Assembly (NCBI RefSeq): GCF_003244315.1
Contig: NZ_QKWH01000009.1
Span: 1-64,000, forward strand
Direction of reading: 5' to 3'
DNA: 64,000 nucleotides
Source of the DNA: Xylanimonas oleitrophica
GTDB lineage: Bacteria > Actinomycetota > Actinomycetes > Actinomycetales > Cellulomonadaceae
Below are positions 1 to 64,000 of this stretch, piece by piece (the stretch's first letter is position 1; every line of letters starts with the position of its first letter). A program made the position numbers and the translations under genes. The notes below the pieces were generated by a model. That model was not told the DNA's origin. It made no database searches and was given only the letters and a program-made list of their open reading frames with translations.

Positions 1-153
1 CGAGAAGGCCGCCGCGAACAGCGCCGCCCAGCTCGCCGAGGCGCGGGTGCCGGGGGCGGCGCCTGCCCGGCGCGCTGGAGCGCCTCGCGCAGCGCGGCCT
101 CCCGTGCCCGCGCCTCGGCGAGCTGGGCGGCGCTGTTCGCGGCGGCCTTCTCG
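1..153. repeat. Perfect 47-bp inverted repeat at window edge
   Basis: Bases 1-47 are the exact reverse complement of bases 107-153, with a 59-base non-palindromic loop. The match runs up to base 1, so the true arm may be longer. It lies inside the coding frame of the coiled-coil protein, where it would make the protein read its own antisense. This is more typical of a fold-back at a contig end than of a biological hairpin. Confidence 0.85.
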
Positions 154-779
154 TTCTCGCCGGCGGTGGCCCAGCCCCGCTCGGCAGCCTGCCAGGCCCG
201 GTCGGCCTCGGAACGGACCGTCGCCGCCTGCCACCAGGCCCGCTGGGCGGAGCCGATCAGGTCGCCGTCGGCACCGCCTGCGGACGGGCCTGAGCCCCCG
301 GCACCGGGAGCGCCTGACGCCGTCGACCCGGACGAGCGCGACGACGCAGACCCCGACGACCCGGAACCCCGGGCGGAGGCCTCCGCCCGCCCGGCCCGCT
401 GCTGCGCCGCGCGCAGCTTCTCCTGGGCCTCCTTGTCCGCCGCCTTGCGCTGGGCCAGCCGCTGCTCCTCGGCCGCCTCGCGCTCGGCACGCGCCTTCTC
501 CTGCCCGGACAGCAGCCCCTGCTCACGCTCGGACGCGGCCTTGGCGTCGATCCGGCGCTTCTCGGCCAGGGCCTCGGCGTCCGCGAGCTCGGCCTGCACC
601 CGTGCCAGCTCTGCGCGCAGGTCGGCCTCCGAGGCGTGGGCTGCCGGCCCGTCGAGCCGTGGCGAGGCCCAGACGTAGGCGCTGACCGCGACGAGCGCCA
701 GGACCAGGCTGGCGGCCGCCAGGCGGGCCCGCCACCCGGTCGTGCGCCACAGGTCGGTGAGCTTGTTCTGGTCAGACAT
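1..779 (-). CDS. Membrane-anchored coiled-coil protein, C-terminus cut by window edge
   Basis: Function not recognised. From the ATG at 779 the frame stays open to base 1, so the gene is incomplete. The N-terminus (MSDQNKLTDLW) is short and followed by one membrane segment at about residues 20-40. After it come a long charged, Ala/Glu/Arg-rich coiled coil (about 50-130), a Ser/Gly/Pro-rich linker, and a second Ala-rich helical stretch. Start and synthase gene overlap by 8 nt (ATGTCTGA), so it is probably translated together with the GT2 synthase upstream and may be its partner; that is inference. The last visible codons (below about 107) run into an inverted repeat and read as unlikely Arg-rich protein, so they may be an assembly artefact. 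Confidence 0.6.
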   Translation of the reverse strand, partial: MSDQNKLTDLWRTTGWRARLAAASLVLALVAVSAYVWASPRLDGPAAHASEADLRAELARVQAELADAEALAEKRRIDAKAASEREQGLLSGQEKARAEREAAEEQRLAQRKAADKEAQEKLRAAQQRAGRAEASARGSGSSGSASSRSSGSTASGAPGAGGSGPSAGGADGDLIGSAQRAWWQAATVRSEADRAWQAAERGWATAGENEKAAANSAAQLAEARAREAALREALQRAGQAPPPAPAPRRAGRRCSRRPS

Positions 780-2409
780 ACAGGAGCGCCTCCAGGCCGA
801 GGATCACCGTGGCGATCGCGTACGGGACGAGCACGAGGGGGTTGCGGCGGCGCACCCGCTTGCGGGGCCGCCGTGCGGCCGGTGCCGGCTGCGGCCGCAC
901 GTCGACCGCCACCGCCGGGGCAGCCACCGCCGGGGCAGCCACGGCCTGGCCGGCCTGGCCGGCCACCTCCTCCCCACCCAGGGGGGCCGCGCCGCCGACC
1001 CCCGGCGGTGCGAGGGGTGCGAGGGGCGACGACGGCGCGAACATCGACGGTGCGACTCCGCCCGCAGGCGGCGGGGCGGCCGGTGCGCCCGGACGGTCCA
1101 CGACGTCGACCGGCGCCTGGGTGCCCTCCAGCTCACGCAGCTCCTCGAAGAGCTGGTCGGTGCTGCGGTCGTACGCACCGGCGCGCGTGCCCCAGCCCGC
1201 CACGTGCGCCATCCGCAGGAACCCCAGCAGCCGCACCGGCATCAGGAACAGCGAGGAGACGACGATGAACAGCGGCAGCCGCCAGAAGTCGGACGGCTTC
1301 TCCTGCAGGTGCCGCAGCTGGCGCACGGCCATCGACAGGACGGAGGAGACGAGCATCAGCCCGATCACCAGCAGCCACCCGCTGTTGCCGACGGACTCCT
1401 GGAGGATGGCCTGGTAGAGGTTGACTCCCGTGCCGGACACGGCGCGGTAGACCCACCCGGCGATGGTGCCCACCAGCATGAACGGCAGCAGGATGTCGGT
1501 CACGAAGAAGATCGCCAGCACGGGGGCGTGCGCCACCATCCAGGGGAGCATCCGCAGGGTGTTGTACTGGCTGCCGCGCGCCCAGCGCAGCTGCTGCTTG
1601 AAGAGCTTCTTGATCTGGAGCGGGGCGTCGGTGTAGACGAGCGACGTGTACTGGTAGACGGTCCTGTACCCCTCCTTGAGGGTGAGGTTCGTCAGGGTCC
1701 GGTCGTCCGAGACCTCGAGGAACACCCCCAGGAACTTCTCGGTCATGAACTTCTCCATGACGCGCACCAGGATGTTGCGCCGGAACGCGATGGTGCGGCC
1801 GGGCAGGCAGCCCACCTGCCCGAGCACCGACTGGGCCGGCATCGAGTACAGCGCCCGGTTGTTCTCCAGCCAGTCGGCCCACCGGGTGATCCAGCTGCGC
1901 TCGGGGTCCAGGATGCGCTGGCGCGTGGTGACCCCGCCGACCGACTCGTCGGCGAACGGCCTGAGCAGCTCGGGCAGCGTGCCCGGCGTCCACACGGTGT
2001 CGGAGTCGACGAGGACGGTGATCTCGCCGGTCGACGCCTCGGTGCCCACCTTGACGGCGTTGCGCTTGCCCGGGATCGGCGTGTGCGTCCAGCGCACGTG
2101 CGGCGCGAACTCGTCGCAGACCCGCTCGAGCGTCTCGTTGCGGGCCCCGTTGATCACCACGATGACCTCGTGCGGGCGCTGGGCCACGATCCGGCCCAGC
2201 ACGTCCCGGAACAGGTCCTCCGGCTCGTCGACCACGGGGATCACGACGCTCGCCGTGCCCGTGAACGTGCCGGTGTACGGCTTGTAGCGGCGCGACAGGA
2301 CGACCTTGATGAGCCACAGGGCCCACACCGTCGCGCTGAACGCGGCGAACAGGTAGAACTCGGAGTGGGAGTCCAGCATGTGCCGGACCTGGAGGATGAA
2401 GATGAACAT
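772..2409 (-). CDS. Processive family 2 glycosyltransferase (hyaluronan/cellulose-synthase-like)
   Basis: Membrane polysaccharide synthase, 545 aa. Residues about 15-37 form a membrane segment. The GT-A domain follows, with the nucleotide-sugar start SVVIPVVDEP, the metal-binding DSD (in VLVDSDTVW), an acceptor-site motif (SDDRTLTN) and the processive-enzyme motif QQLRW. Several more membrane helices follow (about 290-410), then a Pro/Ala-rich cytoplasmic stretch and a last helix near the C-terminus. This layout fits enzymes that polymerise and export a polysaccharide; the sugar cannot be read from the sequence. The start at 2409 has GAGGTGG upstream; M11 is an alternative. It overlaps the next gene by 8 nt. 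A leader of about 190 nt with two strong hairpins precedes it. Confidence 0.85.
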   Translation of the reverse strand: MFIFILQVRHMLDSHSEFYLFAAFSATVWALWLIKVVLSRRYKPYTGTFTGTASVVIPVVDEPEDLFRDVLGRIVAQRPHEVIVVINGARNETLERVCDEFAPHVRWTHTPIPGKRNAVKVGTEASTGEITVLVDSDTVWTPGTLPELLRPFADESVGGVTTRQRILDPERSWITRWADWLENNRALYSMPAQSVLGQVGCLPGRTIAFRRNILVRVMEKFMTEKFLGVFLEVSDDRTLTNLTLKEGYRTVYQYTSLVYTDAPLQIKKLFKQQLRWARGSQYNTLRMLPWMVAHAPVLAIFFVTDILLPFMLVGTIAGWVYRAVSGTGVNLYQAILQESVGNSGWLLVIGLMLVSSVLSMAVRQLRHLQEKPSDFWRLPLFIVVSSLFLMPVRLLGFLRMAHVAGWGTRAGAYDRSTDQLFEELRELEGTQAPVDVVDRPGAPAAPPPAGGVAPSMFAPSSPLAPLAPPGVGGAAPLGGEEVAGQAGQAVAAPAVAAPAVAVDVRPQPAPAARRPRKRVRRRNPLVLVPYAIATVILGLEALLYV

Positions 2410-2478
2410 CGGGCCACCTCGCGGAGGGCGGCGTCGCGCACGGCAGGCGGGACGACGCTTCGTCGGGTCTCTCGATGA

Positions 2479-2521
2479 GCGGCCGGTGCGCCGGCCGCCG
2501 GACGTCGCACCGGGCGGTGCG
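2479..2521 (-). promoter_or_regulatory. Two stable hairpins in the leader of the GT2 synthase
   Basis: One stem pairs 2479-2486 with 2491-2498 (8 bp, 4-nt loop), the other 2506-2512 with 2515-2521 (7 bp, 2-nt loop). Both lie between a candidate -10 (TAGCGT, 2604-2599) and the start codon at 2409. Neither has a U-run, so a terminator is unlikely. I cannot match them to a known riboswitch. Confidence 0.4.
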
Positions 2522-2683
2522 AGCGGAGTCCTTCGGTGCCTGTCGTCCGCCGCGCGCTGCGGACGGTGGAGAGCACCCCGTCTTTCCCCTGTGGTTCGAC
2601 GCTAAGCACGCCTGGGGCCCGGTGCAGCGCGGTGCGGGAGATTTCACACGCCGTTCATCACCCGGGTGCCTTCACCCGCTCGT

Positions 2684-2699
2684 GTCACAGAACGGTAAC
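2684..2699. promoter_or_regulatory. MtrA-like box upstream of the GT2 synthase
   Basis: GTCAC, six bases, then GTAAC, on the + strand. MtrA, the response regulator of actinobacterial envelope homeostasis, binds GTAAC-type direct repeats spaced by six bases. The site is about 80 bp upstream of the candidate -10 of the GT2 gene, and between that gene and the pyk terminator. Sequence match only. Confidence 0.4.
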
Positions 2700-2723
2700 G
2701 TCCTGGCGGTCGCCCGGACACGC

Positions 2724-2765
2724 GACGAGGCCCGCGGAGAGCATCAGCTCTCCGCGGGCCTCGTC
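2724..2765 (-). terminator. Rho-independent-type hairpin after pyk
   Basis: Perfect 19-bp stem (2724-2742 with 2747-2765) around the loop ATCA on the + strand, 31 bp beyond the pyk stop. It has no long U-run, as is common in actinobacteria. Confidence 0.75.
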
Positions 2766-2796
2766 CGCACACCCGCCCCGGCAGGGGCGGTTCACC

Positions 2797-4227
2797 TCAC
2801 TGGCGGCCGGTGTCCGTGCTGCCGACCTTGTGCACCAGGATCGAGTTGGTCGTGCCCGGCACGCCCACCGGGGCGCCGGAGACGATCACCACGCGGTCAC
2901 CCGGCTCCGCCAGGCCGTTGGCCTGGAGGGTCGAGTCGACCTGCGACACCATCGCGTCGACGGAGTCGACCTTGGGCACCTCGTACGCCTGGGTGCCCCA
3001 GCTCAGCGCGAGCTGGGCACGCACGGCAGGCTCCGGCGTGAAGGCGAGCAGCGGGATCTGCGAGCGCAGGCGCGACATGCGGCGAGCCGAGTCGCCCGAC
3101 TGCGTGAAGGTCACGTAGTACTTGGCGTCGAGCGTCTCGCCGATGGAGCGGGCGGCGGCCGTGATCACACCGCTGCGGGTGTGCGGCTGCGAGCCCAGCG
3201 GCGCGATGCGGTCGGCACCGAGCTTCTCCGTGGCCTCGATGATCTGCGCCATCGTCTGCACCGTGAGGATCGGGTAGTCGCCGACCGACGTCTCGCCCGA
3301 GAGCATGACGGCGTCCGCACCGTCGAGCACCGCGTTGGCGCAGTCCGACGCCTCGGCACGCGTGGGGCGCGGGCTGTTCGTCATCGACTCGAGCACCTGG
3401 GTGGCCACGATGACGGGCTTGGCGTTGCGGCGCGCGAGCTCCACGATCCGCTTCTGGATCAGCGGCACCTGCTCCAGCGGCATCTCGACCGCCAGGTCAC
3501 CGCGGGCGACCATGAAGCCGTCGAACGCCGCGATGACCTCCTCGAGGTTCTCGATCGCCTGCGGCTTCTCGAGCTTGGCCACGACGGGGACGACGCGGCC
3601 CTCCTCCTCCATGATCGCGCGGACGTCGTCGTAGTCCTTGGCGTTGCGCACGAAGGAGAGCGCGATGAGGTCGGCGCCGAGCTTGAGGGCCCAGCGCAGG
3701 TCCTCGACGTCCTTCTCCGACATGGCCGGCACCGACACGGCGGCACCGGGCAGGTTGATGCCCTTGTTGTTCGACACCGGGCCGGGGATCTCGACGGTGG
3801 TGACCACGCGGGGGCCCTCGACGGCAGTGACGCGCACGCGCACCTTGCCGTCGTCGATCAGGAGGGGGTCGCCCACCTTCGCGTCGTCGGCCAGACCCTT
3901 GTGCGTGGTCGACACCAGCTCCTTGGTGCCCACGACGTCCTCGGTCGTGATGGTGAAGGTGTCACCCTCGTTGAGCCAGTGCTTCTCGTCGCCCTCGAAC
4001 TTGCCCAGACGGATCTTCGGGCCCTGGAGGTCCACCAGGACGGCCACGTTGCGGCCCGCCGCCTTGGCGGCCTCTCGCACGCCCTTGTAGACGGCCTCGT
4101 GCTCCTCGAAGGAACCGTGGCTGCGGTTGATACGGGCCACGTCCATACCGGCGTCGACGAGCTTGCGGAGGTTCTCCGGGCTCGACGTCGCGGGGCCGAT
4201 GGTGCAAACGATCTTCGCTCTGCGCAT
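2797..4227 (-). CDS. pyk: Pyruvate kinase
   Basis: Converts phosphoenolpyruvate and ADP to pyruvate and ATP, the last step of glycolysis; cytosolic tetramer. The 476 aa match the usual bacterial length. The N-terminal MRRAKIVCTIGPA opens the TIM barrel, followed by the Arg/Asn substrate site (ARINRSHG), the B-domain around residues 70-170, and the K+/Mg2+ active-site region (VARGDLAVEMP). The C-terminal allosteric domain runs to the end. GGAG lies upstream of the ATG at 4227. It follows gltD on the same strand with a 174-bp gap, so it probably has its own promoter. A strong hairpin ends the unit. Confidence 0.97.
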   Translation of the reverse strand: MRRAKIVCTIGPATSSPENLRKLVDAGMDVARINRSHGSFEEHEAVYKGVREAAKAAGRNVAVLVDLQGPKIRLGKFEGDEKHWLNEGDTFTITTEDVVGTKELVSTTHKGLADDAKVGDPLLIDDGKVRVRVTAVEGPRVVTTVEIPGPVSNNKGINLPGAAVSVPAMSEKDVEDLRWALKLGADLIALSFVRNAKDYDDVRAIMEEEGRVVPVVAKLEKPQAIENLEEVIAAFDGFMVARGDLAVEMPLEQVPLIQKRIVELARRNAKPVIVATQVLESMTNSPRPTRAEASDCANAVLDGADAVMLSGETSVGDYPILTVQTMAQIIEATEKLGADRIAPLGSQPHTRSGVITAAARSIGETLDAKYYVTFTQSGDSARRMSRLRSQIPLLAFTPEPAVRAQLALSWGTQAYEVPKVDSVDAMVSQVDSTLQANGLAEPGDRVVIVSGAPVGVPGTTNSILVHKVGSTDTGRQ

Positions 4228-4401
4228 GTCTCCAGCCTTGTCATCGGGTGCCCCGGCGGTGCCGGGGCCTGCAGGCGCGGCGACCGCGCCCAGGTTCGTG
4301 CCGCGTCACGCCCGTGGGCGAACGCACCACGAACCATCCAAGACGCTCTATCGGACATCTTCCTCGTCAGCGTCGCCAAACAGCCAATCGACGCGCTGTG
4401 G

Positions 4402-5860
<1,459 letters not shown>

Positions 5861-5868
<8 letters not shown>

Positions 5869-8800
5869 GGGCCACCTCCATGATCTGCTCCCAGACGGTC
5901 TCGTCCCACTCGCCGTCCGAGCCACCGGCCGTCACCGGCCGGCCCTCGGCCTCGGCCTGCGCGAGCGCGGCACGCACGCGGGCCCAGCCGCGCGGCAGCA
6001 CCCGCGAGAACCGCTCGCGCGCCCCCGGGTCGTCCAGCAGGCCCTGGGCCACGTTCGAGCCGGTCTCCTCCACGTGCCGGCGCAGCAGCCCCTCGACGAC
6101 CTCCCAGTCGGCGTCGTCCAGCGGGTCCACGCCCAGCTCGCCGGAGGCCACGGCCTCCTTGTTCATCGCAGCCGTGCGCAGGTCCAGCACGTAGGCGGTA
6201 CCGCCCGACATGCCGGCGCCCAGGTTGCGGCCCGTGGGGCCGAGGACCAGCACGGTCCCGCCCGTCATGTACTCGCAGGCGTGGTCACCCACGCCCTCGA
6301 CGACGAGCGTCGCGCCCGAGTTGCGCACCGCGAACCGCTCGCCCACGCGGCCGCGCAGGAAGATCTCCCCCGCCGTCGCGCCGTAACCGATCACGTTGCC
6401 GGCGATGACGTTCGCCGCGCCCTCGAGCACCGCGGCCTTGTCCGGCCGGACGACGATGCGCCCGCCCGACAGGCCCTTGCCGACGTAGTCGTTCGCGTCG
6501 CCCAGCAGGCGCAGCGTGACGCCCCGCGGCACGAACGCGCCGAACGACTGGCCCGCGGAACCCGTGAGGGTCACATCGATGGTGCCGTCCGGCAGCCCCG
6601 CCCCGCGGTACCGGCGCGTGACCTCGTGGCCCAGCATCGTGCCCACGGTCCGGTTGACGTTGCGCACCGGCAGCTCGATGCGCACCGGACGCGCGTCCTC
6701 CAGCGCCTCCCGCGCCAGCTCGACGAGCTGGTTGTCGAGCGCCTTGGCGAGCCCGTGGTCCTGCGTCCTGACCTGGCGCAGCGCCGAGCCCGGTGCCGGG
6801 ACCGGCTGCTCGAGCACCGGGGACAGGTCGAGGCCCTGCGCCTTCCAGTGGTCCACGGCCTTGCGGGTGTCGAGCACCTGCACCTGGCCGACGGCCTCCT
6901 CGAGCGAGCGGAAGCCGAGCGACGCGAGGTGCTCGCGCACCTCCTGCGCCACGAACTCGAAGAAGTTCACGACGAACTCCGGCTTGCCCGTGAACCGCTT
7001 GCGCAGCTCCGGGTTCTGCGTGGCCACACCCACCGGGCAGGTGTCCAGGTGGCACACCCGCATCATGACGCAGCCCGAGACGACCATGGGGGCCGTCGCG
7101 AAGCCGAACTCCTCGGCACCCAGGAGCGCCGCCACGACCACGTCGCGGCCCGTCTTCATCTGCCCGTCGACCTGGACCACGATGCGGTCGCGCAGGTCGT
7201 TGAGCACGAGGGTCTGCTGGGTCTCGGCGAGACCGATCTCCCACGGGGTGCCCGCGTGCTTGAGGCTCGTCAGCGGGGAGGCCCCCGTGCCGCCGTCGTG
7301 CCCCGAGATCAGGACGACGTCGGCGTGCGCCTTGGAGACGCCGGCAGCGACCGTGCCGACGCCGAACTCCGACACGAGCTTGACGTGGATCCGCGCGCTC
7401 GGGTTGGCGTTCTTCAGGTCGTGGATCAGCTGCGCCAGGTCCTCGATCGAGTAGATGTCGTGGTGCGGCGGCGGCGAGATGAGCCCGACGCCCGGCGTCG
7501 AGTGCCGCACCTCCGCGACCCACGGGTACACCTTGGCCGGCGGCAGCTGGCCGCCCTCGCCCGGCTTGGCACCCTGGGCGAGCTTGATCTGGATGTCGTC
7601 GGCCTGGGTCAGGTACTCGCTCGTCACCCCGAACCGGCCGGACGCGACCTGCTTGACGCGCGAGCGGCGCTCCGGGTCGTAGAGGCGCTCCGGGTGCTCG
7701 CCGCCCTCACCGGTGTTCGAGCGGCCGCCCAGCCGGTTCATCGCGATCGCGAGCGTCTCGTGCGCCTCGGCCGAGATGGAGCCGTAGGACATCGCCCCGG
7801 TGTTGAACCGCTTGACGATCTCGCTGACCGGCTCGACCTCCTCGACCGGGATCGGCTCCCGCTCCGAATTGAAGCGCAGCAGCCCGCGCAGCGTCATGAG
7901 GCGGCGCGACTGCTCGTCGACCCGCCGCGTGTACTGGCGGAAGATGTCCATCCGTCCGCTGCGCGTGGCGTGCTGGAGGCGGAACACCGTCTCCGGGTCG
8001 AAGAGGTGCTCCTCGCCGTCCCTGCGCCACTGGTACTCGCCGCCCGTGGTCAGGCGCTGGTGCGGCTTGTGGTTCCCCGAGCGCGGGTACGCCTCGGCGT
8101 GCCGCGCCGCCACCTCGGCGGCCACGACGTCCAGGCCCACACCGCCGAGGCGGCTCGTGGTCCCCGTGAAGTAGTCGTCCACGAGCTCGTGGGACAGGCC
8201 GACGGCCTCGAAGATCTGAGCCCCGCGATAGGACATGATCGTCGAGATGCCCATCTTGCTCATGACCTTGAGCACGCCCTTGCCGAGCGCCTTGATGAGG
8301 TTCGCGACCGCCTTCTCCGGCTCGACGCCCAGGTAGCCGCGCAGCGCCATGTCCTCGACCGTCTCCATGGCGAGGTACGGGTTGACCGCCGCCGCGCCAT
8401 AGCCGATCAAGAGGGCCACGTGGTGCACCTCGCGCACGTCGCCGGCCTCGACGACGAGCGAGATCTTGGTGCGAGTGCGCTCTCGCAGCAGGTGGTGGTG
8501 CACCGCCGAGGTGAGCAGCAACGACGGGATCGGCGCCAGCTCGGCGTTCGAGTCGCGGTCCGAGAGCACGATGTGCGTGGCCCCGCCGGCGATCTGCTCG
8601 TCGATCTCGGCGAAGATCTCCTCGAGCCGGCGCTGCAGCGCTGCGCCGCCGCCGTTCACCTCGTACAGCCCGCGCACGGTCACGGCCCGGAAGACGCCCT
8701 CGAGCCGCTCGTCACGGTCGACGCGCTGGATCTTGGCGAGCTGGTCGTTGTCCAGCACGGGGAACGGCAGCACGAGCTTGCGCGCGTGCTCGGGAGTGTC

Positions 8801-10435
8801 CGACAGCAGGTTCGGCTCCGGGCCGATCGCGCCGCCGAGGGAGGTCACCAGCTCCTCGCGGATGGCGTCCAGCGGCGGGTTGGTCACCTGGGCGAACATC
8901 TGCGTGAAGTAGTCGAACAGCAGCCGCGGCCGGCTCGAGAGCACAGCGACCGGGGTGTCCGACCCCATGGCGCCCAGGGGCTCGGCGGCCGTGTTCGCCA
9001 TCGGGCCGAGGATGATCTTCAGCTCCTCGTCCGTGTAGCCGAACGTGCGCTGACGGCGCTGGACCGAGGCGGGGCTGTGCGCCACGTGCTCGCGCTCGGG
9101 CAGGGACTCCAGGCTGATCGAGTTCTCCTCGATCCACTGCTGGTAAGGGCGCTGGGCCGCGAGCTGCGCCTTGATCTCGTCGTCCTCCACGATGCGCCCG
9201 GCACCCGTGTCGACGAGGAACATCCGGCCCGGCTCCAGGCGGCCCTTGCGCACCACCGTCGCCGGGTCGAGGTCGAGGACGCCCGACTCGGAGGCGAGCA
9301 CCACGAGCCCGTCCTCGGTGACCCAGTAGCGCCCCGGGCGCAGCCCGTTGCGGTCGAGGACCGCCCCGATGAGCGTGCCGTCGGTGAAGGTCAGGCACGC
9401 CGGCCCGTCCCACGGCTCGATGAGGTTCGCGTGGTACTCGTAGAAGGCCCGCCGGGCAGGGTCCATCTCCGCGTGGTTCTCCCACGCCTCCGGGACCATC
9501 ATGAGCACCGCGTGCGGCAGGGACCGACCGCCCAGGTGCAGCAGCTCGAGCACCTCGTCGAAGCTGGCGGAGTCGCTGGCGCCGGCCGTGCAGACCGGCA
9601 TGAGCGGCGCGAGCTCGCCCAGGGCCTCCGACTCCAGGGTGCCCTCTCGGGCAGCCATCCAGTTGCGGTTGCCACGGACCGTGTTGATCTCACCGTTGTG
9701 GGCGATCAGCCGGAACGGCTGTGCGAGCGGCCACGACGGGAACGTGTTGGTCGAGAAGCGCGAGTGGACCAGCGCGATCTCGGACGCGTACCGCGGGTCC
9801 GAGAGGTCCGGGAAGAAGGGCTCGAGCTGGGCGGTCGTCAGCATGCCCTTGTAGGTGATGGTGCGGGCCGACAACGACGCCAGGTAGAGGTCGAGCTCGT
9901 TCTGGGCGCGCTTGCGCAGCCGGTAGGCGCGGCGGTCGAGCTCGAGGCCCGACAGCTCGCGGGAGGGGTCCGCGACCACGACCTGCCGGAAGAGCGGCAT
10001 GGACGCGCGCGCCGTCGGGCCCACCAGGTCGGCGGTGACGGGCACGTCGCGCCAGGCCAGCACGTCGAGCTTCTCCTCGGCCGCGATCGCGTCGAAGCGA
10101 CGCGCGACGGCGTCGGCCTCCTGCGGGTCGGCGGGCAGGAACGCCATGCCGATGGCGTAGCGGCCCGCGGGCGGGAGCTCGGCCGCGACGACGTCGCGCA
10201 CGAAGGCGTCCGGGATCTGGGTGAGGATCCCGGCACCGTCGCCGGAGCTCTCCTCGGCACCCACCGCGCCGCGGTGGTCGAGGTTGAGCAGGGCTGTGAG
10301 GCCCGCGTCGACGATGTCGCGGCCGGGGGTGCCGCGCAGCGTCGCCACGAAGGCGACACCGCACGCGTCGTGCTCGGCGGCAGGGTCGTACAGGCCCACC
10401 GCGGGCGCGCCGGCCCGGATCTGCGGCGTGGTCAT
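5861..10435 (-). CDS. gltB: Glutamate synthase large subunit
   Basis: Catalyses glutamine plus 2-oxoglutarate to two glutamates; the glutamine amidotransferase and synthase sites are joined by an ammonia tunnel. 1524 aa. The class II amidotransferase begins after a short propeptide at the nucleophile Cys (HDACGVAF). The central and FMN-binding synthase domains follow, with the 3Fe-4S Cys cluster in the [15 protein letters not shown] segment, and then the C-terminal beta-helix of GxGxxG-type repeats. GAAGGA lies 8 nt before the ATG at 10435, making that a better start than the GTG at 10441. A perfect 9-bp hairpin sits just upstream. Operon partner of gltD. Confidence 0.97.
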
Positions 10436-10451
10436 CAACACCGTCCTTCGC

Positions 10452-10473
10452 CCGCGCCCGTCACCGGGCGCGG
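10452..10473 (-). other. Hairpin between lgt and gltB
   Basis: Perfect 9-bp GC stem (10452-10460 with 10465-10473), 4-nt loop, ending a few bases before the gltB Shine-Dalgarno. It could be a terminator for the trp-lgt unit or an attenuating structure for gltB. There is no U-run. Confidence 0.4.
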
Positions 10474-10550
10474 CTTGTCATGCTGGTCGGGACGTCGTCG
10501 GCCCGTCGGTCTCGGCACCGGCCGCCGGGTGGTTCCCGGAGACCGTCGCC

Positions 10551-11525
10551 TCAGGCGCGTGCTGCTGGTCCCGGGTAGGGGCCCGCAGCCTCTCCTGCGC
10601 TCGTCTCGTCGCGGCTCGCGCCGCCGTCCTCGTCCATGCCGTCCGGGTCCTCGACCGGCTCGTCGTCCTGTGCCGCCGGCTCACGCCTCGCATCGGGCTC
10701 GCGCCCGGGGCGCAGCCTGCCGACCACGACGAATGCTACGAGCGCACCGAGCCCCACCACGAGCGACGTCCACACGTTGAGCCGCAGGCCCAGCACGTGC
10801 TCCGCCGTGTCGATCCGGAGCAGCTCGATCCAGACGCGCCCCAAGGTGTACAGGACGACGTACGCCCAGAATACGCGACCATGACCGAGTCGGTACCGTC
10901 TGTCGATCCAGACCAGAACCGCGGCGGCCGCGAGGTTCCACAACAGCTCGTACAGGAACGTCGGGTGAAAGAGCGTCCCTTCCGCGTACCGGGCGCCCGT
11001 CGCCGGGTCGATCGGCAGGTACGGGGCGTCGATCCGCAGCCCCCACGGCGCGTCCGTAGGGGCGCCGAACAGCTCCTGGTTGAACCAGTTGCCGAGCCGG
11101 CCCACCGCCTGGGCGACGAGCAGCCCGGGCGCGAGCGCGTCGGCGAACACCGGGAGCCGGATCCCCTGCCTGCGGGCACCGATCCAGGCGCCCAGCGCGC
11201 CGAGGGCGACGGCACCCCAGATGCCCAGGCCGCCCTCCCAGATGTACAGCGCCCGGACGGGCTCCCCGTCCGGGCCCCAGTACGGGCCCGGGGTGCTGAT
11301 CACGTGGTAGAGCCGGCCGCCCACGATGCCGAACGGCACCGCCCAGAACGCGATCTCCACCACGTCGTCGAACGTGCCGCCCGCCGTGCGGCGCACGAAG
11401 CGGCGCCCCGCGATCCAGACGGCCACGACGATGCCCGCCAGGATCGCGAGCGCGTAGGCGCGCAGCGGGAACGCCCCGAGGTACCACGTGTGCTCGGGCG
11501 GGCTCGGGATGACGGTCGGCAGCAT
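10551..11525 (-). CDS. lgt: Prolipoprotein diacylglyceryl transferase
   Basis: Transfers diacylglycerol from phosphatidylglycerol to the lipobox Cys of preprolipoproteins; multi-pass inner-membrane enzyme. 324 aa from the ATG at 11525, which shares one base with the trpA stop (TGATG), so coupling is likely. The Lgt signature is present (GRLGNWFNQELFG), as are about seven hydrophobic segments and the N-terminal pattern PLRAYALAILAGI. The C-terminal 60 residues are charged and Asp/Glu/Pro-rich, longer than in E. coli Lgt but usual in actinobacteria. Placement after trpA matches the order seen in many Micrococcales. Confidence 0.95.
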   Translation of the reverse strand: MLPTVIPSPPEHTWYLGAFPLRAYALAILAGIVVAVWIAGRRFVRRTAGGTFDDVVEIAFWAVPFGIVGGRLYHVISTPGPYWGPDGEPVRALYIWEGGLGIWGAVALGALGAWIGARRQGIRLPVFADALAPGLLVAQAVGRLGNWFNQELFGAPTDAPWGLRIDAPYLPIDPATGARYAEGTLFHPTFLYELLWNLAAAAVLVWIDRRYRLGHGRVFWAYVVLYTLGRVWIELLRIDTAEHVLGLRLNVWTSLVVGLGALVAFVVVGRLRPGREPDARREPAAQDDEPVEDPDGMDEDGGASRDETSAGEAAGPYPGPAARA

Positions 11526-12352
11526 CAGCTCTCCTCGTGGGCGCGGGCCACGCCGGCCGCCAGGTCGGCGGTCACGGTCTGCAGGGTGTCCAGACGGGCG
11601 ACCCACGGCACGGCGTCGTCGAGCAGCGTCCGCACCAGGGCCGAACCCACGATGACACCGTCGGCGAAGGCCCCCACCTGGGCAGCCTGCTCGCCGTCGG
11701 ACACGCCGAGGCCGACGCACACGTGCTCCGCGCCGGCCTCACGGGTGTCGGCGACCAGACGCTCGGCCGCGGCGCCCACCTGGGACCTGGCACCGGTGAC
11801 CCCCATCGTGGACGCCGCGTAGACGAAGCCCCGCGAGGCGTTCGCCGTCAGGCGCAGGCGCTCGGTCGTGGAGCTGGGCGCCACGAGGAACACCCGGTCG
11901 AGCCCGTGCTCGTCCGAGGCCGCGACCCATGCAGCCGCCTCGTCCGGGATGAGGTCGGGCGTGATGAGCCCCGCGCCCCCGGCCGCGGCCAGGTCGCGCG
12001 CGAACATGCCGACGCCGTGGCGCAGCACGGGGTTCCAGTAGCTCATCACCAGCACGGGCACGTGCGGAGCGTGCGAGCGCAGCGCCTCCACCACACGGAA
12101 GACGTCGGCCACGCGGGCCCCCGCGGCCAGGGCGCGCTCGGCGGCCTGCTGGATCACGGGGCCGTCCATGACGGGGTCGGTGTAGGGCACGCCCAGCTCG
12201 ACCACGTCGACGCCCGCGTCGACCATCGCGGTGACCGCCTCCACGGACGCCTCGACCGACGGGAAGCCCACCGGCAGGTATCCGACGAGGGCAGGCCGCC
12301 CCTCGTCCCGGAGCTGTGACAGCCGCGCTGCCGTGGACGACGTCGCGATCAC
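11525..12352 (-). CDS. trpA: Tryptophan synthase alpha chain
   Basis: Cleaves indole-3-glycerol phosphate to indole, which channels to TrpB. 275 aa. TIM-barrel landmarks: [13 protein letters not shown] at the start, the catalytic Asp region ([16 protein letters not shown]), and the phosphate-binding GLGVSDGEQ. The start is the GTG at 12352, overlapping the trpB stop as GTGA. It is 5' of lgt with a 1-nt overlap. Confidence 0.96.
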
Positions 12353-13692
12353 CGGTCCCCCTCCGCGGTCTCGCCTGCCGTGTCGTCGGCCGGCGCGTCG
12401 AGCAGGTCGAACCAGCGGGCCGCCGTGGCCACGTCCTTGTCCCCGCGGCCCGAGAGGTTCACGACGATGACCTTCTGCGTCTCGCCCGCCTCGCGCAGCT
12501 CGCGCCCCACCTGGATCGCCCCGGCCAGGGCGTGCGCCGACTCGATCGCCGGGATGATGCCCTCCGTGCGGCACAGCAGACGGAATGCCTCCATCGCCTC
12601 GTCGTCCGTCACGGGCCGGTACGTGGCACGGCCCAGGTCGTGCAGCCACGAGTGCGCCGGCCCCACGCTCGGGTAGTCGAGGCCCGCCGACACGGAGTGG
12701 CTCGGCAGCGTCTGCCCGTCCTCGTCCTGCAGCAGGTACGAGCGCGCGCCGTGCAGCACGCCCGGGGCGCCCCCGCTGAACCGGGCGGCGTGCCGGCCGG
12801 AGTCCACGCCCTCGCCGCCGGCCTCGAAGCCGTACAGCGCGACGTCCGGGTCGTCGAGGAACGCGTTGAAGATGCCGAGCGCGTTCGAGCCGCCGCCCAC
12901 GCAGGCCGCGACCACGTCGGGCAGCCGGCCCACCCGCTCGAGCACCTGCTCGCGGGCCTCCTCGCCGATGACCCGGTGGAACTCGCGCACCATCTCGGGG
13001 AACGGGTGGGGCCCGGTGACCGTGCCGAGGAGGTAGTGCGTGGTCTCGACGTTCGCCACCCAGTCGCGCAGCGCCTCGTTGATCGCGTCCTTGAGCGTGC
13101 GCGAACCGATCTGGACGGGCACGACCGTGGCGCCCAGCAGCCGCATGCGGGCCACGTTGAGCGCCTGGCGCCGCGTGTCCTCCTCGCCCATGTACACGAC
13201 GCACTCGAGGTCCAGCAGGGCTGCGGCCGTGGCCGTGGCGACCCCGTGCTGCCCCGCACCGGTCTCCGCGATGACGCGCGTCTTGCCCATGCGCTTGACC
13301 AGCAGGGCCTGGCCCAGCACGTTGTTGATCTTGTGCGAGCCCGTGTGGTTGAGGTCCTCGCGCTTGAGGAACACCCGCTGGCCGCCCGCGTGCTGCGCGA
13401 ACCGCGGCACCTCCGTCAGCGGCGAGGGACGGCCCGTGTACTCGCGCTGCAACCGCGCCAGCTCCTGCCGGAACTGCGGGTCCTCCAGCGCCTTGCGGTA
13501 CTCCGTCTCGAGCTCGTCGAGCGCTGCGACCAGCGCCTCGGGGACGAACCGCCCGCCGAACTGCCCGAAGTACGGGCCCTGCTGGTCGGCCAGGCGGGTA
13601 CCGGCGGCGTCGTCGAGACGGCCGAGCACCTGGTGGGCCAAGGTGGACGACAGCGCCTCGCTCACGGGCGCGTCAGGGTTCTGAGAGTTCAC
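12349..13692 (-). CDS. trpB: Tryptophan synthase beta chain
   Basis: PLP enzyme condensing indole with L-serine to tryptophan. 447 aa from the GTG at 13692 (AGGAAG upstream). The PLP lysine is in [14 protein letters not shown], the phosphate-binding loop is CVGGGSNA, and [10 protein letters not shown] marks the N-terminal domain. An N-terminal extension of about 30 residues before GPYFGQFGG is typical of actinobacterial TrpB1. It follows trpC by 22 nt and overlaps trpA by 4 nt. Confidence 0.97.
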
Positions 13693-13714
13693 GGCAGCTT
13701 CCTGCGACGGTCGG

Positions 13715-14539
13715 TCAGGAGTGGGCGGCAGGACGCACCGACCACAGCGCGGGGTGCTGGCCCGCGGCGACCAGGTCGGCCACCGAGCGGCGCGGCGCGG
13801 CGTCCGTGACGAGCGCCTCGCCCACGAGCACCGCGTGGGCACCGGCCCGCGCGTAGTCCATGACGTCGTGGGGCCCGCGCACGCCCGACTCGGCGACCCG
13901 CACCACGTCGTCCGGGATGAGCGGGGCGAGCCGCGCGAACACCGTGCGGTCCACCTCGAGCGTCTTCAGGTCGCGGGCGTTGACGCCCACCACCCGGGCT
14001 CCGGCGTCCAGGGCTCGGTGGACCTCGTCGGCGGTGTGCGCCTCGACGAGCGCCGTCATGCCGAGCGAGTGCACGCGCTCCACGAGCGACGTCAGCACGG
14101 TCTGCTCGAGCGCCGCCACGATCAGGAGCACCACGTCGGCGCCGTGGGCTCGAGCCTCCCACACCTGGTAGGGCGTGACGACGAAGTCCTTGCGCAGCAC
14201 GGGCACGTCCACCGCGGCCCGCACCGAGTCCAGGTCGGCGAGGCTGCCGCCGAACCGGCGCTCCTCGGTCAGCACGGAGATGACGCTCGCACCGCCCGAG
14301 GCGTACTCGGCGGCCAGCGCCGCCGGGTCCGTGATCGGGGCGAGCGCGCCCTTGCTGGGGCTGGAGCGCTTCACCTCCGCGATCACCGCCACGGCGTCCT
14401 GGGCACGCAGCCTGCTGACGACCTCGAGCGCGCCCGGGGCACGCGAGGCGCGCTCCTTGAGCTCGTCGAGCGACGTGGCCTCCTGGCGCGCGGCGAGGTC
14501 CTGGCGGACCCCCGCGACGATGTCCTGCAGGACCGTCAT
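13715..14539 (-). CDS. trpC: Indole-3-glycerol phosphate synthase
   Basis: Decarboxylates and cyclises CdRP to indole-3-glycerol phosphate. 274 aa. Family landmarks: [13 protein letters not shown] (substrate and catalytic Lys), VLRKDFVV (catalytic Lys), GVNARDLKT, and the phosphate site [10 protein letters not shown]. The ATG at 14539 has GGGAGGG upstream; longer frames lack a ribosome site. A gap of 166 bp to the upstream small membrane gene leaves room for a promoter or processing site. Confidence 0.97.
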
Positions 14540-14705
14540 GCTCGACCCTCCCCGTCGTCCCTGCGTGCGGACCCGTGGAGGCCCGCCGTCCCGACCCATC
14601 GTAGGGCCGCCCCGGCGTGACGATGACCACGCCCCGACCCGTGAGACGCCGACGACGCCCGCCCCCAGCCCGGGGACGGACGCCGTCGGCGACGTGCGGC
14701 TGCGC

Positions 14706-14981
14706 TCAGCTGCGCGACTTCTTCGGCGTCTTGCCGGTACCGGGCGTCGGCTGGCCGTAGCCCATGTTGCGCAGCACCAGGCCCACGACCAGGGCCAGCG
14801 CGATCACGCCGAAGCCTGCGACGAAGAGCCACAGCGACGCGAGGGCCACCGCGACGGCCGCGACGACCGCGCCCAGCGTCACCCCCGCCATCGCGACCCA
14901 CGAGGCCACGGTCTTGCCCTCGTTGTGGAACGGCGCGGCCTCGGGCAGGTAGGCGATCTCGGCGTTGGGGTTCTCGGCCAT
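14706..14981 (-). CDS. HGxxPAAW-type small membrane protein of the trp cluster
   Basis: 91 aa with two hydrophobic helices (about 27-48 and 50-70). A degenerate form of the actinobacterial HGxxPAAW signature appears as [10 protein letters not shown] before the first helix. Proteins of this family sit between the trp membrane gene and trpC in many actinobacteria; the biochemical role is unknown. The Lys/Arg-rich tail (KTPKKSRS) should face the cytoplasm. Confidence 0.8.
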
Positions 14982-15029
14982 GGTGGTGGTGTGCCTCTCG
15001 TGGTTCAGGCGGATGACGGCAGGTCCAGC

Positions 15030-15695
15030 CTATCGGTCGTCGGCGCCCGGTCCGCTCCCGGTCGGGTCCGTGCCGCGTGTCAGGGCGTCCCAGGCGTCGT
15101 GAGAGTCGACCGGCGAGTCGTCGTCGAGGTCCGCCACCGGCCCCGCCGGGGCACCGGTCGCCACGCCGGCGGCCGGGGCGCCCGCGGGAGCGCCCGCCCG
15201 CTCGTGACGCCCGGAGGCCGCCGGCCACGCGCGCGAGGCGACGGCGACCAGCACAGCGAGCACGATCGCGAGCACGCCGAGCGCCGCGCACAGCCACGGC
15301 CACGCCGTCACCGTGACCGGCGCGGTGAGCTCGGTCACCCCGGCGGCGTCGGCCGCCCCGGTCGTGGCGACGTCGGAGGGCCCGGCCACCACGGTGTACG
15401 CCGAGCCCGCGACCAGCGCCCCGGACGCCGCCACCACGGCGAGCACGACCCACCGTGCGACCCGCCCGCCGAGCGCGAGCGCCAGTCCGGCCGCGACGAG
15501 CACGAGGCCCGCGGCGTTCACCGCGGGCGCGGCCGACCCGCCCGACACCTCGACCGGCACGGCCGCCTCGAGGGCGGTGTCCACCTGCGATCGCACCCAC
15601 ACGGGTGCGGCCGTAGCGAGCACGAGGGCTCCCACCAGGATCACCGACCAGGTGGCGCGGGCTCGGGTCAGCCCCGCACGGGCCCCGCCGCTCAT
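15030..15695 (-). CDS. Trp-biosynthesis-associated membrane protein
   Basis: 221 aa with four predicted membrane segments (about 13-32, 55-75, 80-105, 130-155). It belongs by position and topology to the TIGR02234/PF09534 family found next to trpE in actinobacteria; the function is not established. Its ATG at 15695 overlaps the trpE stop (ATGA). The C-terminal 65 residues are Ala/Gly/Pro-rich, then acidic, and probably disordered. Confidence 0.8.
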   Translation of the reverse strand: MSGGARAGLTRARATWSVILVGALVLATAAPVWVRSQVDTALEAAVPVEVSGGSAAPAVNAAGLVLVAAGLALALGGRVARWVVLAVVAASGALVAGSAYTVVAGPSDVATTGAADAAGVTELTAPVTVTAWPWLCAALGVLAIVLAVLVAVASRAWPAASGRHERAGAPAGAPAAGVATGAPAGPVADLDDDSPVDSHDAWDALTRGTDPTGSGPGADDR

Positions 15696-17257
15696 GCGCC
15701 CTCCCCCAGCCGGCGGAAGCGTGCGGCGAGCTGGACGGCCCGCACGGCCGCAGCAGCCTTGTCCCGGGACTCGGCGTACTCCAGCGCCGGGACGGAGTCT
15801 GCGACGATCCCCGCGCCCGCCTGGACCGACGCCCGCCCCTCGCGCACGAAGGCCGTGCGGATCGCGATCGCCATGTCCATGTTGCCGCCGAAGTCGAGGT
15901 ACCCGACCGTACCCCCGTAGATGCCGCGCGAGGCCGGCTCCAGCTCGTCGATCAGCGCGATCGCGCGGGGCTTGGGCGCCCCCGACAGGGTGCCCGCGGG
16001 GAACGTGGCCCGCAGGGCGTCCAGCGCGGTGCGTCCCGGTCGCAGCCTCCCCACGACGGTCGAGCACAGGTGCATGATGTGGCTGAAGCGCCGCAGCACC
16101 ATGAACTCGACGACCTCGACCGACGTCGGCTCGCAGACCTTCACCAGGTCGTTGCGCGACAGGTCCACCAGCATCAGGTGCTCGGCACGCTCCTTGGGGT
16201 CGGCGGCCAGCTCCTCGCCGAGCGCGACGTCCTGCTCCACGCTCGCCCCCCGCGGCCGCGAGCCGGCGATCGGGTAGGTCGTCACGTGGCCCGCGTCGAC
16301 CTTCACCAGCGTCTCGGGGCTCGACCCCACCACCTGGAAGTCGCGGCCGCGCGGGTCGTTGAGGTGGAAGTAGTACATGTACGGGCTCGGGTTGATGGTC
16401 CGCAGCGCCCGGTAGATGTCCAGCGGGTCGGCAGGGCTGTCCAGGTCCAGGCGCTGCGAGAGCACCACCTGGAACACCTCCCCGTCCCGGATGGCCTCCT
16501 TGCCGGCGTCCACCGCCGCCTCGAACTCCTCCCGCGAGGAGCGGAACTCCAGCTCCGGCTCCGGCGCCTGCGGGTCCACCACCGTCGCCACGCGCGACGC
16601 CGGGCCCGCCAGGCGCTCCTGGAGCGCGTCGAGCCGTGCCACCGCGTCCGCGTGCGCCTCGTCGACCCGCTCGTCGGTGTCGTCCATGTTGATCGCGTTG
16701 GCCACGAGCCACACGGCACCCGAGTGGTGGTCGACGGCCACCAGGTCGGTGGCCAGGCACAGCGCCACCTCGGGGGCCCCGAGCTCGTCCGGCGCCGTCG
16801 CGGGGAGCGTGGGCTCCCAGTGGCGCACCACGTCCCACCCCAGGGCACCTGCCATTCCACCCGTGAACGGAGGCAGACCCTCGATCGGCGGCGTGCGCAG
16901 CGCCTCGAGCGTCGCCCCGAGCACGTCGACCACGTCACCCGACGTCGGGATGCCCGCGGGCACGTCCCCCGTCCACACGGCCTGGCCGGCCTGGGCCGTC
17001 AGCTGCGCGCGCGACGCCACGCCCACGAACGACCAGCGCGCCCACGCACCGCTCGCGTCGGCCGACTCCAGGACGAAGCTGCCCGAGCGGCCGTGCGCCA
17101 GCGTCCGGTACAGGCCCACCGGGGTGGCGTCGTCGACCAGCACGCGCCGCACCACCGGGACGACACGACGTTCCTTCGCCAGCTCGCGGAACGTCTCCAG
17201 CGCAGGCCACGTGGCGCCCCAGACCAGGTCCTCCGGGCGGGGCGAGAGCGACGTCAC
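15692..17257 (-). CDS. trpE: Anthranilate synthase component I
   Basis: Makes anthranilate from chorismate with ammonia supplied by TrpG, which is not in the window. 521 aa. Chorismate-binding motifs: [37 protein letters not shown] and the C-terminal [12 protein letters not shown]. The feedback-site region near residue 50 reads LLES-like as VLESADASG. The GTG at 17257 overlaps the hisI stop by GTGA. No Trp-rich leader peptide was seen upstream. Confidence 0.96.
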
Positions 17258-17637
17258 GAGCCCGCCTCCGCGCGCGACCCGACCACGGCGGGCAGCGGAC
17301 CGCCGGCCTCGAAGCACGTGCGCGCCCCGGTGTGGCAGGCCGCGCCCACCTGGTCGACCTCGACGAGCAGCGCGTCGCCGTCGCAGTCGATCGAGACGGC
17401 CTTGACGTGCTGGTGGTGCCCCGACGTGTCGCCCTTGCGCCAGTACTCGCCGCGGGACCGGGACCAGAAGGTCACGCGGCCGCTGGTGAGCGTGCGGCGC
17501 AGCGCCTCGTCGTCCATCCAGCCGAGCATCAGCACCTCGCGGGTGTCGTGCTGCTGCACGATCGCGGCGACCAGGCCGTGCTCGTCGCGCTTGAGCCGGG
17601 CGGCGACCTGCGGGTCGAGGGTCAGGGAGTCAGACAC
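17254..17637 (-). CDS. hisI: Phosphoribosyl-AMP cyclohydrolase
   Basis: Opens the adenine ring of PR-AMP in histidine synthesis; Zn2+/Mg2+ enzyme. 127 aa from the GTG at 17637 with AAGGATGGGAGG upstream. Family motifs: [26 protein letters not shown], and metal cysteines in IDCDGDAL and [12 protein letters not shown]. There is no HisE fusion. It is first in the hisI-trpE-trp unit; the 117-bp gap upstream is the likely promoter site. Confidence 0.95.
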
Positions 17638-17754
17638 CCTCCCATCCTTCCACGCGCCGAGCGTGTCCCGCGGCCCTGCCCGCCCCCGCACGGACGGACG
17701 GCACCGACCGCACGGCCTCCGCCCCACGGTCGTGACAGGTCCGAGGCCTCGCCG

Positions 17755-19566
17755 TCAGCGGGTCTGCGCCACCCAGCTCGCGTGCATCCTCGCGTACACG
17801 CCCCCGGCGCGCGCCAGCTCCTCGTGGCTGCCGAGCTCCACGACGTGCCCCGCGTCGACCACGACCACCAGGTCGCTCGCCTCGGCGGTGGACAGGCGGT
17901 GGGCGATCGTGATCGTGGTGCGCCCCGTGGTCAGCGAGTCGAGGGCGCGGGCGATCCGCACCTCCGTCGCCGGGTCCACGGCCGACGTCGCCTCGTCGAG
18001 CACCAGCAGGTCGGGCTCGGCGAGGTAGGCGCGGGCGATGGCGACGAGCTGCCGCTCCCCCGCGCTGAGCGCCTCGCCGCGCTGGCCCACCGGCGTGTCG
18101 AGGCCCTGCCCGAGGTCGTCGACCCAGTCGGTCAGCCCCAGGACCTCGAACGCCCCCGCGACCCGCTCACGCACGCGCGGGTCCTGCGCGCCCCCGAGGC
18201 TCTCGAGGTCGCGGAGCCCGTACGCCGCGTTCTGCAGCACCGTGCCGTCGAACAGGAAACCCTCCTGCGGGACCAGCACCACGCGCTCGCGCAGCGAGGC
18301 GAGCGAGACGGCTCGCAGGTCGGTGCCGTCGAGCAGCACCTCGCCCGCCGTCGGGTCCATCAGGCGCGCCACCAGCTTGGCCACCGTCGTCTTGCCCGAG
18401 CCGGTCTGGCCCACCACGGCCACCTTGGACTGCGCCGGGAGGTCGAGGTCGACGCCGTGCAGCACCTCCGGGCCGCCCGGGTACGCGAACCGCACCCCGC
18501 GCAGGGACACCTGCGCCGGGCCGCGCGGGGAGGTCACGGCGTCCTCGGCGTCCGCCACCTCGACGGGGGTCTCGACCACGGCCAGCACGCGGCGCCAGCC
18601 GGCCACCGCGTTCTGCAGCTCGTTGAGGATCTCGGTGGCCATCTGCACCGGGCCGGTGAACAGCTGCACGAGGAAGAGGAACGCCACCACCTGGCCGGCG
18701 GTGAGCGCACCGCCCACCCCCAGGTGCGCGCCCACCACGACGACCGCGGCCAGCGCCAGGTTGGAGATGAGCGTGCCGCTGGAGAACGTCGTGGCCACCA
18801 GCCGCATGGCGCGGCCCTGGGAGCCGCGGGCGTCCTCGATCGCGGCGTCGATGCGGCGCCCGGTGCGGGCACCGACCCCGTACGCGCGCACCGTCTCGGC
18901 GCCGACGACGGCCTCGGAGATCGCCGCGAGCATCGAGCCCACGCGCTCGCGCACCCGCGTGAACGCGGCGTTGACGTGACGCTGCCCGAAGCGCAGCACC
19001 AGGTAGAGGGGCACGAAGCACGCCCACACCACCAGCGTGAGCTGCCAGGAGTAGACGGCCATGAGCGCGGTGGCCACCAGGATCTGCAGCGACGAGACGA
19101 GCAGCATGATGCCGCCCCACTGCACGAACAGCGAGATCGTGTCGACGTCGGTGGTCACGCGGGAGACGAGGGCGCCGCGCCGCTCGGTGCTCTGCGTCAG
19201 GGTCGCCAGGTCGTGGACGTGACGGAACGCGCGCACGCGCAGCGTGGCCAGGCCGGCCTCGGTGCGCTGCACGAGCCGCACGTTGACCAGCGCCGAGCAC
19301 AGGCCCGCGAGCACCAGCGCGCCGGCGGCCAGGCCCACCATGGTGGCTACGCGCCCGGCGTCGGGACCACCCTCGGCGAGGATCCCGTCGTCGACCGTGC
19401 CCTGCACGGCCAGGGGCACGACGACGCGGCCGGCCGCCGCGAGCACCGCCAGCGCCAGCGTCCAGCCGATGCCCTGCACGATCTGCGGGCTGATCTGCAC
19501 CCCGCGGCGCAGGGTGGCCATCACGCCCAGCGAGCTGGCGGAGGCGATGCGTGCGGACTCGCTCAT
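17755..19566 (-). CDS. ABC exporter half, catalytically competent subunit
   Basis: 603 aa. Six-helix exporter domain (about 25-320) followed by an ATPase domain with GQTGSGKTT (Walker A), LSAGERQLVA (variant signature), LLVLDEATSAVD (Walker B with catalytic Glu) and the switch His in IAHRLST. It overlaps the upstream half by 4 nt. Its partner carries the canonical LSGGQ, so the working ATP site would pair this subunit's Walker motifs with the partner's signature. The cargo is unknown; lipids, peptides or drugs are all possible. Confidence 0.9.
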   Translation of the reverse strand: MSESARIASASSLGVMATLRRGVQISPQIVQGIGWTLALAVLAAAGRVVVPLAVQGTVDDGILAEGGPDAGRVATMVGLAAGALVLAGLCSALVNVRLVQRTEAGLATLRVRAFRHVHDLATLTQSTERRGALVSRVTTDVDTISLFVQWGGIMLLVSSLQILVATALMAVYSWQLTLVVWACFVPLYLVLRFGQRHVNAAFTRVRERVGSMLAAISEAVVGAETVRAYGVGARTGRRIDAAIEDARGSQGRAMRLVATTFSSGTLISNLALAAVVVVGAHLGVGGALTAGQVVAFLFLVQLFTGPVQMATEILNELQNAVAGWRRVLAVVETPVEVADAEDAVTSPRGPAQVSLRGVRFAYPGGPEVLHGVDLDLPAQSKVAVVGQTGSGKTTVAKLVARLMDPTAGEVLLDGTDLRAVSLASLRERVVLVPQEGFLFDGTVLQNAAYGLRDLESLGGAQDPRVRERVAGAFEVLGLTDWVDDLGQGLDTPVGQRGEALSAGERQLVAIARAYLAEPDLLVLDEATSAVDPATEVRIARALDSLTTGRTTITIAHRLSTAEASDLVVVVDAGHVVELGSHEELARAGGVYARMHASWVAQTR

Positions 19567-21491
19567 GACACGGCCTCCTCGTCGGCCTCGGCGTCCTGCT
19601 CGGCCGCCTCGCGGGCCGCCTCGTCGTCCAGGGCGTCGGCGGCGGCGCGCTCGCGCCGCCGCGTCTCGACCTCGTAGGCGGTGGCGATGTCGCGGTAGCC
19701 CGGGTCGCGGGCCAGCAGCTCCTCGTGCGTGCCGACGTCGACCACCCGACCGCCGGCCAGGTGCACCACGGTGTCGGCCAGCGCGACCGAGGACATGCGG
19801 TAGGCGACCATCACCACCGTGGTCGACGCCGAGTGCTCGAACCCGCGCAGGATCTCCTGCTCGACCCGGGGGTCCACGGCGGAGGTCGCGTCGTCGAGCA
19901 CCAGCAGGCGCGGACGGCGCACCAGCGCGCGGGCGACGGCGAGGCGCTGGCGCTGGCCGCCGGACAGGTTGGCGCCGCGCTCACCCAGCGGGGCGTCGAG
20001 CCCCTCGGGCAGCGCCCGGACGACCTCGTCCAGGCGGGCGACACGCAGCGCCTCCCAGACCTCCTCGTCGCTGAACGTGGTGTCCCCCGGCTCGGCCAGG
20101 GTGACGTTGCCGCGCACCGTGTCCTCGAACACGAAGGTGGCCTGGGTGACGAGCGCGACCTGGGCGGGCAGCTCGCCCGCCGCCAGGGAGCGGGCGTCCA
20201 CGCCGTCGAGCAGCACGCGGCCGCGCGACGGGTCCGAGAGCCGCGACAGCAGCGAGACGAGCGTCGTCTTGCCGGCGCCCGTGGTGCCCACGACCGCCAC
20301 GGTCGAACCGGGCGCGACGTCGAGGGTGACGTCGTCCAGGAGCGTGACCTGCCGGCCCGCGTCCTGCGAGGTCGCCCCGGGCACGTCCAGGCCCACGCCC
20401 TCCAGACGCACCGCCAGGCCGCCCTCTCCCTGCGGCAGCCGCTGCGTCCCAGGCTCGAGCGCCGCCCGCTGGTCGACGACGCGGGCGATGCGCTCATAGC
20501 CGACCAGGCCGCGGGGCAGCTCCCCGAGCACCCAGCCGAACGCACGCACGGGCACGGCCATCACGGTCAGGAGGTAGCCCGCCGTCACCACGTCGCCGGG
20601 TCCCACGGCTCCGGTCGAGGCGCGCCAGGCACCCACGGCCAGCACCAGCAGGGTGCCGAGGTTGGGCAGCAGGTCGATCACCGGGTCGAAGAGCGCGCGG
20701 ACGGTGCCCACCCGCACGTTCGCCGCGCGCAGGGCGTCAGTGCTGCGCGCGAACCGCTCCTCCTCGCGTCCCGCGGTGCCCAGCGACTTCACGAGCAGAG
20801 CGGCCTCGAAGCTCTCGTGGGCGACGTCGGCGACCTCGCCGCGCAGCTGCTGCGCCCGGGTCACCGCGGGCGTCATGTACCGCTGGAAGACGATGTTGGC
20901 GACGATGGTCAGCGGGATGACCACGAGGGCCGCCAGGGCGAGCCACGGGTCGGTGAGCAGCAGCATGACCGTGGCCACGGCGATCATCACCAGCACGCCG
21001 AGGGCGAAAGGCAGCGGGTTGAACACGCCCGTGGCAGCCTCGACGTCGGACGACGCGTGCGCCAGGAGCTGGCCCGCCGGGTGCGCGCGGTGCCACGACA
21101 TGGGCAGGCGCAGGTACGCCGAGGCCAGGCGGCGCCGGTGCCGCGCACCGACGTTCACGTACCCCCAGCCCGCCCACACGCGCCGGCCCCACACGGAGAA
21201 GGCGAGCGTCGCGGCCACGGCCGCGAGCACCAGGCCCGCCTCGCCGATCCGGCCGCGGGCCGCCGTGTCGCCCGCCACCGCGGGGACGACGACGGTGTCC
21301 GTCGCCCAGCCCACCGCGCGGCTCACGGCGACCGTGGCCGCTCCGAAGAGAGCGGAGGCGAGCACCGCCAGCACGTAGGTGCGCGGAGAGGCGGCCATGC
21401 CGCGCCCCATGAGCTGCAGCGAGCGGCGCAGGCGCGACCCGGTGAGGGCTGTCGGGCGATCAGGGGGTTCCGGGGTGGCGCCGGGCGGCAT
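19563..21491 (-). CDS. ABC exporter half with degenerate Walker B
   Basis: 642 aa from the ATG at 21491 (GAGGAGA upstream). Exporter membrane domain, then GTTGAGKTT, LSGGQRQRLA and LLVLDDATSAVD. The residue after the Walker B Asp is Asp rather than Glu and the switch His is Tyr (VAYRMSS), both marks of the non-consensus site in heterodimeric exporters such as TM287/288. The Ala/Glu-rich tail after the ATPase domain is about 35 residues long. Translationally coupled to the following half. Confidence 0.9.
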   Translation of the reverse strand: MPPGATPEPPDRPTALTGSRLRRSLQLMGRGMAASPRTYVLAVLASALFGAATVAVSRAVGWATDTVVVPAVAGDTAARGRIGEAGLVLAAVAATLAFSVWGRRVWAGWGYVNVGARHRRRLASAYLRLPMSWHRAHPAGQLLAHASSDVEAATGVFNPLPFALGVLVMIAVATVMLLLTDPWLALAALVVIPLTIVANIVFQRYMTPAVTRAQQLRGEVADVAHESFEAALLVKSLGTAGREEERFARSTDALRAANVRVGTVRALFDPVIDLLPNLGTLLVLAVGAWRASTGAVGPGDVVTAGYLLTVMAVPVRAFGWVLGELPRGLVGYERIARVVDQRAALEPGTQRLPQGEGGLAVRLEGVGLDVPGATSQDAGRQVTLLDDVTLDVAPGSTVAVVGTTGAGKTTLVSLLSRLSDPSRGRVLLDGVDARSLAAGELPAQVALVTQATFVFEDTVRGNVTLAEPGDTTFSDEEVWEALRVARLDEVVRALPEGLDAPLGERGANLSGGQRQRLAVARALVRRPRLLVLDDATSAVDPRVEQEILRGFEHSASTTVVMVAYRMSSVALADTVVHLAGGRVVDVGTHEELLARDPGYRDIATAYEVETRRRERAAADALDDEAAREAAEQDAEADEEAVS

Positions 21492-21576
21492 GCGGAAGGG
21501 TCTCCTCGGGAAGTCGTGAATCGATTCGATCGTACCCGCGCGCAGCGGGTGCGCCCGGCGCGCGCCGGACGGCGTG

Positions 21577-22347
21577 TCAGCGGACCTGCACGCCCGCCTC
21601 ACGCATCGCGTCCTTGACCTGCCCCACCGTCAGCTGCCCGAAGTGGAACACGCTCGCGGCCAGCACGGCGTCCGCCCCCGCCCGTGCCGCCTCGACGAAG
21701 TGCTCCGGCTTGCCCGCGCCCCCCGACGCGATCAGCGGCACCCGGACCCGGCCACGGACCGCAGCCAGCATCTCCAGGTCGAAGCCCGACTCGGTGCCGT
21801 CGGCGTCCATCGAGTTCAGGAGGATCTCCCCCGCCCCCAGGGCGGCCGCACGCTCCGCCCACTCGACGGCGTCGATCCCGGTGCCCCGGCGCCCCCCGTG
21901 CGTCGTGACCTCGTACCCCGACTCCGTGCGCACGTCACCCGTCGTCCGCCGGGCGTCCACGGACAACACCAGCACCTGCGACCCGAAGCGGTCGGCGATC
22001 TCGCTGACCAGCTCCGGGCGGGCGATCGCCGCCGTGTTGACACCCACCTTGTCGGCCCCGGCCCGCAGCAGACGGTCCACGTCCTCGGCGGTCCGGACGC
22101 CGCCACCCACCGTCAGCGGCACGAAGACCTGGTCCGCCGTGCGGCGCACCACGTCGATCATCGTCTCGCGCTCCCCCGACGACGCCGAGACGTCCAGGAA
22201 GGTCACCTCGTCGGCGCCCTCCGCGTCGTAGCGGCCGGCGAGCTCGACAGGGTCGCCCGCGTCCCGCAGGTCCGCGAAGTTGACCCCCTTGACGACGCGG
22301 CCGGCATCGACGTCGAGGCACGGGATCACCCTGACGGCGACGCTCAT
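21577..22347 (-). CDS. hisF: Imidazole glycerol phosphate synthase cyclase subunit
   Basis: Closes the imidazole ring using ammonia from HisH, giving IGP and AICAR. 256 aa. The TIM barrel has the catalytic Asp in [15 protein letters not shown] and the second in [10 protein letters not shown]. Phosphate sites are VGGGVRT and IASGGAG. The ATG at 22347 overlaps the FKBP stop (ATGA). The other his genes are not adjacent except hisI, which is split off by the ABC exporter pair. Confidence 0.97.
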
Positions 22348-23264
22348 CCCTCTTCCTCTCCCTGGTTCTCCTCGGTCACCTGGAAGTGCGCGTCGAGGAT
22401 GTCGACGACGTAGACCAGGGTCTCCTCCTGCAGCGGGCTCGACGTCCCACCGTATCCGAGCGACGGGGGCACCACGAGCATCACCTGGGACCCCACCGTC
22501 TGCTCCAGCAGCCCCTGGTCCCAGCCCTCCACCACCTGGCCGATGCCGATCATGACCGCCTGGACCGCCTCGGGGGTGTCGTCCGAGTCCCAGGTGGTGT
22601 CGAACACCTCTCCGTCGCTCCACCGCACGCCGGTGAACCGTACGGTCACCACCTCGCCCACCTCGACCTGGGACCCCGTACCCCGCACGAGCGGCTGCAC
22701 CACCAGGTCGTCCGGCGGAGGGGTGTCCCGCGGCACCCGGACGTGCGGGCGGCCCGCGGAGTCCCGCTCGACCTGCGGCAGGCCCTCGGCCGGCGTCACC
22801 TCGTCACCCGACGCACGCGTCGGCAGCACGTCCACGACCAGCACCAGCGGCACCCCCTGGTCCTCCTCGAGGAACAGCAGGCGTGCCCCCACGCGCTGCC
22901 CGGACAGCGCGTCGTACAGGTGCCGGCCCAGGGACGCGACGCTCATCGTGTACCAGGCCGGGGCGTCCAGGTACGTCGACTGCACCACCGACCCGTCGCG
23001 GCCGTCCTCCGCGTAGAGGTTCAGCAGGACGGGTCCGCCGTCCTCGAGCGCCAGCCCCGTCCCCGGCCACACCAGGCGCGAGCCGGGCTGCGTGATCGAG
23101 AACGGCCGCGGGTAGTCCAGGACGGGCGGCTGGCCCGCCTCGCCGGACACCTGGACCTCCGCCTGCTCCGGGCCCGGGGACGGCGCTCCACGCCCCCCGG
23201 GGGAGCACGCCGTCACGACCAGGAGCGGGACCAGCAGCAGGGCGAGCAGACGCAGGCGAAGCAC
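22344..23264 (-). CDS. FKBP-type peptidyl-prolyl isomerase lipoprotein
   Basis: 306 aa. The signal peptide ends in the lipobox VTAC (Cys about 20), so the protein should be lipid-anchored outside the membrane. Residues about 70-160 look like a diverged first FKBP-like domain. Residues about 205-295 hold a canonical FKBP fold ([34 protein letters not shown]). It helps fold exported proteins. It lies 13 nt after pafA and overlaps hisF, and FKBP genes near pafA are usual in Micrococcales. Confidence 0.9.
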
Positions 23265-23277
23265 GCGGACGAGTGAA

Positions 23278-24639
23278 TCACATGCTCTCGACGAGCCTGT
23301 CCACCCTCTCGTCCACGCTGCGGAAGGGGTCCTTGCACAGCACCGTCCGCTGGGCCTGGTCGTTGAGCTTCAGATGCACCCAGTCCACCGTGTAGTCGCG
23401 CCGCGCCTCCTGGGCCGCCCGCACGAAGTCGCCGCGCAGCTTCGCCCGCGTCGTCTGCGGCGGCACCGCCGTCGACTCGAAGATCTCCAGGTCCGTCGTG
23501 ACCCGCTCGACCATCCCGCGCGCGGCCAGCAGGTTGTACAGGCCCTCCGTGCGGGAGATGTCGTGGTAGGCGAGGTCGAGACGCGCGATGCGGGGGTCGT
23601 CCAGCGACAGCCCGTGCTTGGCCTGGTACCGCTCGATCAGCCGCAGCTTGATGACCCAGTCGAGCTCACGCTCCACGAGCGTCAGGTCGCCCGAGGACAG
23701 GGCGCGCAGCCCGCGCTCCCACAGGTCCAGGACCTGCTTCGTGGTGGGCGACGGGTCCAGGTGCGAGTCCACGTGGTCGCGCACCCGCTGGAAGTACTCC
23801 GCCTGGATGTCGACGGCGGACATCGTGCGCCCGTCGGCGAGCTGCACCGGGTGGGTGCCCGTGCGGTCGTGGCTGATCTCCCGGATGGCCCGGATCGGGT
23901 TCTCCAGCGTCAGGTCCCGCATGATCACGCCGGCCTCGACCAGCCGCAGCACCAGGTCCGTGGCCCCCACCTTGAGCATCGTGGTGGGCTCGGCCATCGA
24001 GGAGTCGCCCACGATGACGTGCAGGCGGCGGTACGCCTCGGCGTCGGCGTGCGGCTCGTCGCGGGTGTTGATGATGGGCCGGGAGCGCGTCGTGGCCGAG
24101 GAGACGGCCTCCCAGATGTGGTCGGCCCGCTGGGACAGGCAGTAGACCGCCCCCCGCGGCGTGGCGAGCACCTTGCCCGCCCCCACCAAGATCTGCCTGG
24201 TGATGAGGAACGGCACCAGGATCTCCGACAGCCGCGAGAAGTCACCCTGCCGGCGCACCAGGTAGTTCTCGTGGCAGCCGTAGGAGTTGCCCGCCGAGTC
24301 CGTGTTGTTCTTGAACAGGTGCACCGTGCCGGGCAGCCCCTCGTGGACCAGCCGCTGCTGCGCGTCGGCCACCAGGCCCTCGAGGATGCGCTCGCCGCCC
24401 TTGTCGTAGGTGACGAGCTGGCGCACGTCGTCGCACTCGGCGGTCGCGTACTCCGGGTGCGAGCCCACGTCCAGGTACAGCCGCGAGCCGTTGCGCAGGA
24501 ACACGTTCGAGGACCGCCCCCACGCGACGACCTTGCGGAAGAGGTAGCGCGCCACCTCGTCCGCCGACAGCCCCCGCCCGTCCGGCGCGGCGCACGTGAC
24601 GCCGTACTCGGTCTCGAGGCCGAAGATCCTGCGCTCCAT
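23278..24639 (-). CDS. pafA: Pup-protein ligase PafA
   Basis: Activates the C-terminal Glu of Pup with ATP and joins it to target lysines. 453 aa, the usual length. Glutamine-synthetase-like fold: [14 protein letters not shown] opens the ATP/Mg site, and further landmarks are [14 protein letters not shown], the [15 protein letters not shown] strand, [10 protein letters not shown] and the C-terminal DYTVDW. GGGAGGAG precedes the ATG at 24639. It is followed by FKBP and hisF rather than by pafB/pafC. Confidence 0.97.
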
Positions 24640-24667
24640 GGCGGCTCCTCCCGTCAGACTTCCTCGG

Positions 24668-25390
24668 TCAGCCCTCGGACGCCCCGAGCAGCTCGCCCAG
24701 CGCAGCACCCTGCAGCCGACGGAACGCCCGTCGCGGCCGGGACCGGTCGAGCACCGCGACCTCCAGCTGTGCCGGCTCGAGAGCGCGCTCGGCCCCCTCG
24801 GCCAGCACCTGCCCGTCGCCGCCGACAGCACCGAGCGTCCGGGTCGCCAGGGTCAGCACCTCGCGCAGCGGCATGCCCTCACGCCACCCGCTCGCCAGGC
24901 GCGCGCCCAGCTGGTCCGCCTGGCCGCCCATGACGACGTACCCGCGCTCGTCGGCCACCGACCCGTCATAGCTGAGCCGGTACACCTGGTCGTCCGCGGG
25001 CGTCGCACCCACCTCCGCGACGACCAGCTCGACCTCGAGCGGCTTGGACTCCGTGGTGAACACCGTGCCCAGCGTCTGGGCGTAGGCGTTCGCCAGACCG
25101 CGCGCCGTCACGTCGGCGCGGTCGTAGCTGTAGCCGCGCAGGTCGGCGTACCGCACCCCGGCCACGCGCAGGTTCTCGAACTCGTTGTACTTGCCCACCG
25201 CCGCGAACGCGATGCGGTCGTAGATCTCCGAGATCTTGTGCAGCGCGCGCGACGGGTTCTCGGTCGCGAACAGGATGCCGCCCTCGTAGGCCAGCACGAC
25301 GACGGACCGGCCGCGGGCGATGCCCTTGCGGGCGAAGTCGGCCCGGTCCTTCATCAGCTGCTCGGGCGAGACGTAGAACGGCATGCTCAT
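24668..25390 (-). CDS. prcA: 20S proteasome alpha subunit
   Basis: Forms the outer seven-membered rings that gate the chamber and dock Arc/Mpa. 240 aa. The N-terminal gate segment [20 protein letters not shown] is followed by [11 protein letters not shown]; the alpha-type fold lacks an N-terminal Thr. Its ATG at 25390 overlaps the prcB stop (ATGA), so equal synthesis of alpha and beta is likely. An internal ATG at 25384 is an alternative. Confidence 0.96.
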
Positions 25391-26223
25391 CGGCGCGCCC
25401 CCTCCTCCCGGCGTGCGGCGACCAGCGCCTCGACCACCGGCTCCAGCTCCGCGTCCGGCACCCGGTGGTAGCCGTCGGCCGTCACGGTCGCCACGACCGG
25501 CCAGATCCGCCGCACCGTGTCCGGGCCGCCCGTCGCGCTGTCGTCGTCCGCCGCGTCGTACAGCGCCTCGACCGCCACGCGCACCGCGTCGTGGGCGACC
25601 AGACCCGGCTTCCACAGCTTCTTCAGCGAGCCACGGGCGAAGATCGAGCCCGACCCCGTGCCGTGGTGGTCGCGCTCCTCGTAGCGCCCGCCCGTCGGGT
25701 CGTAGGAGAAGATCCGGCCCACGCCACGGTCCAGGTCGTAGCCCGCGAACAGCGGAACCACCACCAGCCCCTGCATGGCGAGCGGGAGGTTGGCGCGCAG
25801 CAGCGTGCCCAGCCGGTTCGCCTTGCCGTCCAGCGACAGCAGCGAGCCCTCGATCTTCTCGTAGTGCTCCAGCTCCAGCTGGAACAGCCGCGCCAGGTCC
25901 ACGCCGATGCCGGCAGAGCCCGAGATGCCGACCGCCGAGTACTCGTCGGCCGGGAACACCTTCTCGATCTCACGGCTGGCGATCATCGACCCCGCCGTGG
26001 CGCGCCGGTCCCCCGCCATGACCACGCCGCCCTCGAACACGAGCGCGACGATGGTGGTGGCGTGCGGGGCCAGGCCCGCCGCGCCCGTGCCCCCCGAGGC
26101 CGTCGTGCCGTGCGCCTGACGGCGGCCCGGCAGCAGCTCGGGCGCGTGCTCGCCGAGGAACTCCACGAACGACGAGGACCCGGGGCGCAGGAACGCGTCC
26201 GGCAGCCGTCCGGAGGCGCTCAT
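25387..26223 (-). CDS. prcB: 20S proteasome beta subunit
   Basis: Catalytic subunit. 278 aa. A propeptide of about 55 residues is removed autocatalytically to expose Thr56 ([10 protein letters not shown]), which acts as N-terminal nucleophile. The catalytic Asp/Lys area reads VMAGDRRAT, followed by the GISGSAGIG strand and [13 protein letters not shown] near the Ser active-site helper. The residue before the cleavage point is Ala where many homologues have Gly. Directly downstream of pup. Confidence 0.96.
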
Positions 26224-26296
26224 GCCCGTACCCGCTTCGCTGCCCGCACGGCGGCGGCGCAGGTCCCTCGCCGCAGCCCGCGCCCAGCCCGCTCCC

Positions 26297-26497
26297 TCAC
26301 TGGCCGCCCTTCTGGACGAAGCCGCGCACGAACTGCTCTGCGTTCGACTCCAGCACGTCGTCGATCTCCTCCAGCAGCGCGTCGACCTCGGCGTCGCGCT
26401 CGGAGGCGTCCGCCGCGGCGGGCGCAGGCGCCTGCTCGCCGTCGTCGTCCGGCGTGCGGTCCTCGTGCTGCGGGTTGATGCGTTCCTGACCGGCCAT
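26297..26497 (-). CDS. pup: Prokaryotic ubiquitin-like protein Pup
   Basis: 66-aa disordered tag protein. The C-terminus is VQKGGQ, so Dop must deamidate the last Gln to Glu before PafA can use it. Residues about 38-60 form the Mpa-binding helix ([20 protein letters not shown]). The ATG at 26497 has GGGAGG upstream; the ATG 30 nt further up is less likely. It sits between dop and prcB as in mycobacteria. Confidence 0.96.
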
Positions 26498-26590
26498 GAT
26501 CGCCTCCCAGATCCGTCGTCGCGCCACCGTGGTGGCCCACTCGTCACCCTATGCTCACGGCGGCGTGCCGTGCGTCACGGGGTGGGCGTT

Positions 26591-28297
26591 TCACTCTCCG
26601 CGCAGCCCTCTCAGCAGCGCCGCCGCGTCCGGGCTCGCCTCGAGCAGCGCCCCGATGTGCCCCTCGGTGCCCCGCAGCGGGTCGAGCATCGGCACCCGCT
26701 GCAGCGCTGCCGCGCCCTCGACGTCGAAGATCACCGAGTCCCAGCTCGCCGCCGAGACCTCGGTGGCGTACCGCGCCATGACCTCCCCGCGGAAGTACGC
26801 CCGCGTGTCCGCCGGCGGGTGGTGGACGGCGTGCGCCACGGCGCGCTCGTCCACGAGCCGCTCGACGGCGTCACCCGCCAGGAGCCGGTGGTAGACGCCC
26901 CGCTCCGGCCGCACGTCAGACCACTGCAGGTCGAGGGCGTGCAGGCGCGGGTGGTCCCAGTCCAGCCCGTCGCGGCGACGCAACCCCTCGAGCAGGCGGC
27001 GCTTGGCCACCCACTCGACCTCACGGGCGCAGGACGCCGGGTCGTCCGCGAGCCGCGAGAGCACCGAGCGCCACCGGTCGAGCACCTGGTACGTCTCCGC
27101 GTCGTCCTCGGCCGCCGGGCCCGCGGCGCCGAGCGCCCGCCCGACCAGGTCGGCGTAGGCCTCCTGCACCTGCAGGGCCGTCATCGTGCGCCCGTCGGCC
27201 AGCTCCAGCTTGGCCACCAGGTCGAGGTCGCGCGAGACGCGCTGCGTGTCCCCGACCGGGTCGGCCAGCCGCAGCGCCGCCAGCTCGTCGCGGGCCGCGA
27301 CACCAGCCTCCTCGAGCTCGTCGAGCCGCTCGAGCACCCACAGCACGAGAGAGGTGGTGCCCAGCTTGAGGAACGTGGCGACCTCGAACAGGTTCGCGTC
27401 CCCGATGATCAGGTGCAGGCGCCGCCACCGCGTGCGGTCAGCGTGCGGCTCGTCCCGGGTGTTGACGATCGGGCGGCGCAGCGTCGTCTCCAGGCCCACC
27501 TCGGCCTCGATGTAGTCGGCGCGCTGCGACATCTGGAACCCCGGCCGGTCCCCGGTCGGGCCCAGGCCCACCCGCCCCGACCCGGCGAACACCTGCCGGG
27601 TCACCAGGAACGGCGTGATCAGGTCGGCCAGCACCGTGAACGGCAGCGCCCGGTCCACGAGGTAGTTCTCGTGCGTGCCGTAGCTCGCCCCCTTGCCGTC
27701 CACGTTGTTCTTGTAGAGCACCACGCCCCCGCCGTCGGCCCCCGGCAGGGCGGCGAGCTCCCGGGAGGCAGCGAGCATGACGCGCTCGCCCGCCACGTCC
27801 CACAGCACCGCGTCGCGCGGCCCCGTCACCTCGGGTGAGGAGTACTCCGGGTGTGCGTGGTCCACGTACAGCCGCGCCCCGTTGGTCAGGATGCAGTTGG
27901 CGGCCGACGGGTCGTCGTACTCCTCGACCTCCGGGCGCGCCACCTCTTGCGGCTGCGTCTGGCGCGCACGGCGACCCGCGGGCGTGCCGCTGCCGCCCAC
28001 CAGCGCCGACGGCGGCCCTGACGGTGCCGAGGGTCCGGCCGGGGCGGGCCGGGACGGGTCGTCGGTGAGCAGCGAGGGGTGGGCCGCCGCGCGCTGGAGG
28101 TGGAACCCGCGGGCGTCCGCGAGCGGGTCCTCGTCGTCGTAGTCCCAGCGCGCGGCAGGCCTGCCGCCCGAGCGCGCCACGAGCGCCCGGTAGGTGGTCA
28201 CCACCTGGCTCGACATGAGCATGGGGTTCGCCGCGGGGCGTCCCGGCTGGAGCACCCCGTACTCGGTCTCGATGCCCATCACGCGTCGCACGGTCAC
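26591..28297 (-). CDS. dop: Pup deamidase/depupylase Dop
   Basis: Deamidates Pup and removes it from substrates; paralogue of PafA. 568 aa, longer than mycobacterial Dop (about 500). RRVMGIETEYGV begins the ATP site; DHAHPEYSSPEV, NNVDGKGASYGTHENY and [10 protein letters not shown] follow. The extra length is mainly a Pro/Ala/Gly/Ser-rich insert at about residues 75-125, within the flexible Dop-loop area. The GTG at 28297 has no Shine-Dalgarno but a -10 box 7 nt upstream, so the mRNA is probably leaderless. Confidence 0.96.
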   Translation of the reverse strand: MTVRRVMGIETEYGVLQPGRPAANPMLMSSQVVTTYRALVARSGGRPAARWDYDDEDPLADARGFHLQRAAAHPSLLTDDPSRPAPAGPSAPSGPPSALVGGSGTPAGRRARQTQPQEVARPEVEEYDDPSAANCILTNGARLYVDHAHPEYSSPEVTGPRDAVLWDVAGERVMLAASRELAALPGADGGGVVLYKNNVDGKGASYGTHENYLVDRALPFTVLADLITPFLVTRQVFAGSGRVGLGPTGDRPGFQMSQRADYIEAEVGLETTLRRPIVNTRDEPHADRTRWRRLHLIIGDANLFEVATFLKLGTTSLVLWVLERLDELEEAGVAARDELAALRLADPVGDTQRVSRDLDLVAKLELADGRTMTALQVQEAYADLVGRALGAAGPAAEDDAETYQVLDRWRSVLSRLADDPASCAREVEWVAKRRLLEGLRRRDGLDWDHPRLHALDLQWSDVRPERGVYHRLLAGDAVERLVDERAVAHAVHHPPADTRAYFRGEVMARYATEVSAASWDSVIFDVEGAAALQRVPMLDPLRGTEGHIGALLEASPDAAALLRGLRGE

Positions 28298-28310
28298 GGC
28301 AACGACCCTA
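28298..28310 (-). promoter_or_regulatory. Leaderless promoter of dop, -10 built on the arc stop codon
   Basis: TAGGGT at 28310-28305, 7 nt before the dop GTG. Its first three bases are the arc stop codon TAG. Confidence 0.6.
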
Positions 28311-29984
28311 GAGGTACTGGCCGGTGCTGGTGACCTGCTCGATCGAGCGCGGCGCCCCGTTCTCGCCCTTCTTCTGGACGATCGAGCGGATGAAGACGAT
28401 GCGCTCGCCCTTCTTGCCGCTGATGCGCGCCCAGTCGTCCGGGTTCGTCGTGTTCGGCAGGTCCTCGTTCTCCTTGAACTCGTCCACGCACGCCGTCAGC
28501 AGGTGGTCCACCCGGATGCCGCGCTGGCCGGTGGCCAGGAAGTCCTTGATGGCCATCTTCTTCGCGCGGTCCACGACGTTCTGGATCATCGCACCGGAGT
28601 TGAAGTCCTTGAAGTACAGGACCTCCTTGTCCCCCGAGGCATAGGTGACCTCGAGGAACTGGTTCTCCTCGTCCTCCGCGTACATGCGCTCCACGACCGA
28701 GCGGATCATGGCCGAGACCGCGGCCGCGTGGTCGCCGCCGTGCTCCGCGAGGTCGTCCGGGTGGATGGGGAGCTCGGGCGTGAGGTACTTGGCGAAGATC
28801 TCTTGCGCGCCCTCGGCGTCGGGTCGCTCGATCTTGATCTTCACGTCCAGGCGGCCCGGGCGCAGGATCGCCGGGTCGATCATGTCCTCACGGTTGGACG
28901 CGCCGATGACGATGACGTTGTCCAGCCGCTCGACGCCGTCGATCTCCGCGAGGAGCTGCGGCACGATCGTGGTCTCGACGTCGGACGACAGGCCGGTGCC
29001 GCGGGTGCGGAACAGCGACTCCATCTCGTCGAAGAACACCACGACGGGCATGCCCTGCGACGCCTTCTCCCGGGCGCGGGCGAAGATCAGGCGGATGTGG
29101 CGCTCCGTCTCGCCCACGTACTTGTTGAGCAGCTCGGGGCCCTTGACGTTGAGGAAGTAGCTGCGCACGCCGGCCTCGGTCCCGTCACCGGCCCCCTGCC
29201 CCACCATGCTCGCGAGCGACGCCGCGACGGCCTTGGCGATGAGGGTCTTGCCGCACCCGGGCGGGCCGTACAGCAGCACGCCCTTGGGCGGGCGCAGCCC
29301 GTGCTCCCGGAAGAGGCCGGGGTGCGCGAACGGCAGCTCGACGGCGTCCCTGATCGCCTCGATCTGCGGCCCCAGCCCGCCGATGTCCTCGTAGCGGATG
29401 TCCGGGACCTCCTCGAGGACGAGCTCCTCGACCTCGGACTTGGGCACGACCTCGAACACGAACCCGCTGCGCACGTCGACCGTCAGGGAGTCGCCGGCAC
29501 GCAGGGCGTGGTCGCGCACCGAGCCGGCCAGGCGCACCACGCGCTCCTCGTCCGCGCGCCCGACGACGAGGACACGGTCCTCGCCGAGGATCTCCTTGAC
29601 GGTGACCAGCTCGCCGACGCGCTCGAACCCGCCGGCCTCCACGACCGTCATGGCCTCGTTGAGCTTGACCTCCTGCCCGGGCTGGAGGCCCGAGACGTCG
29701 AGGCTCGGGCTCGCGCCGACGTGCATCTTGCGCCCGCCCGAGGAGATGTCCACCGAGCCGTCCTCGTGGGCGCCGAGGAACGTGGCGTAGGTGCCGGGCG
29801 GCTTGGCCAGGTCGTCGATCTGCTTCTTCAGCTCGACGATCTGGTCGCGGGCCGCGCGCAGCGCCTCCGCCAGCCGCTCGTTCTTCGCGGCCAGCAGGGC
29901 GACCTGGGCGTCGCGGCTCGGACCGGTCGGCTCGGGGTGTGCGGTGCGGTCAGGGTTCACAGGGTTCGCCGGGTTCTCAGCCAT
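28308..29984 (-). CDS. arc: Proteasome-associated AAA ATPase (ARC/Mpa)
   Basis: Hexameric unfoldase that captures Pup and threads substrates into the 20S core. 558 aa. A coiled coil at about 24-62 binds Pup. Two OB folds span about 65-180. The AAA domain has Walker A GPPGCGKT at 240-247, Walker [12 protein letters not shown] near 312 and the sensor GASNRED. The protein ends GQYL, the C-terminal motif that docks into PrcA and opens the gate. GAGAGGGGA precedes the ATG. It precedes dop by 10 nt. Confidence 0.97.
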
Positions 29985-30151
29985 GTAGATCCCCTCTCGT
30001 GCGGGCCCCGGGAGACGAGCCTCCCGGAAACAGCACCCTATGCACGAACGCCGCGCTCGTGGGGCCCATTCCGCGCCTTCGCCGCCCGTGGCGCCGAGGG
30101 TTCACAGCCTCGACACACGCCCGACACGCGGGCGCGTGCGGCGGCGCGGAC

Positions 30152-32554
<2,403 letters not shown>

Positions 32555-32555
32555 C

Positions 32556-32568
32556 TATGGTGGCCCGC
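32556..32568 (+). promoter_or_regulatory. Leaderless promoter of the RecB-type nuclease
   Basis: TATGGT at 32556-32561, then 7 nt, then ATG at 32569. The ATG inside the box (32557) is therefore an unlikely start. Confidence 0.5.
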
Positions 32569-33555
32569 ATGACCACCACGCAGGAGACGGCGGCGCCGAC
32601 CGACGAGGCGGGGTCCGTGACGGACCTCGGGGCGGTGCGCGCCCCTCGCCGGCCCGCGCTCTCGCCGTCGCGCGCGGGCGACTTCATGCAGTGCCCGCTG
32701 CTGTTCCGCTACCGGGTGGTGGACCGCCTGCCGGAACCGCCGTCCTCGGCCGCCGCCCGTGGAACGCTGGTGCACTCGGTGCTCGAGAGGCTCTACGACG
32801 CCCCGCTGGGGCAGCGGACGCGGGAGGCGGCGCTGGCGCTGCTGCCGGGCGAGTGGGACCGCCTGCTGGAGGCGGAGCCGCGCTACGGCGAGCTGTTCGC
32901 CCCGGGCGGGGACGCTGCCGGCAGCACGCCGGAGGGCTGGCTGGACGGGGCGGGGCGCCTGCTGGGCACGTACTTCACGCTCGAGGACCCGAACCGGTTG
33001 GAGCCCGAGGCGCGGGAGCTGCGGGTGGAGCACCAGCTGGCCGACGGGGGCCCGCTGCTGCGCGGCATCGTCGACCGGCTCGACGTCGCACCGGACGGCG
33101 CCCTGCGCGTCGTGGACTACAAGACGGGGAAGTCGCCACGACCGGGCTTCGAGAGCTCGGCGCTGTTCCAGATGCGGTTCTACGGGCTGGTGCTGTGGCG
33201 CGAGCGTGGGGTGCTGCCCAAGATGCTCCAGCTCGTCTACCTCGGGGACGGGCAGGTGCTGCGGGCCGAGCCGCACGAGAGGGAGCTCGAGGTCACGGAG
33301 CAGAAGGTCCGGTCGGTGTGGCAGGCGGTCGAGCGGGCGGCGCGCACGGGCGAGTTCACGCCGCGGCGCAGCAGGCTGTGCGGCTGGTGCGCGCACCAGG
33401 CGGTGTGCCCGGAGTTCGGTGGCACTCCCCCGGCGTTGGACCCGGCGCTGGTGGCGGAGCGCCTGGGCGTCGACGTGGGGACCTCCCCTGCGGGCCGGGA
33501 ACCTGCCCGGCCGCTCCTGCCGGTGGCCGGCGCCTCCTCGGAGCCCGACGCGTAG
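32569..33555 (+). CDS. RecB-family PD-(D/E)XK nuclease
   Basis: 328 aa single-domain nuclease. Opening motif LSPSRAGDFMQCPLLFRYR, the His of RGTLVHSVLE, catalytic GIVDRLD and VVDYKTGK, and QMRFYGL. A Cys set, C39 near the start with CGWCAHQAVC near the C-terminus, fits an Fe-S cluster that pins the fold as in AddB/Cas4-type nucleases. Homologous to the Rv2119 type that stands next to trmI in mycobacteria. Role in DNA repair presumed, not shown. Confidence 0.88.
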   Translation: MTTTQETAAPTDEAGSVTDLGAVRAPRRPALSPSRAGDFMQCPLLFRYRVVDRLPEPPSSAAARGTLVHSVLERLYDAPLGQRTREAALALLPGEWDRLLEAEPRYGELFAPGGDAAGSTPEGWLDGAGRLLGTYFTLEDPNRLEPEARELRVEHQLADGGPLLRGIVDRLDVAPDGALRVVDYKTGKSPRPGFESSALFQMRFYGLVLWRERGVLPKMLQLVYLGDGQVLRAEPHERELEVTEQKVRSVWQAVERAARTGEFTPRRSRLCGWCAHQAVCPEFGGTPPALDPALVAERLGVDVGTSPAGREPARPLLPVAGASSEPDA

Positions 33556-33682
33556 CCGGCTGCCGCCTGACGGGCAGCTCCTCCTGCGGCGTCCGGCACC
33601 CCCGACGGGCATGGACGGCTCGCACGACCGACGTGCACGGATCTGCATGGACGGATCGAGCGGGCCGTGGTTGCCTGGCGGG

Positions 33683-35383
33683 GTGACGAAGACGACACCT
33701 GCCCGTATGGTCGCCGCCCTCGCCGCGACCGTCCTCCTGACCGGTGCGGTGCCCGTGCTGGCGCCGGCCGACGTCATCACCGGGGCCTCGGCCGCGGCGG
33801 CCACACCGCCACCGACCACCTCGACGAGAGCGCCGTCGATGGTGCCCGCACCGGACTGGTTCCCGTGCCCCGAGGCGCCCGCGTACGAGTGCGCCACCGT
33901 GCGCGTCCCCACCGACCACGACCGCCCCCACGGCCCGCACACCGCGGTGGCGGTCACCCGCCTGCCGGCCACCGACCCCGCGCAGCGCGAGGGCAGCCTG
34001 CTCGTGAACTTCGGCGGCCCGGGCGGAGAGGGCGTCTCGACGCTCCACGCGACGGGCGAGCACCTGTTCGAGCCGGAGGTGCGCGAGCGGTTCGACCTGG
34101 TCTCGTTCGACCCCCGCGGCGTCGGCCTGTCCGATCCGGCCACCTGCTTCCGCACCCCCGACGACGAGGCGGCCTTCCTCGCCCGCACCGTCGCGCTGCC
34201 CACCGACCAGCGGCAGGCCGGCCGCATGGTCGCCGAGGCCGCGGTGCTCGGGGCGTCCTGCACCCTGTACTCCCACGACCGCCTCGCCTCGGCCTCGTCG
34301 GCGAACGTGGCCCGTGACATGGACCTGCTGCGCCAGGCGCTCGGCGACGAGCAGCTCACGTACGTGGGCTACTCCTACGGCACCATCCTGGGCGCCACCT
34401 ACGCGGCGCTGTACCCGGACCGGGTGCGGGCCATGGTGCTCGACGGCCCGCTCGACCCGCGGGCCTGGTCGGGCGTCGGCAGTCGCGAGGTGATCGGCGT
34501 CCGGCTGGGGCAGGCCGAGGGCTTCGAGCGCACGTCCGGCGAGTTCGCCCGGCTCTGTGCGGAGGCGGGGCCGCGGGGCTGCCCGCTCGCAGGGCTCGGC
34601 GACCCGGCCACCGTGCTGGAGGACCTCCTGGCGGCGCTCCGCGAGGGCCCGGTGGAGCTGCCGGCCGGCGACGGGTCGACGGTCGAGGTCGGGTACGCCG
34701 AGGTCCTGTCCGTGGTCTTCCAGTCGATGTACTCGAGCGCGGCCTGGACGGACCTGTCGGCGCTGCTCGCCGTGCTCGCCGTCGAGGCGGGTGTCGTGCC
34801 GCAGGCGCCGCGGACGCTGGCCGCCCCGCGGGGTGCGGGCGAGCTGCTGCGCCGCCTGCTGGGCGCCGAGGACTACGCCGGGTCGGTGGGCAGCAGCCTG
34901 GCCACCCTGTGCGCCGACGACGCCGCCGACGTAAGCGTGGCCGACTACCGGCGCCAGGCAGCCGCCCTGGAGGCGGCGCACCCCCACTGGGGGACGCTGC
35001 GCGGCTGGACCGGCGTGCACTGCGAGTTCGTGCACGCACGGGACGACGACGCCTACACCGGCCCGTGGGAGCAGCAGGTCGAGGCACCGGTGCTCGTCGT
35101 CGGGACCACGTACGACCCGGCCACCGTGTACGAGCACGCGGCCCCGTACGCGGGCCTGTGGCCCGACGCCCGCCTGCTGACGCTGGAGGGCTGGGGCCAC
35201 ACCGTGCCGAGCGTCGGCAGCTCGTGCGCCGACGCCGCCGTGGCCCGCTACCTGGTCGCTCTGGAGGCCGACGACGGCGCGGTGTGCGCGCAGGACACCG
35301 CGCCCTTCGGGGACGCGCCGGCGACGTCGCGCACCGCTCCTGCACCGCACCCCGGGGCGGTGCCGTGGACGCCGGGGCTGTGA
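33683..35383 (+). CDS. Secreted alpha/beta-hydrolase, tripeptidyl aminopeptidase-like
   Basis: 566 aa. A signal peptide (VTKTTPARMVAALAATVLLT) ends near an Ala-rich cleavage site. The hydrolase core has the oxyanion region LLVNFGGPGGEG, nucleophile GYSYG, and the catalytic His in GWGHTVPS near the C-terminus. The C-terminal TAP-like lid domain is present. Probably cleaves short peptides from N-termini outside the cell. The GTG at 33683 was chosen because it gives a complete positively charged n-region; ATG at 33707 would shorten it. No neighbour shares its strand closely. Confidence 0.85.
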   Translation: MTKTTPARMVAALAATVLLTGAVPVLAPADVITGASAAAATPPPTTSTRAPSMVPAPDWFPCPEAPAYECATVRVPTDHDRPHGPHTAVAVTRLPATDPAQREGSLLVNFGGPGGEGVSTLHATGEHLFEPEVRERFDLVSFDPRGVGLSDPATCFRTPDDEAAFLARTVALPTDQRQAGRMVAEAAVLGASCTLYSHDRLASASSANVARDMDLLRQALGDEQLTYVGYSYGTILGATYAALYPDRVRAMVLDGPLDPRAWSGVGSREVIGVRLGQAEGFERTSGEFARLCAEAGPRGCPLAGLGDPATVLEDLLAALREGPVELPAGDGSTVEVGYAEVLSVVFQSMYSSAAWTDLSALLAVLAVEAGVVPQAPRTLAAPRGAGELLRRLLGAEDYAGSVGSSLATLCADDAADVSVADYRRQAAALEAAHPHWGTLRGWTGVHCEFVHARDDDAYTGPWEQQVEAPVLVVGTTYDPATVYEHAAPYAGLWPDARLLTLEGWGHTVPSVGSSCADAAVARYLVALEADDGAVCAQDTAPFGDAPATSRTAPAPHPGAVPWTPGL

Positions 35384-35434
35384 CGCTCTGGTCAGCGCCC
35401 GGGCAGCAGAGCGAGCGTGCTCGGCCGGTGGGGC

Positions 35435-36172
35435 TCAGCGCCGGAGCTCGAGCACCTCACCAGCGGCGATCCGCACGATCGTGCTCACGCCGACGTCGGT
35501 CAGCGACGACGCCCGGCTGAGGCCGGGCGCGGGTGCGACGGGCAGCACCGACTCGACGCCCAGCGTGCGGGCGCCGGAGGCCAGGGCCGCGGCGATGCCG
35601 GTGGGCGAGTCCTCGATGGCGACGCACCGCTCGACGGCCACCCCGAGACGCTCGGCCGCGGTGAGGTAGGCCTCCGGGTCAGGCTTGCCCCGAGCGACGT
35701 CGTCGCCGGCGACGACGGTGACGAACGCGCCGCCGGTCTGCTCGGCGACCACCCGGGCCAGGCGGCGGTAGGACATCGTCACCAGCGCGCACGGCACCCC
35801 GGCATCAGCGAGCGCGCTCAGCAGCTCGCGGGCTCCCGGCTGCCACGGCACGTGCTCCTGGGTGCGCGCGACCACCGTCGTCAGAAGGTTGTCGATGATC
35901 TCGTCGACGGGAAGGTCGACCCCGGCCTGCTGGAGGATCCGTGCGCTGGCCGGAAGGGCGCTGCCCACCAGCTGCATGGCCTGCTCGTGGGACCAGGTGC
36001 CGCCGTGGGCCTCGACCAGGGCGTGCTCGGCCTCGATCCAGTACGGCTCGGTGTCCACCAGGGTGCCGTCCATGTCCCACAGGACGGCGGCGGGCAGCAC
36101 CTCCTCGGCCGTGGCCTCGGAGGTCGTGGCCTCGGAGGTCGCGGGACGTGCTTCGGGCAGATCGCTCGTCAC
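35435..36172 (-). CDS. HAD-superfamily phosphatase
   Basis: 245 aa. Motif I is WDMDGTLVDTEP, motif II is ALVTMSYRR, the motif III Lys is in GKPDPEAY and motif IV is CVAIEDSPTG. The cap helices (about 45-110) match the beta-phosphoglucomutase/phosphatase subfamily. Substrate unknown, probably a small sugar phosphate. The GTG at 36172 is likely; the 15-residue Ser/Thr/Glu stretch after it contains a short repeat (SEAT). Divergent to the PfkB kinase. Confidence 0.88.
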   Translation of the reverse strand: MTSDLPEARPATSEATTSEATAEEVLPAAVLWDMDGTLVDTEPYWIEAEHALVEAHGGTWSHEQAMQLVGSALPASARILQQAGVDLPVDEIIDNLLTTVVARTQEHVPWQPGARELLSALADAGVPCALVTMSYRRLARVVAEQTGGAFVTVVAGDDVARGKPDPEAYLTAAERLGVAVERCVAIEDSPTGIAAALASGARTLGVESVLPVAPAPGLSRASSLTDVGVSTIVRIAAGEVLELRR

Positions 36173-36268
36173 GGTGTTCAGCAGTCTCTCCCAGGGGCGG
36201 GGGCACGGGCAGGGGTCCGCCAGGAGCGTACCGGGCGCCCTCGTCGGGTGAGTGACGCGGACCGTACC

Positions 36269-36280
36269 TAGGGTCGCCGC
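36269..36280 (+). promoter_or_regulatory. Leaderless promoter of the PfkB kinase
   Basis: TAGGGT at 36269-36274, then CGCCGC and ATG at 36281. Confidence 0.55.
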
Positions 36281-37234
36281 ATGGCTGCCGACACGACCGC
36301 CTCCTTGTGCGTCCTCGCCCCTGAGCCCCTGCTGTCCGTCGAGGTCGAGATCGACCGCCTGCGCGACCCCCAGGGGGAGAGCGACGCGGCAGAGATCCAC
36401 CTGCACCTGGGCGGCCAGGGGCTCTGGATGGCTCAGATGGCGCGCTCGCTGGGCACCCGCGTGGTGGTGTGCGGTCCGTTCGGCGGCGAGTCGGGCCTGG
36501 TGGCCGCGCACCTGGCTCGGGAGGAAGGGCTGGAGCTGCGACCGACGTCGAGCACCGGGGGCGGCGTGCGCGTGCAGGACCGCCGCCAGGGCGGCCCGGA
36601 GGAGATCGCGACCATGCCGCCGCGCGCCCTGGACCGCCACGCCGTGGACGACCTGTACGGGACGACGCTCGTCACGGCGCTGGACACGGGCGTGGCGGTG
36701 CTCACCGGTGCCCGGCACGAGCTGGCCCTGCCCGCGGACTTCTACGCGCGCCTCACGCACGACCTGGCCGCCGGCGGCGTGGACGTGGTGGCCGACCTGT
36801 CCGGGGAGGCCGCCGCCGCGTTCGCCGAGGAGCAGGGCGCCGTGCTCAAGATCAGCCACGAGGAGATGGTGGAGGGCCGGCTGGCGGACGACGACTCCGT
36901 GGAGGAGCTGCGCCGTGCCGCCGAGCGGATCGTCTCCTCGGGGCCGCGTGCCGTCGTCGTCTCACGGGCCGACCAGCCCACGCTCCTGGTCACCGCCGGG
37001 CGTGCCTACACGGTGACCACCCCGCCCATCACCACCGTGGAGCACCGCGGTGCGGGCGACTCGATGACGGCCGGGATCGCCGTCGGCGTGGCACGGGGGC
37101 TCGACCTTCCCGACGCCGTAGGGCTGGGGGCCGCGGCCGGTGCGCTCAACGTGACCCGGCACGGTCTGGGCACCGGCCGCCGGGAGCAGATCGAGGCGTT
37201 CGCCCGCCGCGTGACCGTCGCCGAGCTCGACTGA
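36281..37234 (+). CDS. PfkB-family carbohydrate kinase
   Basis: 317 aa. The ribokinase fold is shown by LHLGGQGLWMAQMARSLG near the N-terminus and the catalytic/anion-hole motif HRGAGDSMTAG near residue 255. An adenine-site Asn follows in GALNVTRHG. The resemblance to 1-phosphofructokinase (GGxGxNxA pattern) is partial, so the sugar is not assigned. SurE follows after 47 nt on the same strand. Confidence 0.85.
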   Translation: MAADTTASLCVLAPEPLLSVEVEIDRLRDPQGESDAAEIHLHLGGQGLWMAQMARSLGTRVVVCGPFGGESGLVAAHLAREEGLELRPTSSTGGGVRVQDRRQGGPEEIATMPPRALDRHAVDDLYGTTLVTALDTGVAVLTGARHELALPADFYARLTHDLAAGGVDVVADLSGEAAAAFAEEQGAVLKISHEEMVEGRLADDDSVEELRRAAERIVSSGPRAVVVSRADQPTLLVTAGRAYTVTTPPITTVEHRGAGDSMTAGIAVGVARGLDLPDAVGLGAAAGALNVTRHGLGTGRREQIEAFARRVTVAELD

Positions 37235-37281
37235 GCCCGGCACTCACCCCCGCACCGACACGACACACCGAGGAGGACCCC

Positions 37282-38070
37282 ATGCTGGCGCTGGTGACCA
37301 ACGACGACGGGATCGGATCGCCGGGTCTCGGCGTCCTGGCACGGGTCGCCCACGCGGCCGGGTACGACGTCGTCGTCGCAGCACCGGCCGAGGAGTCGTC
37401 CGGTGCCTCGGCGGCGCTCCACGGCGCCGAGGTGGACGGGCGCCTGGTGGTGGAGCCTCGCGACCTGCCCGGCGTGCCCGACGGCGTGCGCGTCCTGGCC
37501 GTGGCTGCCGACCCCGCGCTCATCGCGTTCTCGGCCGCCTACGGCGCCTTCGGCGACCGGCCCGACGTCGTGCTCTCGGGCGTCAACCGCGGCCCGAACG
37601 TGGGCAACGCCATCCTGCACTCGGGCACGGTCGGCGCCGCGCTGTCGGCGACGGCGCTGGGCATCCGGTCCGTCGCGGTGTCGCTCGACGCCGCGGAGCC
37701 GCGCCACTGGGAGACGGCGGAGCTCGTCGCCGCGCACGCGCTGGCGTGGTTCCAGGGGGTCGACGCCGGGCAGCGCACCCTGAACATCAACGTCCCGGAC
37801 GTGCCGGCGGGTGAGCTGCGGGGCCTGCGCCAGGCCCCGCTGGCGAGCTTCGGTGCCGTCCACGCCCGCATCGCGCCCGCCGACGAGGGCAGCAGCACGG
37901 GCAGCGGGGACCACGACCGTGACGACCAGTCCGTGGTGCTGCGCTACGAGGGCACCGAGAGGCAGACGGAGCCCGAGTCCGACGCCGGGTTGCTGCAGGC
38001 GGGCTGGGCCACCGCGACCCTCCTCCTGGCGCCGTACGCCGACACGTCGCTCGAGGTCCCTCCCCTGTGA
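37282..38070 (+). CDS. surE: 5'/3'-nucleotidase SurE
   Basis: Dephosphorylates nucleoside monophosphates, possibly in stationary-phase survival. 262 aa. ALVTNDDGIGSPGL carries the metal-binding Asp pair, VVAAPAEESSG follows, and VLSGVNRGPNVGNAILHSGTVGAA is split here as the second metal site and phosphate loop (SGVNRGPN, SGTVGAA). A Gly/Ser/Asp-rich insert of about 20 residues near position 205 is unusual. GAGGAGG lies 5 nt before the ATG. Confidence 0.93.
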   Translation: MLALVTNDDGIGSPGLGVLARVAHAAGYDVVVAAPAEESSGASAALHGAEVDGRLVVEPRDLPGVPDGVRVLAVAADPALIAFSAAYGAFGDRPDVVLSGVNRGPNVGNAILHSGTVGAALSATALGIRSVAVSLDAAEPRHWETAELVAAHALAWFQGVDAGQRTLNINVPDVPAGELRGLRQAPLASFGAVHARIAPADEGSSTGSGDHDRDDQSVVLRYEGTERQTEPESDAGLLQAGWATATLLLAPYADTSLEVPPL

Positions 38071-38119
38071 CCCCGGCCGCACGCGCCCGGTGATCCGGCG
38101 GGCGCCCGCACCCAGGTCA

Positions 38120-38131
38120 TAGGCTGGGGAG
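38120..38131 (+). promoter_or_regulatory. Leaderless-type promoter of the PAC2 gene
   Basis: TAGGCT at 38120-38125, GGGGAG, then ATG at 38132. The GGGGAG could also act as a Shine-Dalgarno if transcription starts further up. Confidence 0.45.
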
Positions 38132-39046
38132 ATGAGTACCCCGGACCCGGACGCCACCGTGCCCGAGCCGTCGCCCGTCGGCCGCCACACCGCGCAGAGC
38201 CCCGTGCGCCACACGGTCCTCGTGGCGGCGTTCGAGGGGTGGAACGACGCCGGCGGGGCGGCGACGGCCGCCCTGCAGCACCTCGCGGACGTGTGGGGCG
38301 CGCGCAAGATCCACGACCTGGACCCGGAGGAGTACCACGACTTCCAGGTCAACCGCCCGATCGTGAGCACCGACACCGACGGCGTGCGGCGGATCACCTG
38401 GCCCACCACCTCCGTGTGGGTGGCCGAGCTGCCGCACCGCACCGTGCTGCTGGTGCACGGCATCGAGCCGTCGATGCGCTGGCGCAGCTACTGCAACGAG
38501 CTGCTCGACATCGCGGAGGAGAGCGAGGTCCGCACCGTGGTGACGCTCGGCGCGCTGCTGGCCGACGTGCCGCACACGCGTCCCATCCCGATGACGGCCA
38601 CGAGCGACAGCGACGGGCTTCGGGCCGTCCTCGACGTCGAGCCCAACACGTACGAGGGCCCCACCGGCATCGTCGGCGTGCTGCAGCACGCGGCGGCCGA
38701 CCGTGGCCTGCAGTCGGTGTCGCTGTGGGCGGCGGTGCCACACTACGTGGCCAACCCGCCCTCGCCCAAGGCGACGCTCGCGATCCTCGCGCGGGTGGAG
38801 GAGCTGCTGGGCGAGCCGGTGCCGCTCGGTGACCTGCCGGAGGACGCCGAGGCGTGGCAGCACGGGGTGGACGAGCTGGCGAGCGAGGACGCCGAGATCC
38901 AGGAGTACGTGCAGCAGCTCGAGGAGGCGAAGGACACCGCCGACCTCCCCGAGGCGTCCGGCGAGGCCATCGCGCGGGAGTTCGAGCGCTGGCTGCGCCG
39001 GCGCGACACGGGCAAGCCGGACGGGAGCCCGCCCGACAAGCCGTGA
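38132..39046 (+). CDS. PAC2-family protein
   Basis: 304 aa, named for the eukaryotic proteasome assembly chaperone PAC2. Bacterial members (Rv2125 type) form oligomers, and a link to the proteasome is unproven. Family landmarks: VLVAAFEGWNDAGGAA near residue 30, the GIEPSMRW loop, TLGALLADVPHTRP and YVANPPSPKATLAIL. The acidic helical C-terminus contains EYVQQLEEAK. It faces mshC across a shared terminator. Confidence 0.9.
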   Translation: MSTPDPDATVPEPSPVGRHTAQSPVRHTVLVAAFEGWNDAGGAATAALQHLADVWGARKIHDLDPEEYHDFQVNRPIVSTDTDGVRRITWPTTSVWVAELPHRTVLLVHGIEPSMRWRSYCNELLDIAEESEVRTVVTLGALLADVPHTRPIPMTATSDSDGLRAVLDVEPNTYEGPTGIVGVLQHAAADRGLQSVSLWAAVPHYVANPPSPKATLAILARVEELLGEPVPLGDLPEDAEAWQHGVDELASEDAEIQEYVQQLEEAKDTADLPEASGEAIAREFERWLRRRDTGKPDGSPPDKP

Positions 39047-39062
39047 GCGGGTCGGGGACGCG

Positions 39063-39094
39063 GGACGCCGCGGGCCGGAGGGCCCGCGGCGTCC
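39063..39094. terminator. Bidirectional terminator between PAC2 and mshC
   Basis: Perfect 14-bp GC stem (39063-39076 with 39081-39094), loop GGAG, between two convergent genes. Confidence 0.7.
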
Positions 39095-39149
39095 TGCGTC
39101 TCAGGGGCCTGCCGGCGCTCCGGGCGCGGGCCGATCCCCGTCGGCGGCG

Positions 39150-40433
39150 CTAGAGGCGCACGCCGAGCAGCGCGTCGAGCGCGGCGGTGACGAGCGCGGT
39201 GTCGTCGCTCGCCGGGTCGGCGGCCCAGGCGTCCACGACGGCGAGCGCCGCAGGGGCGTCGAGGTCGTCGGCCAGGGCGGCACGGACCCCTGCCAGCACC
39301 GCTCCGGGCTCCGCGACGGGAGCGGCCCCGGCCAGCTGCCCGACGGCGGCACGCCACCGCGCCAGCCGCTCGGCGGCGCTCTCGAGGTCGGCGTCGGTCC
39401 ACTCCCACTCGTCGCGGTAGTGGTGCGCGAGCAGCGCCAGGCGCAGGGCCATCGGGTCGACGCCGGACTCCCGGAGGCGCGAGACGAGCACCAGGTTGCC
39501 GCGCGACTTGCTCATCTTGGCCCCGTCGTAGGCCACCAGGCCCGCGTGGACGTGGACACGGGGTGCGCCGTGCGCGCCGTCGGGCGCGAGCAGCCGGTCG
39601 TGGGAGGTGGACATCTCGTGGTGCGGGAACAGCAGGTCCGCTCCCCCGCCCTGGACGTCGAACGGCAGTCCTAGCCCGTCCCGGGCGATGACGGCGCACT
39701 CGATGTGCCAGCCGGGCCGTCCGCTGCCGAGCGTGCCGCCGTCCCATGCGGGCTCGCCGACGCGCGCGCGGCGCCAGAGCAACGGGTCGAGCGGGTGCTT
39801 CTTGCCCGCCCGGCCGGGGTCGCCGCCCCGTTCGGCGAAGAGCTCGGCCATGGTGGCCTCGTCGAGGCGTGACACCTGCCCGAACGACGCGTCGGCGGAC
39901 AGGTCGGCGTAGACGTCTCCGAGGTCCGCCGTGCCCTGCGCCTCCTCGGCCAGCTCGCCGGCCTCGACGGGCACGCGGTAGGCGGCGCCGGCGGCCAGGA
40001 GCCGCTCGACGGCCTCGACCACCGCGGGCACGGACTCCACGGCCCCGGTCCACGTGGCGGGCGGCAGCATGCGCAGCGCGGTCATGTCCGTGCGGAACAG
40101 CTCGGTCTGCTCGGCGGCCAGGTCGCGCCAGTCGACGCCGGTCGCGGCGGCCCGCTCCAGCAGCGGGTCGTCGACGTCGGTCACGTTCGAGGTGTGCACC
40201 ACCTGCTTGCCGGCGTCGAGCCAGGCCCGCTGCAGCAGGTCGAACGCGAGGTAGGTGTTCGCGTGCCCCAGGTGGGTGGCGTCGTAGGGCGTGATGCCGC
40301 ACACGTACAGCCGGGCCGTGGGGCCGGGAGCCGCCTCGACCAGCTCCCGCGTGGTGCTGTCGTGCACCCGGACGGGCACCGCGACGGCCGGTCGAGGGAG
40401 CTGCGGGACGTCGGGGGCCTGCCAGGTGCGCAC
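39150..40433 (-). CDS. mshC: Mycothiol ligase MshC (Cys:GlcN-Ins ligase)
   Basis: ATP-dependent joining of cysteine to glucosaminyl-inositol, the third mycothiol step; derived from cysteinyl-tRNA synthetase. 427 aa. HIGH-type motif THLGHANTY, Zn ligands at YVCGIT and GWHIECAV with HHEMSTSHD, and KMSKSRGN near residue 300. It lacks the tRNA-binding C-terminus of CysS, which separates it from that enzyme. The GTG at 40433 lies 6 nt from a TATCGT box. Longer starts lack both ribosome site and homology. Confidence 0.94.
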
Positions 40434-40445
40434 GCGCCCACGATA
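40434..40445 (-). promoter_or_regulatory. Leaderless promoter of mshC
   Basis: TATCGT at 40445-40440, then GGGCGC and the GTG start. Confidence 0.5.
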
Positions 40446-40467
40446 CCGGCCGGCCGGGGCCCCGACG

Positions 40468-41337
40468 TCAGACGACGATGCCGCCGGTGGCCGAGAGCAC
40501 ACCCGTCAGCAGCAGGATCACCACGACGGCGGCCAGGCCGAGCCGGTAGAGCACGAACGGCCGGTAGGAGTACGTCGAGACCACCTTGAGGAACCCGATG
40601 ATCACCACGTAGCCCACCACGAAGGCCACGAGCGTGGCGATGAACGTGGCCATCGCGCCCGGGCCGCCCGGGACCGGCTGACCGATCGACTTGCCGAGCT
40701 GGTAGAAGCCCGAGCCCAGCACCGCGGGGATCGCCAGGAGGAACGAGTAGTCGGCGGCCGCCTTGCGCGTGAAGCCCATGAGCAGGCCGGCCGTGATCGT
40801 GCCGCCGGAGCGGGACACGCCCGGTACCAGCGCGAGGGACTGGGCCAGACCGAACAGCACCGCCCGCCGCGGCGTCAGCTCGCCCAGGGTGCGCCGGCGC
40901 GCACCGTGCTTGTCCGCCCAGCCCAGGATCAGGGCGAACACCACCAGCATCGTCACGGTGATCCAGAGGTTGCGCAGCGACGTCTCGATCCAGTCCTGGA
41001 ACAGCAGGCCGAACACGACGATCGGGACCGAGCCCAGCGCGATGTACCAGGCCATGCGCGCGTTCTCGCGGTGCGCGCCGAGGCGGGCGGCACGGTCGGT
41101 GCCGTCGTCTCCCCGCAGCGCCTGCCACCAGTCCACGCAGATGTCCCTGATGGTGCGGCGGTAGTACAGGATCACGGCCGCCTCCGTGCCGATCTGCGTG
41201 ATCGCCGTGAAGGCGGCACCAGGGTCGGAGGAGCCGAGCAGCTCACCCACGATGCGCAGGTGCGCGCTGGAGGAGATCGGCAGGAACTCGGTGAGTCCCT
41301 GCACCAGGCCGAGGAGGATCGCTTCCCACGCACTCAC
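40468..41337 (-). CDS. uppP: Undecaprenyl-diphosphatase
   Basis: BacA-type integral membrane phosphatase recycling undecaprenyl pyrophosphate for peptidoglycan synthesis. 289 aa, about eight helices. Motifs: the catalytic-site region [17 protein letters not shown] and the second loop [14 protein letters not shown]. Overproduction gives bacitracin resistance in other bacteria. The GTG at 41337 is divergent to the aldo/keto reductase with only 26 bp between the starts. Confidence 0.96.
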
Positions 41338-41345
41338 GAGCCGAG

Positions 41346-41357
41346 ACCCTATAGCCT
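41346..41357. promoter_or_regulatory. Overlapping divergent leaderless promoters for uppP and the aldo/keto reductase
   Basis: On the + strand TAGCCT (41352-41357) is 6 nt before the ATG at 41364. On the - strand TAGGGT (41351-41346) is 8 nt before the GTG at 41337. The two boxes abut in the shared core TATA, so both polymerases cannot bind at once. Confidence 0.6.
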
Positions 41358-41363
41358 GCGGTC

Positions 41364-42296
41364 ATGCAGGAGCGACGCGTCGGCACCTCAGGTCTGCGCG
41401 TCTCGGCGCTGGGCCTCGGCACGATGACCTGGGGCCGGGACACCGACGAGCTCGACGCGGGCGACCAGCTGCGCGAGTTCCTGGACGCCGGCGGCACGCT
41501 GCTCGACACCGCGGCGACGTACGGCGGCGGTGACGCCGAGCGGCTCGTGGGCTCCCTCCTGCGCGGCAAGGTCTCGCGCGACGAGGTGGTGCTGTGCACC
41601 AAGAGCGGGCGGTCCGCGGCGCGCGGCGACCTGCTCTCCGACCTCGACGGGTCTCTCGAGCGGCTCGGCACCGACCACGTCGACCTGTTCCTGGTCGCCT
41701 GCCCCGACCCGTCGGTGCCGCTGGCAGAGACCGCGTCGGCGCTGCGGCTCGCGGTGACGTCCGGGCGCGCCCGCTACGTGGGCCTGTCGAACCACCCGGC
41801 GTGGGCGAGCGCGCGGGCGGCGTCCCTCCTGGACGACGTGGGCCTCACCGCCCTGGAGGTGGAGTACTCGTTGCTGCAGCGCGGCGTCGAGCGCGAGGTG
41901 CAGCCCGCGGCGTCGGCGCTCGGCATGGGGCTGCTGGCGTGGTCCCCGCTGGGGCGTGGCGTGCTGACGGGCAAGTACCGGCGTACGGTGCCTGCCGACT
42001 CCCGCGCCGCATCCCCGCACCTGGCGGGGTTCGTGGAGCCGTACCTCGACGCCCGCTCGGCCGCCGTCGTCGAGGCGGTCGCCACGGCCGCCGACGGCCT
42101 GGGCCGCAGCCCCGCGGAGGTGGCGCTGGCATGGCTGCTGGCGCGCGACGAGGTCGCGGCCGCCGTCGTGGGCGCCCGCACCTCGGCACAGCTGCGCACG
42201 AGCGTGGCCGCGGCGGACCTCGAGCTGCCCGCCGAGGTGCACGCGGCCCTCGACGACGTCTCGGCGATCGAGGTCGGCTACCCCGAACGGTGGTAG
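41364..42296 (+). CDS. Aldo/keto reductase
   Basis: 310-aa NADPH-dependent oxidoreductase. TIM barrel with the catalytic Asp/Tyr region LLDTAATYGGGDAE, catalytic Lys in VVLCTKSG, and C-terminal cofactor loop VVGARTSAQLRTS. VEYSLLQRGVEREV places it with the YghZ/Kv-beta-like group. The physiological substrate is unknown. Confidence 0.92.
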   Translation: MQERRVGTSGLRVSALGLGTMTWGRDTDELDAGDQLREFLDAGGTLLDTAATYGGGDAERLVGSLLRGKVSRDEVVLCTKSGRSAARGDLLSDLDGSLERLGTDHVDLFLVACPDPSVPLAETASALRLAVTSGRARYVGLSNHPAWASARAASLLDDVGLTALEVEYSLLQRGVEREVQPAASALGMGLLAWSPLGRGVLTGKYRRTVPADSRAASPHLAGFVEPYLDARSAAVVEAVATAADGLGRSPAEVALAWLLARDEVAAAVVGARTSAQLRTSVAAADLELPAEVHAALDDVSAIEVGYPERW

Positions 42297-42371
42297 CGGC
42301 CGGCGGGTCGTCACCGCACCGGAGCCCGCGTCGGCGCGGGCACCGCGTCCGGGGCGACGCCGCCTGAGGGG

Positions 42372-42665
42372 TCAGCCGCGCTGCGCGTCGAGCTCGTCCG
42401 CGTGGTCGGCGTCCTCGTCGTCGAGGTCCTCGTCCTCGTCGTCGTCATCATCGTCCTCGTCGTCCTCCTCCTCGAGGACGAACGGCGTGACCTCGCCGTA
42501 GACCCGCGCCAGGGCGTCGTCGTACACCTCGAAAGCGTCGGCGAGCACGTCGTACGCGTCGTCGACACGGGGGTCTTCGTCGGACCGGCGGGTCGAGACC
42601 GCGGTGTAGTGGGCCTCGAGAGCGGCGATCAGGCGGTCCAGCGCGGCACGCGGGTCTGCGGTCAT
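42372..42665 (-). CDS. Small conserved protein with acidic tail
   Basis: 97 aa, not assigned. Residues 1-60 look helical (LDRLIAALEAHYTAV and AYDVLADAFEVYDDALARVYG). Residues about 67-92 are almost all Asp and Glu, encoded by repeated GAC/GAG codons. Divergent to the DUF5703 gene. The tail suggests binding to basic partners or nucleic-acid mimicry, which is speculation. Confidence 0.7.
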   Translation of the reverse strand: MTADPRAALDRLIAALEAHYTAVSTRRSDEDPRVDDAYDVLADAFEVYDDALARVYGEVTPFVLEEEDDEDDDDDDEDEDLDDEDADHADELDAQRG

Positions 42666-42741
42666 GGTCCGACGCTACCGCCGACAGGGGCACAATGGGC
42701 AGGCGAAACACCCGACAGGAGCCCCCGAGAGGACGGTGACC

Positions 42742-42969
42742 ATGGCGAGGAGCACGTCGGCCCCGGTGTCGGCCTGGCGCACCCACGGGCAGTACGAGTA
42801 CCGGGTCGTGACGATCGACCGGGCCACGAGCGTCCCCGACGCCCGCCGCATGCTCACCGAGGAGGCCGAGTACGGCCGCTGGGAGCTCGCGCGCACCCGG
42901 CTCTACGTGGGCGGCGAGCGCAAGGTGTGGCTGCGGCGCAAGATCATCAAGGTCGCCTCGACCCTCTGA
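42742..42969 (+). CDS. DUF5703-family small basic protein
   Basis: 75 aa. The conserved core reads YEYRVVTIDR, then EAEYGRWELARTRLY and the basic strand RKVWLRRKI. The family occurs across actinobacteria with no known function. ATG at 42742; GTG 6 nt upstream is an alternative; GAGAGGA lies before both. It sits 7 nt before the kinase-like gene, so they probably share an mRNA. Confidence 0.75.
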   Translation: MARSTSAPVSAWRTHGQYEYRVVTIDRATSVPDARRMLTEEAEYGRWELARTRLYVGGERKVWLRRKIIKVASTL

Positions 42970-42976
42970 GGTCCCC

Positions 42977-43801
42977 GTGCCCGTCTTCCGCAAGTCCCGT
43001 GCCGGTGCGCCGCCCGGGTTCTTCGCCTGCGAGGCGGCGGGCCTGGCGTGGCTCGCCGCAGCACCGGGCGGCCCGCGGGTGGTGCGGGTCCTCGGCGTCG
43101 GCTCCGACCACCTCGACCTCGAGCGGCTCTCCCCCGCCCGGCCCACGCCGTCGGCGGCCCGCGCGCTCGGCCGGGCGCTGGCCGCGCTGCACGACGCCGG
43201 GGCGCCCACCTGGGGCGCGCTGCCACCGTCGTACGGTGACGGCAGCGGGTTCTTCGGGCCCCTGGACGACCCGCTGCCCATGCCGGGCGGCACCTGGCCG
43301 GACTGGCCCACGTTCTACGGCGAGGGGCGCCTGCGGCCCCTGCTGGAGCAGGGCCGGCAGCGCGGCGTCCTCGACGGTGCCGACGCCCGGCTCGTGGAGT
43401 CGGTCGCCGCACGGCTGCCCGACCTGATCGGACCGGCCGGCGACGACCGGCCCGCACGGCTGCACGGCGACCTGTGGTCCGGGAACGTCATGTGGACCAC
43501 CGCCGAGGGTGCCGAGCGCTCTGCGAGCCCAGGGAGCTGCGACGGCGTCGAGGCCGTGCTCATCGACCCTGCGGCGCACGGCGGGCACCGCGAGGCCGAC
43601 CTCGCCATGCTCGCCCTCTTCGGCGCTCCCCACCTGGACGAGGTGCTCTCCGGGTACGCCGAGACCCACCCGCTCACCCCGGGCTGGCAGCACCGGGTGC
43701 GCCTGCACCAGCTCTACCCGCTGGCGGTGCACGCCGTCCTCTTCGGCGGCGGCTACGTGGACCAGACCCGCACCCTGCTGCGCCGGCTCGCCGGCTCCTA
43801 G
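42977..43801 (+). CDS. Fructosamine kinase family protein
   Basis: 274 aa, APH/FN3K fold. RALGRALAALHDAG, then the N-site pair FFGPLDDPLP and WPTFYGEGRL, the catalytic loop LHGDLWSGNVMW, and metal-binding IDPAAHGGHREADLAM. FN3K enzymes phosphorylate protein-bound ketoamines so that glycation reverses; the substrate here is untested. Begins with GTG at 42977. Ends convergent with recQ, sharing the bases CTAG. Confidence 0.9.
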   Translation: MPVFRKSRAGAPPGFFACEAAGLAWLAAAPGGPRVVRVLGVGSDHLDLERLSPARPTPSAARALGRALAALHDAGAPTWGALPPSYGDGSGFFGPLDDPLPMPGGTWPDWPTFYGEGRLRPLLEQGRQRGVLDGADARLVESVAARLPDLIGPAGDDRPARLHGDLWSGNVMWTTAEGAERSASPGSCDGVEAVLIDPAAHGGHREADLAMLALFGAPHLDEVLSGYAETHPLTPGWQHRVRLHQLYPLAVHAVLFGGGYVDQTRTLLRRLAGS

Positions 43802-45441
43802 CCCGCCTCTTCCTCGCCCGCTTCCTCCAGGAGGCCGTGGTCGAGCACCGTGGCCAGCTCCAGGGTGCGGTACCCGTGGGCGTCGAACAGCACGGTGACC
43901 CGGTCGTCCGCCTCGTACCCCATCACCGTGCCGTGGCCGAACTCCGGGTGCTGCACGGCGGCCCCCACGTCGAACGGGCGGTCGGCCTCGGCGACGTCGT
44001 GCTCGGCGGCGCTGCCGGACCGGCAGGTGTCGCACCGCCCGCACGGGCCGTCCAGCTCCTCGCCCAGGTAGGCCAGCAGGTACTGGGTGCGGCACTGCTC
44101 CGTCTCGGCGTAGCCGCGCATCATCTCCAGCCGGGACTCGTCGACCCGCCGCCGTTCCTCGGCGAGCTCGACGGCGGCGTCGGCCACGGTGGTCGGCCGC
44201 GCTCCCTCCCGGGTGAGCGCACGAGCGTCCTCCACCAGCGAGCGCAGCCGCGCCAGCCGGCGCGGCAGGCCCGACGGCGCCCGCCGCCCCCGCGGCAGCG
44301 CGCGGGCCACCTCCAGCACGTCGTCGCGCGACGGCACCCCCGTCGCGAAGAACCGGCGCAGCCCCAGGTCCTCCGGCCGGTAGAACAGCACCGCCGTCGC
44401 GTCGTGACCGTCACGGCCCGCCCTGCCCACCTCCTGGTAGTAGCTGTCCGGCGAGTCCGGCACGTCGGCGTGCACCACGAAGCGCACGTCAGGCTTGTCG
44501 ATCCCCATGCCGAAGGCGGAGGTGGCGACGACGACGTCGACCTCACCGTCGGTGAACCGGCGTTGCGCCTCGTCGCGCTCTGCCCGTCGCATGCCGCCGT
44601 GGTACGCCGCCGTGCTCAGGCCCTGGGCGGCGAGCGCCTCGGCCAGCTCGGTGGTGCGCCGGCGCGTGGCCACGTAGACGATGCCGTTGCCGCCGGGGCC
44701 GCTCCCGTCTGCGGCCCGCCGCGCCTCGGCCTCCACGTGCTCCACCACGGCGCGGTCCTTGTCCGCCCCGCCGACCGCGCGGCGCACCTGCAGTGCGAGG
44801 TTGGAGCGGCCGAAGCCCCGGACCAGCACGGTGGCGTCCCGCAGGTGCAGGCGCCGGACGACGTCGTCACGCACGGGCGGGGAGGCGGTCGCGGTCAGCG
44901 CGATCACCCGGGGCCGCGGGTCGAGGGAGTCGATGCGCTCCCCCAGCCGCAGGTACTCCGGGCGGAAGTCGTGGCCCCACACCGAGACGCAGTGCGCCTC
45001 GTCCACGGCCACCAGGCTGGGACGGGCGGCCCGCACGGCGTCGAGCACCTCGTCGTTCGCGAGCTGCTCGGGCGCCAGGAAGAGGAACTCCAGCTCGCCG
45101 CGGGCGGCGGCGTCCAGCGCCTCGCGCCGTTCCCGCTCGCCCGCCACCGAGCTGATGGCCCGCGCCGAGACGTCCTCGTCCCCCAGCTCGAGCAACGAGC
45201 GCACCTGGTCCTGCTGCAGGGCGATGAGCGGCGAAACCACCACGGTCGGCCCCTCGAGCTCGATGCCGGGCAGCTGGTACACCGCCGACTTGCCGGCACC
45301 GGTAGGCAGCACGAGCAGCACGTCGTGACCGTCGAGCACAGCCCTGATCGCCTCGGCCTGCCCGGGCCTCAGGTGATCCCAGCCGAAGACGTCTCGGGCC
45401 GTGCGGCGCACGTCTCGGAGGGTGGCGACGGGCTGGGACAT
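43798..45441 (-). CDS. recQ: RecQ-family DNA helicase with C-terminal Tudor-like tail
   Basis: 547-aa 3'-5' helicase. Walker A PTGAGKSAV, DEAH box VAVDEAHCVSVWGHDF (with the RecQ aromatic loop), ALTATA, YHGGM, and QEVGRAGRDG. The RecQ zinc domain has Cys at EQCRTQ and the set CGRCDTC. No HRDC domain. Instead residues about 485-535 (VQHPEFGHGTVMGYE, RTLELATVLDHGLL) resemble the Tudor-like end of PcrA/UvrD. ATG at 45441 with AGGAG upstream. Confidence 0.92.
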   Translation of the reverse strand: MSQPVATLRDVRRTARDVFGWDHLRPGQAEAIRAVLDGHDVLLVLPTGAGKSAVYQLPGIELEGPTVVVSPLIALQQDQVRSLLELGDEDVSARAISSVAGERERREALDAAARGELEFLFLAPEQLANDEVLDAVRAARPSLVAVDEAHCVSVWGHDFRPEYLRLGERIDSLDPRPRVIALTATASPPVRDDVVRRLHLRDATVLVRGFGRSNLALQVRRAVGGADKDRAVVEHVEAEARRAADGSGPGGNGIVYVATRRRTTELAEALAAQGLSTAAYHGGMRRAERDEAQRRFTDGEVDVVVATSAFGMGIDKPDVRFVVHADVPDSPDSYYQEVGRAGRDGHDATAVLFYRPEDLGLRRFFATGVPSRDDVLEVARALPRGRRAPSGLPRRLARLRSLVEDARALTREGARPTTVADAAVELAEERRRVDESRLEMMRGYAETEQCRTQYLLAYLGEELDGPCGRCDTCRSGSAAEHDVAEADRPFDVGAAVQHPEFGHGTVMGYEADDRVTVLFDAHGYRTLELATVLDHGLLEEAGEEEAG

Positions 45442-45538
45442 ACGACGGCTCCTGTGGGACGGGGACGAGGCCTGGCCATCATGGTCCAGGCCCCGTCCGT
45501 TCACCCGCGGGGCGGGTGCCTCCACGCGGCGGCGTGCC

Positions 45539-46876
45539 TCAGCAGCTCATCAGCAGGCGGTCCAGCACCCGTGTGCCGAACCGGAGGGCATCGACGGGCA
45601 CGCGCTCGTCGACGCCGTGGAACATGCCCACGAAGTCGAGGTCGGCGGGCAGGCGCAGCGGCGCGAACCCGTACCCGGTGATGCCCAGGCGCGACAGCGA
45701 CTTGTTGTCGGTGCCGCCGGAGAGCGTGTACGGCAGCACGGCCGCGCCCGGGTCCTCCGCGGTGACGGCGTCGACCATCGCGTCCACCAGGGAGCCGGAG
45801 AACGGCACCTCGAGCGAGACGTCCTGGTGGATCGTCTCGATGCGCACCTGCGGGCCGGCCAGCTCGCGCAGCGTGGCCATGCCCTCCTCCTCCAGCCCCG
45901 GCAGCAGGCGCACGTCGAGCGTCGCCTCGGCACGGCCCGGGATGACGTTCGCCTTGTACCCCGCGCTCAGCCCGGTGGGGTTGGAGGTGTGCCGCACGGT
46001 GGCGCCCACGAACGGTGCCGCCGGGCCCAGGGCACGCACCAGGGCGTCGACCGCGGCCGGGTCCTGCGCGTCGAACGGCAGGCCGGTGAGGTCGGCGACG
46101 CCGCGCAGCAGCTGCTCCACCGTGGGGGTCAGCGTGTACGGCCAGGCGTGACGGCCGATGCGGGCGACGGCCTCGGCCAGCGCCGTCACCGCGTTGTCCA
46201 GGTTCACCGCCGAGCCGTGGCCGGCGCGGCCGTCGGCGACCAGGCGGAGCCACGCCAGGCCCTTCTCCGCCGTCTGCAGCAGGTACGCGCGCCGACCGCC
46301 CACCTCGACGGAGAACCCGCCCACCTCGCTGATCGCCTCGGTGGCGCCCTCGAACAGGTCGGGGCGGTTCGCCACGGCCCACTGTGCGCCGTGCACACCG
46401 CCGGCCTCCTCGTCGGCGAACATCGCCACGACGACGTCGCGCGCGGGCTTGCGTCCCTCGCGGACGAGCTGTCGCACGACCGCGACGATCATCGCGTCCA
46501 TGTCCTTCATGTCGACGGCGCCGCGGCCCCACAGCAGGCCGTCGATCTCCTCGCCGCCGAAGGGGTCGACGCTCCAGTCCTCGGCTCGCGCCGGGACCAC
46601 GTCGGTGTGCCCGTGCAGCACCAGCGCCGGCCGCGACGGGTCCGCGCCCTCGATGCGGGTCACCACGGACGTGCGGCCGGGGCTCGCCTCGAACACCTCG
46701 ACGTCGAGCCCCACCTCCGTCAGCAGGCCTGCGACGTGCTCGGCGGCGAGACGCTCGCCGGGCCCGGTCCCGTCGCCGTAGTTGGAGGTGTCGATCCGCA
46801 GCAGGTCCTGGCAGATGCGGGCGACCTCGTCCTGCGCGGTCACAGGGGCGGGCGCGGGGGCGGTGGTGTCCGTCAT
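45539..46876 (-). CDS. M20-family metallopeptidase
   Basis: 445-aa di-zinc exopeptidase or deacylase. Metal and catalytic motifs: LVLHGHTDVVPA, WGRGAVDMKDMDA, FADEEAGGVHG, and the C-terminal His in FGTRVLDR context (MFHGVDERVPVD). The dimerisation domain lies about 185-325. ATGA overlap with the M3 peptidase upstream suggests a joint role in peptide breakdown. Substrate not defined. Confidence 0.9.
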   Translation of the reverse strand: MTDTTAPAPAPVTAQDEVARICQDLLRIDTSNYGDGTGPGERLAAEHVAGLLTEVGLDVEVFEASPGRTSVVTRIEGADPSRPALVLHGHTDVVPARAEDWSVDPFGGEEIDGLLWGRGAVDMKDMDAMIVAVVRQLVREGRKPARDVVVAMFADEEAGGVHGAQWAVANRPDLFEGATEAISEVGGFSVEVGGRRAYLLQTAEKGLAWLRLVADGRAGHGSAVNLDNAVTALAEAVARIGRHAWPYTLTPTVEQLLRGVADLTGLPFDAQDPAAVDALVRALGPAAPFVGATVRHTSNPTGLSAGYKANVIPGRAEATLDVRLLPGLEEEGMATLRELAGPQVRIETIHQDVSLEVPFSGSLVDAMVDAVTAEDPGAAVLPYTLSGGTDNKSLSRLGITGYGFAPLRLPADLDFVGMFHGVDERVPVDALRFGTRVLDRLLMSC

Positions 46877-48972
46877 GCGTCCACCGTACCGATCGTGGTG
46901 TCCAGGCCCCGGCGGGCCAGGAGCGGCCCGATCTCGGGGTCGGCGCCACGCAGGTCGCGGAACGAGTCCATCGGGTCCTGGGAACCGCCCCGAGCCAGCA
47001 GACGGCGGCGGAACGTGTCGCCGTTCTCGCGCGTCAACCCGCCGTTCTCCACGTACCAGCCCACCGTGTCGGCGTCGAGCACCTCGGACCAGATGTAGGA
47101 GTAGTACCCGGCCGAGTACCCGGAGCCGAACACGTGGTTGAAGTACGTGGTGCGGTAGCGCGGCGGCACCGGGTCGAACGCCACGCCCGCCCGCTCGAGC
47201 GCGGCCCGCTCGAACGGGACCACATCCTCGACCGAGGCCGGCACGTCCTCGGGCGTCAGGCGGTGCCACGCCTGGTCGAGGAGAGCCGCGGCCAGGTACT
47301 CCGTCGTCGCGAAGCCCTCGCCGTAGCGGCGCGAGGCCAGCATCGTGGCCACCCACTCCTCGGGCATCGGCTCCCCGGTGACGTGGTGGACGGCGAACGA
47401 GCGCAGGATCTGCGGCTCCCACGCCCACATCTCGTTCACCTGGGACGGGTACTCCACGAAGTCGCGCGGCACCTCGGTGCCCGACTGCGACGGGTAACGT
47501 ACGTCCGAGAGCAGCCCGTGCAGCGCGTGCCCGAACTCGTGGAAGAGGGTGATCACCTCGTCCCACGACAGGAGCGTGGGGCTGCCGGCCGGCGGCTTGA
47601 CGATGTTGAGGTTGTTGACCACCACGGGCCGCTGGCCGAGCAGGTGGTTCTGGTCCACGAGGTTGTTCATCCACGCGCCGCCACGCTTGGACTCGCGCGT
47701 GTACCAGTCGGCCAGGAACAGGCCGAGACCCTCGTCCGGGCGGCCGGGCTCAGGAGAGTCGAACACCTCGAACACGCGCACGTCCGGGTGGTAGCCGGTC
47801 AGGTCCGGCCGCTCGGCGAACGACAGCCCGAAGAGCAGGTGGGCGGCCTTGAAGACGCCGTCGTGCACCACCCGCTCCAGCTCCAGGTACGGCCGCAGGG
47901 CGGCGTCGTCCAGGGCGTAGCGCTCCTGGCGCACCCGCTCGGCGTAGAACGCCCAGTCGCTGGCCCGCAGCACGGCGTCGGGGCCGTGCTCGGCCCGCAG
48001 CGCCACCTCCAGGTCGGCTGCCTCGGCGCGCGCGTTGGCGACCGCCGCGGGGGCCAGGCGGCCCAGCATGTCGGCCACCGCCTCGGGGGTGCGCGCCGTG
48101 GCGTCCTCCGCCACGTACGCGGCGTGGTGCGGGTAGCCGAGCAGACGGGCCCGCTCCGCGCGCAGGCGCACGATCTCCAGGAGCACCGACCGGGTGTCGT
48201 GCTCGGAACCGTCCGCGCCGCGCGACTCCGACGCCTGCTGGACCCGCTCGCGCAGGTCACGGTTCGTCAGGGAGGAGAGCAGGCCCTGGTGCGTGGGGAG
48301 CTGGAGCTCGATCAGCCAGCCTTCCTGCCCGCGGGCCTCGGCCGCCGCACGGGCACCGGCGCGTGCGTCGTCCGGCAGGCCGTCGAGCTCGGCCTCGTCG
48401 GTCACCAGCACTGCGGCGGCGTTGGCCCCGGCGAGCAGCCGGCGGCCGAACTGCGCCTCCAGGGTGGTCAGCCGCGCGTTGAGGTCACGCAGCGCAGCCT
48501 GGGCGCCGGAGTCCAGCTCGACGCCGGCCCGGCGGGCCTCGGCCAGCCGGCGGCGCAGCAGCCAAGCAGCGTCCGGGGCGAGCTCCACCTCCCCCGCCTC
48601 CGCACGCTGCTGCAGCGCCCGCAGCCGCTCGTACAACCGGCCGTCCATCGTCAGCGCGTCGTGGTGCGCCGCCAGCTGCGGCGCCAGCCGCTCGTGGACG
48701 TCCTCCAGGAACGGGGTGGCGTCAGCGCTGAGCTGGTTGAAGAACGCGGTCAGAGCACGGTGCAGCAGGCGACCCGAGCGTTCGAGGGCCTCGAGCGTGC
48801 TCTCCACCGTCGGCGCGGTGGTGTCGGCTGCGATCGCCTCTACCTCCTCGCGCTGGGCGGCCATGCCCGCCACGATCGCCGGTTCGTAGTGCTCGGGGCG
48901 GATCGCGGTGTAGTCGGGCAGCTCGTAGGGCAGGGTCGACGGCGCGTCGAACGGCGTGGTCATGCGTGACAT
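46873..48972 (-). CDS. M3-family zinc oligopeptidase (Dcp/OpdA type)
   Basis: 699 aa, cytosolic. Zn site HEFGH at residues 478-482, third ligand Glu in VEYPSQVNEMWAWE, and the C-terminal substrate Tyr/His loop (FNHVFGSGYSAGYYSYIW). YELPDYTAIRPEHYEPAI is the standard N-terminal start. It degrades short peptides, for example those released by the proteasome or Clp; that link is inference. The ATG at 48972 has GAGGG 6 nt upstream; ATG at 48963 is possible. Confidence 0.94.
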   Translation of the reverse strand: MSRMTTPFDAPSTLPYELPDYTAIRPEHYEPAIVAGMAAQREEVEAIAADTTAPTVESTLEALERSGRLLHRALTAFFNQLSADATPFLEDVHERLAPQLAAHHDALTMDGRLYERLRALQQRAEAGEVELAPDAAWLLRRRLAEARRAGVELDSGAQAALRDLNARLTTLEAQFGRRLLAGANAAAVLVTDEAELDGLPDDARAGARAAAEARGQEGWLIELQLPTHQGLLSSLTNRDLRERVQQASESRGADGSEHDTRSVLLEIVRLRAERARLLGYPHHAAYVAEDATARTPEAVADMLGRLAPAAVANARAEAADLEVALRAEHGPDAVLRASDWAFYAERVRQERYALDDAALRPYLELERVVHDGVFKAAHLLFGLSFAERPDLTGYHPDVRVFEVFDSPEPGRPDEGLGLFLADWYTRESKRGGAWMNNLVDQNHLLGQRPVVVNNLNIVKPPAGSPTLLSWDEVITLFHEFGHALHGLLSDVRYPSQSGTEVPRDFVEYPSQVNEMWAWEPQILRSFAVHHVTGEPMPEEWVATMLASRRYGEGFATTEYLAAALLDQAWHRLTPEDVPASVEDVVPFERAALERAGVAFDPVPPRYRTTYFNHVFGSGYSAGYYSYIWSEVLDADTVGWYVENGGLTRENGDTFRRRLLARGGSQDPMDSFRDLRGADPEIGPLLARRGLDTTIGTVDA

Positions 48973-48981
48973 CCAACACCC

Positions 48982-50541
48982 TCAGCGCACCCGTCCGAGG
49001 CTGCCGTGCCGGTCGAGAGCGAGCTCGGCGTCCAGGCCCAGCCGGGCGAGGAACACCTGGTCGTGGCTCACCACGAGCAGCGCTCCCCGGTAGGCGCCGA
49101 GCGCCTCGACCAGCCGGTCGACGCTCGCGATGTCGAGGTTGTTCGTCGGTTCGTCCAGCACCAGCAGCTGGGCCGGGGGGTCCGCCAGCAGGAGGCGGGC
49201 CAGGGTCACCCGGAACCGCTCGCCGCCCGAGAGCGTGGCCACCGGCCGGTCGACGGCGTCGCCCCGCACCAGGAACCGTGCGAGACGTCCGCGCAGCGCA
49301 CCGGGCGGGACGTCGGGGGCACCGGCCCGCACCGCGTCGAGCACCGTCGCCGCGTCGTCGAGCAGGTCGAGCCGCTGCGGCAGGTATCCCACCCGGTCGG
49401 TCAGCAGCCCGTCACCCGCCACGAGCCGTTCCAGCAGCGTCGTCTTGCCGGCGCCGTTGGGCCCGGTCAGGGCGAGCCGCTCGGGGCCCTGCACCACGTG
49501 CTCTCCCCCGCCGCTGCCGCGCAGCACGGCCAGGCGGCGCCCGGCCGGCACGGCCGGGTCGGGCAGGTCCACCACGATGCGGTCGTCGTCGCGCACCGCC
49601 CGCTCCGCGGCCTCGACCGCGGCCCGTGCCGCGTCCTCCTTGCCTGCCGCCTGCCCTCGGCGCGCACCCTGCGCCTTCTCGGCGGCGTTGCGCCGCTCGT
49701 TGATCGCCCCCTTGACGTAGCGGGCCTCGGCGACGTCCTTGCGGCCGCGCCGCTCGGAGTGCGCGATGCGCTCCTCCGTCTTGATGCGCTCCGCCTTCTC
49801 GCGGCGCAGCACGGCCTCCGCGTCGCGCAGCGCCCGCTGCGCCGCCTCCTGCTGAGCGGCCAGGTGCTGCTCGTAGACGGAGTAGGTGCCGCCATACGTG
49901 GTCAGCGCGCCGGCCCGCAGCTCGGCCGTCTCGTCGACCAGCTCCAGCAGCGCACGGTCGTGGGAGACGACGACGAGCGCGCCCCGCCAGGTCCGCACGA
50001 GCTCGTGCAGGCGTTCACGGGCACCACCGTCGAGGTTGTTGGTGGGCTCGTCCAGCAGCGCGACGTCGGCGCCGCGCAGGCGGATGCCCGTGACCGCGGT
50101 GAGCACCGCTTCGCCGCCCGACAGCGTCCCCACCCGCCGGTCGAGATCGTGAGGCAGGTCGGTCGCGGCGAGCGCCGCGACCGCTCGCTCCTCGGCGTCC
50201 CAGGCGTCGCCGACGACGTCGAACAGCTCGGGCCGCACGTCCCCCGACTCGATGGCTCGCACCGCATCGACGACGGCACGCACGCCGAGCAGGTCGGCGA
50301 CCGTCAGCTCGACGTCGAGAGTGAGGCGCTGGGGCAGGTGGTCGACGACGCCGTCGACGGTCACGCTGCCCGACGTCGGGTGCAGCAGGCCCGCGACCAG
50401 GCGCAGCAAGGTCGACTTGCCAGCGCCGTTGGCGCCGACCAGGCCGGTGCGGCCACGGCCGAACGCGCCCGACACGTGGTCGATCGGGGTGGCCCCGTCG
50501 GGCCAGGCGAAAGTGAGGTCGTTCAGGACGACGGAAGGCAT
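48982..50541 (-). CDS. ABC-F family ATPase (translation/antibiotic-protection type)
   Basis: 519 aa, two ABC domains with no membrane part. Walker A GANGAGKST and GPNGAGKTT, signatures LSGGEAVLT and LSGGERFRV, Walker B VALLDEPTNNLD and LLVLDEPTNNLD. A charged linker (about 210-300) joins them and would reach the ribosomal P-site region. Such proteins either tune translation (EttA type) or protect from ribosome-targeting drugs. A short upstream ORF and hairpins favour drug-responsive control. CGGAG lies before the ATG. Confidence 0.9.
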   Translation of the reverse strand: MPSVVLNDLTFAWPDGATPIDHVSGAFGRGRTGLVGANGAGKSTLLRLVAGLLHPTSGSVTVDGVVDHLPQRLTLDVELTVADLLGVRAVVDAVRAIESGDVRPELFDVVGDAWDAEERAVAALAATDLPHDLDRRVGTLSGGEAVLTAVTGIRLRGADVALLDEPTNNLDGGARERLHELVRTWRGALVVVSHDRALLELVDETAELRAGALTTYGGTYSVYEQHLAAQQEAAQRALRDAEAVLRREKAERIKTEERIAHSERRGRKDVAEARYVKGAINERRNAAEKAQGARRGQAAGKEDAARAAVEAAERAVRDDDRIVVDLPDPAVPAGRRLAVLRGSGGGEHVVQGPERLALTGPNGAGKTTLLERLVAGDGLLTDRVGYLPQRLDLLDDAATVLDAVRAGAPDVPPGALRGRLARFLVRGDAVDRPVATLSGGERFRVTLARLLLADPPAQLLVLDEPTNNLDIASVDRLVEALGAYRGALLVVSHDQVFLARLGLDAELALDRHGSLGRVR

Positions 50542-50643
50542 GCGGGAGTCTCCGGGGTGTCGGCTGGTGCGCCGACGGCTCGACCCGTCACAGCGGGGAG
50601 CCCTCGCGGCGCGCGGTCAGGCGGCGGCCCGGAAACCCGTCAT
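50542..50643 (-). promoter_or_regulatory. Putative attenuator leader of the ABC-F gene with 8-codon upstream ORF
   Basis: On the - strand a ribosome site (AAGGACTGAGGG) precedes ATG at 50643 and a tiny ORF MTGFRAAA ending at 50617. After it come a stem built from GGCTC-CCCG with CGGG-TC-GAGCC, then a 6-bp stem GTCGGC/GCCGAC next to the ABC-F ribosome site. The layout resembles ribosome-stalling leaders of antibiotic-resistance ABC-F and erm genes. Confidence 0.4.
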
Positions 50644-50775
50644 CCCTCAGTCCTTCGCAGCTCGGCGGCCGTCCCCTCTCACACGCGGCGGCAGCCACGG
50701 GGACGCCTGCGAGCGTCTCACGCGGCGCTGGCGGCGTGCAACGGTATTGGCACGCCACGCCCCCGGGCGCCCGTG

Positions 50776-51414
50776 CTAGACGCGCACCGGCCGGGGGCCC
50801 GGCACGGGCGCGACGTCGGCGGGCCACGGCTCGCCCGGCTCGCGCCGGTCCCCGGGCAGCAGGGTGCCGATCCAGCCGTCGACGCGCTCACCGCGCTGCA
50901 GCAGCAGGCCCCGCACCTGCGCCTCGAGGCGGAACCCCGTCTTCCAGGCCACACGCCGTGACGGCCAGTTGCCCACCTGAGCACGCCACTCGACCCGTGC
51001 GAGGCCCAGGCCCTCCGGGTCGAGCCCGTAGTCCACCACCAGGCGCACCGCCTCGGTGAGCAGCCCGCGCCCCCGCGCGTCCGGTGCCGCCCAGTAGCCG
51101 ATCTCGCCGGAACGCTGCCCCTCGGGAGCACGGTCCAGGGTCAGGCCGACCATGCCCAGCACGGGCGGCTCCGGCTCGCCCGGCAGCACGTCCCCCGGTA
51201 CCCGCACCGCCCAGGTGAGCGCGCTCTCGTCCGCCCAACCGCCGTCCGAGTACTCCCGGACGAACCCCTCCGCGTGCTCGCGCAGGTACGGGCTGGGAAC
51301 GGTGGTCCAGCGCTGGATCTCCGCGTCCTGACAGATCTCGGTGATCGCGTCGACGTCCGCCTCGGTCGGCGCGGAGAGGCGGACGTGCTCGTTGGCCAGG
51401 ACGAACGGCTTCAT
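50776..51414 (-). CDS. GNAT-family acetyltransferase (RimJ/RimL type)
   Basis: 212 aa. The N-terminus VRLSAPTEADVDAI and the acetyl-CoA loop in IGYWAAPDARGRGLLTEAV (QxxGxG/A variant RGRGLL), then EWRAQVGNWPSRRVAWKTGF, are typical of ribosomal-protein N-acetyltransferase relatives. Target unknown; could also inactivate a toxin. A CATGCT box is 6 nt before the ATG. The gene is separated from the ABC-F gene by 234 bp. Confidence 0.88.
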   Translation of the reverse strand: MKPFVLANEHVRLSAPTEADVDAITEICQDAEIQRWTTVPSPYLREHAEGFVREYSDGGWADESALTWAVRVPGDVLPGEPEPPVLGMVGLTLDRAPEGQRSGEIGYWAAPDARGRGLLTEAVRLVVDYGLDPEGLGLARVEWRAQVGNWPSRRVAWKTGFRLEAQVRGLLLQRGERVDGWIGTLLPGDRREPGEPWPADVAPVPGPRPVRV

Positions 51415-51426
51415 GACCGCAGCATG
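51415..51426 (-). promoter_or_regulatory. Possible leaderless promoter of the GNAT gene
   Basis: CATGCT at 51426-51421, then GCGGTC and ATG; weaker match since the first base is C. Confidence 0.35.
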
Positions 51427-51500
51427 CCAGGGCCCGGGCCCGGGCCGCCGCACCTTTTCGCCGGACCGCGCACCGGCCCCGGGCCGGTCAGCGTCCTCGC

Positions 51501-52745
51501 TCAGCGGCCCTCGGTCACCGGGACCGGCGGGGCCTCGTCGCCCTCGCCGCCCTCGCCGTCGTCGGACGCCCCCTGCACCACCGGCGCCGCGTCGTCGGGC
51601 ACCGGCGAGCCACGCCGCAGCGTGGCGTAGACGGTCCAGGCGACGGCGAGCACCGGCACAGCGACGACGGCGCCCAGGATGCCCGCCAGCACCGTGCCGC
51701 CCGTCACACCGAGAGCGATGACCACCGGGTGCAGGGACACCTGCTTGCCCATGATGAGCGGCTGCAGCAGGTGACCCTCGATCTGCCCGATGAGCGCGAT
51801 GCCGATCATCACCACCAGCGCCTGGACCGGCCCCTCCGCGGCCAGGGCCACGACCGCGGCCACGATCATCGCGGCCGGCGCACCGACGAGCGGGATGAAC
51901 GCCCCGATGAACACGAGCACCGCCAGCGGCGCCGCCAACGGGATCCCCAGCACGGTCAGGAACACCCCCGCGAGGATCCCGTCGATGATCGCGATGATCA
52001 CCGTGCCCCGCGCATATCCCGAGAAGCTGTACCAGCCCGCCCCCGCCGCGGCGCTCCAGCGCTCCCGGTGACGCTCCGGCACCTGCAGCAGGAACCACTG
52101 CCACATCGAGCCGCCCGATACCAGGAAGAACACCGTGCAGAAGATCGCCAGCGCGATCACGGCGAAGCCCTCGGCCACCGTCCCTGCGCTCGCCACCGCC
52201 TGGCTCGCCAGGTCACCGCTGTTGTCGGTCACCCAGCGCCGCCCCGCGTCGATCGCCTCGTTGATCTGGTCCCACGACACGTCCACCGGCAGCGGCCCGT
52301 GCTGCAACCAGTCGACGATCTGGTCGATGCCACGCGTGAACTGGTCCGCCAGCCGCTCCCACTGCCCCGCCACCGATGCCACGACGTACGTCAGCAAGCC
52401 CCCGAACACCAGGAACGCGCTCAGGAACGCCAACGCCACCGCCAGCGGTCGAGGCATCACCCGGGCGTAGAAGTCCGTGACCGGCTTGAGCACCGACGTC
52501 AGCACCAGAGCCAGGAAGACCGCCACGAACACCAGCTGCACGTGCACCGTGGCATAGACGATCAGCGACACCGCCACCACGACGGCCACGAACCGCCACG
52601 ACCACCCGGCTGCGGTGCGCAACCAGACCGGCACGTTCTCCGTGCTCGCCGCCACCTCGCCGCCCTCGCGGCGAGCCTGGACCACCCGGCGCGCCTCCGG
52701 GCTCAGCGTGGGCCGGTCCCCCTCGGTCAACGCTGTCACCTCCAC
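51501..52745 (-). CDS. AI-2E family (PerM-like) membrane permease
   Basis: 414 aa with about eight helices. The family pattern shows in VFVAVFLALVLTSVLKPV, the long extracytoplasmic loop, and the C-terminal GIPLAAPLAVLVFIGAFIPLVGAP. Family members export autoinducer-2 or act as Na+/H+ antiporters, so the name does not fix the role. The start is uncertain: GTG 52745 gives the listed length, but TTG 52730 has an ideal GGAGG 8 nt upstream. The tail is acidic. Confidence 0.88.
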   Translation of the reverse strand: MEVTALTEGDRPTLSPEARRVVQARREGGEVAASTENVPVWLRTAAGWSWRFVAVVVAVSLIVYATVHVQLVFVAVFLALVLTSVLKPVTDFYARVMPRPLAVALAFLSAFLVFGGLLTYVVASVAGQWERLADQFTRGIDQIVDWLQHGPLPVDVSWDQINEAIDAGRRWVTDNSGDLASQAVASAGTVAEGFAVIALAIFCTVFFLVSGGSMWQWFLLQVPERHRERWSAAAGAGWYSFSGYARGTVIIAIIDGILAGVFLTVLGIPLAAPLAVLVFIGAFIPLVGAPAAMIVAAVVALAAEGPVQALVVMIGIALIGQIEGHLLQPLIMGKQVSLHPVVIALGVTGGTVLAGILGAVVAVPVLAVAWTVYATLRRGSPVPDDAAPVVQGASDDGEGGEGDEAPPVPVTEGR

Positions 52746-52830
52746 CGATGCGGTCGCGCACGCCCGTCTGGCGCCTGGTGCGCCTCAGTCTGCACCCTGC
52801 GCCGCCGCCCGGCACCAGGCCGCAGCGGAT

Positions 52831-52860
52831 TTCAGGCCGACCCCCGTGACGTGCTATGTT
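52831..52860 (+). promoter_or_regulatory. Promoter of tRNA-Leu
   Basis: TATGTT at 52855-52860 with TTCAGG 18 bp upstream, 43 bp before the mature tRNA. Confidence 0.4.
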
Positions 52861-52903
52861 CTTCCCCGCACCGAGACGGCGGAAACGCCGGAACGGGTCA
52901 CCT

Positions 52904-52988
52904 GTCCGGGTGGCGGAATGGCAGACGCGCTAGCTTGAGGTGCTAGTGCCCTTTATCGGGCGTGGGGGTTCAAGTCCCCCTCCGGACA
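52904..52988 (+). tRNA. tRNA-Leu (anticodon GAG)
   Basis: 85 nt including discriminator A. Acceptor GTCCGGG pairs with TCCGGAC (one G-U). Anticodon stem CTAGC/GCTAG holds the loop TTGAGGT, giving GAG, which reads CTC and CTT. A long variable arm (GCCC...GGGC) marks the type II Leu tRNA. The T-arm is GGGGG-TTCAAGT-CCCCC. CCA is not encoded. No integrase is nearby, although tRNA genes are common att sites. Confidence 0.97.
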
Positions 52989-53010
52989 CTCGTTGAGACA
53001 GCGACGAACG

Positions 53011-53042
53011 AAGCCCCTGGGTCCACAACCAGGGGCTTTTTT
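53011..53042 (+). terminator. Rho-independent terminator of tRNA-Leu
   Basis: 10-bp stem AAGCCCCTGG/CCAGGGGCTT with an 8-nt loop, followed by a run of six T. Confidence 0.9.
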
Positions 53043-53043
53043 C

Positions 53044-53320
53044 GTACCCTCACCCCGGCCCCGCGGCACCCAGCGAGCACCCATGCGCCCCTGCTCTCCG
53101 GCACGCGAGACTGTGCTCACACGTCGTAGTAGAGCTCGAACTCACGAGGGGCCCGTGCACTGCTGCCGCCCCCACGGTGCGCCCTGAGCCCTCGTTCGCG
53201 CGGACCTTTGCTCTGGGAGCAGATGTACGCCGCACCTTGCCGCGCGAAGGGGCGACCGCGAGGCGATTGAGCCTCGAAAGAAGGGCTCCGGCCTTCACCT
53301 GAGCCGACTTCGACCCGTTC
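53044..53320. other. Gene-free spacer between tRNA-Leu and the CRISPR array
   Basis: 277 bp with no convincing complete gene. Two minus-strand frames are open across it by chance or as relics. Apart from the glutamine-synthetase-like tail I can assign nothing. It lies at the trailer end of the array, where deletions and rearrangements are common. Confidence 0.5.
53117..53149 (-). pseudogene. Remnant of the 3' end of glutamine synthetase (glnA)
   Basis: On the - strand ten codons read PREFELYYDV followed by TGA. This is how actinobacterial type I glutamine synthetases end (HPxEFxLYYDV). The residues before it show no GlnA similarity, so only the tail would remain, perhaps after a recombination at this spot. 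Recognition rests on memory of the family's C-terminus and a short match. Confidence 0.4.
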
Positions 53321-55732
53321 GCATGGCCCCCGCTTACGCGGGGAGCACCCCGCTACGGCAGTACGCGCCGCCAAGCGGGCGGGATCACCCCCGCTTACGC
53401 GGGGAGCACGGCCTGAGCGTGGTCGAGAGGCCCATATGGGGAGGATCACCTCCGCTTACGCGGGGAGCACCACGACGTCGCGCCGCCTCAACTGCACGAG
53501 AGCGGGATCACCCTGCTTACGCGGGGAGCACGCGTCCTGAGCCGTTGACCTCGGGACAAGCCGGGGATCACCCCCGCTTACGCGGGGAGCACCGTGACGG
53601 TGTACGGCTGATGACCGCCGACCCGGGTGGGATCACCCCCGCTTACGCGGGGAGCACACCCCGGCCTGGTCCAGGGCGTGACGGACGAGGGGATCACCCC
53701 CGCTTACGCGGGGAGCACCCTGCCTCCATCAGGAGGCGGGGGCCGCTGTCGGGATCACCCCCGCTTACGCGGGGAGCACAAGAAGGTCACCGAGTTCAAC
53801 CGCGACATCGTGGGATCACCCCCGCTTACGCGGGGAGCACAATCTGGGCGCCCTGGACCCCCGCGACTACGGGGGATCACCCCCGCTTACGCGGGGAGCA
53901 CTGAGGCAGCAGCAGGGACAGGTACGGGTGCGACGGATCACCCCCGCCTACGCGGGGAGCACCCCGCGTACTCCGTGTTGTTCACCACCACACGGGGATC
54001 ACCCCCGCTTACGCGGGGAGCACACCCCCGGCGTGCGCGTCGCCCGCACATGGCACGGATCACCCCCGCTTACGCGGGGAGCACACGTAGTCGAGAGCGA
54101 TCTTCGACGCGGCGCCGGGATCACCCCCGCTTACGCGGGGAGCACCAGGACTTGAACCTGCGACCGTCCCGTTACACGGGATCACCCCCGCTTACGCGGG
54201 GAGCACCTCGTCCGCCGCAACAGCGGTGGGACCGCGCAGGGATCACCCCCGCTTACGCGGGGAGCACGCGCCGAGCCAGGCGAACAGGCCGCTGTCGAAG
54301 GGATCACCCCCGCTTACGCGGGGAGCACGCCTGGCGCGCCTTGGTCTCGAGGTCGTCGACGGGATCACCCCCGCTTACGCGGGGAGCACAAGAGCGTTTC
54401 CGCGACATCGGGGCGTGCGGGAGGATCACCCCCGCTTACGCGGGGAGCACAAGCGGGAGGCGACCGATGAGCGCCGCCGACACGGATCACCCCCGCTTAC
54501 GCGGGGAGCACGGCGAAGTGGTGCGGTTGTTGGCCTTGTAGTCCGGATCACCCCCGCTTACGCGGGGAGCACAACTCCCGCCGCGGCATGACCGCGAACG
54601 GGAACGGATCACCCCCGCTTACGCGGGGAGCACGGCTGCGCTGAGGGCAGAGGCTGCCCTCGCTGCGGGATCACCCCCGCTTACGCGGGGAGCACTGGGC
54701 GATCTTGCCCGACAGGGCCTTGACCTTGGGATCACCCCCGCTTACGCGGGGAGCACCGCATCGCTCTGGTGCCGGTCGACATGATCGAGGGATCACCCCC
54801 GCTTACGCGGGGAGCACATCGACCTGCGTCTGCGCGGCTGGTACCGGCCGGGATCACCCCCGCTTACGCGGGGAGCACCGCGTGCTCGAGCACCCCGACT
54901 ACGGCGGGGTGGGATCACCCCCGCTTACGCGGGGAGCACGTCGGCATCAAGGTCGCCCGCATCGTCGCCTCGGGATCACCCCCGCTTACGCGGGGAGCAC
55001 GCGATCCCGCCCGAGAGCGTGGACTTGCCGTTCGGATCACCCCCGCTTACGCGGGGAGCACCCCCGGTGGTCAGCGTTGCCATGGTGGGTCTCCGGATCA
55101 CCCCCGCTTACGCGGGGAGCACGTGGACTCCTGCACCTGACGGAAGTCCACGAGGGGATCACCCCCGCTTACGCGGGGAGCACGGTCATCGCGTTGGCCT
55201 CCCTGCCATGGCGAGCGGATCACCCCCGCTTACGCGGGGAGCACTCCGATCAACCAGACGTTCTACCCCGCCTCGAGGGATCACCCCCGCTTACGCGGGG
55301 AGCACCTTGAGGTGGTCGACCCGGCGACGGGCCGCTGGGGATCACCCCCGCTTACGCGGGGAGCACACGAGGTGGCCTGCGTGGGTACGGCCACGAGGGG
55401 GATCACCCCCGCTTACGCGGGGAGCACCGGGCCGCGCAGGCGCTCGCCCGCACCTGAGCGGGATCACCCCCGCTTACGCGGGGAGCACCACAGGTCGATC
55501 CAGTCGAGGACGGCGGTGTGGGGATCACCCCCGCTTACGCGGGGAGCACGTGCAGCTCACGCAGGCGCACACAGGCGGCGAGGGATCACCCCCGCTTACG
55601 CGGGGAGCACCACGAGGCGCAGGTGGCGTCACTGCTGGCGAAGGGATCACCCCCGCTTACGCGGGGAGCACCCGAGCCGGTTGCCGAGGCGGCCTGCCTG
55701 CGCCGGATCACCCCCGCTTACGCGGGGAGCAC
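53321..55732 (-). CRISPR. Type I-E-like CRISPR array, 40 repeats and 39 spacers
   Basis: 28-bp repeats with a 61-bp period; most spacers are 33 bp, with two of 34 and one of 37. In crRNA sense (minus strand) the repeat begins GTGCTCCCCGCG and ends GGGGGTGATCC, the standard actinobacterial I-E form with a 7-bp hairpin stem. Repeats 1 (53321), 3 (53443, C to T) and 4 (53505, one base lost) are degenerate and sit at the left end; repeat 11 (53935) has one T to C change. Decay at the left and repeat sense both indicate transcription leftwards with the leader at the right. No cas gene is present from base 1 to 64000. Confidence 0.97.
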
Positions 55733-55803
55733 ACTTCCTGACCAGCAACGATACCCAGCCGATCTCCCATTCGCGTTCAGTCCGAGCGTTCGGCCGACCT
55801 CGG
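55733..55803 (-). promoter_or_regulatory. Putative CRISPR leader
   Basis: 71 bp between the last repeat and the stop of the next gene, about 62 percent GC by my count, clearly lower than the flanks. TATCGT on the - strand lies about 22 nt before the first transcribed repeat and could be the -10. The leader may extend into the end of the coiled-coil gene. Confidence 0.45.
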
Positions 55804-56772
55804 TCACGTGTCCGTGCGGCGCGCATCCCGACGTCGTCTCCGCGCGGCCGCAGCACGCCCCTCGGCGGCGTCGAGCTCGGCGTCCACGGCGTCCAGCGCG
55901 GCACGGCTCTCCTCCTGCGCCGCCTGAGCCTCCCGCAGCGCGGCGCGCGCCTCGTCGCGTGCCGTCAGGAGACGCTGCATCTCTTCCTCCAGACGGCCCA
56001 CCTCGGCCTCGCGCTGCCGCACCTGAGCCTGCGCCGCCTGGAACGCCTGGTCGAGGTCGTCGCGCCGGGCCTCCAGCCGGTCCACCCCGTCGGCCGTCTC
56101 CTGCACCGCCCGCTCGGCGTCCGCGAGCGCCTCGGCCGGCGGCTCGGGCACGGTGTCCGCCTCCCGCTCGGGACCTGCCTCGGGCTCGGGCCTGGTCGCC
56201 GGCTTGGCTCCGCCGCCCGGCTCGGTGGGCGGTGGGTCCCCCGCCTCGCGGCGCAGGGCGACGACGTCGGCCGTGTCGCCGCCCTCGTCCACGATGCCGA
56301 AGCCGACGTGCTGGAGCGCCTGGGCGAGCCGACCGCCGCGTACTGCGGCTGCGGCGTCGGGGTCCATGACCGCCGCCGTCAGGGTCTCGGCGAGTCGGTC
56401 CAGGGCGTCGGTGGACACGGGCCGCCCGTCGATATCCCCTGCTTCACGCACCTGCCCCACGAGCGCGTCGGTCCGTTCGCGTCGCAGACGGTCGAGGGCG
56501 GTGATCCGTCCGCGGTCGCGGTCGGCCGTCGCGGCGCGCAGCTCGTCTCCGAGCGAGGCGAGCGCCGCCACCTCGTCGGGGTGCCGGCGGGCCACCTGGT
56601 TGACCACCCAGGCGGCCACGGTGGGCCGCCGGAGCTTCTTGACGCGGGCGGCCCCGACGCGGTCGCCGCCGGCGGCCACCTGCTTGGCGGCGGCGTCGCG
56701 TGCGGCGACGAACTCCTCGAGCGGGCCCGCGTAGAGAGCATCCACCAGGGCGTCGGTGTCGGTCTCGCTCAC
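55804..56772 (-). CDS. Coiled-coil protein of unknown function
   Basis: 322 aa from the GTG at 56772. Residues 1-150 form a conserved helical domain (LYAGPLEEFVAARDAAA, KKLRRPTVAAWVVNQVARRHPDE) seen as a hypothetical protein in many actinobacteria. A Pro/Glu linker follows (about 180-215), then a long coiled coil to the end (EVGRLEEEMQRLLTARDEARAALREA is split by Ala runs). The C-terminus is Arg-rich. No enzymatic motif and no membrane segment. Directly upstream of the array leader on the same strand, so readthrough into the array is possible. Confidence 0.75.
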   Translation of the reverse strand: MSETDTDALVDALYAGPLEEFVAARDAAAKQVAAGGDRVGAARVKKLRRPTVAAWVVNQVARRHPDEVAALASLGDELRAATADRDRGRITALDRLRRERTDALVGQVREAGDIDGRPVSTDALDRLAETLTAAVMDPDAAAAVRGGRLAQALQHVGFGIVDEGGDTADVVALRREAGDPPPTEPGGGAKPATRPEPEAGPEREADTVPEPPAEALADAERAVQETADGVDRLEARRDDLDQAFQAAQAQVRQREAEVGRLEEEMQRLLTARDEARAALREAQAAQEESRAALDAVDAELDAAEGRAAAARRRRRDARRTDT

Positions 56773-56785
56773 GCTGCCCACCCTG
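56773..56785 (-). promoter_or_regulatory. Possible leaderless promoter of the coiled-coil gene
   Basis: CAGGGT at 56785-56780, 7 nt before the GTG; off-consensus first base. Confidence 0.3.
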
Positions 56786-56865
56786 GCACGACGGCGGCGG
56801 CCACGCCGCGGGCGGGCAACCGGCACCGCCGAGGCGGGAGCGGGCGGGCACCCGGGGGCACAGCA

Positions 56866-56899
56866 CAGGCCCTGGGCCGGGGGTCCGGTCCAGGGCCTG
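56866..56899 (-). terminator. Terminator hairpin after the 81-aa gene
   Basis: 10-bp stem CAGGCCCTGG/CCAGGGCCTG (56866-56875, 56890-56899) with an inner CCGG/CCGG pairing, 35 bp past the stop. Confidence 0.6.
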
Positions 56900-56933
56900 C
56901 ACGTCAGGGCTCAGGTGGGTCAGGTCCCGTCGA

Positions 56934-57179
56934 TCAGGTCCCCGGAGGCGGCGTCGTGTTGTCGGTGCCGCCGAGCTGCTTGAGGAACTCGTGACAGCGC
57001 TGCGCCCGCTGGGAGTCCTCCGCCATGACCTGCTCGAAGAACTGGGCGATCTCTTCCTGGCCTGCGTTGCGGGCGTCACGCACGTACTGGCCGTAGTCGT
57101 GGCCAGCCTTGAGCGAGTGGTACTGCACGGAGATCAGGTCGAACGTCACGTCGTCGAATCCGGTCTCACCGGTGGCCAT
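56934..57179 (-). CDS. Small conserved acidic helical protein
   Basis: 81 aa, not assigned. Mostly helical: ISVQYHSLKAGHDYGQYVRDA and EEIAQFFEQVMAEDSQRAQRCHEFL are consistent with a ferritin-like helical pair, though the metal ligands are incomplete. The ATG at 57179 has GGAGGTG upstream. Divergent to the zinc dehydrogenase gene with 248 bp between starts, which should hold both promoters. Followed by a strong terminator. Confidence 0.75.
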   Translation of the reverse strand: MATGETGFDDVTFDLISVQYHSLKAGHDYGQYVRDARNAGQEEIAQFFEQVMAEDSQRAQRCHEFLKQLGGTDNTTPPPGT

Positions 57180-57427
57180 ACCGGTCACCTCCGTCCTTGC
57201 TCGGTGCCCGCCGCCCGTGCGGCGCGGGCCGATGGACGCGCCCGCCGACGCTCGACGACGGGCGCGCCCCTTCACCGTCGGACGGTGTGCGGCCACTCAC
57301 CACCCGTCAGGGCGCCCCTTCTCGGCGACGGTCCGGGCGGGGCTCGGCGGTCCTTCCCGGCCGTGTGCGAGCCACCGGGGCCGGTGCCACGCTGACCGGG
57401 ATCGACGACACGAGCGAGGGAGCAGCG

Positions 57428-58573
57428 ATGCGAGCCATGGTGTACCGCGGGCCCTACCGGGTCCGCGTGGAGGAGAAGGCCCCGCCGCGGATCGAGCACC
57501 CGAACGACGCGATCGTGCGTGTGCAGCTCGCCGCGATCTGCGGCTCGGACCTGCACCTCTACCACGGCCTGATGCCCGACACACGGGTGGGTCACACGTT
57601 CGGCCACGAGTTCATCGGCGTGGTCGAGGAGGTGGGGCCGTCGGTGCGCAACCTCTCGGTGGGCGACCGCGTGATGGTGCCGTTCAACATCTTCTGCGGG
57701 TCGTGCTGGTACTGCGCTCGCGGCCTGTACGCGAACTGTCACAACGTCAACGCGAACGCGACGGCGGTGGGCGGCATCTACGGGTACTCGCACACGACGG
57801 GCGGGTACGACGGCGGCCAGGCTGAGCTGGTGCGGGTGCCGTTCGCGGACGTGGGCCCGAGCCTGATCCCGGAGTGGATGAGCGACGAGGACGCGGTGCT
57901 GCTGACGGACGCCGTCGCCACCGGCTACTTCGGGGCGCAGCTCGGGGACATCAAGGAGGGCGACGTCGTCGTGGTGTTCGGTGCTGGCCCGGTGGGGTTG
58001 GTGGCGGCGCAGTCGTCGTGGCTCATGGGGGCCGGCCGCGTCATCGTGATCGACCACCTGGAGTACCGCCTGGCCAAGGCGCGCGAGATGGCGCACGCGG
58101 AGACGTACAACTTCGTGGAGCACGACGACGTCGTGGTGCTGCTCAAGCGGATCACCGACCACCTGGGGGCGGACGTCGCGATCGACGCCGTGGGTGCCGA
58201 GGCGGACGGCAACCTGCTGCAGCACGTGACGGCGGCGAAGCTCAAGCTCCAGGGCGGGTCGCCGGTGGCGCTCAACTGGGCCATCGACTCGGTGCGCAAG
58301 GGCGGCACCGTCTCGGTGATGGGTGCGTACGGTCCCATCTTCAGCGCGGTGAAGTTCGGCGACGCCATGAACAAGGGCCTGACCCTGAACATGAACCAGG
58401 CGCACGTCAAGCGTCAGTGGCCGCGCCTGTTCGAGCACGTGCGCAACGGGTACATCAAGCCGAGCGACATGGTGACCCACCGGGTGCCGCTGGAGCACAT
58501 CGCGGAGGCGTACCACATGTTCTCGTCGAAGCTGGACGGCTGCATCAAGCCGCTGGTCACGTTCGACGCCTGA
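57428..58573 (+). CDS. Zinc-dependent alcohol/formaldehyde dehydrogenase
   Basis: 381-aa medium-chain dehydrogenase. Catalytic zinc site ICGSDLH and GHEFIGVV, structural zinc site with cysteines in CGSCWYCARGLYANCH, and the NAD fold VVVFGAGPVGLVAA. YHMFSSKLDGCIKPLV closes the protein as in glutathione-independent formaldehyde dehydrogenase relatives. It may detoxify formaldehyde or a longer aldehyde/alcohol. GAGGGAG precedes the ATG. The next gene follows by 24 nt and probably forms an operon. Confidence 0.92.
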   Translation: MRAMVYRGPYRVRVEEKAPPRIEHPNDAIVRVQLAAICGSDLHLYHGLMPDTRVGHTFGHEFIGVVEEVGPSVRNLSVGDRVMVPFNIFCGSCWYCARGLYANCHNVNANATAVGGIYGYSHTTGGYDGGQAELVRVPFADVGPSLIPEWMSDEDAVLLTDAVATGYFGAQLGDIKEGDVVVVFGAGPVGLVAAQSSWLMGAGRVIVIDHLEYRLAKAREMAHAETYNFVEHDDVVVLLKRITDHLGADVAIDAVGAEADGNLLQHVTAAKLKLQGGSPVALNWAIDSVRKGGTVSVMGAYGPIFSAVKFGDAMNKGLTLNMNQAHVKRQWPRLFEHVRNGYIKPSDMVTHRVPLEHIAEAYHMFSSKLDGCIKPLVTFDA

Positions 58574-58597
58574 CCCGACGCCCGAGAGGAGACCGAC

Positions 58598-59206
58598 ATG
58601 ACCACCACGCCTCCGTCCCCCGGGGTCGAGCCGGCGTACATGCCCGCCCGGCGCCCGCTGCGCGAGACTCCCGAGGAGCTGCGCGCCCGCATCCCCGGCT
58701 GGGGCGTCGACCTGGACCCGGCCGACCGTCCGTCGGTGCCGCGCCTGCGGTTCGACCCGGACGCCACCGGCGCGCACTGGGACTTCCCCGCACGCCAGCC
58801 GGAGGAGCGCCCGCGGGAGCGGTCGATCGAACACGCCATGCTCACCCCCGCCTTCGGCACGGCGCAGCCGCTCCACGGCCTGTCGGGCGCGGTGCGGCGC
58901 CTGGCGTACCAGCGGTTCAGCGAGGGCCGTGCGGCGCACTGGCTCCTGCTCATGGCCGGTGACCGGGTCGACGTGGCCGAGAGCCGGGTCACGGCGCTGC
59001 TGCGGGGCCGGCCGGACAACCTGGTCGCCGAGACCGGGGTGCGGGCGGAGGTCTCCCGCCACGGCTGGTCGTCGCGCGTCGGGGCGCGCCGGACCGACGT
59101 CAAGCACCAGGCCCTGGACCCGCTGATCGTCGCCGGGCCGTGGGTCCTGGGCGGTGCGGCGGTGTTCGCCGTCGTGCGCCGCATCGTGCGGGCCCGACGG
59201 CGCTGA
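58598..59206 (+). CDS. Hypothetical protein cotranscribed with the dehydrogenase
   Basis: 202 aa, no recognised domain. The N-terminal 75 residues are Pro/Arg-rich and polar. The middle (LHGLSGAVRRLAYQRFSEG, HWLLLMAGDRVDVAESRV) is helical, and the C-terminus has one hydrophobic helix (LIVAGPWVLGGAAVFAVV) followed by an Arg-rich stop. That suggests a tail-anchored membrane protein. Pairing with this dehydrogenase suggests a helper or unrelated stress role. Confidence 0.65.
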   Translation: MTTTPPSPGVEPAYMPARRPLRETPEELRARIPGWGVDLDPADRPSVPRLRFDPDATGAHWDFPARQPEERPRERSIEHAMLTPAFGTAQPLHGLSGAVRRLAYQRFSEGRAAHWLLLMAGDRVDVAESRVTALLRGRPDNLVAETGVRAEVSRHGWSSRVGARRTDVKHQALDPLIVAGPWVLGGAAVFAVVRRIVRARRR

Positions 59207-59226
59207 CCTGGTCCCCCGGACCTGGT

Positions 59227-59280
59227 CCGGAGGAGGTGCGGGTGCACGTCGTGACCACGGCGGCCGGTCGCCTCCTCCGG
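59227..59280. terminator. Possible bidirectional terminator
   Basis: 10-bp stem CCGGAGGAGG/CCTCCTCCGG (59227-59236, 59271-59280) with a 34-nt loop between convergent genes. Confidence 0.35.
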
Positions 59281-59302
59281 CCCAAGCCGCCTCTGGTCCG
59301 GC

Positions 59303-59728
59303 TCAGCCCTCGCGCGGGCGCGACGACGTGGCGATGACGGCGCGGTCCACGAGCCACGCGAGGGCGAGCGCGGCACCGAGCACCGGCTGCCCGAGCGTCC
59401 ACAGCCATGCCCCCGCCCCGAAGAAGAGCACCAGCTCCACGAGCACCCGCACCGTCTCCGACGGTCGGCGGGGAGCACGCGGTGACAGGTAGGTGGCCCA
59501 CAGCGCTGCGACGACGACCGGTGCGAGCGACGCTGCCGCCCACCGCCAGCCGTGTGGCACCACCGTGGCCCAGGCGCACCAGCCCACGGCGACCAGCATC
59601 GCGATCTCGAGGAGGAACCGCAGCACCATCGCGACGCCGCGCACGACCTGGTGCTCGACGTCGAGGGCGCACCCCAGGTCAGGGTCGGCCCCGTGGACCG
59701 ACTCCCGTGGCTGCTCCGTCGCAGACAT
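59303..59728 (-). CDS. YrdB-family (DUF2568) membrane protein
   Basis: 141 aa with four hydrophobic segments (about 32-50, 60-80, 92-112, 113-132). The pattern LRFLLEIAMLVAVGWCAW and VELVLFFGAGAWL fits the DUF2568/YrdB family, whose role is unknown. The ATG at 59728 has a TACCGT box 6 nt upstream and no ribosome site. Confidence 0.75.
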   Translation of the reverse strand: MSATEQPRESVHGADPDLGCALDVEHQVVRGVAMVLRFLLEIAMLVAVGWCAWATVVPHGWRWAAASLAPVVVAALWATYLSPRAPRRPSETVRVLVELVLFFGAGAWLWTLGQPVLGAALALAWLVDRAVIATSSRPREG

Positions 59729-59740
59729 GTGGCGACGGTA
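59729..59740 (-). promoter_or_regulatory. Leaderless promoter of the YrdB-family gene
   Basis: TACCGT at 59740-59735, then CGCCAC and ATG. Confidence 0.5.
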
Positions 59741-59859
59741 CTCCTCGCTCCCCCGGCGTGCCTGCCGAGCACGGCGCTGTCGGCCGCGACGTGTACGGTC
59801 TCCTCCGGCCGGACCAACCGGTCAGAGCGGACAGGCGGTGCGAAAGGGGCGCGGCAGGC

Positions 59860-60699
59860 ATGATGGGTGGGCACCACGCGGCGAGCGGGGCCGCGGCCTG
59901 GGTCGCCGTCACCTCCACCACGCCGATCGCCTTCGGCTGGTACCCGGTCTCCGAGGTGGGGGTCATGACCGGGGCCCTGGTGTGCGCCGGTGCGGCCCTC
60001 CTGCCGGACTCCGACCACCACTCCGGCACGATCGCCCACTCGCTGCCCCCGGTCTCCGAAGGGGTCACGAAGTTCGTCGCCAGCATCTCCGGCGGGCACC
60101 GCGGCGCGACCCACTCGCTGCTCGGTGTGGCGGTGTTCACCGCGATCGCGTGGGTGGCCGGCATGGTCACGCTGCGCACGGAGACGTTCGGCGACGTGCT
60201 GGTGGGTCCCGGCATCATGGCGGTGCTGCTCATCGCGTTCGCGATGCGGGCCCTGCGCCTGACCCGCAAGGGCACGGTCTGGCCGTGGCTCTCCTCGCTC
60301 TCGCTGGCCGCGCTCGTCGCGGTCTTCGCGCCCGAGGAGTGGTACTGGATGCCGTTCTGCGTGGGGCTCGGCTGTCTGATGCACCTGCTCGGGGACCTGC
60401 TGACCACCCGGGGCATCCCGCTGCTGTGGCCGTTGCGCGTCCGTTCCCCGCGCTGGGTGCGCCGCTACCCCGTGCTGCCGTTCGACGACGTGTGGCGGGC
60501 CGGGGGCAACCTCGCCGTCCCGCTCCTGGGCGACGCCGGCTCGTGGCGCGAGTGGGTGGTCATGACACCGGTCAGCATCTACGCCGTGGTGGGCGTGGGC
60601 TGGGCCGCGCTGGACCAGATGGGGTTCGAGACCGCCCCCGTGTGGGACTCGCTCGTGCAGTGGAGCATCGTCACGTGGGGGCAGCTGCTGGGCGGCTGA
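59860..60699 (+). CDS. Membrane-bound metal-dependent hydrolase (YdjM/DUF457 type)
   Basis: 279 aa. Metal-ligand motifs near the N-terminus (GGHHAASG), LLPDSDHHSGT, GGHRGATHSLLG and LMHLLGDLLTTRGIPLLWP fit the YdjM group of integral membrane hydrolases. YdjM is DNA-damage induced in E. coli; the substrate is not known. About six hydrophobic segments. AAGGGG lies before the ATG at 59860; the second ATG 3 nt on is equivalent. Confidence 0.85.
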   Translation: MMGGHHAASGAAAWVAVTSTTPIAFGWYPVSEVGVMTGALVCAGAALLPDSDHHSGTIAHSLPPVSEGVTKFVASISGGHRGATHSLLGVAVFTAIAWVAGMVTLRTETFGDVLVGPGIMAVLLIAFAMRALRLTRKGTVWPWLSSLSLAALVAVFAPEEWYWMPFCVGLGCLMHLLGDLLTTRGIPLLWPLRVRSPRWVRRYPVLPFDDVWRAGGNLAVPLLGDAGSWREWVVMTPVSIYAVVGVGWAALDQMGFETAPVWDSLVQWSIVTWGQLLGG

Positions 60700-60724
60700 C
60701 ACGGCCCGGCCGGCGGCGACCCGC

Positions 60725-60737
60725 TACCCTCCCACAC
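60725..60737 (+). promoter_or_regulatory. Leaderless promoter of the 99-aa membrane gene
   Basis: TACCCT at 60725-60730, then CCCACAC and GTG at 60738. Confidence 0.5.
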
Positions 60738-61037
60738 GTGACGACGCCTCAGGCCCCAGCCGCTGCGCGACAGGACGTCGAGACCCGGCCCGCGCTGCGC
60801 GGCGGCGTCGTGGCGCTCGTGGCCGCGGCGGTGCTCGCCGTCCTGCCGTGGCGGCTGGCTGCTACGACCGAGCTCCCCGTCGTGACCGTCTTCGTGGTCG
60901 CTGCGGTTGGCCTGTGCTTCTGCCTGAGCGTCGTCTCGCGGCGGTGGTCACGAGCAGCGTGGGCGGTCTACGCGTTCGCCACCGTGTGGGGCGTCTGCGT
61001 CACCTTCTTCCTCACCGGCCTGCTCCCAGACCTCTGA
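60738..61037 (+). CDS. Small three-helix membrane protein
   Basis: 99 aa, function unknown. Hydrophobic segments at about 22-38, 46-63 and 74-95. Starts with GTG at 60738 without a Shine-Dalgarno. It ends 9 bp from the convergent dnaE2 stop. Confidence 0.65.
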   Translation: MTTPQAPAAARQDVETRPALRGGVVALVAAAVLAVLPWRLAATTELPVVTVFVVAAVGLCFCLSVVSRRWSRAAWAVYAFATVWGVCVTFFLTGLLPDL

Positions 61038-61046
61038 CCGCACCTC

Positions 61047-64000
61047 TCAGCGGAAGTCGCGGGAGCGCCCCTGCACGGGCAGGCTCAGGGGCGCCAGGTG
61101 CTCGGCGACGAGGTTGGCGGCGCCGTCGGCCTTCTCGACCCGGCCTCGCACCACCATGGCCTGCGCCCCTCGGGCCACGGTGCGGAACCGCCTCCATAGG
61201 CCGGGTGAGCAGACCACGTTGAGCAGTCCTGTCTCGTCCTCGAGGGACAGGAACGTGACGCCGCCCGCGGTGCCGGGCCGCTGCCGGTGGGTGACCACCC
61301 CGCCGACGGCGATGCGCCGGCCCGCCTCCGTGGCCGCCGCCTCGACCACGGTGACGGCACCTGCGCGGCGCAGCCCTTCGCGCACCAGCTCCACGGGTGA
61401 GGAGTCCGGGGTGATGCCGGTGGCCCATGCGTCGGCGACGACGGTCTCGACCTCCGTCATGCCCGGCAGGGCGGGAGCCGCCACGCCCACCGACACGCCC
61501 TCCAGGGTGCCCGGCCCCTCCTGGGACAGCGCGCCGGCCGCCCACAGGGCCTCCCGGCGGCTCGCTCCCAGCGACTCGGTGGCGCCCGCGGTGGCCAGCG
61601 CCTCGAGCTGCGCGGTGCTGAGGTCCACCCGGCGCACCAGGTCCCGCAGGTCCCGGAACGGACCAGCCTCCCGTGCGGCCACGATCTCCTCCGCCTTCTC
61701 CTGACCGATGCCGCGCACCTGGGCGAGCCCTTGGCGCACCGCGAGCCGCAGGTCGGGGTCGGGGCCGTGCTCGCGTGCGGGCGAGCGCGGCAGCGGTGTC
61801 GTCTCGGGCGGCAGGGCTGCGTCGCCGGGCAGCCGTTCGGTGGCCGCGAGCGCCCGGGAGGCGTTGAGGTCGGGGCGTAGCACGGTGACGCCGTGGCGGC
61901 GGGCGTCGGCGGCGAGGGACTGCGGGGAGTAGAAGCCCATGGGCTGGGCGGCGAGGAGCCCGGCGTAGAAGGCGGCCGGGTGGTGCACCTTGAGCCAGCT
62001 GGAGGCGTAGACGAGGAACGCGAAGGAGTAGGCGTGCGACTCGGGGAAGCCGAAGTCGGCGAACGCCTGGAGCTGGGTGTAGATCTCCTCGCGCAGCTCC
62101 TCCTCGATGCCGCGGTCGGCCATGCCCTGCATGAGCCGGGCGCGCAGCCCGCGCATCTTCTCCTTGGAGCGCTTGGCGCCCATGGCGCGGCGGAGCAGGT
62201 CGGCCTCGGCCGCGCTGAACCCGGCGAGGGTGGTGGCCATCTGCATGAGCTGTTCCTGGAACAGCGGCACCCCGAGGGTGCGGGCGAGCGGTGCGCGCAG
62301 CAGCTCGTGCGCGTACGGGACGTCCTGCGGGGCCATGCGCCGGCGTTGCAGGTAGGGGTGCACGGAGCCGCCCTGGATGGGGCCGGGGCGGATGAGGGCG
62401 ACCTCGATGACGATGTCGTAGAAGTTCCGTGGCTGGAGGCGGGGCAGGGTGGCCATCTGGGCGCGGGACTCGACCTGGAACACCCCGACGGTGTCGGCGG
62501 CGCACAGCAGGTCGTAGACGGCCGGGTCTTCCGGGGGCAGGGCGTGCAGCTCGAGGTGCTCCCCCGTCTGCCGCTCGACCTCCTCGAAGGCGTAGCGGAG
62601 GGCGGTGAGCATGCCGAGGCCCAGGAGGTCGAACTTCACGAGGCCGGCGTCGGCGCAGTCGTCCTTGTCCCACTGCAGCACCGTGCGGCCTTCCGCGCGG
62701 GCCCACTCCACGGGGCACACCTCGATGACGGGGCGGTCGCACATGACCATGCCGCCGGAGTGGATGCCGAGGTGGCGGGGCAGGCGCAGCATGCGGTGGG
62801 CGAGGTCGATGACGTGAGCGGGGATCTCGCCGTCCTGCTCTGCTGACGGCGGGCGGCGGAAGGGGACGACGTCGTGGGCGTCGTCCGAGCGTGCACGGCC
62901 GGGGCCGAGGTCGCGCCGGTCCGCCTCGTCCTTGGCCAGGGGGTCGACCAGGGGGTCGGTGGCGCGCGGGCCCCACAGCGCTGACCGCTGGGCGTCCTTC
63001 TGCGCGGTGCGGGTCGCGACGGGCGGTGCGGCCGCAGCGGCGGCCGGAGCAGGGGCCACCGCACCGGGGTCGCCGGTGCCGTCCGGGGCGTCGTCCGGCT
63101 CCAGGTCGCGCAGCGGCCCCCACTGCTCGATCGACTTGGACCAGGCGTCCTGCTGCCCGACGTCGTACCCGAGCGCCCGTGCGGCGTCGCGCACCGCGGA
63201 CCGGGGGCGGTAGGAGATGACGTTGGCGACCTGGGCGGCGTGCGTGCGCCCGTACCGCTCGTAGACGTGCTGGATGACCTCCTCGCGCCGCACGGACTCG
63301 ATGTCGATGTCGATGTCGGGCGGGCCGTCGCGCTCGGGGGCGAGGAAGCGTTCGAACAGCAGGCCGTGCCGCACGGCGTCGACGGCGGTGATGCCGAGGG
63401 CGTAGCAGACGGCAGAGTTGGCGGCGCTGCCCCGCCCCTGGCAGAGGATGCCCTGGCGGCGGCAGAAGTCGACCAGGTCGTAGACCACGAGGAAGTAGCC
63501 GGGGAAGCCGAGCTGCTCGATGACCTTCAGCTCGTGGTCGATCTGCGCCCACGCGCCGGGCACGCGCTCGTGGTCGCGCTCGCCGTAGCGCTCGACGGCG
63601 CCACGACGCACCAGCTCGCGCAGCCAGGAGACCTCGTCGTGGCCGTCCGGCACGGGGTAGGGCGGCAGGTTCGGGGCCACGAGCCGCAGGTCGAACGCGC
63701 ACTCGGCACCCAGGACGGCGGCGGTGGCCACGGCCTGCGGGTGACCGTGGTGGAGCCGCAGCATCTCCTCGGCGGAGCGCAGGTGCGCGGTGGGCGCGCC
63801 GGGCAGCCAGCCGTCCATGGCGTCCAGGGAGCTGGTGGCGCGGACGGCGGCGAGCGCGGCGGCGAGGTCGGCGTCCCGGGGGCGGGCGTAGTGCGCGCCG
63901 GTGGTGGCCACGAGCGGGAGCCGGGCGTCGTGGGCGAGACCGGCGAGAGCGGCGTGCAGGTCGGCGTCGCGCGGGTCACCCGTGGCGGTGATCTCGACGG
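61047..64000 (-). CDS. dnaE2: Error-prone DNA polymerase III alpha (DnaE2/ImuC), N-terminus outside window
   Basis: Translesion polymerase of the SOS mutasome with ImuA' and ImuB. About 984 codons are visible; the frame stays open through base 64000, so the PHP-domain start is missing. Seen are the PHP end (TTGAHYARPRD), the catalytic Asp pair PDIDIDIESVRRE, VANVISYRPRSAVRD, QWDKDDC and VKFDLLGLGM (third Asp), the DnaE2-typical RHLGIHSGGMVMCDRP, helix-hairpin-helix near VRGIGQEKAEEI, and a C-terminal OB fold (GGVTFLSLEDETG). It lacks the beta-clamp-rich tail of DnaE1. A low-complexity insert of about 75 residues precedes the HLGIHSGG motif. Confidence 0.94.
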   Translation of the reverse strand, partial: VEITATGDPRDADLHAALAGLAHDARLPLVATTGAHYARPRDADLAAALAAVRATSSLDAMDGWLPGAPTAHLRSAEEMLRLHHGHPQAVATAAVLGAECAFDLRLVAPNLPPYPVPDGHDEVSWLRELVRRGAVERYGERDHERVPGAWAQIDHELKVIEQLGFPGYFLVVYDLVDFCRRQGILCQGRGSAANSAVCYALGITAVDAVRHGLLFERFLAPERDGPPDIDIDIESVRREEVIQHVYERYGRTHAAQVANVISYRPRSAVRDAARALGYDVGQQDAWSKSIEQWGPLRDLEPDDAPDGTGDPGAVAPAPAAAAAAPPVATRTAQKDAQRSALWGPRATDPLVDPLAKDEADRRDLGPGRARSDDAHDVVPFRRPPSAEQDGEIPAHVIDLAHRMLRLPRHLGIHSGGMVMCDRPVIEVCPVEWARAEGRTVLQWDKDDCADAGLVKFDLLGLGMLTALRYAFEEVERQTGEHLELHALPPEDPAVYDLLCAADTVGVFQVESRAQMATLPRLQPRNFYDIVIEVALIRPGPIQGGSVHPYLQRRRMAPQDVPYAHELLRAPLARTLGVPLFQEQLMQMATTLAGFSAAEADLLRRAMGAKRSKEKMRGLRARLMQGMADRGIEEELREEIYTQLQAFADFGFPESHAYSFAFLVYASSWLKVHHPAAFYAGLLAAQPMGFYSPQSLAADARRHGVTVLRPDLNASRALAATERLPGDAALPPETTPLPRSPAREHGPDPDLRLAVRQGLAQVRGIGQEKAEEIVAAREAGPFRDLRDLVRRVDLSTAQLEALATAGATESLGASRREALWAAGALSQEGPGTLEGVSVGVAAPALPGMTEVETVVADAWATGITPDSSPVELVREGLRRAGAVTVVEAAATEAGRRIAVGGVVTHRQRPGTAGGVTFLSLEDETGLLNVVCSPGLWRRFRTVARGAQAMVVRGRVEKADGAANLVAEHLAPLSLPVQGRSRDFR

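What the first reader, a model, noticed from the sequence alone, without database searches (positions are those of the whole stretch)
54146..54178. A spacer that looks like the 3' half of a tRNA
The reverse complement of this spacer contains GCAGGTTCAAGTCCTG, a T-arm with matching stem bases, preceded by a plausible variable loop and anticodon stem. It could target a phage-borne tRNA, an att site in a tRNA gene, or the host itself.
Basis: seen in the sequence. Interest (0 to 1): 0.6.

Follow-up and report, generated by a model that had tools for sequence, protein, structure and literature searches.

The report
CRISPR spacer against phage attachment site
One memory slot in this bacterium's CRISPR array looks like half a tRNA because it most likely records the spot where a small virus carries a copied piece of a host tRNA gene for inserting itself into the chromosome, and it is placed so that the host's own tRNA should be spared.

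Summary
In detail: spacer 54146-54178, read on the minus strand (the likely crRNA strand), is tRNA positions 32-64. It is neither an ordinary intact tRNA nor the host's: position 33 is G where 103 of 104 assessed tRNAs have U, and the closest own tRNA (Asn) matches 26/33. The best match found, 30/33, is a tRNA-Asn half ending a 16-kb integrated element beside its integrase in a related genome. Relatives of that integrase often carry such half-tRNAs upstream; CGTGT, the spacer's first five bases, is the commonest sequence there (6 of 67). A 15.8-kb phage contig carries the spacer's exact T-arm; its repressor reads antisense through the half-tRNA and ends QDLNLRPSD-stop, while the spacer reads QDLNLRPS-RYT, the read-through (attP) form. 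That is the layout of known integration-dependent immunity. So the spacer most likely targets the attP/repressor junction of a small temperate actinophage, with its presumed seed in the phage arm. A second spacer (54879) matches the same phage group, 28/33. No exact protospacer was found; an intact phage tRNA is a weaker rival.

The parts
53321..55732 (-). CRISPR array, 40 repeats, 39 spacers; repeat on the minus strand GTGCTCCCCGCGTAAGCGGGGGTGATCC (I-E-like); degenerate repeats at the left, so leader probably at the right
   Evidence: orientation inferred from the repeat form (recalled) and its degenerate end
54118..54145 (-). repeat flanking the spacer (left)
54179..54206 (-). repeat flanking the spacer (right; crRNA 5' handle side if the minus strand is the crRNA)
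   Evidence: crRNA strand inferred
54146..54178 (-). the spacer: tRNA positions 32-64, CGTGTAACGGGACGGTCGCAGGTTCAAGTCCTG; best match 30/33 to the half-tRNA att site of an integrated element
54170..54178 (-). spacer nt 1-9 (CGTGTAACG): proposed phage attP arm and presumed crRNA seed side; differs from the own tRNA-Asn at 5 of nt 2-9
   Evidence: seed side inferred from type I-E biology (recalled)
54146..54169 (-). spacer nt 10-33: 3' half of a tRNA-Asn-like gene (anticodon stem end, variable loop, T-arm GCAGG-TTCAAGT-CCTG)
54879..54911 (-). second spacer against the same phage group: 28/33 to L244, in an ORF read as lysin-like (RVLEHPDYGG against RIIEHPDYGG)
   Evidence: the lysin label is motif recall, PHROGs gave nothing for that ORF

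Best explanation
A CRISPR spacer taken from the attP site of a small (about 15-17 kb) temperate actinophage. The phage carries a copy of the 3' half of a tRNA-Asn gene at attP, inside the 3' end of its repressor gene and upstream of its tyrosine integrase. The first bases of the spacer are the phage arm and the rest is the phage-borne half-tRNA. In the free phage the repressor reads antisense through the half-tRNA and on into the arm (spacer frame QDLNLRPS-RYT...), where relatives encode a short tail often ending in AA, like an ssrA degron. After integration the host anticodon loop supplies an antisense TAA and the repressor ends QDLNLRPSD. The crRNA should recognise attP, and probably attR, through a phage-specific PAM side and seed, while the host tRNA-Asn (attB) and attL lack that seed. 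Shown: the match, the anatomy of relatives and both reading frames. Inferred: that the true protospacer combines arm and half-tRNA in one molecule, the PAM, the degron's action, and interference.
For: 30/33 match to a half tRNA-Asn in G117 that ARAGORN does not call as a tRNA and that lies beside a tyrosine integrase, 16 kb from an intact tRNA-Asn. The three differences are position 40 and the paired T-stem positions 50 and 64. Of 14 related integrases in 220 family genomes, 13 have a half-tRNA upstream; over the wider set 78 of 174 loci do, 62 do not and 34 lack upstream sequence. Among 67 distinct att sites CGTGT is the commonest 5-mer at tRNA positions 32-36, 6 of 67. L245 carries the same T-arm, 27 of 29 nt, has a PHROG repressor ending in the half-tRNA and a terminase, portal and endolysin. 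Repressor-frame tails end in AA in 28 of 67 and in VA/AS/AV/GA in 13 more; the other two frames give 10 and 5, and 1 and 1. U33 in 103 of 104 tRNAs. A second spacer hits the same phage group. Literature on the switch: PMC4557955 and PMC5559632, passages only.
Against: No exact protospacer: 0 viral contigs for the spacer, its nt 3-33, a degenerate junction or the arm plus core, 0 genome contigs for a degenerate junction, and in 396 order genomes only the own array. The arm CGTGTAAC and the GCAGG half-tRNA have not been seen in one molecule, because the L245 contig is cut at its integrase. G at position 40 is not in the closest att sites (G117, L084, L245). The PAM is not established. An intact plasmid tRNA-Ile matches 28/33, as well as the second-best att site. 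A tRNA-like remnant outside this phage group also has CGTGTAA. 26 of the 67 repressor-frame tails have no such ending: 20 other, 4 immediate stops, 2 without a stop.
Confidence: 0.75

Rival explanations
1. The spacer targets an intact tRNA gene carried by a lytic phage or plasmid (a tRNA-Thr(UGU) or tRNA-Ile type), with one or more mismatches to what was captured.
For: Many phage tRNAs match about 26-28 bases, notably tRNA-Thr over nt 3-33. An intact tRNA-Ile on Curtobacterium plasmid pCPAA3 matches 28/33. A tRNA-like remnant in a tRNA cluster on a Miltoncostaea plasmid, not called by ARAGORN, has CGTGTAA and matches 27/33.
Against: G at position 33 would break the U33 rule (103 of 104). The Thr(UGU) version of the spacer is absent from viral contigs as an exact or slightly degenerate pattern. 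No intact tRNA in the rows seen reaches 30/33.
Confidence: 0.14
2. The att site belongs to another kind of integrative element (ICE, satellite, larger prophage) that uses tRNA-Asn.
For: Related integrases also occur in viral contigs of 30-57 kb, the spacer alone cannot tell the cargo, and the cargo of the G117 element was not typed.
Against: The two closest sources (the G117 element and L245) are both about 16 kb, L245 has phage genes, and a second spacer matches a 15.5-kb relative.
Confidence: 0.08
3. Self-targeting: the spacer was taken from a host tRNA gene.
For: It aligns in register with the own tRNA-Asn, 26/33.
Against: No own site within 3 mismatches except the array; 5 of the 7 mismatches fall in spacer nt 2-9.
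Confidence: 0.02
4. The tRNA likeness is chance in a GC-rich array.
For: Rfam's tRNA model and ARAGORN do not report it.
Against: 30/33, with the backward spacer reaching 23 in the same 1.84 Mb.
Confidence: 0.01

Closest known systems
Integration-dependent immunity of mycobacteriophage BPs and relatives (clusters G, I, N, P)
   Same: attP inside the repressor gene, integrase next to it, the prophage form shorter, the viral form with an ssrA-like tail (PMC4557955, passages); relatives found here have the same layout and often AA-ending tails.
   Different: Here the host tRNA is Asn-like and the stop of the short form is read antisense from the anticodon loop; degradation and repression were not tested.
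Gordonia cluster CW phages (McGonagall, Jeanie, GMA5, GRU3) and EricDab, 16-18 kb
   Same: Small temperate phages, related integrase (40-44% identity), repressor then integrase, half-tRNA inside the EricDab repressor; integration-dependent immunity stated for cluster CW (PMC5559632, passages).
   Different: The CW phages use tRNA-Lys; the sequences closest to this spacer use tRNA-Asn.
Type I-E CRISPR-Cas
   Same: I-E-like repeat (recalled), 33-nt spacers in 61-nt units; I-E cas genes elsewhere in the genome.
   Different: The array in the window lies on another contig than the cas operon found, and its repeat differs by 4 bases from the array beside cas.

Membership tests
Type I-E CRISPR array | I-E repeat with about 61-nt units | tested here: met
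   40 repeats of 28 nt; 37 of 39 spacers are 33 nt, one 34, one 37; the likeness to the I-E repeat type is recalled
Type I-E CRISPR array | I-E cas genes in the same genome | tested here: met
   Cas11e, Cas7e, Cas5e, Cas6e, Cas1e, Cas2e on contig C8; Cas8e and Cas3 not tested
Type I-E CRISPR array | the protospacer has a functional PAM | tested here: inconclusive
   No exact protospacer. First spacer base is C27 G10 T2 A0 here and C27 G21 T2 A0 in the other array; the best relative reads CGA before CGTG
Integration-dependent immunity phage as target | attP within the repressor gene next to an integrase | tested here: inconclusive
   Met in relatives: EricDab and L166 (open frame through the half-tRNA); L245 and the G117 element show the short form at the far end. 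Not seen in the true target, which is not in hand
Integration-dependent immunity phage as target | longer viral form with a degradation tail | tested here: inconclusive
   In relatives, repressor-frame tails end in AA in 28 of 67 att sites, 10 and 1 in the other frames. The spacer itself holds only the first two codons of the tail; degradation not testable here
Intact tRNA gene as target | U at position 33 | tested here: not met
   Spacer has G33; 103 of 104 tRNAs assessed have U
Intact tRNA gene as target | recognised as a tRNA by tRNA models | tested here: not met
   Not reported by ARAGORN or Rfam, but a 33-nt half could not be expected to be

The most novel reading that the evidence does not exclude
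CRISPR memory aimed at the integration switch itself: a crRNA whose seed lies in the phage arm of attP and whose distal part lies in the copied tRNA, so that it recognises the free phage (attP) and the integrase-side end of the prophage (attR), but neither the host tRNA nor the repaired tRNA at attL. Such spacers would be form-specific: they punish the pre-lysogenic phage at the very codons where its repressor changes form, and an escape mutation there would touch the integrase core site, the repressor tail and the host tRNA match at once. att-junction spacers may be a recurring class in actinobacterial arrays.
Probability: 0.3. Interest if true: 0.65.

Novelty: new member of a known kind. Interest (0 to 1): 0.45.

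Why it matters
It explains how a CRISPR array can hold tRNA-like sequence without obvious autoimmunity: temperate phages carry half-tRNAs at attP, and the phage arm beside them would give the spacer its specificity. It names likely prey of this array, a small temperate phage group with integration-dependent immunity, and points to a target that a phage may find hard to mutate because three functions overlap there.

Tried and rejected
Searches for the protospacer. Viral contigs: 0 for the full spacer, 0 for nt 3-33, 0 for a degenerate junction, 0 for the arm plus core, 0 for a Thr(UGU) version, and one contig, that of L245, for the half-tRNA alone. Genome contigs: 0 for a degenerate junction; that pattern fits the G117 site, so G117 is not held there or is masked. 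Whole genomes: 2 of 221 in the family, the own array and G117; 1 of 396 in the order draw, the own array, G117 not being among those drawn; 0 of 20 viral records.

Self-targeting rejected. I compared 50 of the 51 Rfam tRNAs of the own genome; the tRNA-Leu in the window was left out. Own tRNA-Thr(tgt) is 22/33. The idea that the open frame reading into the tRNA in the sense direction is a repressor ending at TAA was dropped: those frames are not alike between loci; the frame that recurs is the antisense one.

Other spacers. In 1.84 Mb three of 39 exceeded their own backward control by 3 or more: 54146 (30 against 23), 54879 (28 against 24) and 54390 (24 against 21). I do not count the last, since backward spacers reach 25 in the same call. 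54329 reached 26 against 24, in a stretch of the own genome, and was not followed. 54085 (26/33 to L245) is no better than the 26 reached by controls. The seven matches of 25 or more include this spacer twice and one 25/37. The 50 spacers of the other array gave at most 27 (of 34) against control 26, no clear hit. Single search of spacer 54879 in the phage collection: one 19-base match only.

Att survey. In one search, 174 loci were examined: 34 had too little upstream, 62 had no half-tRNA by my T-arm rule, 78 had one (67 distinct). The three locus sets overlap, and the last 20 genome-contig loci are distant integrases from other phyla. I did not measure how often the T-arm rule fires by chance. 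In one search the G117 attL row was cut one base out of register and is not used, and the L077 and L079 rows show a chance place and not the att site.

Of ten L245 ORFs first sent to PHROGs, only the repressor matched, because I had picked wrong frames; of ten sent next, from L244 and L245, six matched something at E up to 0.01 and four nothing. The G117 element was not typed.

Full report
What is there. The window holds a CRISPR array of 40 repeats and 39 spacers at 53321-55732. The spacer in question is 54146-54178. On the minus strand it reads CGTGTAACGGGACGGTCGCAGGTTCAAGTCCTG. In register with tRNAs it is positions 32-64: C32 G33 T34 G35 T36 A37 A38, anticodon-stem end CGGGA, variable loop CGGTC, T-arm GCAGG-TTCAAGT-CCTG. 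The crRNA strand is taken as minus because the repeat has the I-E form there and degenerate repeats lie at the left end (the I-E form is recalled). The genome has one match to the I-E type cas1 family, in an operon with Cas11e, Cas7e, Cas5e, Cas6e and Cas2e on another contig, next to a 51-repeat array whose repeat differs by 4 bases. I did not test for Cas8e and Cas3, nor the window itself for cas genes.

It is not the host's tRNA. Within 3 mismatches the own genome has only the array itself. Among 50 of its 51 tRNAs the best is tRNA-Asn, 26/33, with 5 of 7 mismatches in spacer nt 2-9. It is not an ordinary intact tRNA either: position 33 is G, and 103 of 104 tRNAs assessed in the loci have T there; the exception is the same sequence as a half-tRNA att site of L125.

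The best match is an att site. Of 221 family genomes searched with nt 3-33 and up to 3 mismatches, only the own array and G117 matched. The G117 place matches the full spacer 30/33. It is not a tRNA by ARAGORN: it is the 3' half of tRNA-Asn, with an intact tRNA-Asn 16 kb away in the same orientation and a tyrosine integrase next to it (PF00589, E 6.9e-17). I read that as an integrated element with attR at the fragment; its cargo was not typed. The intact copy has a different T-arm (GTTGG) from the fragment (GTAGG, as in the window's own genome), as expected when an element replaces the 3' half. The three differences from the spacer are position 40 and the paired positions 50 and 64, so the T-stem change keeps its pair. 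A scan of 396 order genomes with a junction pattern found only the own array; G117 was not among those drawn.

The family of att sites. Relatives of the G117 integrase (E up to 1e-50) occur in 14 of 220 family genomes, and 13 of these have a half-tRNA on the opposite strand upstream; for the fourteenth only 552 bases upstream were held. Over 174 loci from the family genomes, genome contigs and viral contigs, 34 had under 300 bases upstream, 62 had none and 78 had a half-tRNA, 67 of them distinct. At tRNA positions 32-36 the commonest 5-mer of these 67 is CGTGT, 6 of 67, which is how the spacer begins; with equal base use chance would give about 1 in 1024. In loci L059-L243 the spacer's top places are att half-tRNAs: 30 (G117), 28 (Isoptericola variabilis, fetched twice), 26 (Boudabousia; and the own intact tRNA-Asn), 25 and below; the backward spacer reaches 23 there and in all 1.84 Mb in hand.

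The phage. L245, a 15,846-base IMG/VR contig with an integrase 69-70% identical to that of G117, ends in a half tRNA-Asn with exactly the spacer's T-arm, 27 of 29 nt, and is the only viral contig that fits a pattern for that half-tRNA. It encodes a repressor (phrog_2328, E 1.2e-26), terminase, portal and endolysin. Its repressor runs antisense through the half-tRNA and ends QDLNLRPSD-stop, as a prophage form would. The spacer in the same frame reads QDLNLRPSRYT with no stop; the G117 attR reads DLNLRPSG-YTSSLVIGPWSLGRDVERAA-stop. The stop of the short form is the antisense of T35 T36 A37 of the host tRNA. In the 67 att sites that codon is TAC or TAT in 30 and a stop in 4. The read-through tails end in AA in 28 of 67, and in VA, AS, AV or GA in 13 more; 26 have no such ending; the two other frames give 10 and 5, and 1 and 1. 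Gordonia phage EricDab (16.7 kb) has the half-tRNA inside its annotated immunity repressor, which ends WAA. This is the integration-dependent immunity described for mycobacteriophage BPs (PMC4557955, passages read) and stated for Gordonia cluster CW phages of about 17 kb (PMC5559632, passages read).

A second spacer, 54879-54911, matches L244, a 15.5-kb contig of the same group, 28/33, against at most 25 for the 39 backward spacers, and at protein level RVLEHPDYGG against RIIEHPDYGG. In 19 small phage or element sequences the 39 spacers give 7 matches of 25 or more, this spacer twice and one 25 of 37 among them, and the backward spacers none. The other array of the genome gave no clear hit.

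How it most likely works. The spacer was acquired from attP of such a phage. The presumed PAM and seed side is the phage arm; the rest is the tRNA copy. The crRNA should recognise the free phage, and probably the prophage end attR, where a host with a tRNA-Asn like this one's would differ at few, mostly distal bases. It should not recognise the host tRNA. Shown: match, anatomy, frames. Inferred: the exact target, PAM, interference.

Against it. No exact protospacer was found. The arm and the GCAGG half have not been seen in one molecule. Base G40 is not in the closest att sites. An intact tRNA-Ile on Curtobacterium plasmid pCPAA3 matches 28/33, and a tRNA-like remnant in Miltoncostaea with CGTGTAA matches 27/33, so the motif is not exclusive to these phages. 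Rfam and ARAGORN do not report the spacer.

Novelty. Both components are known kinds. Four paper searches were run: 15 of 1,411, 15 of 22, 0 and 12 of 106 papers were listed. No paper in that library holds both 'integration-dependent immunity' and 'CRISPR spacer', and no title I saw listed is about spacers at phage attP; of these papers I read passages of the two named and nothing else. The unusual point is the target: the switch codons of the repressor at attP.

Noticed in passing
L070-L243 (att sites upstream of related integrases): Half-tRNA att sites with an antisense repressor frame and AA-ending tails recur beside this integrase family in actinobacterial genomes and phages (28 of 67 AA); the short-form stop codon can be supplied by the host anticodon loop.
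   Followed up: partly
L068 5240-8320 (own contig C8): Second array of 51 repeats beside the I-E cas operon, with two repeat versions (26 and 22 copies counted) that differ from the window array by about 4 bases; the window array is on another contig.
   Followed up: partly
window 53349-55704 and the L068 array: First spacer base is never A in 89 spacers (C27 G10 T2; C27 G21 T2), suggesting that the last repeat base comes from the PAM.
   Followed up: no
window 53504-53531 and 53593-53629: A repeat copy that is probably one base short (6 ungapped mismatches) and a 37-nt spacer near the left, probably older, end of the array.
   Followed up: no
window 47742-47830: ARAGORN calls a tRNA-Gly(acc) that Rfam does not support at its gathering score; probably false.
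   Followed up: no
window 54329-54361: This spacer matches a stretch of the own genome (L015) 26/33 against 24 for its backward control; probably chance, not followed.
   Followed up: no
L268 1001-1033 (Miltoncostaea plasmid): tRNA-like half with CGTGTAA in a tRNA cluster, not called as a tRNA; could be an att remnant or a degenerate tRNA.
   Followed up: partly
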